Source of the DNA: Chlorobiota bacterium
GTDB lineage: Bacteria > Bacteroidota > Ignavibacteria > Kapaibacteriales > NICIL-2
Assembly (NCBI GenBank): GCA_026416585.1
Contig: JAOAEV010000072.1
Location: 1-54,540, forward strand
Direction of reading: 5' to 3'
Length of the DNA: 54,540 bases
The notes beneath the pieces are model-generated. The model worked only from the letters and a program-made list of their open reading frames with translations. It searched no databases and had not been told where the DNA came from. The translations under genes and the position numbers were made by a program. How positions within the stretch are numbered: the first letter of the stretch is position 1; each line of letters opens with the position of its first letter. Below are positions 1 to 54,540 of this stretch, piece by piece.

Positions 1-474
1 CGTTTTGCGCTCCGTATTGTGGGTCCGCTCCTTCGACCACATGAATTGCGCGACGATAGGCTTCTTCTCAACGGTGCATCGTATGTTCTCATCAGTGCAT
101 GTGTTGTCGTTGCAATTTTCCCCAAGGTTGTCGCAATAACATCGTTTGCCATCTTAATTGTCAGTGATATCAGTGCTGCAATCGTCGGGCGACGATTAGG
201 TGTGCATCGATTTCTCGATAAATCCTTGGAAGGAACGCTTGCATTTTTTGTTTCGGCACTGATTGTTATCAGTGTAGTCGGCAGCTATTATCAGCTTCCA
301 CCAGTTTTTTATGTCATCACAACAATTGCGGCTGCCGTTGGTGCGCTGGCAGAAAATCTCTCGATACGGTTGAAAATGGACGATAATGTTTCAATCCCGC
401 TGAGCATAGGGCTGGTGCTGTGGGGACTTGCATCGTTCATTCCATCGGCACAATCACTGCTTGTCATCGAATGA
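1..474 (+). CDS. Dolichol kinase / phosphatidate cytidylyltransferase-like membrane protein, 5' truncated
   Basis: The frame is open from base 1 to the TGA at 472-474, so the gene begins outside the window. A GTG at 19 could be read as a start, but the upstream codons are in frame and give a continuous hydrophobic protein. The visible C-terminal part has at least four membrane helices. The segment with SDISAAIVGRRLG followed by KSLEGTLAF resembles the signature of the SEC59/DGK1/VTE5-type CTP-dependent lipid kinase family, where the conserved aspartate and glycines surround the active site. By family, the likely role is phosphorylation of a polyprenol or diacylglycerol-like lipid in the inner membrane. 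The substrate cannot be read from this fragment. The next gene overlaps its stop (ATGA), which suggests one transcript. Confidence 0.72.
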   Translation, partial: RFALRIVGPLLRPHELRDDRLLLNGASYVLISACVVVAIFPKVVAITSFAILIVSDISAAIVGRRLGVHRFLDKSLEGTLAFFVSALIVISVVGSYYQLPPVFYVITTIAAAVGALAENLSIRLKMDDNVSIPLSIGLVLWGLASFIPSAQSLLVIE

Positions 475-989
475 ATACCCGTTGGTTGAGCGTTCGATCG
501 TTGAGTTGGGTAGTTGTGTGGCTCGTTATCATTGGCACAGCAATTTTGTTGCTTGTTTTCCCAACACCGACAATACCGGCAATCCATACGCTCGATATAT
601 TCGATACGACGTATGCAAATGGTTTCCGCAGCATTCTGATCGCTGCAGAAACGAACACGAGTGATTCCGTCCTGCTCACGCGGTATGCCACGATGCTCTA
701 TCATCGGATGGTGCCCCAATCGCTCGACGATACCGGTGCAGTACAGCTTGAGCTTTGCGCATTTGATCCCGCAAAGCGCCGCAGCCTTATGCCGGAAGAT
801 GTAGCCAGCATAGCGTGGCGCAACCCTGGAATCATTAAGCATATCGGTAAGATAGATGCTGTGGATAGTGGCTATGTTGTAGTCCGGAAATCGTCACCGT
901 GGTTACTACTCGGCGATGATACGCTGGTATTTTTTCGAGCACGCATCTATATTCCCATGAAAGGATACCGATGGTCGTCGCTGTTTTGA
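471..989 (+). CDS. Small membrane-anchored protein of unknown function
   Basis: A protein of 172 aa whose ATG at 471 overlaps the TGA of the preceding gene, which is why I prefer it to the upstream in-frame GTG at 420. It has one N-terminal transmembrane helix (about residues 12-30, rich in V, I and L) after a short arginine-containing n-region. About 140 residues follow with no motif I recognise, presumably on the periplasmic side. It is co-directional with the lipid-kinase-like gene before it and overlaps the upstream region of the reductase after it, so an envelope or lipid-related job is possible. That is only inferred from position. Confidence 0.65.
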   Translation: MNTRWLSVRSLSWVVVWLVIIGTAILLLVFPTPTIPAIHTLDIFDTTYANGFRSILIAAETNTSDSVLLTRYATMLYHRMVPQSLDDTGAVQLELCAFDPAKRRSLMPEDVASIAWRNPGIIKHIGKIDAVDSGYVVVRKSSPWLLLGDDTLVFFRARIYIPMKGYRWSSLF

Positions 990-1027
990 CGACAGGAATT
1001 CTGAAGTTTCATCTTTGGATCGTTTCT

Positions 1028-1855
1028 ATGAACAAGCGGCAGTGCTATGCATTGATTCTGGGAGCATCAAGTGGTTTCGGACGCGCTGCGGCATTAGCAT
1101 TGGCAGCAGAAGGGTTCCCCATTATAGGAGTGCATCTCGATCGAGCTGCTGCACACGCTGCAGTCGAAGAGCTCAAAAACAAGATACAGTCCTATGGTGT
1201 TCGAACTCTGTTTTTCAATGCCAATGCAGCCGACGCCAACAAGCGTGCCGAAATCATTGCTGCGCTCCGTCAAGAATTTGCTGAAAGACCCGGCAGCGGC
1301 GTATATCTGCTGCTCCACTCTCTGGCGTTTGGCTCGTTGCGTCCACTTGTTGCTCTGGATCGCAACGAAGCGATTACCCAAAGTCAACTCGAAATGACAC
1401 TCGACGTCATGGCCAATTCGTTGGTCTATTGGGTGCAAGAGCTGTATGCCGAAGGCATGCTACTTCGCCGTGGACGCATCCTTTCGTTGACCAGTGCTGG
1501 GAGTCATCGCAATTTGCCGATGTATGGTGCAGTCTCTGCGGCAAAAGCTGCATTGGAATCGTACGCACGACAGCTGGCGTTGGAACTCGCACCGATGGAA
1601 ATCACCGTCAACGCAATACGGGCTGGCGTCACAGATACGCCAGCGCTACGGAAAATACCTGGCAATGAACGGCTAATTGCCAACGCGATCATGCGCAATC
1701 CGAACCATCGTTTGACCACCCCCGACGATGTGGCAAAAATCATCGCGCTGCTCGCACGACCGGAGGCACAATGGATCAATGCTCATGTTCTTGGTGCTGA
1801 TGGCGGCGAAGATGCAATTGATATCACATGGTGGGAAGATCCAACTGGATCGTAG
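1028..1855 (+). CDS. Enoyl-ACP reductase-like short-chain dehydrogenase (FabL/FabI type)
   Basis: A 275-aa SDR-fold protein. The dinucleotide-binding glycine motif is GASSGFG (residues 12-18). The active-site pair is Y166 and K173, spaced Y-x6-K. That spacing is characteristic of enoyl-ACP reductases such as FabI and FabL, whereas ordinary SDR enzymes have Y-x3-K. The text around residues 104-110 (SLRPLVAL) and the C-terminal GADGG also resemble FabL. The expected reaction is NAD(P)H-dependent reduction of trans-2-enoyl-ACP in fatty acid elongation, in the cytoplasm. I chose ATG 1028 because the glycine motif then sits at the normal distance from the N terminus. An in-frame ATG at 971 would add 19 unlikely residues and overlap the previous gene. 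A related SDR acting on another substrate is possible. Confidence 0.8.
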   Translation: MNKRQCYALILGASSGFGRAAALALAAEGFPIIGVHLDRAAAHAAVEELKNKIQSYGVRTLFFNANAADANKRAEIIAALRQEFAERPGSGVYLLLHSLAFGSLRPLVALDRNEAITQSQLEMTLDVMANSLVYWVQELYAEGMLLRRGRILSLTSAGSHRNLPMYGAVSAAKAALESYARQLALELAPMEITVNAIRAGVTDTPALRKIPGNERLIANAIMRNPNHRLTTPDDVAKIIALLARPEAQWINAHVLGADGGEDAIDITWWEDPTGS

Positions 1856-1868
1856 CAGTTCCCTTGCT

Positions 1869-2450
1869 GTGAGGATATTCCTTGCCAGCTTCCTTTGCAT
1901 CGTGTTAGCGTATGGAACTGGCTGCCGTCCTCTGCGCAGTGTAAACCGCGAGGCGATGACGCGTGCAGAATTGTCGTCACAGCCAGTCCTGCAGCCGCAC
2001 GCTGTACGATTCAGGGATTCGCTTCGGGTTGTTCTTGCTCAGATGCCGCATACACCAAATGCACAATCGCCGAACGCTCGGCTATCCCTCGATTCTGCGG
2101 TTATCATGTGCGAACATGACAGGTGGAAAACTGCACGTGAAGTAATGCTGCAGATCATCGAATCAAGCACTGAGGAGGACTCGATACACTGGGAGGCACT
2201 CTTTCAACTTGGAGAGTGCGCAGCACTCCGCGGGGACTATTCCGTGGCTGCTGCCATTTTGGGCGAGGTTGCTTATCGAGAGCAAGGGCCGCCCTCAGAT
2301 GTGCATGCCCGTGCAATTGTTCGGCTCGGACACGTGTTCTGCCAGCTCGGTCGTTTTGCCGATGCAAAAACCCAATTTGCACGGCTGCGCAATCTGTACC
2401 CATACAGCCTCTACTTGAAGGTTGCCGACTGCAAGGTTATTTCCCGATAA
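1869..2450 (+). CDS. TPR-like lipoprotein
   Basis: A protein of 193 aa from a GTG at 1869, 13 nt after the reductase stop. This start leaves a compact lipoprotein signal (MRIF, a hydrophobic stretch, then YGTGC). The lipobox is imperfect, with glycine at -3. Longer in-frame starts at 1728 or 1812 would bury the signal inside the reductase coding sequence. The C-terminal half contains helical pairs with TPR character (WEALFQLGECAALRGDY, then RLGHVFCQLGRFADAKTQF), consistent with a protein-interaction scaffold on the periplasmic face of a membrane. Its function is unknown. Its 3' end overlaps the convergent DedA gene by 14 nt. Confidence 0.68.
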   Translation: MRIFLASFLCIVLAYGTGCRPLRSVNREAMTRAELSSQPVLQPHAVRFRDSLRVVLAQMPHTPNAQSPNARLSLDSAVIMCEHDRWKTAREVMLQIIESSTEEDSIHWEALFQLGECAALRGDYSVAAAILGEVAYREQGPPSDVHARAIVRLGHVFCQLGRFADAKTQFARLRNLYPYSLYLKVADCKVISR

Positions 2451-3054
2451 CCGAACGCCGCCGGCGCCACACCCAATGGACGATTGCACTGGTGGCGGCA
2501 ATGGTGATAATCACCGTAATGATCATCCCATACGTCTCAAAGTACCTCTCGACGACCCGCCAGTTTTGTCCCAGTTTCATGCCTGCGTACAGGAGCAGCC
2601 AGTTCCAAACCAGTGCGCTAACACCACAAAGAATTATCGTGCGAATCGGCTTCAAATGCGACATCCCGGCAAAAAGCGAGATCACCGAGCGTGTACCCGA
2701 CATGAACCGATTGACAACGATTACATAATATCCCCACCGCTGAAACCAGTGCTCAGCGCGCGCGAGCGCTTCCGTAGGAAAATAGCGACCGAAACGAGAT
2801 TGCATAAGGCGATCACCGAAGATGCGACCGATGACAAACATGGTGTAAAAACCAGTAACACTACCGAGCGTTGCTGTCATCAATACAACAACGAAACTTG
2901 AAGAACCAATACCGACAAGGGTCCCAACGAATACCAGTAACACATCGCTCGGTGAGGGAGGTAGCAGATTTTCCAGGTATGTTATCCCAAAAGCTGCAAG
3001 TGCAATTCCCCACGGCGGGAGTGAAGACAGAGTCTCGATAGCATGTTCTAACAT
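2437..3054 (-). CDS. DedA family membrane protein
   Basis: A 205-aa integral membrane protein with about five hydrophobic segments. It carries the two family signatures: a glycine-rich G-x3-G ... GRIFG motif (about residues 69-85) and the NRF-x-SGTRS-x5-AG motif (about residues 114-128), with the conserved arginines. DedA (SNARE-associated/VTT) proteins are linked to membrane homeostasis and to flipping of undecaprenyl phosphate or phospholipids. ATG 3054 gives the normal length. The in-frame extension to 3186 lacks family similarity and would run through the divergent gene. The neighbouring regulator starts within about 25 nt on the other strand, so the two promoters must overlap. Confidence 0.87.
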   Translation of the reverse strand: MLEHAIETLSSLPPWGIALAAFGITYLENLLPPSPSDVLLVFVGTLVGIGSSSFVVVLMTATLGSVTGFYTMFVIGRIFGDRLMQSRFGRYFPTEALARAEHWFQRWGYYVIVVNRFMSGTRSVISLFAGMSHLKPIRTIILCGVSALVWNWLLLYAGMKLGQNWRVVERYFETYGMIITVIITIAATSAIVHWVWRRRRSVIGK

Positions 3055-3061
3055 AGCTTTG
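3054..3061 (+). promoter_or_regulatory. Candidate -7 element TAGCTTTG for the XRE-cupin gene
   Basis: TAGCTTTG matches the Bacteroidota -7 consensus TAnnTTTG exactly and lies 18 nt before the TTG at 3079. No TTG -33 element is seen at 19-21 nt, so the call is tentative. It overlaps the start codon of the divergent DedA gene. Confidence 0.35.
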
Positions 3062-3078
3062 CGATTGGCGTTTGACAA

Positions 3079-3693
3079 TTGCAATGTTACAAAGTGCCAC
3101 GGCGTAGAATTCAATTCTCGAGAGAATTCCTTATCGGTACCAATCTTCGAGCACTGCGTATTAAACATGGCTACACGCTCGAACATGTAGCGCAGGTTGC
3201 AGGAGTCTCATCGTCCCAGATAGCAAATGTCGAGAGTGGACGTCGAACGCTGGAAGGAGAATCACTACGGCGAGTACTGCAGTTATATGATTATTCATTG
3301 GCAGTGTTTTTGACTCACATCGAAACACTGATGGGGAGCGCGGTTGCTGCTGACGATGAAGTCGCAACACCTCCACCGATACCACTTATCGGACGCACCG
3401 CGAAACAAGCACGTGTGGTACTTCTTCATCCAACACCATCGCCGGATAATCCTGAGCATCTTTTGGTTGTGTTACCTGCAGAGACAGAGCTTTGGCCAGC
3501 CTACATAGCATTGCCGGTACTGGTGCGAATACTTGTCGTCTCAGGTTCCCTTTTAGTCGAGACTCCACATCGTGAATACGCGCTGGAAGAACGGCAATTT
3601 CTTTCGATACCACCACAGAAACAGCATCGTTTCCGCAATCACACCGATAGTGAAGCGTGTGCCTATATTTGGGTTGAGACTGCATGTCTATAG
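3079..3693 (+). CDS. XRE-family regulator with C-terminal cupin domain
   Basis: Up to 204 aa. Residues 20-75 form a Cro/CI-type helix-turn-helix (TNLRALRIKHGYTLEHVAQ, then GVSSSQIANVESGRR, where the recognition helix lies). Residues 130-200 look like a small cupin barrel (SGSLLVETPHREYALEERQ, then IPPQKQHRFRN). This architecture is common among regulators that sense a small ligand through the cupin. The start is uncertain: TTG 3079 or GTG 3094, the latter giving 199 aa. No ATG is available before the DNA-binding domain. The histidine kinase gene begins 7 nt after its stop, so the two are probably one operon and may act in one signalling pathway. The ligand is unknown. Confidence 0.82.
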   Translation: MQCYKVPRRRIQFSREFLIGTNLRALRIKHGYTLEHVAQVAGVSSSQIANVESGRRTLEGESLRRVLQLYDYSLAVFLTHIETLMGSAVAADDEVATPPPIPLIGRTAKQARVVLLHPTPSPDNPEHLLVVLPAETELWPAYIALPVLVRILVVSGSLLVETPHREYALEERQFLSIPPQKQHRFRNHTDSEACAYIWVETACL

Positions 3694-3700
3694 TCTGAAT

Positions 3701-5578
3701 ATGAACGATCGTCCCAGAAGATTGCGTGTACTCTGTATTGAAGATCATCCGCTCGACCGGGAGATATTGCGTCGGCAGTTAGAGCAATCGCATGTTGTGG
3801 ACGATACGAAGTTCGACATCCACTTCGCTCCGACCCTTGGGGAGGCGATAATGTTAATGCAGAGTCGGGATGCATTCGATGTTTGCATTGTGGATCTGTA
3901 CTTGCCCGACAGTAGAGGTATTGAAACACTCCATGCCTTGCGGAAATTTGCTCAGGATGTAGCCATTGTTGTTGTTACTGGAGACAGCGATGTGGCAATG
4001 TTGCGCCAGGCGATATACGCTAACGTTCACAGTTATCTGGTCAAGGGAGAATACTCATCGGGAGCAATCGGTCGAGCAATACTTGCCGCGTGGGAACGTG
4101 CACAGCTAGAGCGTCGGGTCGCAGAAGCAACCGAGCTTGTCCGTCAGTCGCAGGCGCAGTATCGTGCGCTCATCGAGTTTCTTCCTGATGCAGTGATTAT
4201 GACCAATGCTGACGGGCGGATTCTGTATCTCAATCCTGCCGCTCAAGAGCTGCTCGGTCGAACCAGTGGTGAGCTTGTTGGGGAAGAGCTTCTATCGCCG
4301 CGGCGAGTTGGTATATCGGGTGATATCGTGATCGCCCGGAGTGATGGCCACTTGCGCTATGTCGTTCTTCGTACTCAATATGCAGTGGTCGACGGGAAGC
4401 ATGTTCATCTGTACTTTTTGCATGATGTGACCGAGCGGCGCACCTTAGAAACACAACTCCGCGCCTTTCAGCGCAGCGAGTTACTCGGTGTATTAGCAAG
4501 TGGTATTGCTCACGACCTTAACAATTTGCTGGCACCGATCATGCTTGGAGTGCAAACATTGCTCCGCATGCCACACGATCAACGCACCGGCAAAGTTCTC
4601 TCGATGATCGAACAGTCGGCGCGTCGGGGTGCTGATTTAATCAAGCAGATGCTCAGCTATGCGCGCTCTCAGGATGGACAACAGCATCAACCAATTGCAC
4701 CCGCACGTCTTGTTGCGGATGTGTTGCGTCTTCATGCATCTCGAATACCAGCATCCATTACGGTAGATACCAGTGGGCTGGCCGATGATGCACCGACGTT
4801 TTATGCCGATTACAATCAAATGATCCAGATACTCTTGAACTTGTTCGCCAACGCAATCGACGCAATCGGTGACCAGGAAGGGAAAATTCGCCTTGCTGCA
4901 TATCGTACAGAGAGCACTGATCCGCGGTTAGTTGATAAGGGTATCAGCGATACTTCGTATCTGGTCTTTGAGGTCGCAGATACTGGTCATGGCATACCGG
5001 AAGAAGTTCGGACGCGGATATTTGAACCGTTTTTCACAACCCGTCAAGGCGCAGCGGGACTGGGTTTGTACACTGTACTGGCAATTGTCAAACGGCATCG
5101 TGGCACATTGCACGTCGAAAGCAGCAGTGGCAAAGGAACGTGCGTCAGTGTGTTTTTTCCTCTGGAGGAGACCGCACAACATGCCACTAAAACAACAGTC
5201 CTTGTCGTTTCGCCGAGTACTACTGTTCGCAATTTGGTACGTACAACGCTCGAAGATGTCGGTGCGAAAGTTCTCGAAGCAAGTACGACTGCAGAGGCAC
5301 TTACAACGTTCATCAAAGTATCGTCAGAAGTGGATATTATTGTTGCCGACGATGATGAACATATTCGAATTGATACGGATAAACTTAGCGCCATCAAGCA
5401 ACTCAAACCGAATATCCACATCGTAGCATTGTGTCCGCTCATCGTTGATGAGCACGTTGTAGCGCTCGATGGAACTGTCGTGGATACGTTCATTCCGAAG
5501 CCGTTTACCGATCGGATGATCCTTGATGCGTTAGCGCCGTGGCTGAGCCGGGCTAATGCGCAGAAGAGCTCGCCGTAA
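3701..5578 (+). CDS. Hybrid sensor histidine kinase, REC-PAS-HisKA-HATPase-REC
   Basis: A 625-aa soluble kinase with no membrane helix. The N-terminal receiver has the acidic pair E14/D15, phospho-acceptor D65, T93 and K115. A PAS domain follows (about 152-245), then a HisKA H-box with H271 in SGIAHDLNN, and the HATPase N, G1 and G2 boxes (NLFANAID, DTGHGI, GLGLY). A second receiver-like domain (about 497-615) keeps an aspartate in IIVADDD and the lysine in PKPF, but has serine/proline where the Mg-binding acidic pair should be. It probably receives a phosphoryl signal at REC1 and modulates its own autokinase activity. ATG 3701 was chosen because the first receiver begins directly after it. 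The longer in-frame start at 3572 lies inside the upstream gene. Confidence 0.88.
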   Translation: MNDRPRRLRVLCIEDHPLDREILRRQLEQSHVVDDTKFDIHFAPTLGEAIMLMQSRDAFDVCIVDLYLPDSRGIETLHALRKFAQDVAIVVVTGDSDVAMLRQAIYANVHSYLVKGEYSSGAIGRAILAAWERAQLERRVAEATELVRQSQAQYRALIEFLPDAVIMTNADGRILYLNPAAQELLGRTSGELVGEELLSPRRVGISGDIVIARSDGHLRYVVLRTQYAVVDGKHVHLYFLHDVTERRTLETQLRAFQRSELLGVLASGIAHDLNNLLAPIMLGVQTLLRMPHDQRTGKVLSMIEQSARRGADLIKQMLSYARSQDGQQHQPIAPARLVADVLRLHASRIPASITVDTSGLADDAPTFYADYNQMIQILLNLFANAIDAIGDQEGKIRLAAYRTESTDPRLVDKGISDTSYLVFEVADTGHGIPEEVRTRIFEPFFTTRQGAAGLGLYTVLAIVKRHRGTLHVESSSGKGTCVSVFFPLEETAQHATKTTVLVVSPSTTVRNLVRTTLEDVGAKVLEASTTAEALTTFIKVSSEVDIIVADDDEHIRIDTDKLSAIKQLKPNIHIVALCPLIVDEHVVALDGTVVDTFIPKPFTDRMILDALAPWLSRANAQKSSP

Positions 5579-5583
5579 CTTTG
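5576..5583 (+). promoter_or_regulatory. Candidate -7 element TAACTTTG for P5C dehydrogenase
   Basis: TAACTTTG fits TAnnTTTG and begins with the stop codon of the kinase gene, 34 nt before the ATG at 5618. No -33 TTG is visible at the usual distance. It would allow separate expression of the downstream metabolic gene. Confidence 0.3.
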
Positions 5584-5617
5584 CGATGCTGTATTGGTAT
5601 TATTGTTTTATACGCAC

Positions 5618-7165
5618 ATGAAAGAGTTTCATAACGAGTCAGTACTTGATTTTACCCGCCCCGCTAACGCTCGCAAGCAGCGTGCAGCGCTCGATATGGT
5701 CCGCGCACAGTTTGGCAAAGAGTACCCTAACATCATCGGTGGCAAAAAGTTCTACTCTGAGTCGAAAACAATTTCGCGTAATCCTGCTGACCCCAATCAA
5801 GTTATCGGTGTGTTTCAGAAAAGCGGTCCAGACCACGCCGAACAAGCGATCCGTGCTGCACTGAAAGCATTCGAAAGTTGGAAGAATGTTCCGCCACGAC
5901 GTCGTGCGCAGTACCTGTTTGATGCTGCCAAAGAAATTCGGCGTCGCCGATTCGAGATCAATGCGTGGATGATTAGCGAGGTGGGAAAAAACTATGCTGA
6001 GGCTGATGCTGACACATGCGAGGCAATAGACTTTTTGGAATTCTATGGACGAGAAATGCTACGCTATGCCCAGCCGCAGCCAGTGACTCCCGTGCCTGGC
6101 GAGAGCAACGAGCTGTTCTATATACCTCTCGGTGTCGGCGTTATTCTGCCGCCGTGGAATTTCCCGTTCGCGATTCTGGTTGGAATGACGAGTGCGGCAA
6201 TTGTTACCGGGAACACAGTCGTGCTGAAGCCTTCGAGTGACTCACCGATGATGGGGTGGCTGTTTGCAGAGATCATGCGTTCGGTTGGCTTGCCCAACGG
6301 TGTATTGAATTTTTTGGTTGCCAGTGGTGCCGAGGCCGGTGATTATCTTGTTGCGCATCCCAAAACACGATTCATTGCTTTCACTGGTTCGATGGAGGTC
6401 GGGTTGCACATCAACGAGCTTGCTGCAAAACCGCAACCTGGTCAAATTTGGATCAAGCGCGTGATCGCGGAAATGGGTGGCAAAGATGCGATCATTGTTG
6501 ATAGTGAAGCTGATATTGATGCAGCTGTTCAGGGTGTAGTTGCTTCTGCTTTTGGCTTTCAAGGGCAGAAATGTTCCGCATGTTCGCGTGCGATTGTTGA
6601 TAAGTCCATCTACAAAGAGTTCGTCGCAAAACTCCATGATGCTGTTGCCGCGCTTGATGTGGGACCGCCACAGGAGAATTATCCGGTTGGTCCAGTTGTC
6701 AGTGAGCGGCAGAAGAGCACAGTTCTCCGCTACGTTGAGATTGGCAAGCAGGAAGGCAAGTTGCTTAGTGGTGGGCATGCTATCGAGACCCAGTCTGGTG
6801 GATACTACATCGAGCCGACGGTCTTTGTTGATGTCAAGCCTACAGCGCGTATTGCACAGGAGGAAATTTTCGGACCAGTCCTTGCAGTGATCAAAGCGCG
6901 TGATTTCGATGATGCTCTGCGAATTGCGAACAGCACGATATATGGTTTGACCGGCTCGGTATATTCACGCAATCGAGAAAAACTCGATCGTGCCCGAATA
7001 GAATTTCACGTCGGCAATCTCTACTTCAACCGCAAGTGTACTGGAGCGCTTGTTGGGGGACACCCCTTCGGCGGTTTCAATATGAGCGGGACCGATTCGA
7101 AAGCGGGTGGTCGTGATTACTTGCTCCTGTTTCTTCAAGCGAAAAGTGTCTCGCGAAAGCTCTGA
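5618..7165 (+). CDS. rocA: L-glutamate gamma-semialdehyde (1-pyrroline-5-carboxylate) dehydrogenase
   Basis: 515 aa, the same length as the stand-alone P5C dehydrogenases of the RocA/PruA type. It converts glutamate 5-semialdehyde to glutamate with NAD+, the second step of proline degradation, in the cytoplasm. Visible motifs are [19 protein letters not shown] (cofactor binding), FTGSMEVG, the general base E285 in IAEMGGKDA, and the nucleophile C319 in GQKCSACSR. The GQKCSA form is typical of this subfamily rather than of generic aldehyde dehydrogenases. ATG 5618 gives the family length. No proline dehydrogenase gene is adjacent, so the partner enzyme is encoded elsewhere. It ends 10 nt from the convergent PASTA gene. 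Confidence 0.9.
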
Positions 7166-7175
7166 TGACAGTTGC

Positions 7176-7922
7176 TCAATAACTCGATGCGACCCACAGT
7201 CGCACGATCGACTGAGCAGGGACGCGTGCCCCTGCAGGAGGTTCTTGGCGCAGTACTGTTCCACTGGTAAACGTCTCGTCGTGGGTCAAGACTACTTCGC
7301 CGAGCAGCAGGTTTGCACGTACAAGCATCTCTATTGCTTCATCACGACCACGATAGAGCAGATTAGGGACCTCGACAAGTGCGATTGTATCGCGACAGAC
7401 GGTTACGATAACCGATGTGCCCACACGAACATTGACACCGGCAGGAGGTTGTTGAGTTATAATCCCAACAATGCTCGCCGAATCGCAGGATATTGTTCGC
7501 ACGTCCCCGAGTTGAAGACCATTTCGAAGCAGAAGAAGCTGTGCATCACGTATACTCATCCCGGACAGCTCTGGCATGCGGACTATTTCATCGCCGCGAC
7601 TTGCAACCAGGTAAACACGCCGTCCTTCCCGTACCGCTGCACCGGAGTATGGCGACTGGAGAACAACTCTCCCGGCTGGCTGTGTTGTGTCGTATTGTTC
7701 ACGAATCTCTCGGACTGACAAGCCGTGCTTTTGCAGCAGGGAAATAGCTCGCTCGGTTGGCATACCGATGACGTTAGGCATGGTGATGGTCGAACGGCTA
7801 TGAACCATCAGTGGCATGATGAATTGGTCGAAAATCGCGATGCTGACAATCAGACCAATGATTGCCAGCAATGTGTATTGGCTACTATGACGCTTGAATA
7901 TCCGGCGAAACAGCGAGTTCAT
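7176..7922 (-). CDS. Membrane-anchored triple PASTA-domain protein
   Basis: A 248-aa protein with a short basic cytoplasmic tail, one transmembrane helix (about residues 17-37) and three PASTA repeats: about 47-108 beginning MPNVIGM, about 113-178 beginning MPELSGM, and about 183-247 beginning VPNLLYRG. The repeats have the alternating QPPAG turn and hydrophobic end strands. PASTA domains bind muropeptides or beta-lactam-like ligands in Ser/Thr kinases and class A/B penicillin-binding proteins. Here no kinase or transpeptidase domain is attached, so it may be a periplasmic peptidoglycan-associated accessory. It is transcribed divergently from nrnA. Confidence 0.85.
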   Translation of the reverse strand: MNSLFRRIFKRHSSQYTLLAIIGLIVSIAIFDQFIMPLMVHSRSTITMPNVIGMPTERAISLLQKHGLSVREIREQYDTTQPAGRVVLQSPYSGAAVREGRRVYLVASRGDEIVRMPELSGMSIRDAQLLLLRNGLQLGDVRTISCDSASIVGIITQQPPAGVNVRVGTSVIVTVCRDTIALVEVPNLLYRGRDEAIEMLVRANLLLGEVVLTHDETFTSGTVLRQEPPAGARVPAQSIVRLWVASSY

Positions 7923-7951
7923 CGTTGCCAGTTTTATTCGAGAGCTTCATA

Positions 7952-7959
7952 CAAACTTA
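7952..7959 (-). promoter_or_regulatory. Candidate -7 element TAAGTTTG for the PASTA gene
   Basis: Read on the minus strand, TAAGTTTG matches TAnnTTTG and lies 29 nt before the ATG at 7922. A TTG is present 17 nt upstream of it, slightly closer than the usual 19-21. Confidence 0.4.
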
Positions 7960-8096
7960 CCATAGTGTACGCATGCCAACTTTCGTAGAGTTGTATTATT
8001 TGTGTTGGCATCAGCAGTACGTATGCCGGGTTCGCTGTCTCTTTCCAGCTCCCAGGTGGAAACCTGCTGCAACATGTACCATATTGGAGATGGTGT

Positions 8097-9137
8097 ATGC
8101 TTCGTGACGAATTTCACAATTACTCATCAGCGACACGAACAATTGCCCATATACTTGAGGCGAGTGACCAGATTGTTCTGACAACCCACGCGCGTCCTGA
8201 CGGAGATGGGATAGGTTCTCTTCTTGCGTTGCGTAATGCACTGATCGAGCTTGGCAAAAGCCCGTACTGTGTCGTTGTTTCTCCGGTACCGTCGAACTTG
8301 CGTTTTTTGCCTGGTAGTGGTGCGATTGAACATTATGATCCACGCTTGCATGAAACGCTGATTGCCCGTTCTGATGCAATTGTTTGTCTGGATTTCAATC
8401 GGCTCTCGCGGATCGAAGCGATGGGAGAATTAGTACGATCGGCACTGGGGCGGCGTATCCTCATTGATCACCACTTAGACCCCGAAGACTGTTTCGATGC
8501 AGTGCTGCACGATGTAGATATCGCGTCCACGGCGGAGTTGGTATTTGTACTGATAGCTCTCGAATTTCCCTCGATCCTGACCCATGATGTTGCTGTGCCA
8601 ATCTATACGGGTATTGTCACTGATACGGGAAGTTTTCGGTTCCCGCGTGTGACGCCGCGGACGCATCGAATCGTTGCAGCGCTCATCGAAGCGGGTGTCC
8701 AACCTTCGCTGGTCCACGAGGCAATCTACGATACTAACACAATTGCACGCTTGCGGCTGTTGGGCGATCTCCTGCAGAACATCGAGATTGGATGTGCAGG
8801 GCGCTGTGCTCTTATGACACTGTCACGTCATCAGCTGCTGCGGTCTGGTGTTACCTTGGAAGATACTGAAGGTTTCGTCAATTACACACTCTCGATTTCT
8901 GGTGTGAAAGTAGGCATATTTCTCAGCCAACTGCTCGATCAGGAAGCGGTCAAAGTTTCTCTTCGCTCGAAGGGTAACGCTGATGTCCGCAAAATTGCCG
9001 AGCAGCTTGGTGGTGGAGGACATCTTAACGCTGCTGGTGCAGTTGTTCGGGGAATGTCTCTCGACAATGTTCGCCAACATATTCTCAATCTTGCTGCAGA
9101 GTTACTCGAGACTACTCCTCCGTTACAGCAGTTGTAA
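8097..9137 (+). CDS. nrnA: DHH/DHHA1 phosphoesterase, bifunctional oligoribonuclease / PAP phosphatase (NrnA type)
   Basis: A 346-aa cytoplasmic phosphoesterase. It shows the metal-binding motifs in order: THARPDGDGIGS, the D of CLDFN, the IDHH motif with DHH, and TGIVTDTGSFRF. The C-terminal DHHA1 substrate-binding motif is GGGGHLNAAG. Family members degrade nano-RNAs and dephosphorylate 3'-phosphoadenosine 5'-phosphate using Mn2+. The length fits NrnA rather than the larger RecJ. The start at 8097 is preceded by a 174-nt divergent intergenic region. The last 26 nt overlap the convergent motA gene. Confidence 0.9.
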   Translation: MLRDEFHNYSSATRTIAHILEASDQIVLTTHARPDGDGIGSLLALRNALIELGKSPYCVVVSPVPSNLRFLPGSGAIEHYDPRLHETLIARSDAIVCLDFNRLSRIEAMGELVRSALGRRILIDHHLDPEDCFDAVLHDVDIASTAELVFVLIALEFPSILTHDVAVPIYTGIVTDTGSFRFPRVTPRTHRIVAALIEAGVQPSLVHEAIYDTNTIARLRLLGDLLQNIEIGCAGRCALMTLSRHQLLRSGVTLEDTEGFVNYTLSISGVKVGIFLSQLLDQEAVKVSLRSKGNADVRKIAEQLGGGGHLNAAGAVVRGMSLDNVRQHILNLAAELLETTPPLQQL

Positions 9138-9921
9138 AAGATATTTCAAGCTCTTGCAATAACTCGCTCTGCTGATCCGGCGGAAGGAGGGTTGCTAAGT
9201 GGTACCGTACTGTGATAGGTGTGGCACCATTTGCAGCAAGCTGTGCTGCTTCGATGTGTAATTGGTCGCACTGGCGCTGTTCATTTGAGACTTCTTGCAG
9301 TCGCTGTGCAATCGGTAGCCAAAGGAAATTCGCGGTAACCAATCCCCAGAGGGTAGCACTGAATGACAGTGCGATGCGTTCGAGCATGGTGGCTGGGCTG
9401 GTACCACTATTACCTAATGCGGAGATCAAACCTATCACTGTGCCGATAATACCCATAGTGGGTGCATAACCACCCAAACGTCGAAAAAATGCGATTGCTT
9501 GCTCGTAGCGTCTCGCATGTGTTGCTGATAGCTGCTCGGCAAGTTGCACGATACTTCTGCTATCTAAGCCATCGGCACACAGTTGAACGATTGTTGCGGC
9601 GTAGGCACTCGGCGCTGTGGGGATCATGCGTTGGAGAGCTAATACACCTTCACGGCGCCATGTGCTACTAACAGTGAGCCACCATCGTGCAAGCGCGAGT
9701 AAGTCTGCTGGCTTGCTTGTCAGTGCCCTGAGAGATTCCCACGCTGCTTTTCTCTGGAGAGGTGAACTGCCAGCAATACCCGCAATCAAGCTACCACCAA
9801 TGACAATCAGTATCGCTTCAGGATTCCACAGTAGCGATAGAGAACCAGTTGTTGCCATGACCATGAATGCCACAGCTCCGATGCCGAAGAGTATGGCAAC
9901 GATTGTTGTCAATCGGCTCAT
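9112..9921 (-). CDS. motA: Flagellar motor stator protein MotA
   Basis: A 269-aa inner-membrane protein with the MotA/TolQ/ExbB proton-channel layout: two N-terminal helices, a cytoplasmic loop and two C-terminal helices. The conserved charged rotor-contacting segment is visible as WRREGVLAL. The helix-3 motif GYAPTMGIIGTVIGLISAL carries the conserved proline, and SATLWGLVTANFLWLP is the helix-4 signature. It is the last gene of the flagellar operon, and its start overlaps the flgL stop by 4 nt. No motB follows: the next gene is convergent nrnA, so the peptidoglycan-binding partner must be encoded elsewhere. Confidence 0.9.
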   Translation of the reverse strand: MSRLTTIVAILFGIGAVAFMVMATTGSLSLLWNPEAILIVIGGSLIAGIAGSSPLQRKAAWESLRALTSKPADLLALARWWLTVSSTWRREGVLALQRMIPTAPSAYAATIVQLCADGLDSRSIVQLAEQLSATHARRYEQAIAFFRRLGGYAPTMGIIGTVIGLISALGNSGTSPATMLERIALSFSATLWGLVTANFLWLPIAQRLQEVSNEQRQCDQLHIEAAQLAANGATPITVRYHLATLLPPDQQSELLQELEISFTTAVTEE

Positions 9922-10913
9922 CGGAGAAAGTCGAACAGCGAAAGATTCATAATCCGTGCACCGATACGCAGGCTGTACTCGTAGGCGATTTGATCGCGCT
10001 GGAGCTGCATAGTTGCTGCTGCAACATCAGTATCTGCCAGGCGTGAGAGAAATTCACGCTGTCGTGTCAAATCTTGATCAATCTGCTCTCGTTGTGCAGC
10101 CATTCGTTCGGTGCGTATTCCCAATGCTGACGTTGTACTTTGGATCCGTCCAGACGCATCAGCAATACGTTTGACAAGAGCAGCGACGGCGTCGAGCTGC
10201 TCAGCGGTAGGAAGCTGACCCTCGCTGCGCGGTGTCCCGTCAGGGTGAAATGCAAGTGTATTGTAGAGAGTAATCAGTGTATCGAAGACTTCAGTGCCAC
10301 CAGTACCGAATACTGCATCGGCAGTGGTTGCCACCTGCTCGGTATTTCCATCACCTGTTTGAACGTATCGCGGCTCGATGTTGCCCTTGAAGCGAACTTC
10401 GAGTCCTGAAGGGTTCGAAGGTGAGGGTGTTGTCGCTACTAATTCGAAAGGAACGGACATTTGCTCGGGTGGCGATGGTGTCAGCGACGCAGCAGTATTC
10501 TTTGTGCCGCTGAGAACGAAGACGTCACCGTGAGATGTGTTTGCTGCTTCGATGAGTGTACGAATTTTTGTCAATACTTGTTGAGCTATAACCGCCCACT
10601 TGTCGTGATTGGCGATCTGGAGTACATCAATGCCGAGCGTGTGTGTATCGGTCATTGTTTGACCGATTGTCACGAGTGCCGACTCGACCGTTGCATTTTC
10701 TGCGAGCGCACTATCGAGTGTAGAAGAGTATCGCTCGAGCTTGGCAATGTTGCTCCGGTAGCTAACAATATTGGGAATGTCGGTTGGAGCATCCGACAGT
10801 CGCAACAGACGCTCTCCTGTTGCGATCCGTGCTTGCTGCTGTGCTTGTCGTGCAGTAAGATCGGTCAGAGTTGTCCGGAGTTTACCAGTGTATGATTGTA
10901 GCGTGATGCGCAT
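9918..10913 (-). CDS. flgL: Flagellar hook-associated protein 3 (FlgL)
   Basis: A 331-aa flagellin-like protein. The N terminus MRITLQSYTGKLRTTLTDL and the GERLLRLSDAP segment correspond to the helical D0/D1 flagellin domain. The C-terminal helix (about 295-331, ending SLRIGARIMNLSLFDFLR) is the counterpart that pairs with it. It forms the junction between hook and filament outside the cell. It lies 11 nt after flgK and overlaps motA, as expected for co-translated hook-associated genes. Flagellin itself (fliC) is not in this window. Confidence 0.9.
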   Translation of the reverse strand: MRITLQSYTGKLRTTLTDLTARQAQQQARIATGERLLRLSDAPTDIPNIVSYRSNIAKLERYSSTLDSALAENATVESALVTIGQTMTDTHTLGIDVLQIANHDKWAVIAQQVLTKIRTLIEAANTSHGDVFVLSGTKNTAASLTPSPPEQMSVPFELVATTPSPSNPSGLEVRFKGNIEPRYVQTGDGNTEQVATTADAVFGTGGTEVFDTLITLYNTLAFHPDGTPRSEGQLPTAEQLDAVAALVKRIADASGRIQSTTSALGIRTERMAAQREQIDQDLTRQREFLSRLADTDVAAATMQLQRDQIAYEYSLRIGARIMNLSLFDFLR

Positions 10914-10924
10914 TGCCGATTCGA

Positions 10925-12364
10925 TTATCGTCCGAGATTGACAAGTGTCGCAAGCATGTCGGATGTGACAGAGATAACTCGCGCCGCTGCTTCGAATGCT
11001 CGCTGATAGGTGATCAGGTTCGTCGCTTCTTCGTCAAGGTTGACTCCGCCAAATGCTTCGCGTTCATTGGTGACTTGCTCGAGCACCGTTTTTGTCGTTG
11101 TTACTTTATCAGTCGTCCTGGCGCCAAGCTCTGCCAGCCGTGTTGTGATCGAAGCATAGTAGCCTTCAGGTGTTAACGAATCGAGGAATGCTCCATCAGA
11201 TGCCACATCGGCGATTGCTCTGATGATATCATTGTTGCCAGGTGTACCTGCTTGTGAAGAGGTTGGTACCAATGCTGGATCTGCTACCAGAGCTGGGAGA
11301 ACGCTAAGTGTAGTTGCTCGGATTGGACCACTACTTGTCGATGCGAAAATTGCACGACCGGGAGGCGATGAACCCGTATCATTCAAACCGAAGCCAGTTG
11401 CTGCTATAGTATTGACATGTTCGGCAAATGTGCTCGCGAGCTTATCCAACTCGCGTGCAATGGAAAATTCGTTCGAGGTAGTCAGTGGATTTAGTGTGAC
11501 ATTGTAGTGGTGAACCAGCGATGCCAGTTCACCACTGGCGGGGGAGAACGATCCAACAGATGTGCCGTCATTTTTCTGTAGTGTTAGTCCGATCGTTGTT
11601 TCGCCAGACGTTGAGTCGAGAGAGCGTGTAACTGCAAGAGTCAGTGCTGTATTTTCTGAGACGAGCATTGCTCCCTTGCTAATTACGGTTGCAGTACCGG
11701 TAGGTTCTCTACGGACAGTGATGTCAACGTAGCGCGACAGTTCGTCGAGCAATTGTGATTGGCGATCCACTAACGATGAATCAGGCGTCCCTGATGTGTT
11801 GAGTGTTCCAGCAATGCGTTGGTTCGTCTCAGCAAGTGCTGACAAAAGCTGATTGACTCGAGAGACGTTACTTGTTAGGCGTTCAAACGAAGACGTCCGT
11901 AATTGCTCGAGAGCGCTTCCGGTGCGGTTGAATGTTGATGCGAGGTCTGCCGCGCGTGCCACGAACAACTGACGGTTAGACATAGATGCAGGATTGGTAG
12001 CCAATGTACTTGCCGCGTCAAAGAAGTTTTGAAGAGCGGTCTGGATCGTTATCTCCCCTGGCTCTCCGAGAGCTGCTTCGATACGTTGCAGCAGAGCGTC
12101 GTCCTGTTGATAATACGATAACCTGGAGGTATATGCGCGTAGGTCACGATCAAGGAGCTGATCACGGAAGTGCCGAATACCAGCACTTAAAACTCCCATG
12201 CCAAGCCGATCCCCGCCAACAGGAATTGCTTCGCCCGGTCGTGTCATGAGCATTTGGCGTGCGTATCCGGGCGTGTTGACATTAGCGATGTTGTTCGAGG
12301 TTACGTCTAAGCCGCGTTGGCTCAGTAGCAGCGCACGTTTTCCAATTTCCAACGATCGAAGCAT
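10925..12364 (-). CDS. flgK: Flagellar hook-associated protein 1 (FlgK)
   Basis: A 479-aa axial protein. The N terminus contains the rod/hook family signature NNIANVNTPGYARQ (about residues 23-36). The C terminus has the paired helix with LITYQRAFEAAARVI and ends in TSDMLATLVNLGR. The middle is a long beta-rich domain with a Ser/Thr-rich surface. It sits at the hook-filament junction, is exported by the flagellar type III apparatus and is probably chaperoned by the FlgN encoded 9 nt upstream. The length is slightly short for FlgK but complete at both ends. Confidence 0.93.
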   Translation of the reverse strand: MLRSLEIGKRALLLSQRGLDVTSNNIANVNTPGYARQMLMTRPGEAIPVGGDRLGMGVLSAGIRHFRDQLLDRDLRAYTSRLSYYQQDDALLQRIEAALGEPGEITIQTALQNFFDAASTLATNPASMSNRQLFVARAADLASTFNRTGSALEQLRTSSFERLTSNVSRVNQLLSALAETNQRIAGTLNTSGTPDSSLVDRQSQLLDELSRYVDITVRREPTGTATVISKGAMLVSENTALTLAVTRSLDSTSGETTIGLTLQKNDGTSVGSFSPASGELASLVHHYNVTLNPLTTSNEFSIARELDKLASTFAEHVNTIAATGFGLNDTGSSPPGRAIFASTSSGPIRATTLSVLPALVADPALVPTSSQAGTPGNNDIIRAIADVASDGAFLDSLTPEGYYASITTRLAELGARTTDKVTTTKTVLEQVTNEREAFGGVNLDEEATNLITYQRAFEAAARVISVTSDMLATLVNLGR

Positions 12365-12373
12365 TGCCTCACC

Positions 12374-12835
12374 TCAGAGTGAAGTATCAACAGCATGGAG
12401 ATTACGCTCGCGGACGAACGATAGCGTCGCTTGAATGCTATTGCGTCCGCGAAGTGCTAACATCCGATTGATGCTGTTAGCAAGATGTAGGTCTGCAAGA
12501 CATCCACGGAGTCTCTCGCCGATTGCATGGACTGATTCGCTGCAGTCGGGTGGAAGGTACTTGAGTAGTTCTGTCATCGTCAGTGCGCGTGCCTGGTCTT
12601 GGGATATTGCCAGACCTTCCGACACGAGATTCCAGCGTTGGCGTTCAAGCGAAAAGAGGTGTTCAAGCTGCTGTTCTTGTCGGCGTGCTATTTGCTCAAT
12701 CGCTGCCGCATCGAAGCGTATTAAGCTCTCCTGCAACTGCTGCGACAGTAGGAGCATTGTTTCGATTGCAGCGGATTCTTGCTGCAAAAGGTTGACCACT
12801 TGTCTATACCACGGTATCAGCTCTTGGCAATCCAT
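12374..12835 (-). CDS. flgN: FlgN-like flagellar export chaperone
   Basis: A protein of 153 aa, almost entirely alpha-helical and coiled-coil (Q/L/E-rich, for example LLQQESAAIETMLLLSQQLQE). The C-terminal NSINRMLALRGRN segment is typical of the FlgN domain. It is predicted to hold FlgK and FlgL in the cytoplasm for export, which fits its position directly before flgK. ATG 12835 is preferred, and an in-frame GTG at 12847 would add four residues. Sequence conservation in this family is weak, so operon position is a large part of the evidence. Confidence 0.8.
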   Translation of the reverse strand: MDCQELIPWYRQVVNLLQQESAAIETMLLLSQQLQESLIRFDAAAIEQIARRQEQQLEHLFSLERQRWNLVSEGLAISQDQARALTMTELLKYLPPDCSESVHAIGERLRGCLADLHLANSINRMLALRGRNSIQATLSFVRERNLHAVDTSL

Positions 12836-12899
12836 TGCACGTAGCACTTATCGTGGGGACGTCCAATGTGTATATCGGCATTCAAAAGGGAAACTGTAG

Positions 12900-13769
12900 C
12901 TATGCGTTATTGCGAAAACGCTGTGCCAAGCGCTGAACATGTTCAACGTACGAGCGAGTCTCCGGATATGGAGGAATTCCGCCATACCGCAGAACAGCAC
13001 CAGGACCAGCGTTGTATGCCGCCAATGCTAAGGGAATCGAGTTGAAACGATCGAGCATCATGCGGAGGTATCGCGTACCACCAAAGACGTTCTCGACGGG
13101 ATCGAAGACATTACGAACACCTAAATCCGCAGCAGTCGAATCCATTAATTGCATCAAGCCTTTTGCGCCTGCACGCGAGACCGCGTTCGGATTACCGGCT
13201 GATTCTGCGACGACGACCGCCTTGATGAGCCAGGGAGGCACTTCGTACCGTTCGGATGCACGAGAGATGATATCGTCATAGGTGTCGAACCGCGTATCGG
13301 TTTGGCGTGTGCTATGGGGTTGGCTATTGTACTCACTCTGGTTCGTTCTGGGTTGCTCGGCTTGAGGGAAAGAACGCTCCCGTGACGAGGTGACAATTGG
13401 CAATAATGAATCACCTGTCAGGTGTCGATAGACCATCTCTGCAATCCCAATTCCACGACCAGAGTGTGAGAGATGTTCAGCAAGTTGCATTCCACTAAGC
13501 GCATCGAGGACATCGGAACCGAAACTCATATCAGAGTCTTCGTTGTCGGTGTCGTCAAGCATTGCCTGTCGCATCGTTTTATAAAGCTCATGGATGAACA
13601 TTGCTTCAAATCCCCGTGCAACAGAGGCTGCTTTCTCAGGTGGGATAGCGGTGCTCCCTCGATCCGATTGGAGTGAATCGAGTGGAAGCATTCGACCGGT
13701 TGCGTGTCGCTCCAGCGCTAATTGGGCTTGATCAACATAGCTGGTAACACCGGTGATATCCATTGTCAT
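12900..13769 (-). CDS. flgJ: FlgJ rod-capping protein fused to a soluble lytic transglycosylase domain
   Basis: 289 aa in two domains. Residues 45-118 match the FlgJ N-terminal rod-binding domain ([17 protein letters not shown], then [20 protein letters not shown]). After a polar linker (about 120-160), residues 165-285 form an SLT lytic transglycosylase. That domain has catalytic E189 in [14 protein letters not shown], followed by GAKGLMQLM and [13 protein letters not shown]. In proteobacterial FlgJ the second domain is a glucosaminidase, so the peptidoglycan-cutting step here uses a different enzyme fold. The start overlaps the flgI stop by 4 nt. There is no signal peptide, consistent with export through the flagellar apparatus. 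Confidence 0.92.
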
Positions 13770-14875
13770 TGAATGATAAGTTCTGCTTGAAGTGCGCCTG
13801 CTTGTTTGAGTGCCTGAAAAATTGCGACCAAGTCTCGTGGCGATACTTTCAGCGAATTGAGCGCATTGGCTAAGTCCTGAACAGTTGCTGTAGCGGGTAT
13901 CGCTACTGCTGGATTGGTCTGTTCCTGAGTACGAATCAGAGCATTCGACACACGAGCAGTCGTGCCAATGGTAAAAGGAGCAGGTTGCACAACGGTGTTG
14001 ATTTGCTGGATTTCGATTTCTAAACCTCCATGTGCGACAACAGCCGGCAGCAATCGAACATTTCCACCGACGACAATCGTACCAGTACGCTCATTGATCA
14101 CAACTTTGCCAGCAACGTCAGCATTGACTTCTGCGCCCTCGATGCGTGCGATAAGTTCCATTGCCTGTGTTTGCGTAGTTCCACTTGGGAAGCGGACAAC
14201 CACTGTTGCAGGATCAAGTGCTTGAGCAGTATTAGCTAAACCGTCGAGAGTGTTAATGGTGGTTGCAATACGCGTTGCAGTAGTGTAATCGGGGTGATTG
14301 AGTACCAGGCGAATCTCACTGGAAACAGCGTGTGAAGCACTGACGGCACGTTCCAGCAACAACCCAGCTGGAACGCGTCCAGTATTCGTGAGATTTTTCC
14401 CCGAACGCGATCCAAGGGAAGAAATATCGTAGCCACCGACACTCACTGGACCTTGTGCCATACCATAAACCGTGCCATCGGTGGCAACCATTGGGGTCAT
14501 GATGAGTGTCCCTCCCTGCAGTGAGCGCGCATCGCCGATGCTCGACACGGTAACATCAATTTTCATGCCTGCACGTGTAAATGGCGGTATCGTCGCTATG
14601 ACCATGACTGCAGCGACGTTCTGTGTGCGCTGTTGGAAAATACTTTGCTGTGGTGTGATACCGAAGCGTTTGAGCATGTTGAGGACTGATTGAGTGGTGA
14701 AGCTCGATCGGGGTGAATCACCCGTATTGTTCAGTCCTGTGACTAGCCCGTACCCTACGACTTGGACACTGCTACCACCTTCGATTGTGGCGATGTCTTT
14801 GATGCGGTCAGCCGAGCAGAGCGCTGGAAAAAGCACCAGCACCAGTGTCAGCCGTATATATCCGATTCTGTTCAT
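13766..14875 (-). CDS. flgI: Flagellar P-ring protein FlgI
   Basis: A 369-aa protein with a Sec signal peptide (about residues 1-22, ending LCSA). It is followed by the highly conserved opening [20 protein letters not shown] and [10 protein letters not shown], then the [14 protein letters not shown] region. It polymerises into the P ring around the rod in the periplasm at the peptidoglycan layer. Its P-ring chaperone FlgA and the L-ring protein FlgH are encoded immediately upstream in the same operon. Length and ends are normal. Confidence 0.95.
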
Positions 14876-14878
14876 TGT

Positions 14879-15442
14879 TCAAAAGAGGAATCGCAAAAAT
14901 TTTGTGAATAATCCAGGCTCTTGAGATTTCGAGATGACACCATCACCGTTGTAGATGAGCACGAGATCGGCGATTTGGAACGAATACACTGTGTTATCTG
15001 GCTGAATGTCCACAAATCGGACATATCCGCGTAATGTAATTGTTTGCATTTCGCCGTTGATTGTAACAGTTCGTGTTCCTTCGATTCGAAGGGCGTTGAG
15101 GTTGCTTGCGTCGGTGATACGAGCAGTAAGCTTTGCCCGAACACGCTCGGAGCGATTTGTCGCACCTCGTCCATTGAAATTGTTTTGTGTGCCAATTCCT
15201 ATGCCAGCACTGCCTTCGGTGTTGCCGATATTGCCGCTGGCTTGCGCGCTCAGTTGTGTTGATGTTGTATTCTGTGTCGTTGCTTGATTATCAGCTTGCG
15301 CATCCTCGATAATCAAAATCGTAACGACATCACCCTGCCGGAAAGCTTTGACATCCGAAACAAGTGAGCGTGTAGCACTTTCTGGGAATTGTGCAATACA
15401 AGGCATAACCAGAACCAGAAGCAGCAGCAATCGAGATTTCAT
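14879..15442 (-). CDS. flgH: Flagellar L-ring protein FlgH
   Basis: A 187-aa protein with an N-terminal signal (MKSRLLLLLVLVMPC...). The FlgH core follows: FRQGDVVTILIIEDAQADNQA, repeated polar Ser/Thr/Asn segments, and the closing GYVRFVDIQPDNTVYSFQIADLVLIYNGDGVISKSQ region. Its normal role is the L ring in the outer membrane. FlgH proteins usually carry a clear L-x-G-C lipobox. Here the only early cysteine, C15, follows methionine-proline, so lipidation is doubtful. It is 3 nt upstream of flgI and overlaps the flgA stop by 4 nt. Confidence 0.92.
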   Translation of the reverse strand: MKSRLLLLLVLVMPCIAQFPESATRSLVSDVKAFRQGDVVTILIIEDAQADNQATTQNTTSTQLSAQASGNIGNTEGSAGIGIGTQNNFNGRGATNRSERVRAKLTARITDASNLNALRIEGTRTVTINGEMQTITLRGYVRFVDIQPDNTVYSFQIADLVLIYNGDGVISKSQEPGLFTKFLRFLF

Positions 15443-16173
15443 TTGTTTTGTCCGATAGTTGGCGATAGCTCTCGATCCAGTTCAACGACAACAGTTTTCG
15501 CATCATTCAACTTTCCGATCAATACTGCACCAGTATCATTGCGACGCACCTTGATAGGGGATCCAGCATCGGCATTCTGAAGTGCACGTGCTGTTGTTCG
15601 AATTACGATCGAACCGTGACAAACAACAAGCGTTACCGGATCGCCGGTACGTACGCTGCCGCTACCACTTACGTATGTACGGAGAATTGTAGTACCCTGA
15701 GAAATTGTACGTGTTGTTCGCATGCCGATGATCGAATCTGGAAGTAAATCGACAAGCGATGTGGCATCTCGGAGTTCGTAGGTGATGTCATCAGAAGTGA
15801 TGATAGTGCCACGTTCAATTGTGCGTCGTGCGATAGGGAGCATACGCCGTGCAATGATTCGTACGGGCATGCGTATGCGTTGGAGAACTTTATCCCCACG
15901 CTGGAATGTAACTTCAATGGTTGTCTGTCCCCAGAGTCGTTCACCGATGATGGTGCACTGTGCAACCACATAGGATTCTTCGAAACGTATTTCCTCTATG
16001 GGAACGAGAAACTCAATATCATCGCTTTGCTCGATATGCTCACGCAGATAAGCCTCAATTCCACGCTTGAGCGTAGCCGAGGAAAAACGAGAGCCACCTG
16101 GTGCGTCGGCGCCAGCCATACAGTGCAGTGACAAGAGCACAAAAAACAGCAATGCAGAGCTATATCTCATCAT
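15439..16173 (-). CDS. flgA: Flagellar P-ring chaperone FlgA
   Basis: A 244-aa exported protein with a signal peptide (about residues 1-21). The C-terminal SAF/FlgA domain is recognisable from RRTIERGTIITSDDITYELRD, the GMRTTRTISQGTTIL turn and VKVRRNDTGAVLIGKL-like strands near the end. It assists FlgI assembly into the P ring in the periplasm. Its start shares one base with the flgG stop and it is overlapped by flgH. The order flgG-flgA-flgH-flgI matches that found in several non-proteobacterial flagellar clusters. Confidence 0.92.
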   Translation of the reverse strand: MMRYSSALLFFVLLSLHCMAGADAPGGSRFSSATLKRGIEAYLREHIEQSDDIEFLVPIEEIRFEESYVVAQCTIIGERLWGQTTIEVTFQRGDKVLQRIRMPVRIIARRMLPIARRTIERGTIITSDDITYELRDATSLVDLLPDSIIGMRTTRTISQGTTILRTYVSGSGSVRTGDPVTLVVCHGSIVIRTTARALQNADAGSPIKVRRNDTGAVLIGKLNDAKTVVVELDRELSPTIGQNK

Positions 16174-16967
16174 TAGCGCTTGAGATTGACTGCTGTACCG
16201 AGAATACTATCGGCTGTTTGAACCGACTTGGAGTTGATTTCGTAGGCACGTTGAGCGATGATCATGTTGACCATTTCTTGCACCAAGTCCACATTCGACG
16301 ATTCCAAATGCCCCTGGATAAGTTCACCAGTGTTGTTGGTGCCGGGTTGTTCTTCGAATGGGATGCCGGATGCAATAGTAGCCTGAAAGAGATTATCCCC
16401 GATCGGGCGCAGTCCAGCTGGATTGATGAAACGCACTATGGTAATGCGTCCAATCTCTCGCTCGTCCGGAGGATTACCGTTGTTGAGCACAGCGGTGACA
16501 ATTCCGTCGCGGCTTATGTGAACGCTTATTGCGTCGTCAGGTACTGTGATGCGTGGTTCGAGGAAGTAGCCTTGCGAAGTGACAATTTCGCCGTTGCGGT
16601 TTACGGTGAACGAACCGTCACGTGTATATGCAATGGTATTGTCAGGGCGGAGAACCTGGAAAAAGCCCTCACCGTTGATGGCGATGTCGAGCATGTTGCC
16701 AGTCTCTGTGATGGTACCTTGAGCGAACTGACGTGTTGTGGCGACCAACTCAGTTCCGCTGCCGATTTGCACATCTGGGACAGGCTCGACGCCAGATGTT
16801 GTTGTCGTGCCCATAGGACGGACCGTCTCGTAGAGGAGATCCTGGAACTCAGGTCGAACGCGTTTATAACCGGTGGTGTTGACATTTGCCAAGTTGTTAG
16901 CAATGATTTCAACGAAGCGCTGCTGTGCACTCAGACCGGTTGCAGCAGTTGTCAATGTCTTATCCAT
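16173..16967 (-). CDS. flgG: Flagellar distal rod protein FlgG
   Basis: A 264-aa rod protein. The N terminus has the axial-family motif NNLANVNTTGYKR (about residues 25-37) followed by FQDLLYETVRP. The middle has the GEGFFQVLRPDNTIAYTRDGSF segment typical of FlgG. The C terminus ends SNVDLVQEMVNMIIAQRAYEINSKSVQTAD. It forms the distal rod that passes through the P and L rings. It is paralogous to the upstream flgF product but has the standard FlgG length. There is no signal peptide, because it is exported through the flagellar channel. Confidence 0.95.
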   Translation of the reverse strand: MDKTLTTAATGLSAQQRFVEIIANNLANVNTTGYKRVRPEFQDLLYETVRPMGTTTTSGVEPVPDVQIGSGTELVATTRQFAQGTITETGNMLDIAINGEGFFQVLRPDNTIAYTRDGSFTVNRNGEIVTSQGYFLEPRITVPDDAISVHISRDGIVTAVLNNGNPPDEREIGRITIVRFINPAGLRPIGDNLFQATIASGIPFEEQPGTNNTGELIQGHLESSNVDLVQEMVNMIIAQRAYEINSKSVQTADSILGTAVNLKR

Positions 16968-17000
16968 AGCAGGGTCCTCGTCGTATTATCAATCAGTAGA

Positions 17001-17786
17001 TTAGGCAGTAAAGCGACCGATGTCAATCGAGCGGTCGAGTGTTGAATCATTTGTATGAATAACCTTTTGTCCAAGTTCGAACATGCGCTGAAGCTGTATC
17101 ATTGTTACCATTTCGCGGACGATATCAACATTGGAAGCTTCGAGATAGCCTTGCTGAACGGTGATTTGGCTGGGATCGAGTTCGTGGATGTCAGTTGAAT
17201 CAGTCGGCGTGAAACAGACTGCATCACGTCGTTCGAGGGAAGTGGGGTTGGCTACCTCGACTATTCGCAGCTGGGCGATGTATTGCCCTGCGAGCTGAAC
17301 TTCTCCTTGTGGTGAGATGCGGATATTCCGAGCAAGTGACTCGTTCTGTGACTGTTCGCCGTTGATCTGATTGATGTCAATGCGAATTGGTCCGCTATTC
17401 GAAAGGAGCAGACGTCCATCAGGCGTCACAAGAAAACCTCGGTCATCGATGGTGAAATGTCCCGCTCTTGACAGGTATTCCGTGCCATCACTTCCGGCGA
17501 CAATGAAAAAGTGGGAGGGGTTATCAAGTGCTAAGTCGAGGGGGTTGCCAGTTTTCTGAAGTGCACCGGGCCGGAAATCAATGTACTGGCTCAGTGGTAC
17601 ATCTTCTGTCTCGGCATCGCCGCGGACGTTAAGCAAATTTTCCCGCGCTTCGATAAGCGATTGCTCGAACACAGCGCTGCGTTTGAAGCCAACTGTATTA
17701 GCATTCGCAATGTTGTTTGCGGTCAATTCGAGCCGCATCTGCTGCGGCAGCATGCCGAGTGCTGCTGTGTAGAGTTCCTTGAGCAT
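17001..17786 (-). CDS. flgF: Flagellar rod/basal-body protein FlgF
   Basis: A 261-aa axial protein. It has NNIANANTVGFKR near residue 25 and a central LALDNPSHFFIVAGSDGTEYLSRAGHF segment. The C-terminal SNVDIVREMVTMIQLQRMFELGQKVIHTND motif is shared with FlgG. The shorter length and its place directly before flgG identify it as the proximal-rod FlgF type, although FlgF and FlgG are hard to tell apart by motif alone. It is the first gene of the flagellar operon. The proximal rod genes flgB, flgC and fliE and the hook gene flgE are absent from this window. Confidence 0.88.
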   Translation of the reverse strand: MLKELYTAALGMLPQQMRLELTANNIANANTVGFKRSAVFEQSLIEARENLLNVRGDAETEDVPLSQYIDFRPGALQKTGNPLDLALDNPSHFFIVAGSDGTEYLSRAGHFTIDDRGFLVTPDGRLLLSNSGPIRIDINQINGEQSQNESLARNIRISPQGEVQLAGQYIAQLRIVEVANPTSLERRDAVCFTPTDSTDIHELDPSQITVQQGYLEASNVDIVREMVTMIQLQRMFELGQKVIHTNDSTLDRSIDIGRFTA

Positions 17787-17819
17787 CCTGCATACGCTAT
17801 TTGTTGTGCATCCTGCACA
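17783..17819. promoter_or_regulatory. Repeated palindromic core at the flgF start
   Basis: The 10-mer GCATCCTGCA occurs at 17783-17792, covering the flgF start codon, and again at 17808-17817. The copies are 25 bp apart. Each contains the interrupted palindrome GCA-TCC-TGC, and the distal copy extends to TGTGCA-TCC-TGCACA (17805-17819). Two copies about 2.5 helical turns apart in the leader of the flagellar operon could be an operator. No regulator is identified. Confidence 0.4.
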
Positions 17820-17842
17820 GCAAATGCCGCAAGATATGTGCC

Positions 17843-17882
17843 AAAAAAGAGCGCCGGCGACCAGTCCTGCTGTTCGCCGGCG
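17843..17882 (-). terminator. Rho-independent terminator after the VWA/T9SS gene
   Basis: On the minus strand a perfect 9-bp stem (CGCCGGCGA with TCGCCGGCG, 17874-17882 and 17852-17860) with a 13-nt loop is followed by CTCTTTTTT. It begins 21 nt after the stop of the 1541-aa gene. It separates that gene from the flagellar operon. Confidence 0.88.
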
Positions 17883-17903
17883 TCCTACAGAGTGGTAATG
17901 CTG

Positions 17904-20900
17904 TTAGCGAATGATGATAATCGGTTCGACAATCGAACGCAACGCTGTGCGGAGACGCACGTAGTACACTCCGCTGGGCAATATCCCAGTGGGTAAAACT
18001 GCTGTGTATGTTCCGCGTTGGTTGCCCTCGGCGATACGCAAGACTTCAGTTCCAGTCGGAGAGAAGACTTCGACCCAGTACGGAATATCTTCTCCAATTG
18101 CTGTTTCGACAACAACATCACCACCTGGCGATTGGCGGATAGTAATTGTCGTTGGCCCCACAAGTGTGATTTGACGCGACTCTTGGGCGCAGTAATAGGG
18201 CGTAGAAATAATGCCGTTTGCTGCTTCGATGGTCAAGCATGGATAGTCCGTCGCATTGAGCAAGCTGGATGTGAGCGTATGGGTCAATAACGTGTTGACA
18301 AATGTCATAAAGGGAACCTGTAGCTGCAGTGATCCAGTCATGATACCTAACGCACTCGTTCCAGTCAGAAGTGCACCGCTCGGCAAATGTTGAACTGACC
18401 AGGTCCAGCCGTTTTGTTGCGTTTGGAATGCTGCGTCATCTATTTCAACTCCGGAAATGGGGTAGTCCAATCGAAGCTGAATACGAGTAACCAATGAGCC
18501 TGCGTCTGGTGCTGTCTCGATGTTGATCGGAATCGGCTTGGAGCGACCGACGTCTATTGTTGCAGAACCGACAGCAATTCTCAATCGGCGAGTGACACCG
18601 GTTGCTGTGACGTTGATTTGGTATGGCTGTGGTAGTGCGGAAGATGATAGAGAAACGACGATAGAACGCTGCCCAGCTATTGGGGTATAACGAATAGTCA
18701 CAGTTGCTGAGCCGCCAGCGGGAATAGTCATATTCGTTGGAACGACCGTGAAATCTGCAACGTCGCCCTGGACAGTTACTGATACTATTTCGTCGGTACT
18801 ACCAGGATTGCTGATAGTAATTGTTCGAGTGATGACAGATTCACACAGAAGAACTTCTCCAATGTCCTCTGGGGGTGTAATTGTAAGAGCGAGACCGATC
18901 CCTGATACAGTGACTGTAGTTGTAATGCTCGGGTCGGGATTAGGTCCGGGGGCTGCGTCCGAAACGATTTGTATCCTGCCCGTATTTACACCCGGTTGGA
19001 TAGGGCGGAAACGAATAGGTACGACCAGCGAGTCACCGATTGCTATGGAATAGGGAAATGCAGGAAGTGGTGCAGAGAACCAGAAGCTGGTGTTATCTGG
19101 ATCTGTAATGCTCTTGATGGTGAGGGGTGATGTTGTGCTGGTGTTGCGGACAACCAGGGAAAGAGTTTCCGGCGATAAGGTTCCGGTTGGCCATGGTTGA
19201 AAGGTCAGATCATTCGACTCGATCTTTGGCAAGATTCCTCTGCCATTAGTTTGTGCAGCGATTGGGTCAATAATACCTTCGATGACTGCCTCGATGATCT
19301 CGGAAAAATCACCTTCTGCTTGTGGAGTAAATTCCACGTCGAAGGTGGCTTGACCACTGGCAGGTACGGTCAGCGGCAAAGTGGGTAGGTTCAATAAGCG
19401 GTAGTGGGTATTGTTAGGATTACGCAACCGGATTGCTGTGATAACACCATCGAGGGTGTCGTTGAGATTCTGCAGGCGTGCCTGCCAGGTTGTTGTCGTT
19501 GCAACACGGCGATCTCCAAATTGTGGAACCACAAGCCGAAATTCCGGTGCCAATCCAATGCCGGTAATTCCTTGCTGACGAGTACCACCACATTTGGCGG
19601 GAAATTCGATTTCGAGCAGACCGTTCTGAATCCCTGCAACAGTCGGACTGAAATTGATATTAACAATTAAACATTGACCGGGCGCAAGATCAAAAGCACA
19701 CCCTGTTGCATCCACTGTGCATGAGGTTGCCGGGATTGTAACGGTAAAAGCATTGCTTGGATTGGTTACCAACTTGATTGTACCAGTCAAGGCTTCGGGT
19801 CCATCGTTGCGCACCAGGCACAATCCAGAAACTTGTCGTGACAGCCCGACGCTTGTGGTAATAGTCGGTGGCTGTGTGATTGTGTACTTACATGGTGGTA
19901 GTCCAAGACCTGTTACTGCGACGGAAGCAGGACTACCACAATTACCCGTTACTGTTAGTGTCGCATTGTGTCGCCCTTCAAATGAGGGAACAAATAAGAT
20001 CTCGACGGAGACACATTCACCGGGTCGGAGGACGTAATCTTTCCAATTGGATACTAACTGGAATTGCTGGGCGTTTGGACCACTGAAGGTCATCGCTGAA
20101 ACGATGACTGGTATTTCCCCATCGTTGCATAGAACTCCACTAAATACTTGCCCGATTGCATCGCCAACCGCGATCGACCCTACATCGAGCGAGGGAAGAC
20201 GGAAGCGAACCAATGGTGATTGAACTCGGAAGGTTGTATCACTGACATCCAGAGACCCAGGGACATAGCCAAACTTTCGCACAAAAACATCAGACCCACC
20301 GCGGCTGGTTAGGCGTGTTGAACCTACTTGAAGTTGGTTCTGGAATCCACCCGTTTCGTAACGATTATTGTCCGCATCGCGGACAGTTGCGCGGGTGTAT
20401 GGTGCGGCAATATAGCTTCGTTGGAGATTGACGACATTCAGCGTCGGTGTTGCAAAGACTGCTGTGAAAGGCTCGAACCGGTTTTGATTAGCGCTTGTGA
20501 TAAATGTGCCGGGTGTTGTCGAAAATTGTAGTCGCCCGCGGAAGCGACCGTATAGGTAGATTGAGCTGCCAGAAAAACCGATTGAATCAACATACACTTC
20601 GCACGATGTGGTCGGCGAGCCACCGCCTATAACAACTTGCACAGCGTTGCCGTTGGTATTGTACAGTGCAACATAGGCATTCGTCTGATCGAGTGTATTC
20701 TTGTTAACCGTTACGCCGCCGAATTGTGCTGTCGAGCTACGAATGATACCCGCAACGTACAGGTAGTCGTTGTTGTCGATTGCAATGCAGCATCCTTCGT
20801 CGCTACGGTTACCACCACCATTACGTGCCCAAATGAGATTACCATCCGTGTCGAAACGAGCGATAAACATGTCGCTCTCACCATAACTGGTAAGAGTCGT

Positions 20901-22529
20901 GCCATTGACTTGCGCGCTGTTTGTGAATGTGCCGGCAACATGGACATAAAGTTGACGTCCATCAAGAACAATCGAGCGGCATGTATCGAACGAGGAACCA
21001 CCAATCTGCTGTGCCCACACATAACCAGAGTCAGGAGGCACTACAACACGGATGCGATACGCTTGCCCGGCTTGTGGAGGTTTCCAGCGATATGAAAGTC
21101 CTGTAACGTTTCGTGCGATCGTTTGCCAGGTAGGCGATGTTTGATTGCCATCGAGCGCATAGAAAATATCCACCCCCTGTGTAGGCTCAACGCCAGCCCA
21201 TCGAATGTTCACCGAATCACATGTAGAAAACAGCTCACCACCATTCGGTGATATGACGATTGCTTTCGAAAGTCCGCCTATCAAAGTGATTGATGTCGGG
21301 CACGGCTGTCCATCAATTGTTAACGTTGCCTGACGGTATTGCTTGGAGCCTTGTTGAGTAAATTGAACAGTAGGCTCCCATACTTCGCCGGGCTGTAATG
21401 TGAATGGTATACTGCGGCCAGCCATATCGACCACAGTGTAATAACCTGTCGGGACAATCGGAATGCCTGTAATCTGCATTGGTGCGCCGGTTGCTTTGAT
21501 TGTCAGCTTGACCGTCGTTGAAGTCCCTGGATTGGGGTTGCCGAAATAAGCGACTTGTGGAGTGACATCCACCCGTGCCAGCGATTGCGGTGGTGCAATG
21601 TACTGTATCGTTGCATTCAGCGGTGGCGACGGACGAAGAAACGATACAGCAACGTTGCGGATGCGCTCCTGTTCAGTGCAGCTCCATGGCGCTGTCCACT
21701 CCAAATAGCATTTGTACCGAATGACTGCTTCTAATGCGATGAGGCGGTAGATTTCCTTGAGGCGATCTTTGCTGAACACAGCGAACGTCTTGCCACCTGT
21801 TGCACGTGCGATACGATCAAGATCGCTGTTCATATTCAACCCAACAGTAATCGCATAGAACGTGATCGCCTCGCGGCGGCATCGTGCGATGATTGTATCG
21901 GTACTCGGCTGTGTGTCGGGCTGACCGTCAGTCAAAAACACGATGATGCGACGCACATCACGGGGCTTTTGTGAAAGCAACTTGATAGCGCCGATGAGCG
22001 TATCAAGCATTGGAGGATCATACTTGGTCGATCCCTGTGGACGGATACGTTCCATTGCGTCAATGATTGGCTGTGCTGAGGTGCGAAAGTCACTTTCCAG
22101 ATATGCTTCACCGGCAAAAGAGACAAGAGCGACCGACGATGGTGGTGTGAATGGAAATTGCGTCACAAATTCACGGACACCTTCTTTGACCCAATCCCAC
22201 CGAGTCTCAACTGGATTTCGATTGACAATCTCCAACATTGAAGTACTCTTATCCACAATCAGCACAATGTGTGCAGTTGGATCTTCCCGAGATTCTTCGC
22301 AACTAACTTGCAGTGATGATTGGACAGAACGACCGTTTTCGCGAACGAGGAAATCGCTTGGTTGAAGATTGAGATACTGGTTCCCCCACTGATCAAACGC
22401 GATAAATTGCGATCGGACTCTGGGAAAAGAACTGACATCAACATCAACGAGTGTAAAGGATTGACTAAATGAGGCTGTGATTGCAAAGGAGAGTATGCTG
22501 AGCCACTGTAAATAGAATGCACGCTTCAT
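17904..22529 (-). CDS. Giant secreted VWA / beta-propeller / ASH-repeat protein with T9SS sorting domain
   Basis: A 1541-aa exported protein (ATG 22529, with a signal peptide in about the first 23 residues). A von Willebrand A domain at about 87-260 has the MIDAS motif D93-x-S95-x-S97 and LTDGQPD. A beta-sandwich region follows, then SBBP-type propeller repeats (about 500-750, such as GGSSFDTCRSIVLDG and DMFIARFDTDGNLIWA). Several choice-of-anchor-D/ASH-like immunoglobulin repeats occupy about 760-1310. The last ~75 residues form a type A T9SS sorting domain ending GVYYVRLRTALRSIVEPIIIIR-like strands. It is likely exported and attached to the cell surface, possibly as a metal-dependent adhesin. 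It has its own promoter and terminator and is not part of the flagellar operon. Confidence 0.85.
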   Translation of the reverse strand: MKRAFYLQWLSILSFAITASFSQSFTLVDVDVSSFPRVRSQFIAFDQWGNQYLNLQPSDFLVRENGRSVQSSLQVSCEESREDPTAHIVLIVDKSTSMLEIVNRNPVETRWDWVKEGVREFVTQFPFTPPSSVALVSFAGEAYLESDFRTSAQPIIDAMERIRPQGSTKYDPPMLDTLIGAIKLLSQKPRDVRRIIVFLTDGQPDTQPSTDTIIARCRREAITFYAITVGLNMNSDLDRIARATGGKTFAVFSKDRLKEIYRLIALEAVIRYKCYLEWTAPWSCTEQERIRNVAVSFLRPSPPLNATIQYIAPPQSLARVDVTPQVAYFGNPNPGTSTTVKLTIKATGAPMQITGIPIVPTGYYTVVDMAGRSIPFTLQPGEVWEPTVQFTQQGSKQYRQATLTIDGQPCPTSITLIGGLSKAIVISPNGGELFSTCDSVNIRWAGVEPTQGVDIFYALDGNQTSPTWQTIARNVTGLSYRWKPPQAGQAYRIRVVVPPDSGYVWAQQIGGSSFDTCRSIVLDGRQLYVHVAGTFTNSAQVNGTTLTSYGESDMFIARFDTDGNLIWARNGGGNRSDEGCCIAIDNNDYLYVAGIIRSSTAQFGGVTVNKNTLDQTNAYVALYNTNGNAVQVVIGGGSPTTSCEVYVDSIGFSGSSIYLYGRFRGRLQFSTTPGTFITSANQNRFEPFTAVFATPTLNVVNLQRSYIAAPYTRATVRDADNNRYETGGFQNQLQVGSTRLTSRGGSDVFVRKFGYVPGSLDVSDTTFRVQSPLVRFRLPSLDVGSIAVGDAIGQVFSGVLCNDGEIPVIVSAMTFSGPNAQQFQLVSNWKDYVLRPGECVSVEILFVPSFEGRHNATLTVTGNCGSPASVAVTGLGLPPCKYTITQPPTITTSVGLSRQVSGLCLVRNDGPEALTGTIKLVTNPSNAFTVTIPATSCTVDATGCAFDLAPGQCLIVNINFSPTVAGIQNGLLEIEFPAKCGGTRQQGITGIGLAPEFRLVVPQFGDRRVATTTTWQARLQNLNDTLDGVITAIRLRNPNNTHYRLLNLPTLPLTVPASGQATFDVEFTPQAEGDFSEIIEAVIEGIIDPIAAQTNGRGILPKIESNDLTFQPWPTGTLSPETLSLVVRNTSTTSPLTIKSITDPDNTSFWFSAPLPAFPYSIAIGDSLVVPIRFRPIQPGVNTGRIQIVSDAAPGPNPDPSITTTVTVSGIGLALTITPPEDIGEVLLCESVITRTITISNPGSTDEIVSVTVQGDVADFTVVPTNMTIPAGGSATVTIRYTPIAGQRSIVVSLSSSALPQPYQINVTATGVTRRLRIAVGSATIDVGRSKPIPINIETAPDAGSLVTRIQLRLDYPISGVEIDDAAFQTQQNGWTWSVQHLPSGALLTGTSALGIMTGSLQLQVPFMTFVNTLLTHTLTSSLLNATDYPCLTIEAANGIISTPYYCAQESRQITLVGPTTITIRQSPGGDVVVETAIGEDIPYWVEVFSPTGTEVLRIAEGNQRGTYTAVLPTGILPSGVYYVRLRTALRSIVEPIIIIR

Positions 22530-22569
22530 CACTACCGTCTTCAAACGATGAGACAACGTTACACTATAA

Positions 22570-22577
22570 CAAAAATA
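22570..22577 (-). promoter_or_regulatory. -7 element TATTTTTG upstream of the giant VWA/T9SS gene
   Basis: The minus strand reads TATTTTTG 40 nt before the ATG at 22529. The identical octamer precedes tRNA-Ser and tRNA-Ala in this window. No TTG lies at the usual -33 distance. Confidence 0.5.
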
Positions 22578-22638
22578 CCGTTACATACCAACAGATGTAT
22601 CGCCCAGTTGCAATAATGCAATCGAATTGGCTTTTGTA

Positions 22639-23676
22639 TCAGGAAGCGCTTTGTACTGGCGCTTCCAGTATTCGCAGTGTGGGTGGATCGGTCTCAATGC
22701 GGGCGCGTATGCCAATAGGTAATGTTACCTTTGCCGTAATATGTCCGGTGGGGAAATTGGTGATAAGTGGGATGTTTTTCAGAGCGCAGTATTCTGCGGC
22801 AATTGTAGTGATACTGCTGCCGGTCTGTGGCGTATCGCTTTCCCGCGCCGTGGATGACTGTTTGGTGAATGCACCCAGCACCATTCCCCTGATGTCATCA
22901 AACTTTCCTGCCAACGCCAGTTGTGTAAACATCCGGTCAACTTTGTATGGCTCTTCTCCTACATCCTCGAAGAACAAAATGCAGCCGGATGTATCAGGTT
23001 CGAAGGGTGTTGCGAGTAATGAACAGAACACGCTCAAATTACCACCAAGTAAGACCCCCTCGGCACTTCCTATTCCAATTGCTTGCATTGTGTCCGATGA
23101 ATAGCTGAGCTGCACTTCTGCTGGACCTACATGTTCTTGTTCAAAATGAAAAAGTGTTGCTAAAAAAGAGCCAGCCGTGGTTGCGTCGAATTGACTTGTT
23201 GCCATTGGGCCGTGAAATGTGACAAGTCCTGTACGCTGGTAGAGAGCAAGAAGCAGCGCCGTAATGTCGCTATAGCCAACAACTGGTTTTCTGCAGTCGA
23301 GCAGCGCATTGAAATCGAGAAGGGGGAGAATTCGCAGAACTCCATATCCGCCACGAGCGCAGATGACTGCATCAATGTCAGGGCGAAGCAGAAACTCCAT
23401 CAATTCACTGGCACGTTCGCGATCTGTTGCTGCGAGGTATTCGGCGCCGCCAGAGTAAAGGCGCTTCCCAAGAATAACCCGCATGCCAAGTGACTCGAAG
23501 AATTCGATTCCAGGACGAAGCTGTCGCAACTGGACAGGACCAGCCGGGGCGACAATGCCGATCGTCATACCTTGTTTGAGTGCATGCGGCAAGCGTGGAG
23601 TGCTATATCGCCGACGGAAAGGTAACGTAACCACTCCCATCCCGAGCATGCGAAGTATTTCACGCCGCGTGTGCAT
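22639..23676 (-). CDS. LD-carboxypeptidase (peptidase S66, LdcA-like) with Tat-like N terminus
   Basis: 345 aa. The catalytic serine is S136 in VVGYSDITA, preceded by the conserved ARGGYG. The glutamate lies in FFEDVGEEPYKVDRM and the histidine in NFPTGHIT, giving the Ser-Glu-His triad of family S66. These enzymes remove the terminal D-alanine from tetrapeptide murein stems during recycling. The N terminus MHTRREILRMLGMGVVTLPF resembles a twin-arginine export signal, although LdcA is usually cytoplasmic. ATG 23676 is chosen because the upstream in-frame extension merely translates the antisense of tRNA-Ser. It is divergent from the tRNA-sigma transcript. Confidence 0.88.
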   Translation of the reverse strand: MHTRREILRMLGMGVVTLPFRRRYSTPRLPHALKQGMTIGIVAPAGPVQLRQLRPGIEFFESLGMRVILGKRLYSGGAEYLAATDRERASELMEFLLRPDIDAVICARGGYGVLRILPLLDFNALLDCRKPVVGYSDITALLLALYQRTGLVTFHGPMATSQFDATTAGSFLATLFHFEQEHVGPAEVQLSYSSDTMQAIGIGSAEGVLLGGNLSVFCSLLATPFEPDTSGCILFFEDVGEEPYKVDRMFTQLALAGKFDDIRGMVLGAFTKQSSTARESDTPQTGSSITTIAAEYCALKNIPLITNFPTGHITAKVTLPIGIRARIETDPPTLRILEAPVQSAS

Positions 23677-23740
23677 AAAAAGTTCCGACTCCGAGCGTTT
23701 CTTGCTGCGAATATAGCGGCGGTACCAATAGCATGCCCTG

Positions 23741-23748
23741 TATTTTTG
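23741..23748 (+). promoter_or_regulatory. -7 element TATTTTTG for tRNA-Ser / sigma factor
   Basis: TATTTTTG fits TAnnTTTG exactly and ends 18 nt before the mature tRNA 5' end. A -33 TTG is not seen at the usual spacing. The same octamer serves tRNA-Ala on the other strand at 32800-32807. Confidence 0.5.
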
Positions 23749-23766
23749 CGGCCGAAAAACGATATC

Positions 23767-23853
23767 GGAAGGATGCAGGAGTGGCTGAACTGGCACGCCT
23801 GGAAAGCGTGTGTACCCGAAAGGGTACCGAGGGTTCGAATCCCTCTCCTTCCG
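23767..23853 (+). tRNA. tRNA-Ser(GGA)
   Basis: 87 nt. The acceptor GGAAGGA pairs with TCCTTCC before discriminator G. The anticodon stem CACGC/GCGTG closes the loop CTGGAAA with anticodon GGA at 23801-23803. A long class II variable arm GTACCC-GAAA-GGGTAC and the T arm GAGGG-TTCGAAT-CCCTC follow. CCA is not encoded. No terminator follows before the sigma factor gene 27 nt downstream. Confidence 0.96.
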
Positions 23854-23880
23854 CTCTACCAGTTGTTGAAGGCATTGTGT

Positions 23881-24492
23881 ATGCATGATGATTCGTCGCG
23901 CCCTCCAACATCGGAGGCAGACGACCACACCCTGGTCCGTGCTGCGTTAGCAGGGGATCGTGCAGCATTTGATCTTCTCGACAGAAAATATCGCCGCCGG
24001 TTATTTCTGCTCATTCGCCGCATCGTGCGCGACGATCGTGATGCTGAAGACTTAGTTCAAGACACGCTTTTCAAAGCATTCCGTGCACTTGATAGCTTCA
24101 ATGTCGAATACTCGTTTGAAAAGTGGCTGTTCAAGATAGCATCGAATACGTGTATTGACTATCTGCGGCGGTTACGTTTTGCGCCGGAACCACTCGATCT
24201 TCATGATGGTGACGATGATACCCCACCGCGGCAGTACATTGATCCCAATAGCCCACGTCCTGATGAAGAACTTGAGCGTTTCGAGCGACAGGAGCTTTTG
24301 CATACTGCAATTGAATCGCTGCCAGAAAAGTATCGAATTGTGATCCGTCTTCGCCATGAGCAGGAACTGGATTATGTTGAGATCGCTGAGCGGCTGGGTA
24401 TTCCGCTCGGCACGGTCAAGGCACATCTGTTTCGCGCGCGTCAAATGCTTCTGAAGAAACTCGAACCATATCGCCATCTATTTGAACCATGA
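23881..24492 (+). CDS. ECF-family RNA polymerase sigma factor
   Basis: 203 aa. Region 2 (about residues 15-95) includes RDAEDLVQDTLFKAFRALDSF and FEKWLFKIASNTCIDYLRR. Region 4 (about 140-195) has LPEKYRIVIRLRHEQELDYVEIAERL and the recognition helix GIPLGTVKAHLFRARQMLLKKL. It is a two-domain group IV sigma with no region 3, so it directs a specific regulon, often under envelope stress. ATG 23881 is preferred because the longer reading starts inside or before tRNA-Ser. No anti-sigma gene follows. Instead its TGA overlaps the ATG of a solute-binding lipoprotein by 4 nt, implying translational coupling. Confidence 0.9.
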   Translation: MHDDSSRPPTSEADDHTLVRAALAGDRAAFDLLDRKYRRRLFLLIRRIVRDDRDAEDLVQDTLFKAFRALDSFNVEYSFEKWLFKIASNTCIDYLRRLRFAPEPLDLHDGDDDTPPRQYIDPNSPRPDEELERFERQELLHTAIESLPEKYRIVIRLRHEQELDYVEIAERLGIPLGTVKAHLFRARQMLLKKLEPYRHLFEP

Positions 24493-25721
24493 TTAGGCTC
24501 AAACATCTTTCCGCGCTTGTCTGGCTGTTACTGTTTTTCTTGGGGTGTGGTGATGATCGTCCATCACTTCCAGTCCTGCGTGTGTGGCACTTCTGGAGTG
24601 CACCGCATCATCGGCAGGTGTTGGATACACTTGTCCGGCGATTCGAGCAGGCACACCATTGTCGCGTCGAGCTTACTCCGTTGAGTTGGGGTGAGGGCAA
24701 AACCAAGCTGATGGCAGCCTTTAATTCACGAACTGCCCCGGACGTGCTCGAACTTGGATCAGATTGGGTTGCGCAGTTTTCGTCGAGCGGTGTACTTGCG
24801 GAGCTCTCGGCATCGGAAGTGGACACTGCAGTATGGTTGCCGTGGTCTCTGCCGCCCTGTCGGTGGAACGGGCATTACTATGCAATACCTTGGATTGTGG
24901 ACACACGGGTTCTTTTTGTCAACACTGCGCTCGTTGCGGCAGCACGCACAGCACTTCCCAGAACGCTCGATGAATTGCTTGACGCAAGTGCTGCGATTCA
25001 AGAACGTACAGATGCCGCTGGCTTTGGTGCAACTGGCGCTGATGAGCATCGATTGTACAAAAAAATTCTTCCATTGATGTGGACGCTTGGCGGTGATGTG
25101 TTTGATAGTACCGGTCGCTGTACTCTTGCATCGTCAGCTAACATCCGTGCTCTTGAACTGTATGCACAACTATCGCGTACAGGCATCATAGATACCCAGA
25201 AACAACTCGATGCAGCATTTGTCCGTGGTCAGGTAGCGTTCTGGAACTCGGGTAGTTGGCTTATCGAAAAGATCGAACATGAAAATTCCACGCTCGCGTA
25301 CACTGCAATCATATTCCCAGGTCGAGATGCTAAAACACCGGGAGTTTCTTTCGCCGGTGGAGAATATTGGGCGGTATCAAAGTCAACGTCTCAGCGGGAC
25401 TTAGCGGTATCGTTCATTCGTTTCATGAGTGCACCGGAGCAGACGACCTATTTCTGCAAACGTATAGCTGAAGCAGGATTTCCAGCCAATGCTCACGTAT
25501 TTACCGACAGCAGTATTGCACATCATCCTGTCAAGCGAGTTTTTGCGCGACAGCTTCTACATGCGCAAATGACGCCAGTGCATCCACGGTGGCTTGATAT
25601 CGAACGAATTTTGGAATCGGCGGTTGTAGATGTACTCTATGGCCGTAGCAATGCAGCTACAGCACTCAAAACTGCTCAACTGAAAATCGACGACCTGCTG
25701 GGCAAGGATGGTTCACGCTGA
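24489..25721 (+). CDS. Extracellular solute-binding lipoprotein (sugar ABC transporter type)
   Basis: 410 aa with a clear lipoprotein signal ending FFLGC (C20). The body follows the MalE/UgpB-type family 1 binding-protein pattern: LRVWHFWSAPHHRQVLDTLVRRFEQ, the APDVLELGSDWVAQF segment, YAIPWIVDTRVLFVN, the WNSGSWLIEKI region, and GGEYWAVSKSTSQRDLAVSFIRFM. Such proteins bind sugars or sugar phosphates in the periplasm for an ABC importer. No permease or ATPase gene follows, since the next gene is convergent. Coupling to an ECF sigma gene raises the possibility of a sensing role. Its 3' end overlaps the convergent protease gene by 9 nt. Confidence 0.87.
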   Translation: MIRLKHLSALVWLLLFFLGCGDDRPSLPVLRVWHFWSAPHHRQVLDTLVRRFEQAHHCRVELTPLSWGEGKTKLMAAFNSRTAPDVLELGSDWVAQFSSSGVLAELSASEVDTAVWLPWSLPPCRWNGHYYAIPWIVDTRVLFVNTALVAAARTALPRTLDELLDASAAIQERTDAAGFGATGADEHRLYKKILPLMWTLGGDVFDSTGRCTLASSANIRALELYAQLSRTGIIDTQKQLDAAFVRGQVAFWNSGSWLIEKIEHENSTLAYTAIIFPGRDAKTPGVSFAGGEYWAVSKSTSQRDLAVSFIRFMSAPEQTTYFCKRIAEAGFPANAHVFTDSSIAHHPVKRVFARQLLHAQMTPVHPRWLDIERILESAVVDVLYGRSNAATALKTAQLKIDDLLGKDGSR

Positions 25722-26522
25722 ACGTATGCCGAGGAATTCGACACTACGGTGCATTTGAATTGGTTGCGGATAAAGACTCATCAGTTGGAGAAATTCTTCG
25801 GGAAGGTCTGTTCGTACATTCAGCCCCAATGACTGCGCCATTGCTGGTGTGATGGGGTAGTCATGTGTCCACTGCCCACGAGTCAATTCCTCTGCAATGC
25901 GATGCGCTACATCTGCTGGATAATTCTTTCCCATAATTTCTATTACCGATTGCCGAAGCTGCGCCAGTGCCTTTTCTGCCATGTCTGTTAGGATCAAGGT
26001 GCGGTCGTCAATTTTGTTGATGTCCTTCAACTGTCGGATCCGAAGGAGCGATGGTGCAGGATACTCGCCGAGTTGTGGGTCTATCGGACCGAGTACGGCG
26101 TTCTTGCTCATGATGATTTCATCGGCAGCTAACGCAATCAGTGTACCACCACTCATGGCATGATGGGGGATGATCACGCGAGTTTTACCTTTGCGCCGCT
26201 GGATGGCACAGGCGATCTGCAAAGCTGCGATAACTAACCCTCCAGGTGTGTGAAGCACTAAATCGACATCACGATCATCACCGGTTATCTCTAACGCGCG
26301 TAGTACATCCTCGGAATCTTCCATCGACAAGTACTTTATCAGTGGAAAGCCGAGTAGACGCATTGTTTCCTGCCGATGCACAATCAGGATTACACGGCTC
26401 TGACGTTGCTCTTCGATACGCGCAATCAGTCGCTGACGCGCAGCTTCTATCATACGCTGGCGAATGATTGGTTGTAACGAACTAATCATCACAAAAAGTC
26501 CCAAAAGACTGAGAATATCCAT
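25713..26522 (-). CDS. ClpP-fold membrane serine protease (SDH_sah / serine dehydrogenase proteinase family)
   Basis: A 269-aa protein with one N-terminal transmembrane helix, an amphipathic basic segment and a ClpP/crotonase-fold domain (about residues 45-230). The oxyanion-type HTPGG is at 91-95, nucleophile S124 lies in HHAMSGGTLIALAADEI, and the acidic residue D134 follows. The GPIDPQLGEYPAPS segment is typical of the SDH_sah group related to peptidase S49/SppA. It is likely membrane-anchored and cleaves membrane or signal-peptide-like fragments. The rhomboid gene lies 6 nt upstream on the same strand, so the two proteases are probably made together. Confidence 0.83.
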   Translation of the reverse strand: MDILSLLGLFVMISSLQPIIRQRMIEAARQRLIARIEEQRQSRVILIVHRQETMRLLGFPLIKYLSMEDSEDVLRALEITGDDRDVDLVLHTPGGLVIAALQIACAIQRRKGKTRVIIPHHAMSGGTLIALAADEIIMSKNAVLGPIDPQLGEYPAPSLLRIRQLKDINKIDDRTLILTDMAEKALAQLRQSVIEIMGKNYPADVAHRIAEELTRGQWTHDYPITPAMAQSLGLNVRTDLPEEFLQLMSLYPQPIQMHRSVEFLGIRSA

Positions 26523-26528
26523 GGTGCT

Positions 26529-27254
26529 CTACGCATAGTTGTAGTACGAACGGCTGAATTCGTCGTCATAAAGTTTGCGATACCGACGACGCGCAAAAAA
26601 TCTATATGTCGTAGCACCCGCGATGAATCCTCCTATGTGTGCCCAGAAAGCAATACCACCTGCATGGTCGGTGATAGCCAGGACAGTTACTCCGCTCACC
26701 AGTTGCCCAAGAAACCATACTCCAATGTACACAAGTGCCGGAATTTCGAAGAAGTACGGGAGAAAAAATAGCGGAAAAAGAAAGATGATCCGGCTGTACG
26801 GAAATAAAAACATGTAGGCAGCCATCACCCCAGAAATAGCTCCCGATGCACCAATAGCAGGAATTGTCGAGTTCGGATAGAGATACATATGTACTAGGCC
26901 CGCAACAATCCCTGACAGCATGTAAAATATCACGTACCGACCCGAACCCATTCGATCCTCGACATTGTCGCCAAAAATGTATAGCGTCCACATATTGCCG
27001 AGAAAATGACCCCACCCGCTATGAAGAAACATGTTTGTGACCAATGGCAACCAAGAATTCGGAAGCCCCATCCATTCAGCCCATTCAGGGTTGGTAAATC
27101 GTGCTGGTATCAATCCGAACAGTCGGATGAGCATGTCGAGTTTGTGTTCGGACAGGGAAATCTCGAACAAAAACGCCAGTGTATTGAGACCGATCAGGAT
27201 CCAGTTGGCAATTGGAAACTGGCGTGATGGTATGGTGTCTTGGAGTGGGATCAT
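26529..27254 (-). CDS. Rhomboid family intramembrane serine protease
   Basis: A 241-aa membrane protein with about six helices. The catalytic dyad is S137 in AIGASGAISG and H206 in AHIGGFIAG. The conserved HSGWGHFLGNMWTLYIFGD segment (histidine, asparagine) stabilises the oxyanion. Rhomboids cut single-pass membrane proteins within the bilayer. ATG 27254 gives the standard short cytoplasmic N terminus. The longer in-frame start at 27314 runs through the tRNA-Pro terminator hairpin and is rejected. The basic tail (RRRYRKLYDDE) follows the last helix. Confidence 0.92.
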   Translation of the reverse strand: MIPLQDTIPSRQFPIANWILIGLNTLAFLFEISLSEHKLDMLIRLFGLIPARFTNPEWAEWMGLPNSWLPLVTNMFLHSGWGHFLGNMWTLYIFGDNVEDRMGSGRYVIFYMLSGIVAGLVHMYLYPNSTIPAIGASGAISGVMAAYMFLFPYSRIIFLFPLFFLPYFFEIPALVYIGVWFLGQLVSGVTVLAITDHAGGIAFWAHIGGFIAGATTYRFFARRRYRKLYDDEFSRSYYNYA

Positions 27255-27299
27255 TAACCGGTATGATTCATGTTGGTGCGAAGATAGTGTATAAAATGC

Positions 27300-27330
27300 A
27301 AAGCGCTGGTGCAAATTACACCAGCGCTTT
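27300..27330 (-). terminator. Terminator hairpin after tRNA-Pro
   Basis: A perfect 12-bp stem (27319-27330 with 27300-27311) and a 7-nt loop begin 5 nt after the tRNA 3' end on the minus strand. The stem is followed by GCATTTTAT. The U-tract is short and interrupted, but the helix is strong. Confidence 0.75.
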
Positions 27331-27335
27331 GAGAG

Positions 27336-27409
27336 TCGGGGTGAGAGGATTTGAACCTCCGGCCCCTTCGTCCCGAACGAAGTGCTCTACCGGGCTGAGC
27401 TACACCCCG
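27336..27409 (-). tRNA. tRNA-Pro(CGG)
   Basis: 74 nt. The acceptor CGGGGTG pairs with CACCCCG before discriminator A. The D arm is GCTC-AGCCCGGTA-GAGC. The anticodon stem CTTCG/CGAAG closes the loop TTCGGGA with anticodon CGG (27373-27375 on the plus strand). The T arm contains TTCAAAT. CCA is not encoded. Confidence 0.96.
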
Positions 27410-27507
27410 AACTCCCGCGAAAATACGGCAGCCAAAGAGCTCTCGTGAAATTTTCCCTTGTGTTGTTCGTTGCAGCGCATTCGTATCTGGAATTGCCAAA
27501 TTGCTGC

Positions 27508-29682
27508 ATGGAAACATTGTACATCGAGACGAATGCCAGTTGGTGGCTGATTGTCTTTACGGCCATCAGTATCATTGCAATCAGTGTGTGGTACTATGCC
27601 CAACATCGAGCACTGTTTTTGCCGTGGCAACGCTGGGCACTCATAGGTTTACGTTCGTTAGGTTTACTGCTGCTGGTGGCTGTACTCTTTCAGCCAGTTG
27701 CACGATTGTTTGCCTCACGCCAAGAACCACCGCGCGTTGCAGTAATTGTGGACAACTCGTTGTCGATGAACATTCGCGACCAGAGGGGACATCGTGCAGA
27801 ACAGCTACGACGTGCGCTTGAACAACTCGAGCATGCTTTCCCATTGTCGGCAATAGTCCCATTACGCTTCGGGCGCAGTGTCGAACAATTGCCTACACTT
27901 GCGCGTGACTCGTTTCGACTCACTGAGGAAGCAACGAATTTGGAGCTACCCTTCAATGTGCTTATGCAGCAGCGATCTGCCAATATTCAAGCTATTGTCC
28001 TTCTAACCGATGGAGCCTACAACACGGGTGCAATGCCGCTCTATGCTGCCGAGCAACTTGCGAAGCCTGTATTCGCGATTGGCATCGGCGATACTGCATC
28101 GCTGGCAGATGTCGCAGCAACCGCAATCGTCACGAATGAATACGGATTCAAAGATGTCGAGCTTCCCGTACAGGTTACATTTACTTCCGATGGTATTGAC
28201 GGTGAAGCAACAGTCGTTCTGCTCGATAACGGTACAACTGTTGCCAGAACGACCGTTCATGTGAGCAGCAACCAGCGTTTTTACCGAGCGATGTTGTCAT
28301 TTGTCCCGCAAACAGAGGGGGTTCGGACACTGTCTGCGCGTATTGAACCACTCCAGGGAGAGTTCACGACACTCAATAATACCATCAGTGAGTATGTAAC
28401 GATCAGACCCAACAAGCGACGCATTGTGATGATTGCTGGTGCGCCCAGTCCCGATGTGTCCTTCCTTGGCGAGATGATTTCGAGTGATCGAAGTGTTGAA
28501 TTGCGAACTTTCATTCAAAAGCTCGGTGCAGAATTCTATGGAGCAGCACCGACGGCCGCAGACCTGCGCTCTGCTGAAAGCATTGTCCTTGTTGGGTTCC
28601 CCACAGCGTCTTCACCTGATGCGGTTATTCGACTCGTGGCTGAGCAGGCTCGGCTTGGTACACCGTTGTTGTTCATGGCATCGCCATCGCTCGATCCGCA
28701 GAAGCTCCGGTTGATAGAACCAGTATTGCCATTTTCGATCGAACGATGGGGTAGTGCAGAAATTAGCGTATCGTGCGATGTTGATGATAGCAAAACTGAT
28801 CATCCGCTGCTTCACAATCCACGTTTCGGGGTGACAGAACAGGTGTGGAGCAAACTGCCACCTATTTACAGGCAAGAAGTATTCGTCGTGCCAAAGCCTG
28901 GTGCAGAGGTAATCGCAACAATTCGGATTGGCACGACGCCGCTGTCGGAGCCGCTCATCATCTCGCAGGCAGTCACAGGACGACGAGTGGTAGCCTTCCT
29001 CGGTTATGGTTTGTATCGCTGGAAGTTGCTGGGAGAAGGCATTGAGCGCGTGCGAAGCCCCATATCGTCTGGATCAGTACTCGAAACATTTATATCGAAT
29101 TCGCTTCGGTGGTTAGTCAATGCTGATAATCGGAATGTTCGTATCCGCACAAGCAAAAAACACTACACAGCGGGTGAACCGGTCGAGCTTATTGCAGATG
29201 TGCATGACGATGCCCTCAATCCTATCGATGGGGCAACTGTAACTGTGACGATTGCCTCGGATAAGCAGCGCTTCGATATACCGCTGCAACCAGCTGGCAG
29301 TGGACGGTATATCGCAGCGCTTTCCTCGCTTGCTGGTGGAGAGTATCGCTATGAGGGTAAGGTGTCGCGAGATGGAAAACTGCTTGGCACAGACGGGGGA
29401 CGATTCAGTGTCGGGCGCTTGGCTCTGGAGTATCGAAATCTTCGCATGAATGCAGAGTTGCTACGATTATTGTCGGAAAGAACATCTGGGGTGTACGTTG
29501 ACGTCGCGACGTTCGATGCCTCGACCCTCTGGGAGCAAATCACACGCTACCCTACATTTCGCCCACGAGCAGTCACAGAAGCACGCACAATCCTCATCTG
29601 GAATCACTGGATCTTGTTGGCTGCCGCCGTTCTTGTGTTAGCGGTCGAGTGGTATTTGCGCAAACGCTTTGGTGCCGTTTAG
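27508..29682 (+). CDS. Membrane-anchored VWA-domain protein
   Basis: A 724-aa protein. Two N-terminal helices (about residues 12-30 and 43-62) precede a VWA domain with MIDAS D82-x-S84-x-S86 in VIVDNSLSM and LLTDGAYNTG. Beta-rich domains of Ig-like and glutamine-amidotransferase-like character follow (about 230-560, including NKRRIVMIAGAPSPDVSFL). A further Ig-like segment and a C-terminal helix (about 697-717) before RKRFGAV complete it. This layout recalls the large BatA/BatB-associated membrane VWA proteins of Bacteroidota, which have roles in envelope stress or oxygen tolerance. The exact function is unknown. ATG 27508 directly precedes the first helix. Its stop overlaps the gcvP stop by 4 nt, convergent. 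Confidence 0.83.
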   Translation: METLYIETNASWWLIVFTAISIIAISVWYYAQHRALFLPWQRWALIGLRSLGLLLLVAVLFQPVARLFASRQEPPRVAVIVDNSLSMNIRDQRGHRAEQLRRALEQLEHAFPLSAIVPLRFGRSVEQLPTLARDSFRLTEEATNLELPFNVLMQQRSANIQAIVLLTDGAYNTGAMPLYAAEQLAKPVFAIGIGDTASLADVAATAIVTNEYGFKDVELPVQVTFTSDGIDGEATVVLLDNGTTVARTTVHVSSNQRFYRAMLSFVPQTEGVRTLSARIEPLQGEFTTLNNTISEYVTIRPNKRRIVMIAGAPSPDVSFLGEMISSDRSVELRTFIQKLGAEFYGAAPTAADLRSAESIVLVGFPTASSPDAVIRLVAEQARLGTPLLFMASPSLDPQKLRLIEPVLPFSIERWGSAEISVSCDVDDSKTDHPLLHNPRFGVTEQVWSKLPPIYRQEVFVVPKPGAEVIATIRIGTTPLSEPLIISQAVTGRRVVAFLGYGLYRWKLLGEGIERVRSPISSGSVLETFISNSLRWLVNADNRNVRIRTSKKHYTAGEPVELIADVHDDALNPIDGATVTVTIASDKQRFDIPLQPAGSGRYIAALSSLAGGEYRYEGKVSRDGKLLGTDGGRFSVGRLALEYRNLRMNAELLRLLSERTSGVYVDVATFDASTLWEQITRYPTFRPRAVTEARTILIWNHWILLAAAVLVLAVEWYLRKRFGAV

Positions 29683-32552
29683 GTGTCTGCGTATGCTTCC
29701 ACTGGCGGACATACACACATAATGTTCCGATCGCCATACGTGTTGTTGACCCGTGCTACAGAGGGCCAGAATTTTCGTTCTGCAACGTAGGGCAAGGGAA
29801 ATGCGGCTTTTTGCCGTGAATACGAATGTGTCCACTCATCAGCACAGATCATCAGCTGCGTATGTGGAGCATTCTTGAGCACATTATCGTTGCGATCGGC
29901 TTCCCCGCGCTCGATTTCCGCGATTTCTTCTCTGATGGAAAGCATCGCTTGGCAGAAGCGATCAAGCTCTTCGAGCGACTCGCTTTCGGTCGGTTCGATC
30001 ATGAGCGTGCCCGGCACAGGGAACGAGACAGTGGGCGCGTGGAAGCCGTAATCCATCAATCGTTTTGCGATGTCCTCAGCATCAATGCCAGATCGTTGGC
30101 GGAACGGTCGAACATCAATGATCATTTCGTGAGCGACGTAGCCAGTTGCGCCGACATACAGAATTGGATAGGCGTGCTCGAGCTTAGCTTTGATATAGTT
30201 GGCTGCAAGTAATGCAATTTGCGAGGAACGCTGCAATCCATCGCCGCTCATCATACGGATGTATGCCCAGGAAATCAGTAGAATACTTGCACTACCCCAG
30301 GGTGCTGCAGCAACGGTGCCGATGGTCTTGTGGTGTTCTTCGATTGGGACGGCAGGGTGCGTTGGCAGAAACGGAGCGAGTTCTTTACGTACTGCGATTG
30401 GTCCCATTCCTGGACCACCGCCGCCGTGCGGAATGCAGAACGTCTTGTGGAGGTTGATGTGGCATACGTCTGCGCCAATCGTGCCAGGTGAGGTCAGCCC
30501 AACTTGGGCGTTGAGATTGGCGCCATCCATGTACACGAGGGCACCGATGTCATGCATGCGGTCGCAGATGTGGCGAATGTGTTCTTCGAACACGCCATGC
30601 GTGGATGGATACGTTACCATCAAACAAGCGATGGTGTTGCCGTGTTCGGCAATCTTTCGTTCAAGATCTTCTATGTCGATGTAGCCACGCTGATCGCTTG
30701 CAACCACAACAACGCGCAGCCCGGCCATTACTGCACTGGCAGGATTCGTGCCGTGTGCTGAAGCAGGAATAAGTGCAATACGGCGCTGGTCTTCACCACG
30801 ACTATCGTGGTAAGCTCTGATAACCAGTAGCCCTGTGTATTCTCCCTGTGCGCCTGAGTTCGGCTGCAGAGAAACTGCATCCAAGCCAGTGATTACCGCC
30901 AGGTCGCGTTCCAGTTCGGTGATGATTTCACGGTATCCTTCTGCTTGGTCAAGTGGTACAAACGGATGGAGTTGATTGAACTCTGGCCATGTGATTGCCA
31001 TCATCTCGGCGGCTGCGTTGAGCTTCATTGTACACGAACCAAGCGGAATCATCGAGTGCACCAGCGAGATATCTTTATTCTCAAGTCGCTTAAGGTAGCG
31101 CATCATCTCAGTCTCGCTGTGGTAAGAGTTGAAGACGGGATGTTGCAGGTATGGTGTCGTCCGCGCAAACGGTTGTGGATACTGCCGTCGTGCACCAGTC
31201 AATTGACCGTTAGGGAGATGACGTCCCAGAGCAGTAGCGAAGACGCGGACAATATCGGTGATGTCATCATCGGTCGTTGTTTCATCGAGTGCAATGCCGA
31301 CGGCACCATCGTCGAAATAGCGGAAGTTCAGTTGGGCGCGAAGAGCTTCTGTATGCAGCGCGTGTTGCTGCTCTCGGGTAAGACGGATGTAGAGTGTGTC
31401 GAAGAATAGCTCGTTGAGTTGTGGCACGTCCATCGTTCGGAGTGCCATATCGAGCTGCACAGTCAAATCATGCACCCGCTGTGCAATGCAGCGCAATCCG
31501 TCGGGTCCGTGATAGACCGCATACATCGCAGCAACATTTGCGAGCAGCGCTTGTGCAGTACAGATGTTCGAGGTAGCTTTATCGCGTTTGATATGCTGCT
31601 CACGCGTTTGAAGTGTCATGCGGTATGCTGTGCGCCCATTGGCATCAACGGAAACTCCGATGATGCGACCAGGCATATAGCGGATGTAGTGCTGATGACT
31701 CGCTAAAAATGCTGCATGTGGTCCGCCGTAACCGAGCGGTACGCCAAAGCGCTGTGCTGAACCCACAACGATATCTGCACCCCATGTGCCAGGTGGTTCG
31801 AGCAAACACAGCGCCAGTAAGTCAGTCGCCACACACAGCAATGCGCCATTGGTGTGCAACCGTTCTGCAATGACTCGATAATCCTCAATGGCGCCTAAAC
31901 CATTGGGATACTGCACAATTCCACCAAGAGTGTGCTGGTCGAGCTGCCATGCTTGCCATGGGGCAATGCGAAGCTCTACGCCAAGCGCACGGCATCGTGT
32001 TTGAAGGACTGCCAGTGACTGAGGAAAGAGTGATTGGTCGGCATAGAGGACATTACGCGAGCTTGTATGCCCAGCGATCGAGAACATCATATGCATCGCT
32101 TCAGCAATTGCGGTGGCTTCGTCGAGAAGCGATGCATTGGAAATCTCCATCCCCGTTAGGCTGCTGACCATTGTCTGAAAGGTCAAAAGTGCCTCTAAAC
32201 GTCCCTGCGAAATTTCTGCTTGGTAGGGCGTATATGGTGTGTACCATCCTGGATTTTCCAGTATGTTCCGCTGAATCACGGGGGGAGTGATCGTGCCATA
32301 GTAGCCCGTGCCGATGAAGGAACGGTAGCGTTTATTGTTTACTGCCAACGACCGCAGGCGTTCGAGTACTTGTCGTTCGTCGAGCGGTGGGGGCAGTTTC
32401 AGCGGTTGGTCGAGTCGGATATCGGCAGGTACGACGGCGTTGATGAAATCATCGATGTTGGAGAAACCGAGTGTCTCAAGCATCTTCTGAGTGTCGCTGG
32501 CACGAGGTCCAATGTGACGCGCGGCAAAGTCGGTGCAGATGTTCTTCATCAT
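29679..32552 (-). CDS. gcvP: Glycine dehydrogenase (decarboxylating), P-protein of the glycine cleavage system
   Basis: 957 aa, the full-length single-chain P-protein. PLP-binding lysine K703 lies in CHINLHKTFCIPHGGGGPGMGP. The N-terminal half opens with FAARHIGPRASD and contains GYYGT and TPYQAEISQGRLEAL, and the C-terminal half contains LGSCTMKLNAAAEM. It decarboxylates glycine and transfers the aminomethyl group to lipoyl-GcvH. Neither gcvT nor gcvH is nearby. The start is ATG 32552 or 32549 (tandem ATG). It begins only about 26 nt downstream of the tRNA-Asp terminator, which leaves little room for a separate promoter. No glycine-riboswitch-sized leader exists. Confidence 0.95.
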   Translation of the reverse strand: MMKNICTDFAARHIGPRASDTQKMLETLGFSNIDDFINAVVPADIRLDQPLKLPPPLDERQVLERLRSLAVNNKRYRSFIGTGYYGTITPPVIQRNILENPGWYTPYTPYQAEISQGRLEALLTFQTMVSSLTGMEISNASLLDEATAIAEAMHMMFSIAGHTSSRNVLYADQSLFPQSLAVLQTRCRALGVELRIAPWQAWQLDQHTLGGIVQYPNGLGAIEDYRVIAERLHTNGALLCVATDLLALCLLEPPGTWGADIVVGSAQRFGVPLGYGGPHAAFLASHQHYIRYMPGRIIGVSVDANGRTAYRMTLQTREQHIKRDKATSNICTAQALLANVAAMYAVYHGPDGLRCIAQRVHDLTVQLDMALRTMDVPQLNELFFDTLYIRLTREQQHALHTEALRAQLNFRYFDDGAVGIALDETTTDDDITDIVRVFATALGRHLPNGQLTGARRQYPQPFARTTPYLQHPVFNSYHSETEMMRYLKRLENKDISLVHSMIPLGSCTMKLNAAAEMMAITWPEFNQLHPFVPLDQAEGYREIITELERDLAVITGLDAVSLQPNSGAQGEYTGLLVIRAYHDSRGEDQRRIALIPASAHGTNPASAVMAGLRVVVVASDQRGYIDIEDLERKIAEHGNTIACLMVTYPSTHGVFEEHIRHICDRMHDIGALVYMDGANLNAQVGLTSPGTIGADVCHINLHKTFCIPHGGGGPGMGPIAVRKELAPFLPTHPAVPIEEHHKTIGTVAAAPWGSASILLISWAYIRMMSGDGLQRSSQIALLAANYIKAKLEHAYPILYVGATGYVAHEMIIDVRPFRQRSGIDAEDIAKRLMDYGFHAPTVSFPVPGTLMIEPTESESLEELDRFCQAMLSIREEIAEIERGEADRNDNVLKNAPHTQLMICADEWTHSYSRQKAAFPLPYVAERKFWPSVARVNNTYGDRNIMCVCPPVEAYADT

Positions 32553-32578
32553 TGCTTACCGTCGGTGGGATAGTCGAG

Positions 32579-32606
32579 AAAAACAAAAGCCCACAACCGG
32601 TGGGCT
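32579..32606 (-). terminator. Rho-independent terminator after tRNA-Asp
   Basis: On the minus strand AGCCCAC-CGGTT-GTGGGCT (32588-32606) is followed by TTTGTTTTT. It is a perfect 7-bp stem with a 5-nt loop and a U-rich tail, located 7 nt after the tRNA 3' end and immediately before gcvP. Confidence 0.87.
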
Positions 32607-32613
32607 CACAAAG

Positions 32614-32687
32614 CGGAACCGACGGGGCTCGAACCCGCGACCTCTGCCTTGACAGGGCAGCGCTCTAACCAGCTGAGCTACGATTCC
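32614..32687 (-). tRNA. tRNA-Asp(GTC)
   Basis: 74 nt. The acceptor GGAATCG pairs with CGGTTCC (one T-G wobble) before discriminator G. The anticodon stem CTGCC/GGCAG closes the loop CTGTCAA with anticodon GTC (32651-32653 on the plus strand). The T loop is TTCGAGC. It is probably co-transcribed with tRNA-Ala 17 nt upstream and ends at a hairpin terminator. Confidence 0.96.
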
Positions 32688-32704
32688 TGAACAGTGTTTA
32701 GCAG

Positions 32705-32777
<73 letters not shown>

Positions 32778-32799
32778 ACAGCGAAACATCATTGGTTTG

Positions 32800-32833
32800 C
32801 AAAAATACAGTAGAAAATGGTGACGGTGCAAAA
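32800..32833 (-). promoter_or_regulatory. Promoter of the tRNA-Ala/tRNA-Asp operon
   Basis: On the minus strand TTTTG (32829-32833) is followed after 21 nt by TATTTTTG (32800-32807). This is the full Bacteroidota primary-sigma pattern of a TTG at -33 and TAnnTTTG at -7. The -7 box ends 22 nt before the mature tRNA-Ala 5' end. Confidence 0.72.
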
Positions 32834-32900
32834 GCCGCAACAATGAATCTACTACAAAAGTTCGATGAGCCACCCGTTAATGTGCCTCAATGCGTCTGTC

Positions 32901-32920
32901 GTGCATAGTTTTGTATGCAC
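32901..32920 (+). promoter_or_regulatory. Palindrome overlapping the -7 box of the esterase/ATP-grasp genes
   Basis: GTGCATA (32901-32907) and TATGCAC (32914-32920) form a perfect 7-bp inverted repeat with a 6-nt spacer. The -7 element TAGTTTTG (32906-32913) lies inside it, 34 nt before the ATG at 32948. A repressor bound to the palindrome would cover the promoter. No -33 TTG is evident. Confidence 0.5.
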
Positions 32921-32947
32921 AACGTGTGAAGTCGGGTCGTGCATCCC

Positions 32948-34084
32948 ATGACTCAATTAGTGACAGAGCAGGCACTCTTTTCATTGCTTGAACATCGCTC
33001 CGAGAGTGAGCGGTATCAACATGCGCAGCAGCTATGGAACGAAGTCCTTACAGCCAAGGCCAATCCTCTCACTGCGGGCAAACGGGCATTGTTTCTCCAT
33101 TGGTCGAGTGCTGAAACTGTCCAGCTTGTCGGCGATTGGACTTTTTGGCAACCCAGTATGCCGATGGAGAAGATCGGAGGTACTGATCTTCACTATGTGG
33201 TGCTGGAGTTTCCGGAGGACGCTCGCCTGCAGTACAAACTTGTTGTTGATGGCCAGTGGGTTCTCGATCCTGCCAATGAACGAGTGGTCGAAGAAGGTTT
33301 TGGACTCAACAATGAGTTCTGGATGCCGCGCTATCAGGATCGTTCGTTTCTCGACATTGGGCGCTCGGTTTCAAGAGGAACTCTCGAACGCCGGATAGTC
33401 GAAAGCGCTGTTCTCGCCTCGCATCGCGAAGTGTTCTACTACATGCCAACGGTATTAACTATCCTTCCGGCGACGATGAAATTGCTTATCGTCCATGATG
33501 GCGAAGAAGCGATCCGTATAGGGAAGTTCCCACGTATTCTGGACAATCTCCATGCACTTGGTTTAGTGGAGCCCGTTGCGGCATGTTTCCTTTCACCACG
33601 TGACCGCAATCTGGAGTACGCTGCCAGCGACGCCTACGTTGATTTTGTTGCCGAGGAACTGCTACCGATTATCCGCCGATATTTTGCTGATGAGCATGGT
33701 GTCGCGGTAGGAGAAGGTTCAGCAAGTGTTGCAGTAACAGGTGCCTCGCTGGGAGGATTGCTGGCAACCAAGACAGCACTGCTATTCCCCGAACGCATTG
33801 GACAAGTTCTTGCGCAATCACCGTCGTATTGGTGGAACCGCGGAGAGATATTCCGCATGCCACAGTTGCGAAATGCACACCGTCTGCATGTTGTCATTCA
33901 AACAGGCACAATTTGTGACGCGCGCGAGCTATCGTCGCTCATGGCGCAGCGTCTGCGGGCAATTGGTGCCCGTGTTGATTATTTTGAGTACTCCCAGGGA
34001 CATACCTGGGGCAACTGGCGTACAACGTTTGCCGATGGCATTCGTGCACTCTTTCCTGCCTCGTACGATTCATCCATCACATGA
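32948..34084 (+). CDS. Esterase-D-like alpha/beta hydrolase with N-terminal CBM48/E-set domain
   Basis: 378 aa from ATG 32948 (a GTG at 32939 is an alternative). Residues 45-112 look like a CBM48/glycogen-binding E-set domain (LFLHWSSAETVQLVGDW, then YKLVVDGQWVLDP). Residues 145-375 form an esterase-D/enterochelin-esterase-like hydrolase: LLIVHDGEEA, nucleophile S267 in VTGASLGG, and a C-terminal histidine in YSQGHTWGNW. There is no signal peptide, so it is probably cytoplasmic. It lies 9 nt before the ATP-grasp gene and shares its promoter, suggesting a joint pathway. The substrate, an ester of a sugar, peptide or siderophore-like compound, is unknown. Confidence 0.83.
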   Translation: MTQLVTEQALFSLLEHRSESERYQHAQQLWNEVLTAKANPLTAGKRALFLHWSSAETVQLVGDWTFWQPSMPMEKIGGTDLHYVVLEFPEDARLQYKLVVDGQWVLDPANERVVEEGFGLNNEFWMPRYQDRSFLDIGRSVSRGTLERRIVESAVLASHREVFYYMPTVLTILPATMKLLIVHDGEEAIRIGKFPRILDNLHALGLVEPVAACFLSPRDRNLEYAASDAYVDFVAEELLPIIRRYFADEHGVAVGEGSASVAVTGASLGGLLATKTALLFPERIGQVLAQSPSYWWNRGEIFRMPQLRNAHRLHVVIQTGTICDARELSSLMAQRLRAIGARVDYFEYSQGHTWGNWRTTFADGIRALFPASYDSSIT

Positions 34085-34093
34085 GGAAGTAGC

Positions 34094-35284
34094 ATGGAAC
34101 GCACCGTTCTTTGTATCGCTGGAGCGTTATTCGGTCGTCCATTTCTGTTCGAAGCCAAGCGTCTGGGCTGGCGTGTGTATTTGATGACTGAAGAAAAATA
34201 TCTTCATGAGGCATGGCCCCGGGATCAGATTGATGAGATTTTCGCTGTGCCCGACCTGTACGACGAAAAAGTCGTACGAAATGTCGTCACATACTTAGCG
34301 CGGACGGTGCGTTTTGATCGAATTGTTGGGTTGGGGGAATTTGATATCGAAGTTGCTGCCGGTCTGCGCGAACATACCCGCATCGGCGGTATGGGTGAAA
34401 CGACTGCTCGATACTTTCGCGACAAACTTGCAATGCGGATGAAAGCAAGAGATGCAGGCATTCGTGTGCCTGAATTTGTGCGGATCCTCCACCACCCTGA
34501 CGTAGCGGAGTTCATGGAGCGTGTCGAAGCACCATGGGTTCTCAAGCCGCGGATGGGTGCCTCATCAGCGAAGGTCCGCAAAGTGTTTCATCCGAGCCAA
34601 GTCTGGGAGCAACTTGAACAGCTTGGCGACAAACAGTCGTTCTATTTACTCGAACAGTACATCCCTGGCGATGTCTATCACGTGGACTCGATCGTGTGGC
34701 AGTATAAACCAGTGTTTGCAGTCGTATCCCGCTACGGAATGCCAATGCTCGATTTGAATACAAGCGGTGGAATCTTTACAACCCGTATAGTCAAACGCAA
34801 CTCAGACGCTGACCGTGCGCTCAAGAAAATGAATGCTCAGGTTATCAAAGCATTCGGACTCAAGCAAGGAGTGACGCATATTGAATACATCCACAGCCAC
34901 CGAGATGGGCAATTCTACTTTCTCGAAGCTGGTGCACGAGTTGGTGGAGCACGCATCCCTGATGTTATTTGGCATGCAACAGGTGTCTGCCTCTGGCACG
35001 AATGGGCACGGTTAGAACTACGCGATGACGATCAGTACGCACCACCCAAGCCTGAACATAATTATGGTGGCGGAATATTTACGCTTGCACGTCAGGAATG
35101 GCCCGATATGAGTGCATACACCGACCCTGAAGTATGCTGGGTGCAGCGTAAAAAACACTATGCTGGACTTATCCTGAAATCGTCCAGCTACGAACGCATC
35201 GAGGAGTTGCTGGCGCAATACTACCCACGATTTGTGCAGGATTTCATGGCGCACGTTCCGCCTGATCAAACCAAAGTTCAGTAG
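34094..35284 (+). CDS. ATP-grasp ligase of unknown substrate
   Basis: A 396-aa cytoplasmic enzyme. An N-terminal pre-ATP-grasp Rossmann-like domain (about 1-105, RTVLCIAGALFGRPFLFEAKRLGW) precedes the ATP-binding region. That region contains FRDKLAMRMKARDAGIRVPEF, WVLKPRMGASSAKVRKV and QYIPGDVYHVDSIVW, and the metal-binding FLEAGARVGGARIPD lies at about 275-289. ATP-grasp enzymes join a carboxylate to an amine or thiol through an acyl phosphate. This one falls in the broad carbamoyl-phosphate-synthase/biotin-carboxylase-like group with no closer assignment visible. Paired with the upstream esterase, it may build or modify a small peptide-like or ester-linked metabolite. Its 3' end overlaps the convergent lipoprotein gene by 7 nt. 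Confidence 0.82.
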   Translation: MERTVLCIAGALFGRPFLFEAKRLGWRVYLMTEEKYLHEAWPRDQIDEIFAVPDLYDEKVVRNVVTYLARTVRFDRIVGLGEFDIEVAAGLREHTRIGGMGETTARYFRDKLAMRMKARDAGIRVPEFVRILHHPDVAEFMERVEAPWVLKPRMGASSAKVRKVFHPSQVWEQLEQLGDKQSFYLLEQYIPGDVYHVDSIVWQYKPVFAVVSRYGMPMLDLNTSGGIFTTRIVKRNSDADRALKKMNAQVIKAFGLKQGVTHIEYIHSHRDGQFYFLEAGARVGGARIPDVIWHATGVCLWHEWARLELRDDDQYAPPKPEHNYGGGIFTLARQEWPDMSAYTDPEVCWVQRKKHYAGLILKSSSYERIEELLAQYYPRFVQDFMAHVPPDQTKVQ

Positions 35285-35784
35285 TTCGATTCGTCCCGCC
35301 AGACAGCGATTGTCCACGGATCAGTGCTACGCGAGCGCACAAGACGCAGGTTCACCCGCCCTTGAATGCGAACAATATCGCTTGGCGAGAACGTAATAGT
35401 TAGAACAAACCCGCGAGCAATGTCATGGGCAGTTGAATCTCCGCTTGACAGCACGATGTCGTTCCACACCAGATCGAGTGTCTGGGCTGCCTGAAATAGC
35501 CCAGCAGTAGTAATCATTTCTTCATCGCGACCCCATGATAGGTCCACCCCACGTTCGTAGTTGCGGTAGAGAAATGCGAACGATGATGCCAACAATTTCC
35601 CGTAGGTCAGCGTGTCTTTTGTGGCGTATGCGATTCGGAAGTTCTGAAAGACGCCGTCGATCGAGCGTTGATCACTAAGACCTGCGCTGCTGAGCGGTTG
35701 ATCGAGCAAGCGTGGTGCGAAGGGGTTGGTGCATCCGCTCAGCAGTGTAACAGCGATTAATCCGTTAACTATCGCAGTACGCAT
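35278..35784 (-). CDS. NTF2-like lipoprotein, copy 2
   Basis: 168 aa. A standard lipoprotein signal ends LLSGC. The mature part resembles a SnoaL/NTF2-like fold: NFRIAYATKDTLTYGKLLASSFAFLYRNY, then DPWTIAVWRDES at the end. It is similar in layout to the product of the gene 17 nt upstream (35802-36419), with shared NF-x3-A-x3-K-T and W-x-IA-x-W-x-D-x-S motifs, so the two are likely tandem paralogues. The function is unknown. ATG 35784 places the lipobox correctly, and the longer start at 35799 is less suitable. Confidence 0.78.
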   Translation of the reverse strand: MRTAIVNGLIAVTLLSGCTNPFAPRLLDQPLSSAGLSDQRSIDGVFQNFRIAYATKDTLTYGKLLASSFAFLYRNYERGVDLSWGRDEEMITTAGLFQAAQTLDLVWNDIVLSSGDSTAHDIARGFVLTITFSPSDIVRIQGRVNLRLVRSRSTDPWTIAVWRDESNY

Positions 35785-35801
35785 GGGCACTATGACCAAG
35801 T

Positions 35802-36419
35802 TTAGTTAACGAGTAACGCCTTCAGCGTACTCCACGTATCAGGAACCGAATCGCTCGACTGCGAGGAAGCATCGCTCCAGCGTGCAATTGCCCACAGTCC
35901 AAGGCGATTTGGCACGATTGTCCATCGCAGCGTACCAGCGACGCGCGTCGGTACCGATGGTAGTGCAATCGGAAGTTGCAAAATGTACGTAGCAACATAC
36001 ACTGCTGAGTCCGGTAGTCGGACATCGAAGCGTGCGTCACCTAACGATAATGCTGGTGTGGCATCCGGACCTAAACGACTGACAAGGGAGAGAAATGCTT
36101 GCCGTTCATCAGTGCGTGACCACTGGCGAAATTTGTCGCTAAACCGTGCACCTGCTTCTGCCGATGGTTCGTAGCGATATTGCTGCGAGGATACAAAACC
36201 TTGCGCCGTGTCTGCTAGACACAGCATGAATGCTTCTGTGTTTTTCTGTGCAAGTGCTTTCTGGAAGTTTTCAACGACGATCAACTCGCTGGTTGGCTGC
36301 GCAAATTCGATGGGGCCGCTGCCGGGTGGGTCTGGTGTTCGCGTCGCAAAAGCATCGCACCCGACAACGAGTACAGCAACGATTATCGAGCGTACGATCC
36401 ATCGGCGCCTATTTGACAT
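35802..36419 (-). CDS. NTF2-like lipoprotein, copy 1
   Basis: 205 aa with a basic n-region (MSNRRRW), a hydrophobic core and lipobox LVVGC. The mature region contains ENFQKALAQKNTEAFMLCL and ends with LWAIARWSDASS, matching the pattern of the downstream paralogue. It adds a longer middle segment rich in Arg, Ser and Asp. It is presumably tethered to a membrane facing the periplasm. Its start overlaps the recR stop by 11 nt, so recR and both lipoproteins appear to be one transcript. I find no enzymatic motif. Confidence 0.75.
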   Translation of the reverse strand: MSNRRRWIVRSIIVAVLVVGCDAFATRTPDPPGSGPIEFAQPTSELIVVENFQKALAQKNTEAFMLCLADTAQGFVSSQQYRYEPSAEAGARFSDKFRQWSRTDERQAFLSLVSRLGPDATPALSLGDARFDVRLPDSAVYVATYILQLPIALPSVPTRVAGTLRWTIVPNRLGLWAIARWSDASSQSSDSVPDTWSTLKALLVN

Positions 36420-37011
36420 CGCTGCGTCCTGATAGTGCCCGCGATAGAGTAGCTTCATCGGCAAACTCCAAATCTATTCCAATGGGAACGCCTCGTGCAA
36501 TTCGGGTGATGCGAACACCGACCGGCGCAATGAGCTTGACTAAATAATGCGTCGTGACTTCGCCTTCGACAGTCGGATTGAGAGCCAAGATGACTTCCTC
36601 AATATGCTCAGCACGAAGGCGTTCTATCAGCGGTTCGATCTTTAGTCGCTCGGCAGTGATGCCTTGTAATGGGTCGAGTGCACCATGTAGCACATGGTAG
36701 AGTCCGTGATACTCACCTGTTCGCTCGATAGCAAAAACATCACTGGGCTGTTCGACGATGCAAATTGTTTGGCGGTTACGGTTGATCGAGGTGCAGATCG
36801 GGCACGGGTCTTGTTCGGTGAACGTGTAACACACCGAGCAGTAGCGCACCTGCTGTTTGAGATTCCGAAGTGCATCGGCGATACGTTCTACCTCGTCAGA
36901 TGGCTGACGCAGCAAATGAAATACAAGACGCTGTGCCGACTTTCTGCCAATTGTCGGTAGTGTTGTCAATGCTTCGATAGCACGTTCGATCGCTGGTGAG
37001 AAAATCGTCAT
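36409..37011 (-). CDS. recR: Recombination protein RecR
   Basis: About 200 aa from ATG 37011, the normal RecR length (ATG 37029 would add six residues). It shows the helix-hairpin-helix start ALTTLPTIGRKSAQRLVFHLL, the C4 zinc finger CSVCYTFTEQDPCPIC, and a Toprim domain with ICIVEQPSDVFAIE and ALNPTVEGEVTTHYL. With RecF and RecO it loads RecA at gaps and ends in the cytoplasm. It is transcribed divergently from nuoD across a 120-nt gap between the two chosen starts, and is followed by two lipoprotein genes. Confidence 0.95.
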   Translation of the reverse strand: MTIFSPAIERAIEALTTLPTIGRKSAQRLVFHLLRQPSDEVERIADALRNLKQQVRYCSVCYTFTEQDPCPICTSINRNRQTICIVEQPSDVFAIERTGEYHGLYHVLHGALDPLQGITAERLKIEPLIERLRAEHIEEVILALNPTVEGEVTTHYLVKLIAPVGVRITRIARGVPIGIDLEFADEATLSRALSGRSDVK

Positions 37012-37076
37012 TGCTGTTGGAGCAATCATTCGTGCGCGAAACTACGACACACTGGAAACGCCCGCACTGGGTTTGA

Positions 37077-37107
37077 TTGTTCTGGTTGTGTGAACGTTGT
37101 ATTTTCG
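37077..37107 (+). promoter_or_regulatory. Promoter of the nuoD-trmH-cytochrome b-asnB run
   Basis: TTG (37077-37079), a 20-nt spacer, then TATTTTCG (37100-37107), one base from the TAnnTTTG consensus. The -7 box ends 24 nt before the ATG at 37132. Confidence 0.6.
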
Positions 37108-37131
37108 TGATGAACACTTGTGGCAAGTCCC

Positions 37132-38418
37132 ATGAGCGACAATACACAGATTCATACAATTTCCAAACTCGACCGAGTTCGCACTCTTCGCCAGGAAAAA
37201 ATCTACAGGGAGTTGCTCGATCGCGATGCGACTGTCCTGTTTGATGACCCGCTGGAAAACGATATGGTCCTCAACATGGGACCGCAGCACCCAGCGACGC
37301 ATGGTGTGCTACGAGTGTTGCTGCGCCTCGACGGTGAAACAGTGATCAAATGCGTGCCAGAGCTTGGCTATCTGCATCGCGGTTATGAAAAACTTGCGGA
37401 GAACTGCACGTATGTCGAGTTCATTCCCCATACAGATCGACTTGATTATTTGGCACCGATGTCGAACAATGTCGGTATTGCACTCGCCATTGAAAACGCG
37501 ATGGGTATCGAAGCACCACCGCGTGCACAATGGATTCGAACGCTGGTTTGCGAACTTGCGCGGGTATCCTCGCATTTGCTCGCAACGGGTGCAACTGCCA
37601 TGGATGTGGGTGCTCTAACGGTTTTTCTCTGGACGTTCGCCGAACGAGAGAAGCTCTACGACATTTTCGAATTGATCTGTGGAGCGCGGTTTACGACCAG
37701 TTACACGCGCGTCGGTGGTGTCGCCAACGACATTCCCGATTGGGTGCTTGCTAAAATCCGTCATTGGGCAGATCAATTTGTCGAGCAACTATCAGATGTC
37801 GAAAAAATGCTCTGCCGTAATCGGATTTTTATTGACCGGATGGCTGGGGTGGGGTACTGCTCAGCGGAAAAAGCGATTGCACTGGGATTGACCGGTCCAG
37901 TTCTGCGGGCGTCAGGTGTCGAGCGTGACCTACGACGCGATCAGCCATATTTACTCTATGATCGGTTAGAGTTCGATGTCATCGTCGAAAATGATTGCGA
38001 TTGCTATGCGCGATTCATGGTTCGCTTGCACGAAATGCGTGAGTCTATCCGAATCATCCATCAACTATTGGATCGCCCTGTCCCAGGCGACGTAAAACTC
38101 AACGACCCGGTTCATGTGACGCCACGCAAGTACGAAATCTACACCAAAATGGAAGAACTGATAGCTGACTTCATGATTATCAACTTCGGGCCGCCAGCCC
38201 CGCCGGGTGAAACCTATACAGCAATCGAATCGCCAAAAGGTGAGCTGGGGTTTTTCATTGTTGCAGATGGAACAGGATATCCGTGGAAATTAAAAATCCG
38301 TTCTCCATCAGCTGCGAACTTGCAAGCCATGTCGCATATGGCAGAAGGCTCGATGGTTGCTGATATTGTTGCAATCATCGGGGGAATTGATCCAGTTATG
38401 GGTGAAGCCGATAAGTAA
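37132..38418 (+). CDS. nuoD: NADH-quinone oxidoreductase subunit D
   Basis: 428 aa. It has the 49-kDa subunit motifs: LNMGPQHPATHGVLRVLL, LGYLHRGYEKLAEN, and the end DIVAIIGGIDPVMGEADK. Quinone-site residues corresponding to the conserved His and Tyr of the family are H57 (HPATHG) and Y106 (DRLDYL), spaced 49 as in characterised complex I. It belongs to the hydrophilic arm of complex I at the membrane interface. ATG 37132 is preferred to an in-frame TTG at 37120. No other nuo gene is beside it, which is unusual because nuoD normally follows nuoC. The next gene starts inside its stop codon. Confidence 0.94.
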   Translation: MSDNTQIHTISKLDRVRTLRQEKIYRELLDRDATVLFDDPLENDMVLNMGPQHPATHGVLRVLLRLDGETVIKCVPELGYLHRGYEKLAENCTYVEFIPHTDRLDYLAPMSNNVGIALAIENAMGIEAPPRAQWIRTLVCELARVSSHLLATGATAMDVGALTVFLWTFAEREKLYDIFELICGARFTTSYTRVGGVANDIPDWVLAKIRHWADQFVEQLSDVEKMLCRNRIFIDRMAGVGYCSAEKAIALGLTGPVLRASGVERDLRRDQPYLLYDRLEFDVIVENDCDCYARFMVRLHEMRESIRIIHQLLDRPVPGDVKLNDPVHVTPRKYEIYTKMEELIADFMIINFGPPAPPGETYTAIESPKGELGFFIVADGTGYPWKLKIRSPSAANLQAMSHMAEGSMVADIVAIIGGIDPVMGEADK

Positions 38419-39029
38419 TGAGTCAACTCACGACTGCTCATCTACTCGGTACGCCAGAACGGCGCGACAAAATTCTACATATGCTCGAGCGACGCCAGCC
38501 GACACTGACTGTGGTGCTCGAGAATGTTCACGATCCACATAATGTCTCTGCTGTCATTCGTTCGTGTGATGCTGTTGGAGTGCTTGATGTACACCTTGTT
38601 TATACTGGCAGACAACGATTCCCCACATTAGGGGAGCGCTCGAGCGCAAGTGCACGCAAATGGGTCCGTTTGGTTGAACACCGAAGTATCGAAGAGTGCT
38701 ATCAAACACTCCGTGCACACGGTATGACGGTCGTCACCACATGCTTAGGGCGTCCTGCCGGTAATCTGTACTCGTTTGATTTGACAAAACCAGTTGCTAT
38801 TGCCTTCGGCAACGAACATGCTGGACTCAGTGATGAAGCCTGTGCTGGCGCTGACGCCAACTTGATCATTCCGCAAATGGGGATGGTCCAAAGCCTCAAC
38901 ATCTCTGTCGCATGTGCCGTTGTGCTGTTTGAAGCACTGCGGCAACGACTTGTGTGCGGGATGTACGACCAGTCGCAGCTATCTGCCGAGCAGATTGCGG
39001 ACCTCCTGGTGTATTTCCTTTCGCTGTAG
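38418..39029 (+). CDS. trmH: tRNA (guanosine-2'-O-)-methyltransferase, SpoU/TrmH family
   Basis: 203 aa with the three SPOUT motifs: ENVHDPHNVSAVIRSCDAVGV (motif 1), AIAFGNEHAGLSDEA (motif 2) and IPQMGMVQSLNISVACAVVLFEAL (motif 3). TrmH uses S-adenosylmethionine to methylate the ribose of G18 in the D loop of tRNA. The length and the absence of an N-terminal L30e domain fit TrmH rather than RlmB. The start overlaps the nuoD stop (TAATG), and the cytochrome b-like gene begins 2 nt after its own stop, so these three are translationally linked. Confidence 0.92.
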   Translation: MSQLTTAHLLGTPERRDKILHMLERRQPTLTVVLENVHDPHNVSAVIRSCDAVGVLDVHLVYTGRQRFPTLGERSSASARKWVRLVEHRSIEECYQTLRAHGMTVVTTCLGRPAGNLYSFDLTKPVAIAFGNEHAGLSDEACAGADANLIIPQMGMVQSLNISVACAVVLFEALRQRLVCGMYDQSQLSAEQIADLLVYFLSL

Positions 39030-39031
39030 TG

Positions 39032-40012
39032 ATGGAATCGAATCGCTGGCGTTTGTGGACCGGGACATTGGTCGTCAGTAGTCTTTTGGTAGCTATTATT
39101 AGTGGTGCTGTTCTATCCCTCTTCTATCAACCGTCGAGTTTAACGGGCAATCGGCATTTGTATCGCGCAGCCACAAGCATACTCGACAGCAGCGGTGACA
39201 CGCTCTTTCGCAAGGGAGAGATCGTTTGGCTCGACGTTTTGCCGCCACATAACGGAAAGTTGATTCCAATTGGTGATAGTAGCATACCATCGAGTGCAGC
39301 ATTGGTCTCGCATGAAGCAATGCTGGACCATCATGAGGGTGTGATGATGGTATCAGTTCACCGTGTTGCTGCATCAGTGCTTATCGCCAGCCTCGCTGCG
39401 TTCGCTGCAAGTGCAGTTATACGAGGATATCGCTGGTATTCACGGGATGGATTTGTATTGTTGATACTCATCGCAGCAATGGCGACAGCATGGATTGGTA
39501 CAACATTGCCTGCCGACAGCCGAGGCTTAGATGCCTATGCTGTTGGTCGAGCGTTTCTTGTAGATAATTTGCCGATTGCCGGTGATGTCATTGCCGCAAT
39601 TCTGCCAATTAAACACAACGCCGCAAGACTTTTTTCGTTGCATGCCGTATGGCTTGCACCGATACTGGCGATAGCGACGGTATTTGTCCTTTCTCCTCGC
39701 ACGCTTCAGGTCGAGAGCCTCACAGTTGGTATCGGTGCTCTTGCAATTGTAGTTACTGGATGGGGAGCCATGCTGCTTGGTGGGCATGAAATGTCAGGAG
39801 CAGTAAGTATGCCGGTTTGGCATCTTACAGTCGTGTATTTGCTGCTGCAGGCATTGCCAATGGATGTGACAATGGCAATCGTGTTGATGTGGTGGTGTAG
39901 TGTGTTCATTGCGGGTACAAGCCATGTGCGTTGGGTGCGAAGAGCGGGTGCGATACTCATCGTTAGTTGGTTCATTGCTGGTGCACTCATTGCTCAATTC
40001 AAGGCATTGTAG
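39032..40012 (+). CDS. Cytochrome b6-like membrane protein retaining one heme ligand pair
   Basis: A 326-aa integral membrane protein with about eight hydrophobic segments. The first 220 residues align in order with the cytochrome b/b6 N-terminal domain: IISGAVLSLFYQPS (20-35), SVHRVAAS (108-115), WIGTTLPADSRGLDAYAVGR (154-173), DNLPIAGDVI (178-187) and ARLFSLHAVWLAP (198-210). Cytochrome b has two histidines 14-15 residues apart in each of helices B and D. Here only H110 and H204 remain, the pair that binds the low-potential heme, while the partner positions are F124 and F218/V219. A long loop (36-107) replaces the usual short connection. The last ~105 residues hold four more helices without a PEWY motif. 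It could be a mono-heme quinone-reactive cytochrome; that is inference. Confidence 0.68.
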   Translation: MESNRWRLWTGTLVVSSLLVAIISGAVLSLFYQPSSLTGNRHLYRAATSILDSSGDTLFRKGEIVWLDVLPPHNGKLIPIGDSSIPSSAALVSHEAMLDHHEGVMMVSVHRVAASVLIASLAAFAASAVIRGYRWYSRDGFVLLILIAAMATAWIGTTLPADSRGLDAYAVGRAFLVDNLPIAGDVIAAILPIKHNAARLFSLHAVWLAPILAIATVFVLSPRTLQVESLTVGIGALAIVVTGWGAMLLGGHEMSGAVSMPVWHLTVVYLLLQALPMDVTMAIVLMWWCSVFIAGTSHVRWVRRAGAILIVSWFIAGALIAQFKAL

Positions 40013-40015
40013 AAT

Positions 40016-41935
40016 ATGTGTGGAATCGTTGGTATCGTCGAATACGCAGCGCGCGAGCCAAACATAGATGTTGCGATGCTCGAACGGATGAGTACGGTGT
40101 TAGCTCATCGAGGTCCAGATGATGCTGGGACGTGGGTTTCGCCGGATCGCCGGTGTGGTCTCGGTTTTCGGCGATTGTCCATTATTGATCTTAGTGCTGC
40201 CGGTCATCAACCGATGAGTACCCCTGATGGACGCTGGACGATCGTGTTCAATGGAGAAATCTACAATCATCAGCAATTGCGATCGGAATTGGAAACTCTC
40301 GGATACCGGTACCGTTCGCGAACAGATACCGAGACGATTCTCTACGGCTTTGATGCATGGGGTGAACAATTGTTTGAGCGTATGCACGGGATGTGGGCGC
40401 TTGCAATGTGGGACAGCCACACGTGCGAACTCGTCTGTGCACGTGATCGAATAGGGAAAAAGCCGTTGTATTGGTGGCATCGTGATGGACGCTTCATCTT
40501 TGCCTCTGAAATCAAAGCAATACTGGAACATCCGGCAGTAACGCGCGAGGTCGAGTGGGAGGAGCTTCCGATTTATTTGACGCTTTCTGCCACCAGTCAT
40601 GAGCGTACACTATTTCAAGGAATTTCAAAGTTGCCTGCAGCGCACATGCTCCGCCTACGACCCAATGGGCAGATTATAATGCGGCACTACTGGAAGCCAC
40701 GCCCAATGCCGGACGTGTCTCGACTAACACTTGCGGAAGCGGAAAACGAAGTTCTCAGACTGTTGCGGCAGGCGATCGCTGATCGCATGATGAGCGATGT
40801 ACCATTCGGTGTCTTTCTCAGTGGCGGGCTCGATTCGAGCATCAATGTTGCATTGATGGCGGAATTGATGGATCGTCCAGTTACTACCTTCACCGTCGGC
40901 TATCGAGACCACGACCGGTACAATGAGCATGTCCATGCACGGCGCATCAGTGATCTCTTCGGTACCATGCACCACGAAGTGTTAATCGGGCACTCTGATG
41001 CACTGCCTCTACTCGAGACGATGGTTTGGCATGAAGACGAACCAAACGGGGATCCGGTTTGCATCCCACTGTATTTTCTCGCGCGTCTGACGCGAAGCAG
41101 TGGTACGACGGTTATTCAAGTTGGCGAAGGCAGTGATGAGCAGTTTGTCGGGTACCCCTGGATGGTTCGTGAATGGAAATTTGGTCGTTCGTGGTGGCGT
41201 TGGTATTCGCTGTTACCTGTGCAGTTCCGCCGGATCGTGTACACCATCGTCAAGCCGATTTTTCAGCAACGGGGTGCATATCGAGCACTCGATTACGTGC
41301 GTCGAGCAGCGTCGAATGACCCGCTTTACTGGGGTGGAGGAGCGGACATTGTACCAACGTATCTCGAACTGTTATTTACCCGGCAGTGGGCGGAATTAGC
41401 ACAACAGCCCTGCCATTACGTGCGGCGATTGTCACAAGAAGCTTCACAGATTCTTCCCCACACAACACTGCTGCAGCAAATGGTGTGGTACGAGTTCGAG
41501 CACCGGTTACCGGAATTGCTGCTTATGCGCGTGGATAAGATTACGATGGCGCATTCCGTAGAAGCGCGGGTACCATTTCTCGATTACCGACTGGTCGAGT
41601 TCACGATGAATCTACCAGATCGCCTTCGTATGCCGGACGGCAAAACTCCCAAGCTGTTACTCAAACGTGCTGCAGAGCGACTCCTGCCAAAGGACATTGT
41701 CTATCGGCGCAAGCAGGGTTTCGCCGCACCAATGGACGAATGGCTCCGCACAGTGTGGTATAACTACGCGCAGAGCACGATTCTCGATTCGTACTTTGTG
41801 CGTAGTGGTGTTCTTAGTCGGTTCGCTGTACAGCATCTTTTTTATTTGCTCCGCAACAAACAGCAGCGCGTTGGAAAGAGTATCTACGCCTTGTTGAACT
41901 TAGCGCTGTGGTATCGCCGATTCTTTGGTGGTTAA
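40016..41935 (+). CDS. asnB: Asparagine synthase (glutamine-hydrolysing)
   Basis: 639 aa. The class II glutaminase domain starts at the N-terminal nucleophile C2 (MCGIVGIVEY) and includes HRGPDDAG, RLSIIDLSAAGHQPM and FNGEIYNH. The synthetase domain has the PP-loop FLSGGLDSS (about 266-274) and GEGSDEQFVGYP, and ends with the VDKITMAHSVEARVPFLD and RRKQGFAAPMDEW motifs. It makes asparagine from aspartate, glutamine and ATP. Family members of this length are also used to amidate sugars or peptides, and a role in surface polysaccharide is possible. It starts 3 nt after the cytochrome b-like stop. Confidence 0.9.
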   Translation: MCGIVGIVEYAAREPNIDVAMLERMSTVLAHRGPDDAGTWVSPDRRCGLGFRRLSIIDLSAAGHQPMSTPDGRWTIVFNGEIYNHQQLRSELETLGYRYRSRTDTETILYGFDAWGEQLFERMHGMWALAMWDSHTCELVCARDRIGKKPLYWWHRDGRFIFASEIKAILEHPAVTREVEWEELPIYLTLSATSHERTLFQGISKLPAAHMLRLRPNGQIIMRHYWKPRPMPDVSRLTLAEAENEVLRLLRQAIADRMMSDVPFGVFLSGGLDSSINVALMAELMDRPVTTFTVGYRDHDRYNEHVHARRISDLFGTMHHEVLIGHSDALPLLETMVWHEDEPNGDPVCIPLYFLARLTRSSGTTVIQVGEGSDEQFVGYPWMVREWKFGRSWWRWYSLLPVQFRRIVYTIVKPIFQQRGAYRALDYVRRAASNDPLYWGGGADIVPTYLELLFTRQWAELAQQPCHYVRRLSQEASQILPHTTLLQQMVWYEFEHRLPELLLMRVDKITMAHSVEARVPFLDYRLVEFTMNLPDRLRMPDGKTPKLLLKRAAERLLPKDIVYRRKQGFAAPMDEWLRTVWYNYAQSTILDSYFVRSGVLSRFAVQHLFYLLRNKQQRVGKSIYALLNLALWYRRFFGG

Positions 41936-41954
41936 ATATCTTGGTTTGTGTTAG

Positions 41955-43772
41955 ATGTATCGGATTGAACAACGTGATGATGAGTTGAGCGGCACGACAG
42001 CCGCCATTCGCTACCACTGTTGGTTCGATAGAGCCGCAGAACACCTCCTTCGTGTAAGGATGGAAATAGATCTGCAACCGAATGCCGATAACATTCGATT
42101 GACCTTGCCATCGTGGGCTCCGGGTAGTTATAAGATTCGCGACTTCATTTCCCACGTCGGTAATCTCCATGCTTACGACGAGAACGGATGTGATCTTCCC
42201 ATCGAATGGGTCGCAAAAAATAGTTTCCGTCTCGACACTGCGGGAGCGTCTCATATAGCAGTCGAGTACGTGTTCTATGCGAACGAGCGAACTGTACGAA
42301 CGATGCATATCACGCGTTGGCGTGCCTTTTTGTTCCCGGTCAATTGTTTGTTTTACGTCGAGGGACGAACTGATGAGATTCACCATGTTCTGCTGTACTA
42401 CGACTCATCGCAATGGCGCACATTGACGACTGCACTATCGCCGGTGCAACCGCTTGACACTGCGACGATGCCTGTCATCCTTGGTGCACTTAACTATGAC
42501 ATTCTCGCTGATTCGCCAACAGAGATTGGTAATCATCAATCTGCCACGTTTTATGCGTGCGGTGCACGGCACGATGTAGCGCTGATTGCACCAGTTCCTT
42601 TGAACGTGGAGTGGCTCGCTGCTCGCTGCAGAACGATCGTTGAAGCTGAGGCGTCGATGTTCGGTGGAACAGTACCCTACGATCGGTATGTGTTTTTTGT
42701 ATATGCCGGTGCAAATCTCAACGGCGGATTGGAGCACGCCCGATGCTCAGTTAACATGTGTGATGTGTCCGCGTTGACTGATCCGACCAAAGCAAAGTCG
42801 TTGCTTGCGTTGCTGTGTCATGAATACTTCCATGTTTGGAACATCAAGCGCATTCGACCGGCAGAATATGGACCGTTCGATTATACGCGGGAGGTTCTTT
42901 CACCAATGCTGTGGCTTGCCGAGGGGTTTACTTCCTACTACGATGATCTTTTCGCGTATCGAGCGGGTTTCTACAGTAGGGAAGAATACCTTGACATTCT
43001 CGCGCGGGATCAGATTGGTAGGCTTCTCCATATACCCGGCCGTCATGCCATGACAATTCGTGATTCGAGCTACCTGGCGTGGGTCAAACTCTATGCACAG
43101 TCACCAGATGGTCAAAACCGCTTTCCATCGTACTACCTCAAAGGAGGTGTATTGGCACTGTTGCTTGACCTGGCAATTATCGCAGAAACAGATGGTGTTC
43201 GGCGCCTTGATGACGTTATGCTCACACTCTGGCAGAAATACAGACAATCTCCCGAGCGTGGGCTGACTGAAACAGACGTACTCAGTGCAATTGAGCAGCA
43301 TTCGAGCCAGCGCGTGCGAGATCAGTTTTGGCAGTGGCTGACGCAGGTTGACGATCCTGATATGGTGGCGATTCTTTCACCGCTCGGACTTGAGTTTGTT
43401 ACCGACTCGGCAATGAGCACGGAGTTGTTACCACCTGAACGATGGGCTGGCATGCAATTGAAGTCAGATAGTGGCAAACTCATCGTAGCATCTGTGGAAG
43501 ATGCTACGCCTGCATCGCGTGCCGGTATTGCAGTTGACGATGAGATCATTGCATTGAATGATGTACGTGTGACGACGCCGGAGCAAGCACAACTACTGTT
43601 ACGCACAGCCATGGGTTCTGTAACCGTGACAGCGAGTTGTGATGGGAGATTGTATCGTACGCAGATTGAACTGCGGCTGGCAACACAGTATCGCCTACAG
43701 TGTATTGCAACCCCAGGCAGCCAACAGTATCTGCTTTTCGAGCGTTGGCTTGAGCGTAGCATCGAAGGATAA
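41955..43772 (+). CDS. M61 family metallopeptidase with PDZ domain
   Basis: 605 aa. An N-terminal beta domain (about 1-170, including LPSWAPGSYKIRDF, a family signature) precedes the zinc peptidase core. Zinc ligands are H289 and H293 in CHEYFHVWNIKRIRP, with the catalytic glutamate E290, and the third ligand lies in LWLAEGFTSYYDD. A C-terminal PDZ domain follows (about 490-580, SRAGIAVDDEIIALNDVRV). M61 enzymes are glycyl aminopeptidases. No signal peptide is visible, so it may be cytoplasmic. It follows asnB by 19 nt and could be the last gene of that run. Confidence 0.9.
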   Translation: MYRIEQRDDELSGTTAAIRYHCWFDRAAEHLLRVRMEIDLQPNADNIRLTLPSWAPGSYKIRDFISHVGNLHAYDENGCDLPIEWVAKNSFRLDTAGASHIAVEYVFYANERTVRTMHITRWRAFLFPVNCLFYVEGRTDEIHHVLLYYDSSQWRTLTTALSPVQPLDTATMPVILGALNYDILADSPTEIGNHQSATFYACGARHDVALIAPVPLNVEWLAARCRTIVEAEASMFGGTVPYDRYVFFVYAGANLNGGLEHARCSVNMCDVSALTDPTKAKSLLALLCHEYFHVWNIKRIRPAEYGPFDYTREVLSPMLWLAEGFTSYYDDLFAYRAGFYSREEYLDILARDQIGRLLHIPGRHAMTIRDSSYLAWVKLYAQSPDGQNRFPSYYLKGGVLALLLDLAIIAETDGVRRLDDVMLTLWQKYRQSPERGLTETDVLSAIEQHSSQRVRDQFWQWLTQVDDPDMVAILSPLGLEFVTDSAMSTELLPPERWAGMQLKSDSGKLIVASVEDATPASRAGIAVDDEIIALNDVRVTTPEQAQLLLRTAMGSVTVTASCDGRLYRTQIELRLATQYRLQCIATPGSQQYLLFERWLERSIEG

Positions 43773-43791
43773 TCAGCAACGCACCGCTTCA

Positions 43792-43820
43792 TTGTTGTAG
43801 TCAGTTCTTATGTTATTTTG
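43792..43820 (+). promoter_or_regulatory. Possible promoter before the Asp-box T9SS gene
   Basis: TTG (43792-43794), a 19-nt spacer, then TATTTTG (43814-43820), which is the -7 consensus short of one base. It lies 38 nt before the ATG at 43859, in the only gap (86 nt) between the M61 gene and the surface-protein block. Confidence 0.35.
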
Positions 43821-43858
43821 CAGTATAGTCAGATTGTTCACTTTTCGGTAATGCAGTG

Positions 43859-45919
43859 ATGGCACACAAAAGATTCTATGTAATTTTTTTGATCGCAGTC
43901 GTGCTCGCAAGCGGCATCATGCATGCCGACAGTGGCGAGCTTCGACTGCGTCCATTGCCTGATGTTCAGACGTTCTCGCTCTCGCCGCGTTTGCATGAGA
44001 GAATTCCACATATGCAGTATGCTCCTGGTCCGCGCCTGCAAGGAGCAAGTTATACAGTTTTTGATTCGCTGTTCAATGCATTTTCGTACTACGGAAGTAA
44101 TCAAACGTGCGTGATCTGGGAACCGCAGAGCGGAGCCTTCCTGACAATCAAGCGCGGTGCATTACCTCCATCAGTACAAACGAGCACCGATATCGGGAAT
44201 AACATTTTTCTGATGTGGACAACTGACTTTGGACAAAGCTGGGTCCGGCGTGGTCCCGTGTTGGAGGGTAGCAGAGGCGTGCTTGCACCCAATGGCGCAC
44301 CGCGATATCCTGCCCTGGCTGTTCTCTACGGAGATACACAGATTAGAGATCTCGATGGATCGGCAATTGCATACTTTGCGCCCGTGACTAATGGCAGCAA
44401 TTGGATTGGCATGGCTACGGGCTATGTACCGACGCTGCCGGGTGCTGGCGCAAACAATATTTTCCTTGATGCATATGATGATCGAACTCCAGAGGGGAAC
44501 CAATATCTACACGCATACGGCACAACAGTCAGTACTGCTTCGTTTAGTCCCAGTGCCGACTCGATATTTGCATTCGGGATGTATTCATTATCCCCAACAC
44601 CGCAAGGCTCTGCACCATCGAGTCAGAACAATCATATCGGGGTCATGAAAGTCAATGTGCTCGGCGTAAACCAATTCACGCCTATGATACCACCGTCACT
44701 GCGTTCGACAAACTTCGCTGACCCGGGATCGACTACAGCACGTACAAGCTCGGAAGTTGCTCTTGACATAGATAACGAAAGGAACCTATACGCTGGGGTA
44801 TTTGGTCGCTTTTCGTCATTGGTGTATAACGATACGGCACGTGCTACCTTTGCAGTCGCTAAATCAACAGACGGAGGTAATACATGGGGTGATCTTAACA
44901 TTCTTCCAATGAGTGTGATTGAGACGTATGCGAGTCAATACGGTGCTGATCCAGCATCGTCAGGATTCACATTCAGTTGGGCATGGAATAATAATACTAA
45001 CACTCGTGTGACGAGTGCTAAAGATTTTGCTGTGCTTGGTCAGAATCGGTATAGCTTTGCTGCACAGTTTATGTTGGTGAGTAATCAGCAAATCGCCGGT
45101 GTCCATTATGTGGAGGTGTATTACGAGAATGGTCAGTGGGGTATTCGGAAAATCGCAGATGCATCGTTGTTCGAGACACATCCGCAGTGGTTGTTTGACA
45201 CAGGTAGTGAATTAGCCCCGTCGCAACTGGGCTGTGAGTTGCAGCTTTCTCGTACTGCAGACTATTCCGCTTTACTATTCAAGACACTCGAAGCGCAAGT
45301 GGCTACTGTCAACGGGCAGGACTATATCACGACCGATGTAGTTGTCGCTCGGCGTTCGGCTGATTCGCCGTTGTGGGATGGGTTGCGAAATGCAACTCAA
45401 AGTACCATGCTCGATCGAATTACCTGGCTTCCGAAGGTAGTTCCGAGTAACGTGAGCAATGTCCCGCTGCTCACGGTCCAGGCAGCAAGCCGCACTGGTA
45501 CAGAATGGGATTATCTGTGGACGAACCAATTTTTGCTTGCGTCGTCGTCACAAGATCCGACCCCAGATGAGATATTGCGATATCGTCAATATGTAACATT
45601 GTCAGCGTTCAGTTATTCGACATTGCCTGCATGGGGTAGTGGATCGACGGTCGAAAATCGTGGCGCCCCGATGACTCTAACAGTCACTCCAAATCCTTCC
45701 GGCCACGTTGTTACAATTTCGATCGATGCAGGCGCAACAACAGATCCAGGATCCGTTGAAATTGTTGACATGCTGGGCCGCGTGGTTCATCGTGCAGAGT
45801 TCGAACTGGGACAGCAGTATTACACACTCGATGTATCCAATTTGCCCAGTGGTATATATCAATGCCGCTATCACTCTGCTGTATTGACAGCGACTACATC
45901 AATGCAAATTGTACGATAA
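43859..45919 (+). CDS. Secreted Asp-box (BNR-like) protein with T9SS sorting domain
   Basis: 686 aa. A Sec signal peptide (about 1-23) comes first. The long beta-rich domain that follows has at least two Asp-box motifs, TTDFGQSW and STDGGNTW, typical of sialidase/BNR-type propellers. The C-terminal ~80 residues (NPSGHVVTISIDAGA..., VEIVDMLGRVVHR, LDVSNLPSGIYQCRY) are a type A T9SS sorting domain, so the protein should be exported across the outer membrane and anchored or released. No catalytic residues of a sialidase are recognised, and it may bind rather than cleave. ATG 43859 is preferred over the GTG three bases earlier. The next gene starts 19 nt downstream. Confidence 0.85.
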   Translation: MAHKRFYVIFLIAVVLASGIMHADSGELRLRPLPDVQTFSLSPRLHERIPHMQYAPGPRLQGASYTVFDSLFNAFSYYGSNQTCVIWEPQSGAFLTIKRGALPPSVQTSTDIGNNIFLMWTTDFGQSWVRRGPVLEGSRGVLAPNGAPRYPALAVLYGDTQIRDLDGSAIAYFAPVTNGSNWIGMATGYVPTLPGAGANNIFLDAYDDRTPEGNQYLHAYGTTVSTASFSPSADSIFAFGMYSLSPTPQGSAPSSQNNHIGVMKVNVLGVNQFTPMIPPSLRSTNFADPGSTTARTSSEVALDIDNERNLYAGVFGRFSSLVYNDTARATFAVAKSTDGGNTWGDLNILPMSVIETYASQYGADPASSGFTFSWAWNNNTNTRVTSAKDFAVLGQNRYSFAAQFMLVSNQQIAGVHYVEVYYENGQWGIRKIADASLFETHPQWLFDTGSELAPSQLGCELQLSRTADYSALLFKTLEAQVATVNGQDYITTDVVVARRSADSPLWDGLRNATQSTMLDRITWLPKVVPSNVSNVPLLTVQAASRTGTEWDYLWTNQFLLASSSQDPTPDEILRYRQYVTLSAFSYSTLPAWGSGSTVENRGAPMTLTVTPNPSGHVVTISIDAGATTDPGSVEIVDMLGRVVHRAEFELGQQYYTLDVSNLPSGIYQCRYHSAVLTATTSMQIVR

Positions 45920-45938
45920 ATTTTCGAGGGCAGCAACT

Positions 45939-48900
45939 ATGAAATCATTTCTGATTGTGTGCGGGTTGATTGTTGGAACTGTAGCCCTGTGGTCCGGAAC
46001 GAATGGTAACCTTAGTGGCACCGTCAAAAGTAAAGATGGTAAGCCCGTACAGGGTGCGACAATTCGTGTGATGGGAACCGTTCGTGGTGCGAAAGCAAAA
46101 AGCAATGGTGAGTATTTGATCATCAACATCCCAGCAGGGACTTACACGATCAAAGTCACTGCCGTTGGTTATCGAGAAAAGAATCTTCAAGCGACTATCA
46201 GTGCCGACCAAACGACGACGCTCGACATTGTGCTCGAAAGTGCAGAGGTCTTGGGGAAGGAGGTTGTTGTTGAATCTGCACGACTGAAAATGGTGGATGA
46301 TAAAGCAGTCGGTATTACGCGTGCTGTTGGCGGTGACCAGATTCAACGCACGACACGGGAAACTGCTCAACAGATCGCACTCACGCAAGCGGGTGTGCTG
46401 GGAACAGGTGGCGGTCTGTCAATTCGCGGTAGCCGCCCGACCGATACGCAAATCCGGATTGATGGGCAGGATGTTTCCGATCAAATCACTGGTGGTTTCG
46501 GTGAAGCAGCAGCGTCGGCGGGTATTCAGTATGCACCAACAGCATCAGCGTTTGCAACAGAAGAAGTGCAGGTGCTCACCGGAAACTTCAGCGCACAGTA
46601 TGGCAATGCAATGGGCGGGGTCGTCAATCAGGTTGTCAAAACGGGTAAAACCGACCAATATGAGGGATTCCTTCGGTGGAGAACGGATGTGCCATTCCTG
46701 TTTGGCACTGCCGGAAATGGCTTGAAAGCTCTTGCACAGTTGCAACAAACGTATGAATTTGGCGTGGGAGGACCTATACCTCTGTTGGGTCGTTCAACGT
46801 TTTTCATTTCCACAAAATATGTTACGGAGCAGTATCGCGGTGCTGGACTCGATGTCCGTGACCGTGTGGGGAATAGTATTTCTCAGCTCCCGGACAACTC
46901 CTCTGCAGTTCGAAATATCACTGGCCGCCTCGCATTTCAAATTACTGATGATATCAAACTCATTCTCGGTGGCACGTGGGGACTGACAAGTCTTGGTTTC
47001 GGTAATTGGTCATGGCTTTATGCGAATTCTCCAGCAGTGCAGTTGCGTTTCAATCCAACAACTGGGCTCAATGATACAATTCTGCTGTCAACTGTACCCG
47101 AGCGGGTTGCCAAGGTCAATGCTCTGAATAACTTCATCTATAGCTATTTTGCTCGGATCAATCATATTTTGACCGAGACAAGTTTCTACGAAATGACACT
47201 ATCGTTCAATAACAACATCTCGGAAGACGGACGTCGCAGAATTGAACTTGGTGAGGGCTCATTGCTCCAAAATGGTGTTGCACTGGATCCCTCGAAAGTT
47301 TCAACAGCGATGCCCAAGGATAATTTCTTTACGGGATGGGATATTCTAAAGCCTACGGATGATTATGTACTCGACCGTTCGCGAGGAACTCAGGTACCCA
47401 AAAACGGTACACAAGGCGATAAAATCGTGGACTACTATGCCGAAACATTCGGCAATGTCTATTTGGATAACAATCCCAATCGTCCATTCTATACACTTGT
47501 CCCAAGCAATTTGACCGGGTATGTTGAAGGGGCTTCAGACATTCAGAGCACACGCAATCCATACGGTTTCATGGGTGCGTTTTATGCCAGAGGGAACGAC
47601 GAGGGTGCTGTCAACCGTGGCTTTGAGTTTAAGAGTGCGAGTTTTTGGCAGCTTGATGGTAACTATCAGCTCAATCTTTTTGCTGGTGATTTCCGCCATC
47701 TCATCAAAGCAGGTATCGACGCTCGATACTACACTGTGCGTCGTTACTATAACAGCTTGCCTTGGACCGGCAACCCATTCTACGATGTATTCACCGACCA
47801 GTGGGGTGGCGACATCTACAGCCTGACAGAAGCTGAGCGTGCCGAAGGAAGTAAGCCTAAAAATGCGATTATTTCGGCAGTGTATGTCGAGGATCAGATA
47901 TCGTATAAGAATATCAACATCAATCCTGGTCTGCGCATTGATGTTTTTGATCCGAGCACAACGTACCGTACAAATCCTGCCGATGCGACCTCTGCAGAAC
48001 GAACTACAGCAAGCATCAAGGTACAGTTGAATCCGCGGTTGTACATATCGTATCCAGTCGGTGAGCGCTCGTTCTTCTCGATAGCGTATGGTTGGTATAC
48101 GCAAGTTCCGCGCTTTGCGCTGTTGTACAACAGCACCGTTTCAGCGTTGACACGGGGTAACAACATTGTCGGTAACCCAGACCTACGACCGGAGAATACT
48201 AAGCAGTACAACGTTGCCTACAACGTACAGCTCTCAGATGACTTTGCGCTCGACGTCCAGGCATTTTACAAAGACATCTACGGCCTGACGGGGTTGGCAT
48301 ATATCCCCGATAATCGCTTCCCTTATGCCTTAGTCTCCAACGGAGAATATGGCAATGCACGGGGAGTGGAGATTACGTTCCGCAAGCGACTGTCCAACAA
48401 CATTGGATTTAACCTCAATTACACTCTTTCCTATGCCCAAGGTACCTCTTCAAGTCCTGGAGCAAACTACAACGTTATCCTCGCTGGTGCCGATCCATTC
48501 ACCGGTGTTCGGCAGTTTCCGCTTACTGAATATCCGCTCGATTACGACCGCCGTCACCGTTTCAATTACATCATTGATTTTGTTTGGGGTAAAGGCGAAG
48601 GACCATCGATCGGTGGAATACACTTTTTAGAAAACGTTGCGTTAAACTTCACTGGACTTTTCCAGAGCGGAACACCTTACACACGGTTGGATTTGCGGGG
48701 TAATCAAATAGGGGACTTCAATGCAGAGCGTCAACCATCGGTGTGGACAATGGATATGCGTCTTCAGCGAACAATCCCATTGCGCGATCTTTTCGGTGAA
48801 TCATTTGGCACATCGGAATTGATCTTTTTCCTCGACGTCTTCAATCTGCCTAATCTAACTGGTCCCATTTCCGTGTATCCGCGAACTGCTGATCCTGATA

Positions 48901-49178
48901 ACGACGGTGTGAGCTTGTACCGGCAGCCAGGGGATTTTCCTGCTGGTCCGTGGTACGCAAAGCCTGATCCAGCAAACCCAGCAACAATAGCTGCCAGTCA
49001 ATACGACCGAACAGGTGTCCGGCTCTATAACCAAACAGCTGATCTCAATCGCGACGGCATTGTGACCCAACAAGAACAGTTCCAGTCGTATCTGGATTAT
49101 GTTAACACAGCGATTTCACGCCGACCCCGATACCAATTTCCGCGGACAGTGTTTTTTGGTATTATGCTCCGCTTCTAA
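45939..49178 (+). CDS. Outer-membrane TonB-receptor-type barrel with carboxypeptidase-regulatory-like domain
   Basis: 1079 aa. A signal peptide (about 1-20) is followed by a carboxypeptidase-D regulatory-like beta domain (22-105, LSGTVKSKDGKPVQGATIRVMG, then IPAGTYTIKVTAVGY). A plug domain comes next (about 120-245, GGLSIRGSRPTDTQIRIDG, then VLTGNFSAQYGNAMGGVVNQV), then a large barrel with the late motif NLRPENTKQYNVAYNVQL-like NPDLRPENTKQ. It ends in the aromatic FFGIMLRF typical of outer-membrane barrels. A canonical EF-hand loop, DLNRDGIVTQQE, occupies residues 1035-1046. GAGGG-like purines precede the ATG at 45939. It probably transports or docks a ligand with its secreted neighbours. The ligand is unknown. 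Confidence 0.88.
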   Translation: MKSFLIVCGLIVGTVALWSGTNGNLSGTVKSKDGKPVQGATIRVMGTVRGAKAKSNGEYLIINIPAGTYTIKVTAVGYREKNLQATISADQTTTLDIVLESAEVLGKEVVVESARLKMVDDKAVGITRAVGGDQIQRTTRETAQQIALTQAGVLGTGGGLSIRGSRPTDTQIRIDGQDVSDQITGGFGEAAASAGIQYAPTASAFATEEVQVLTGNFSAQYGNAMGGVVNQVVKTGKTDQYEGFLRWRTDVPFLFGTAGNGLKALAQLQQTYEFGVGGPIPLLGRSTFFISTKYVTEQYRGAGLDVRDRVGNSISQLPDNSSAVRNITGRLAFQITDDIKLILGGTWGLTSLGFGNWSWLYANSPAVQLRFNPTTGLNDTILLSTVPERVAKVNALNNFIYSYFARINHILTETSFYEMTLSFNNNISEDGRRRIELGEGSLLQNGVALDPSKVSTAMPKDNFFTGWDILKPTDDYVLDRSRGTQVPKNGTQGDKIVDYYAETFGNVYLDNNPNRPFYTLVPSNLTGYVEGASDIQSTRNPYGFMGAFYARGNDEGAVNRGFEFKSASFWQLDGNYQLNLFAGDFRHLIKAGIDARYYTVRRYYNSLPWTGNPFYDVFTDQWGGDIYSLTEAERAEGSKPKNAIISAVYVEDQISYKNININPGLRIDVFDPSTTYRTNPADATSAERTTASIKVQLNPRLYISYPVGERSFFSIAYGWYTQVPRFALLYNSTVSALTRGNNIVGNPDLRPENTKQYNVAYNVQLSDDFALDVQAFYKDIYGLTGLAYIPDNRFPYALVSNGEYGNARGVEITFRKRLSNNIGFNLNYTLSYAQGTSSSPGANYNVILAGADPFTGVRQFPLTEYPLDYDRRHRFNYIIDFVWGKGEGPSIGGIHFLENVALNFTGLFQSGTPYTRLDLRGNQIGDFNAERQPSVWTMDMRLQRTIPLRDLFGESFGTSELIFFLDVFNLPNLTGPISVYPRTADPDNDGVSLYRQPGDFPAGPWYAKPDPANPATIAASQYDRTGVRLYNQTADLNRDGIVTQQEQFQSYLDYVNTAISRRPRYQFPRTVFFGIMLRF

Positions 49179-49222
49179 CATTCAATATGCATGCAAGTCG
49201 AACATTTCAAGGACAGAGTCGA

Positions 49223-52200
49223 ATGAAAACACGCATTATCATCGTAGCGTTTTTGTTGGTTGCTGGTGGGTGGATAATTTCTCTGCCAGCTAAGGACATC
49301 GATCGCACCAAAGCAAAAGATCGTAAGGGTGCGACACTCCAACAAGCGCAATTCAACGATTTACGCAGAAATACAATCAGCAAGTTTGACTTTTACGTGA
49401 CCAATTACGGAATACTTTTCCTCAATGTTGCTCGTAACCAAGGTGGGGGGTTCTGGCCGCGTGGCTCCACGAATGAGTACGCATTTGGTGGTGGGGTGTG
49501 GTTCGGAGCGATTAAATATGTCGGTGGAGAGCCGCGGAAAATGTGTGTTATTGGGTATAATCCCAATTCCGGCATTTCGTGGATGACACCTGGCTCGATC
49601 GATGACGGCGATCTCGGCGATCGTTCTCAGGAGGCGATACTAAAAAATCGCGTGTACATGTCCACAGATTTTGTGCGGGTGACCGGTGCACCACGTAATT
49701 CCGCAGATGGGCCTAATTGGCCAATTTGGGATGTCAATCCAAATGACACGATGGTTAACGTGGCGATTGTCAAAAATCGCTCGCGTTACGTGGGGTACTA
49801 CGTCAATGATACAGCAAGCCGTAACTATACAAGGTATCCGAAGGGTCCAGCATTCATCTCGCAAGAAGATATCGTTTGCGTGTATAAAGACACCGATCTC
49901 CGTGCATACGAGATTGGTGAAGATCAGGCCCGTGCGTTGGGTTATCCATTGCGCATTCAGGTTGAGCAGACGATGTATACATGGGGTTTTGGCGAGTACG
50001 GACACTTTATCTTCATGCGTTTCAATATCATCAATCGCTCTCAGGATACACTGTATCAGTGCTGGATGGCACCAGCTATGGACTTCGATTTAGCGGCATT
50101 TCCCAACTATGCTGGTGGGGCTGCCAATGACCGTGTGAGCTACTACTTTCAGGATACGACACTTAATCTCGCATACCAGTGGTCGAATACCGATCGCGGT
50201 GAACGTGGCAAAGGGTTCGGCTACATCGGTATGTCCTTTTTAGAAAGTCCTGCTGTTGACGACCAGTTCTTCATTCGTAAAGATCGCGGATATTACCCAC
50301 TGCCGGAACAGCTTGGTTTGCGGACGTTCCGGAATTGGATTATTCAAAATGATCCCAATACCGACGTGCAGCGTTATGATTTCATGGCAGCAGGTGTTCG
50401 AGAAGGCGATACTGGTCCTGGAGATAAACGTTTTCTCATGGCAACAGGACCATTCAATATGTTGCCGGGAGACACTGCTCGCGTCGTTGTGGGAGTCATT
50501 CTTGCTCCTCCGATCAAGGAAGAAGCTGATGGTACCGAAGAAGACTTGGTCAATCTCGTGCGACGCACTCGTTTTGCGCAGCGTGTCTACGACAATGGGT
50601 TTGCTGCCCCGCAACCGCCTGAAGCCCCAAAGGTAAGTTGGGAGCCACTCAATCATGCGATTATTGTCAAGTGGGATACGACCAGTTATGCTTCATATGA
50701 CCGCGAAGAGCGTGGAATGGACATCATGGGATTTCGCATTTTTCGCTCACGTGTACCGACGCAAGACACCTTCGATGTAGATCTTCGCTCGCCTACAGCG
50801 GATTACCCGGGCGGACGCAGCCCATTTGGATGGAAGCTTATCGCAGAGTGGCGGGTCCCGTCTCCGTTCTGGACGACAGCTATACTGTCTGATAGTAGCG
50901 ATATCAACAGTACGCGCTACCCGTGGATACGTATCTTCCCGCAAGTCAACAAAGCATCGCTGCGTTTGCTCTATCCCAGTTTGCTGAATGCAACTGAAAT
51001 CACCAATGATAGCGTTATGATTGTTCGACGAATTCCGAACACCGTCACGGAACCGTGGCGCTCATTCTGGACCGCTATCATTCCACGAGGCACTATCAGC
51101 TCACAAAACCGATATGATACCTTGACGTTGGGTAAGATTACTATTCTTCCCAATGGTCAAATACCGACCCTCCCAACGTCGGCAAACGATACAACAACGA
51201 TGAATCAAGCGATGCAAAATCTCTGGTATCAAATTGCCCGGGGTACTGCTCGCATCCAATGGATGGCAGATGATTGGGTTGATGCTCAGTGGGCACGAGC
51301 TATCATTCGTCGTTATCTCGACAGCGTCACCAATAACCGAACACTCCTTGATGTTGGTGATGACAACAGAGACGGTGTGATCTCCCAAGATGAAGACCTG
51401 CGCCGCCGAGAAGAAATTCTCAATAGCGTGGACTACTATTACCGAGTCCTTGCGTTCGATGAAGGTGACTACTTGCAGGGTACACCCATCAAGAACAGTG
51501 TCGCTATCGACAACGTGAACGTTGTTCAGGCATTTGCACTTGCACCTGGTCCGTACCGTGCACCGTCGGTATCGGTGACGGAGGACCGCAATAAACTTGG
51601 AGGATTATACAATTTCCGCCTTGTCCCAAAGGATGCAGCACGCTTTGCACAATTGTTCGGTGGTCATCAAATCGAGCTCGAGTTCCAGCCGGCAGCCAGT
51701 GGAACAACGTTTTACACCTGCATTGATACGATCTGGAATAACTCAGCCCAAATGCTCAAGGGTTTCTACGGCAACCGACTCATCGTGCGTGATAAGACGA
51801 CAGGGCGTCAGCTCGGTGACTACACCGTGTTCTATGAGCCAGCAGACTGTCTTTTTGACAATTTCTTTTCGGACGTTGCGATGGTGTTCGTTTCGCCGAA
51901 TACTGTATCGGAAATTAGCAATCTTTGCGATCAAGCGCAGAATAACCCTGCCAGTTTCGTGTATCCCTATAGTACCGAGGTGACGTATCGTGGTGGTACA
52001 TGGAATACAGACAAACCGTGCTTAGGGAATACCCGGACACTCGAGGGGACATTCGCGATATCGTTTGACTATTTCATTCAGCAGTACGGTGGAATTATCC
52101 GGCCGCATCGGATCGAAAAGCTAAACAGCTCGGCGAATACGTTCCTCGAATTTCGTCCGCTACGACGCACGGACATTGCCAGGCTCGAGCCCGTCGCAAT

Positions 52201-53314
52201 AAATTATGCTCAAGGACTCTACGAGCGGTTCAACAATGGTGCAGCACTGTACGAATTAGAATTTTTACCTGGCGGAGTCGAAACAATCACTACGCAATTT
52301 CTGCGAGCGCGGGGTTTCCAATTCGATACGATTACCAAAACGTTCGACGTTTCTTATCTCAATGTTCGGCTCCGAAATATCCGCACGTATCGCCGACCTG
52401 TTGCTGAAAGTGATTCCATCGAGGTCTCTTACCCGGTTGAAGTACCATCTTATTCCGTCTCGTTGCCAATCGACCTTGTGGACTACAGTCAGACTGGAAC
52501 GTCAGATGTGTACACGTATCCTCATCCACGTGCAGTGCCGGTTGGTGCGTTCAATCTTTCAGCGTATGCGTGGCTCAATGGGCGATATAGCAAAAGTAAT
52601 TTCACCTCAAAAGAGACTGCAACTCAACGTAATCAACAAGCCGGTTGTGCCAATCGTGCATGTCCCGTGGGTACGCAGGGTCGGTACTATCTTTCGACAA
52701 TCACGCCGGAGGGGGATACTGTTGATTTTACGCATGCACTTCTTGTCGATGGTGGAACGTTCTGGCTTGATTTCGCAGGAAAAGGTGGTCGTCAAGGTGG
52801 TGCTATCGGTCGAGTTATACCGTATCCGCCCGATAGTGCAACTGCGACAGAAGATTTCAAACCTGGGGACAAGGTTCTCATCGAAATCATGGGTGGTCCA
52901 TTCGGCCTTCCACTACCAGGAGCGAAGGTAACATTTGCTGTATCGCCATCTGAAATTCCGCAAGAGCAATTGACCGACAGCGATCTGGAGCAGGTCTTGA
53001 TCGTGCCGAATCCGTATGTCATCACCCATGTTGGGCAAAAGTCATCTTACGATGCAAAGATTTACTTTACACGTCTTCCCAAAGAATGCACGATCAAGAT
53101 TTACACGGCGGCCGGTGATCTTATTCGCACGATACGTCATGTCGATCAAGACGGTACATTCCGCTATGGGATGGACGTGTGGGACCTTCTCAGTGATAAT
53201 CGCCAGCGTGTGGTGTCACAAGGCTTATTTGCAGTTATCGAAACGCCGAATGGCGCGCAGACAGTCAAGAAATTTGCTGTCGTTGTTGGTGGTGCTCGTA
53301 TTCTCGGTCGCTAA
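49223..53314 (+). CDS. Large secreted surface protein with FN3-like domain, EF-hand loop and C-terminal sorting-type domain
   Basis: A 1363-aa exported protein. The signal peptide (about 1-24) is preceded by a purine-rich AAGGACAGAG. There are no recognised catalytic motifs. Visible features are a FN3-like stretch (about 470-500, PPEAPKVSWEPLNHAIIVKWD followed by GFRIFRSR), a perfect EF-hand-type loop DDNRDGVISQDE at residues 713-724, and a C-terminal ~110-residue domain (VLIVPNPYVITH, KIYTAAGDLIRTI, SQGLFAVIETPNG). That domain resembles the T9SS/FlgD-like Ig sorting fold but ends with an extra VVVGGARILGR. It starts 44 nt after the TonB-type barrel gene and precedes a PorV-like gene by 24 nt, so the three probably form one surface complex or export route. 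Confidence 0.78.
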   Translation: MKTRIIIVAFLLVAGGWIISLPAKDIDRTKAKDRKGATLQQAQFNDLRRNTISKFDFYVTNYGILFLNVARNQGGGFWPRGSTNEYAFGGGVWFGAIKYVGGEPRKMCVIGYNPNSGISWMTPGSIDDGDLGDRSQEAILKNRVYMSTDFVRVTGAPRNSADGPNWPIWDVNPNDTMVNVAIVKNRSRYVGYYVNDTASRNYTRYPKGPAFISQEDIVCVYKDTDLRAYEIGEDQARALGYPLRIQVEQTMYTWGFGEYGHFIFMRFNIINRSQDTLYQCWMAPAMDFDLAAFPNYAGGAANDRVSYYFQDTTLNLAYQWSNTDRGERGKGFGYIGMSFLESPAVDDQFFIRKDRGYYPLPEQLGLRTFRNWIIQNDPNTDVQRYDFMAAGVREGDTGPGDKRFLMATGPFNMLPGDTARVVVGVILAPPIKEEADGTEEDLVNLVRRTRFAQRVYDNGFAAPQPPEAPKVSWEPLNHAIIVKWDTTSYASYDREERGMDIMGFRIFRSRVPTQDTFDVDLRSPTADYPGGRSPFGWKLIAEWRVPSPFWTTAILSDSSDINSTRYPWIRIFPQVNKASLRLLYPSLLNATEITNDSVMIVRRIPNTVTEPWRSFWTAIIPRGTISSQNRYDTLTLGKITILPNGQIPTLPTSANDTTTMNQAMQNLWYQIARGTARIQWMADDWVDAQWARAIIRRYLDSVTNNRTLLDVGDDNRDGVISQDEDLRRREEILNSVDYYYRVLAFDEGDYLQGTPIKNSVAIDNVNVVQAFALAPGPYRAPSVSVTEDRNKLGGLYNFRLVPKDAARFAQLFGGHQIELEFQPAASGTTFYTCIDTIWNNSAQMLKGFYGNRLIVRDKTTGRQLGDYTVFYEPADCLFDNFFSDVAMVFVSPNTVSEISNLCDQAQNNPASFVYPYSTEVTYRGGTWNTDKPCLGNTRTLEGTFAISFDYFIQQYGGIIRPHRIEKLNSSANTFLEFRPLRRTDIARLEPVAINYAQGLYERFNNGAALYELEFLPGGVETITTQFLRARGFQFDTITKTFDVSYLNVRLRNIRTYRRPVAESDSIEVSYPVEVPSYSVSLPIDLVDYSQTGTSDVYTYPHPRAVPVGAFNLSAYAWLNGRYSKSNFTSKETATQRNQQAGCANRACPVGTQGRYYLSTITPEGDTVDFTHALLVDGGTFWLDFAGKGGRQGGAIGRVIPYPPDSATATEDFKPGDKVLIEIMGGPFGLPLPGAKVTFAVSPSEIPQEQLTDSDLEQVLIVPNPYVITHVGQKSSYDAKIYFTRLPKECTIKIYTAAGDLIRTIRHVDQDGTFRYGMDVWDLLSDNRQRVVSQGLFAVIETPNGAQTVKKFAVVVGGARILGR

Positions 53315-53338
53315 TAATCACGTGGAGTAGAAGAACCG

Positions 53339-54412
53339 ATGAAAACAATACTCATTACACTTGTGTTTGGCGCTTGTATTGGTACATTTGTATTTGCTCA
53401 GCAGCAGAATGCTCAAGGATCCTCTGCGGGAGAATTTCGCAAAGTTGGTGCCGCGGGTGCTCAATTTCTCAAGATCGCTGCAGGTGCTCGTGCGAACGGC
53501 ATGGCAGGAGCATTTTCAGCGATCGCAAATGATCCAACAGCGATTTTCTACAACAACGCTGGTATCGTTGACATCTCCGGCTACATGGGGCATTTTACCT
53601 ATACTCAATGGTTTGGCGGCTACTCGCATAATTTTCTTGCAGGAGTTGTGCCCATTTCAGATAAATACCGTGCTGGATTATCGGTGACATCGTTTACAAG
53701 TGGACCCATCCCGTTTACAACGGTGCAGGAGGAAAACAGGCTCAATACAACGTACAGTATTACCGATGTTGCAATTGGTGCAACTGTAGCGGGACAGCTT
53801 ACCGAGCAGTTTTCCGTTGGTGTGACTCTCAAATATGTGCAGAACGGAATTGGTGGAATGAGTGCCAGTGGTGTTCTTGCTGACGTCGGTACAATGTACC
53901 GGTTCCGGGGCGTTCGACTAGGATTTTCCATCAGCAATCTTGGTCCGCAGCTGCAATACTCTGGTGCTGATCTCAACTTCCGAACAGACCTTCTTCGAGA
54001 GTTGCAATATCAACAGATCGATGCGTCGTTTTTAGTCAATCCGTATAATGCGCCCATATCGCTTAGGGCAGGATTGGTAGCCGACATGATGTCGGAAGTG
54101 TTCGGGATGTACGACTCCGATCCGAACTTAGGGATCGATAAATCACGCGAACATCGCTGGTTGATGGCGCTCGAGTTCGAAACGTTGTCGGATGTACCGG
54201 AGCAACTTGCGATTGGTACTGAGTACACGTGGAACGATCTTGTTTCACTTCGCGCTGGCTACCGTTTCAATCAAAGCATATTCGGACTCAGCACGGGGGT
54301 GGGAATTCGCTATATCGGTAGCGGCTTCGAAGGAACACTTGATTACGCCTTACAGCCAACCAGTGCGTTTGGTATCATCAATCGCTTTTCATTGACGTTA
54401 CGCTTGGACTAA
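53339..54412 (+). CDS. PorV/PorQ family outer-membrane protein
   Basis: A 357-aa barrel protein with a signal peptide (about 1-20, ending VFA before QQQ). The family-defining N-terminal segment is AQFLKIAAGARANGMAGAF, followed by NDPTAIFYNNAGI. The rest alternates amphipathic strands and ends in FSLTLRLD, a barrel-like terminus. PorV carries folded T9SS substrates from the translocon to the attachment machinery. Paralogues encoded beside substrates are common in the Ignavibacteriota/Kapaibacteriota area of the tree, so this copy may be dedicated to the adjacent secreted protein. It could alternatively be a FadL-like porin. Confidence 0.85.
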   Translation: MKTILITLVFGACIGTFVFAQQQNAQGSSAGEFRKVGAAGAQFLKIAAGARANGMAGAFSAIANDPTAIFYNNAGIVDISGYMGHFTYTQWFGGYSHNFLAGVVPISDKYRAGLSVTSFTSGPIPFTTVQEENRLNTTYSITDVAIGATVAGQLTEQFSVGVTLKYVQNGIGGMSASGVLADVGTMYRFRGVRLGFSISNLGPQLQYSGADLNFRTDLLRELQYQQIDASFLVNPYNAPISLRAGLVADMMSEVFGMYDSDPNLGIDKSREHRWLMALEFETLSDVPEQLAIGTEYTWNDLVSLRAGYRFNQSIFGLSTGVGIRYIGSGFEGTLDYALQPTSAFGIINRFSLTLRLD

Positions 54413-54469
54413 GGTTGCCCAAGATAGAGGAACACGCATTTTTGATCCTCCCAACTTTCCAGTGCAGCC

Positions 54470-54540
54470 ATGCAGTGCAGAGCGTTGATAATGGCTGCCG
54501 CCGTAATTGTTAGTGGCATTACAGCTGTCGCTCAAGGGCA
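54470..54540 (+). CDS. Start of a further exported protein, 3' truncated by the window end
   Basis: ATG 54470 opens a frame that runs to the window end. The 23 visible residues (MQCRALIMAAAVIV, then SGITAVAQG) form a complete Sec-type signal peptide, with an arginine in the n-region, a hydrophobic core and a likely AVA-Q cleavage site. It lies 57 nt after the PorV-like gene on the same strand, so it probably extends the surface-protein operon. Nothing of the mature protein is visible. Confidence 0.6.
   Translation, partial: MQCRALIMAAAVIVSGITAVAQG

Follow-up and report, generated by a model that had tools for sequence, protein, structure and literature searches.

An open reading frame at positions 39032 to 40012 (+ strand) of the window, by which we mean the whole 54,540-nucleotide stretch analyzed, encodes a 326-residue protein that the original prediction described as cytochrome b6-like but lacking the ligands of one of its two hemes. 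The Q-cycle depends on two b hemes that span the membrane, and their presence is treated as defining for both complex III and b6f. The question raised by this locus is what a protein of this kind is and how it could function with a single heme. Our analyses suggest, with good probability, that it belongs to a natural, order-wide Rieske/cytochrome b complex containing heme bL only, which would act as a Qo-only quinol oxidase without a Q-cycle and whose three-ligand relatives survive outside the order.

Genomic setting and assignment to the cytochrome b fold

The frame is open over its full length and begins 2 bp after a SpoU/TrmH-type RNA methylase gene (38418 to 39029, + strand; Pfam SpoU_methylase, E=8e-35, and synteny). 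The start of the methylase gene in turn overlaps the last base of nuoD (37120 to 38418, + strand; PF00346, E=1.7e-107), the sole gene in the genome for the 49-kDa (quinone-site) subunit of complex I. nuoD is likely the head of a transcript that carries the methylase and cytochrome b genes. nuoD is not directly preceded by another nuo gene: just upstream of it is recR, on the opposite strand. The gene order nuoD–trmH–cytb–asnB recurs in congeners, and nuoD–trmH–cytb was also found in two further genera (genomes G007 and G006) of the same taxonomic family, f1. Persistence of the nuoD and trmH neighbors, raised in the original prediction as a point to check, thus held within f1 but not elsewhere: in the neighborhoods of the homologs from other families, linkage to nuoD was not seen. 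Further along the window, a frame at 49187 to 53314 (+ strand), downstream of a TonB-dependent-receptor-like gene, encodes a 1375-aa protein with no Pfam match at 1e-5.

Used alone, the protein matched Pfam Cytochrom_B_N_2 at E=4e-4, below the cut-off; a PDB search with the single sequence gave no meaningful match, and a scan of the contigs of the genomes with the single protein as query gave none. A profile of its protein family (36 members) found solved bc1/b6f cytochromes b in the PDB at E=1e-42, with the alignment extending through the subunit IV part; b6 chains were matched at 5e-36 and PetD (subunit IV) chains down to E=8e-7. The profile of the protein's own genus alone was too diverged to match canonical cytochrome b significantly, and the predicted identity of the own-genus proteins as cytochromes b rests on intermediate sequences and synteny. 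An AlphaFold2 model calculated from three sequences was weak (pLDDT 49), and Foldseek ranked bc1 cytochrome b first with this model, with no match at E<0.001; the heme geometry and heme content discussed below are those predicted from the alignment. Together, the profile matches indicate that the frame encodes a full-length cytochrome b in which helices A to G, corresponding to b6 plus subunit IV, form one chain. The four extra C-terminal helices described in the original prediction are present but are the ordinary E, ef, F and G (subunit IV) part and not an unrelated addition. With both bH histidines missing (see below), the protein is best described as related to the canonical di-heme cytochromes b by descent, in a derived form, without being one of them.

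Heme ligands, the A-B loop and the Qo motif

The heme ligand positions were read from an alignment of 48 family members with 24 canonical relatives drawn from this order and its class. H110 (codon 39359 to 39361, + strand) and H204 (codon 39641 to 39643, + strand) coincide with the heme bL (bp) ligands of helices B and D, as had been proposed, and both columns are His in all 48 members of the family and in all 24 canonical sequences. The second histidines are indeed missing: F124 (codon 39401 to 39403, + strand) stands at +14 in helix B and F218–V219 (codons 39683 to 39688, + strand) at +14/+15 in helix D, and the F124 and V219 columns are His in 24/24 canonical relatives and in 0/48 family members. 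No helix B His was found from +12 to +17 in the 47 family members in which it was sought. The glycines on the bL side, G25 and G156, are kept in 48/48 family members, and the bH-packing Gly at positions 11 and 142 of our protein is present in 24/24 canonical relatives versus 4/48 and 7/48, respectively, in the family. The alignment thus argues that the bH site has been lost as a whole, and not just one of its residues.

A bH heme bound through other ligands (Lys, Met or Cys) would make the protein di-heme with unusual ligation. Lys can replace His at bH in Rhodobacter capsulatus, in which the H212K variant has functional His-Lys ligation (PMC4807273), and it is for this reason that the absence of a conserved substitute matters. 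Nine sequences contain some H, K, M or C in both bH windows. However, these residues lie off the ligand positions and are unconserved, the protein studied here has no such substitute in its bH windows, and the family alignment contains no conserved residue able to replace the bH ligands. The packing glycines, moreover, have mostly disappeared along with both ligands. We therefore regard continued binding of a bH heme as very unlikely.

The enlarged loop between helices A and B (approximately residues 37 to 104; 39140 to 39343, + strand), expected on the periplasmic side and predicted to contain short strands, proved to be real. The distance from G25 to H110 is 85 residues, close to the family median of 86, compared to 35 in canonical relatives. 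The four-His relative L165 has a long A-B loop as well, which places loop enlargement before loss of the bH ligands. The claim that the protein lacks PEWY was, on the other hand, wrong in substance, the motif being kept in part. P261-V-W263-H264 (39812 to 39823, + strand) occupies the place of PEWY in the Qo-site E-F loop, with the Pro conserved in 45/46 and the Trp in 46/46 aligned family members. The family thus keeps the Qo loop as P-x-W-[YFH]: relatives read PEWY, PAWY or PAWF, while our protein reads PVWH, and the Glu and Tyr of PEWY occur in only 9/46 and 18/46 sequences of the family alignment. Within the own genus, in which the motif is most eroded, the PEWY Glu is gone and the Arg preceding the helix B ligand is mostly lost. 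As the Rieske gene is also unlinked there (see below), the Qo chemistry of this genus may be altered further.

Distribution and descent of the family

Orthologs were found in four of five congeners, at 38 to 43% identity; two congeners with the gene are Chlorobiota bacterium SKW43 (JAOAGY010000032.1) and Candidatus Kapabacteria bacterium KatS3mg039 (BPHJ01000001.1), both near relatives. A profile made from the first homologs matched 59 of 123 genomes of the order; the reading frames of the matched genomes were extracted, and the heme ligand positions were read in each. In 48 genomes, from families f1, f2, f6, f7, f8 and f9, both bL histidines are present with no bH pair. Of the f3 genomes read, eight have a canonical cytochrome b with four His and a ninth has an unusual four-His protein of 906 aa; in two f4 genomes the cytochrome b is a different one, of 497 aa, with the four His intact. 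The 906-aa frame (L129, genome G101), which has a four-His cytochrome b part and adjoins a Rieske gene, is unsure in its tree placement. A phylum-wide sample yielded no family member of comparable strength from outside the order; the single match obtained there was a short-loop frame of 378 aa, characterized by length and loop only.

In a tree from which fragments were removed, as were a few sequences that are complete but divergent or odd (among them the mono-heme L126 and L036 and the four-His L129), a branch supported at 98% SH-aLRT separates the mono-heme sequences from the others. A fuller tree requires one extra change because the long-branch L129 groups with the mono-heme sequences. Just outside the mono-heme branch lie sequences of f13, another family of the same class. 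Two of these (L163 from G135 and L164 from G153; 472 to 477 aa), which adjoin a Rieske gene, have three of the four ligands, with the helix B bH His changed to Trp and the helix D one kept; one f13 sequence has all four His, and the A-B loop is enlarged in all three. By sequence, the three-His pair has the look of a step on the way to full loss; independent loss is a possible alternative.

For 13 pairs of relatives dN/dS was 0.10 to 0.31, the own-genus pairs being too diverged for the measure, and the genes are therefore under purifying selection. Ligand loss and the fast divergence within the genus might be taken as signs of a decaying gene or pseudogene without function. That reading is essentially refuted already by the intact frames, the bL histidines in 48/48 members, the dN/dS values of relatives, the synteny and the co-loss with the Rieske gene described below. 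Nor is this copy a lone degraded gene among homologs with both histidine pairs, the outcome that would have counted against the original prediction: the bH His is absent from all 48 homologs found, in which the substitutions are fixed. Every sequence test that could be run supported the proposal of a mono-heme, quinone-interacting remnant of the bc/b6f fold.

The probable Rieske partner and the proposed route of the second electron

The mono-heme cytochrome b gene of families f2 and f8 is immediately preceded by a Rieske gene, which often overlaps or abuts the cytochrome b start. Where the two are unlinked, as in f9 and our own family f1, a similar Rieske gene is found elsewhere in the genome, here on contig C96 (L040:8106-8528). 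The four cluster ligands, both disulfide cysteines, the PP motif and the twin arginine are invariant among 20 aligned members of this predicted TAT-type bc/b6f Rieske [2Fe-2S] protein. This type occurs in 47 of 48 mono-heme genomes, including all f1 genomes with the mono-heme protein, versus 1 of the 64 genomes of the order that lack cytochrome b (Fisher p=2e-29, uncorrected for relatedness, with a presence cut-off of E<1e-24 that was chosen after the list was seen). The 48th mono-heme genome (G065) has a split Rieske gene next to that for cytochrome b, and the sole Rieske-positive genome without cytochrome b (G002) is 86% complete. The f2 genus g13 (G017, G024, G054, G058, G063 and G064) has neither the mono-heme cytochrome b nor the matching Rieske gene, an apparent co-loss that is also seen in the single-contig genome G017. 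Linkage and co-occurrence support, but do not prove, assembly of the two proteins into one complex. No gene for cytochrome c1/f or another acceptor was found linked to the mono-heme genes when their surroundings were searched.

We consider it reasonably likely that these genes encode a Rieske/cytochrome b complex from which heme bH and the quinone-reducing Qi half are permanently gone and in which the quinol-oxidizing Qo half is retained, with the second electron returning through Qo; heme occupancy, complex formation and this route are what we infer from the data. The remaining half would consist of heme bL, the P-x-W Qo loop and the TAT-type Rieske protein. Quinol would be oxidized at Qo, with the first electron passing to the Rieske protein and the second parked on heme bL as a transient store. 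Because there would be no bH to take it across the membrane, and the path from bL to the n-side would be missing, the bL electron would go back through Qo to the re-oxidized Rieske centre. Both electrons would then end up on a periplasmic acceptor of high potential; proton release would be scalar, and there would be no Q-cycle.

The main rival is a shortened Q-cycle, in which a quinone in or near the vacated bH pocket takes the second electron from bL and charge transfer across the membrane survives. The bL and bH edges are ∼12 Å apart in bc1 structures, so direct tunneling from bL to a quinone in that space is possible, and the whole helix bundle has been kept under purifying selection. However, in the family alignment the n-side of helices A, B and D is devoid of strongly conserved polar or charged residues, and the engineered bH-less bc1 of R. 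capsulatus lacks antimycin-sensitive cytochrome c reduction (PMC4330944). We consider a shortened Q-cycle unlikely.

It is quite unlikely that the protein stands outside Rieske electron transfer altogether, serving instead in the membrane as a quinol sensor or structural protein, perhaps attached to complex I. The conserved nuoD–trmH–cytb order of the f1 genera, with nuoD in single copy, and the eroded Qo motif of our own genus would suit such a role, and a quinol sensor linked to complex I is possible in our own family. Nevertheless, the bL ligands are invariant and P-x-W is nearly so, all f1 genomes with the protein have the Rieske gene, and the link to nuoD is confined to f1.

Loss of bH would have been allowed, on the Qo-only reading that we favor, if an ACIII-type complex beside a caa3 oxidase could carry most of the quinol:cytochrome c traffic. 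Each of the 18 mono-heme genomes tested contains a single NrfD-family match together with one or more COX1 genes. The clusters read in G000, G004, G008 and G015 look like complete ACIII clusters (pentaheme ActA-like protein, ActB-like protein with a 4Fe-4S motif, ActC, ActD, monoheme ActE and ActF), and in G008 and G015 oxidase genes lie alongside. For a Bacteroidetes/Chlorobi bacterium discussed alongside Kapabacteria, ACIII but no complex III has been listed (PMC6338057). We also considered ACIII as a feature separating mono-heme from four-His genomes and rejected it, since nrfD is present in all 29 comparison genomes too. ACIII would thus be a permissive condition and not the cause of bH loss.

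Comparison with known systems

No report of a natural mono-heme form of cytochrome b was found in the open-license PubMed Central literature. If the proposal is true, the family is an experiment done by nature, both on what keeps Qo from short-circuiting and on the stepwise dismantling of an energy-coupling complex once ACIII is available. The family shares with the cytochromes b of bc1 and b6-f (PF00033/PF13631 plus PF00032) the A-to-G fold order, the bL ligands and bL-side glycines, the P-x-W Qo loop and a Rieske partner. It differs from them in that both bH ligands are absent, the bH-side glycines mostly gone and the A-B loop usually enlarged, with no linked cytochrome c1/f and with our own member below Pfam cut-offs. 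The canonical Rieske/cytochrome b/multiheme cytochrome c operons of f3 and the class contain homologous genes in the same Rieske–cytb order but, unlike the mono-heme loci, encode four ligands and a short A-B loop, often with a multiheme cytochrome c (8 to 11 CXXCH) downstream. ACIII (ActABCDEF), found in the same genomes, is likewise a quinol oxidase that feeds periplasmic carriers; however, it is an unrelated NrfD/molybdopterin-like complex without Rieske protein or cytochrome b. In the engineered bH knockout of R. capsulatus bc1, H212N, bL is present and reducible and bH is absent (PMC4330944). Whereas H212N is one point mutation in a Q-cycle enzyme, with impaired electron transfer, the loss in the mono-heme family appears to be natural and fixed, and to have taken the pocket as well.
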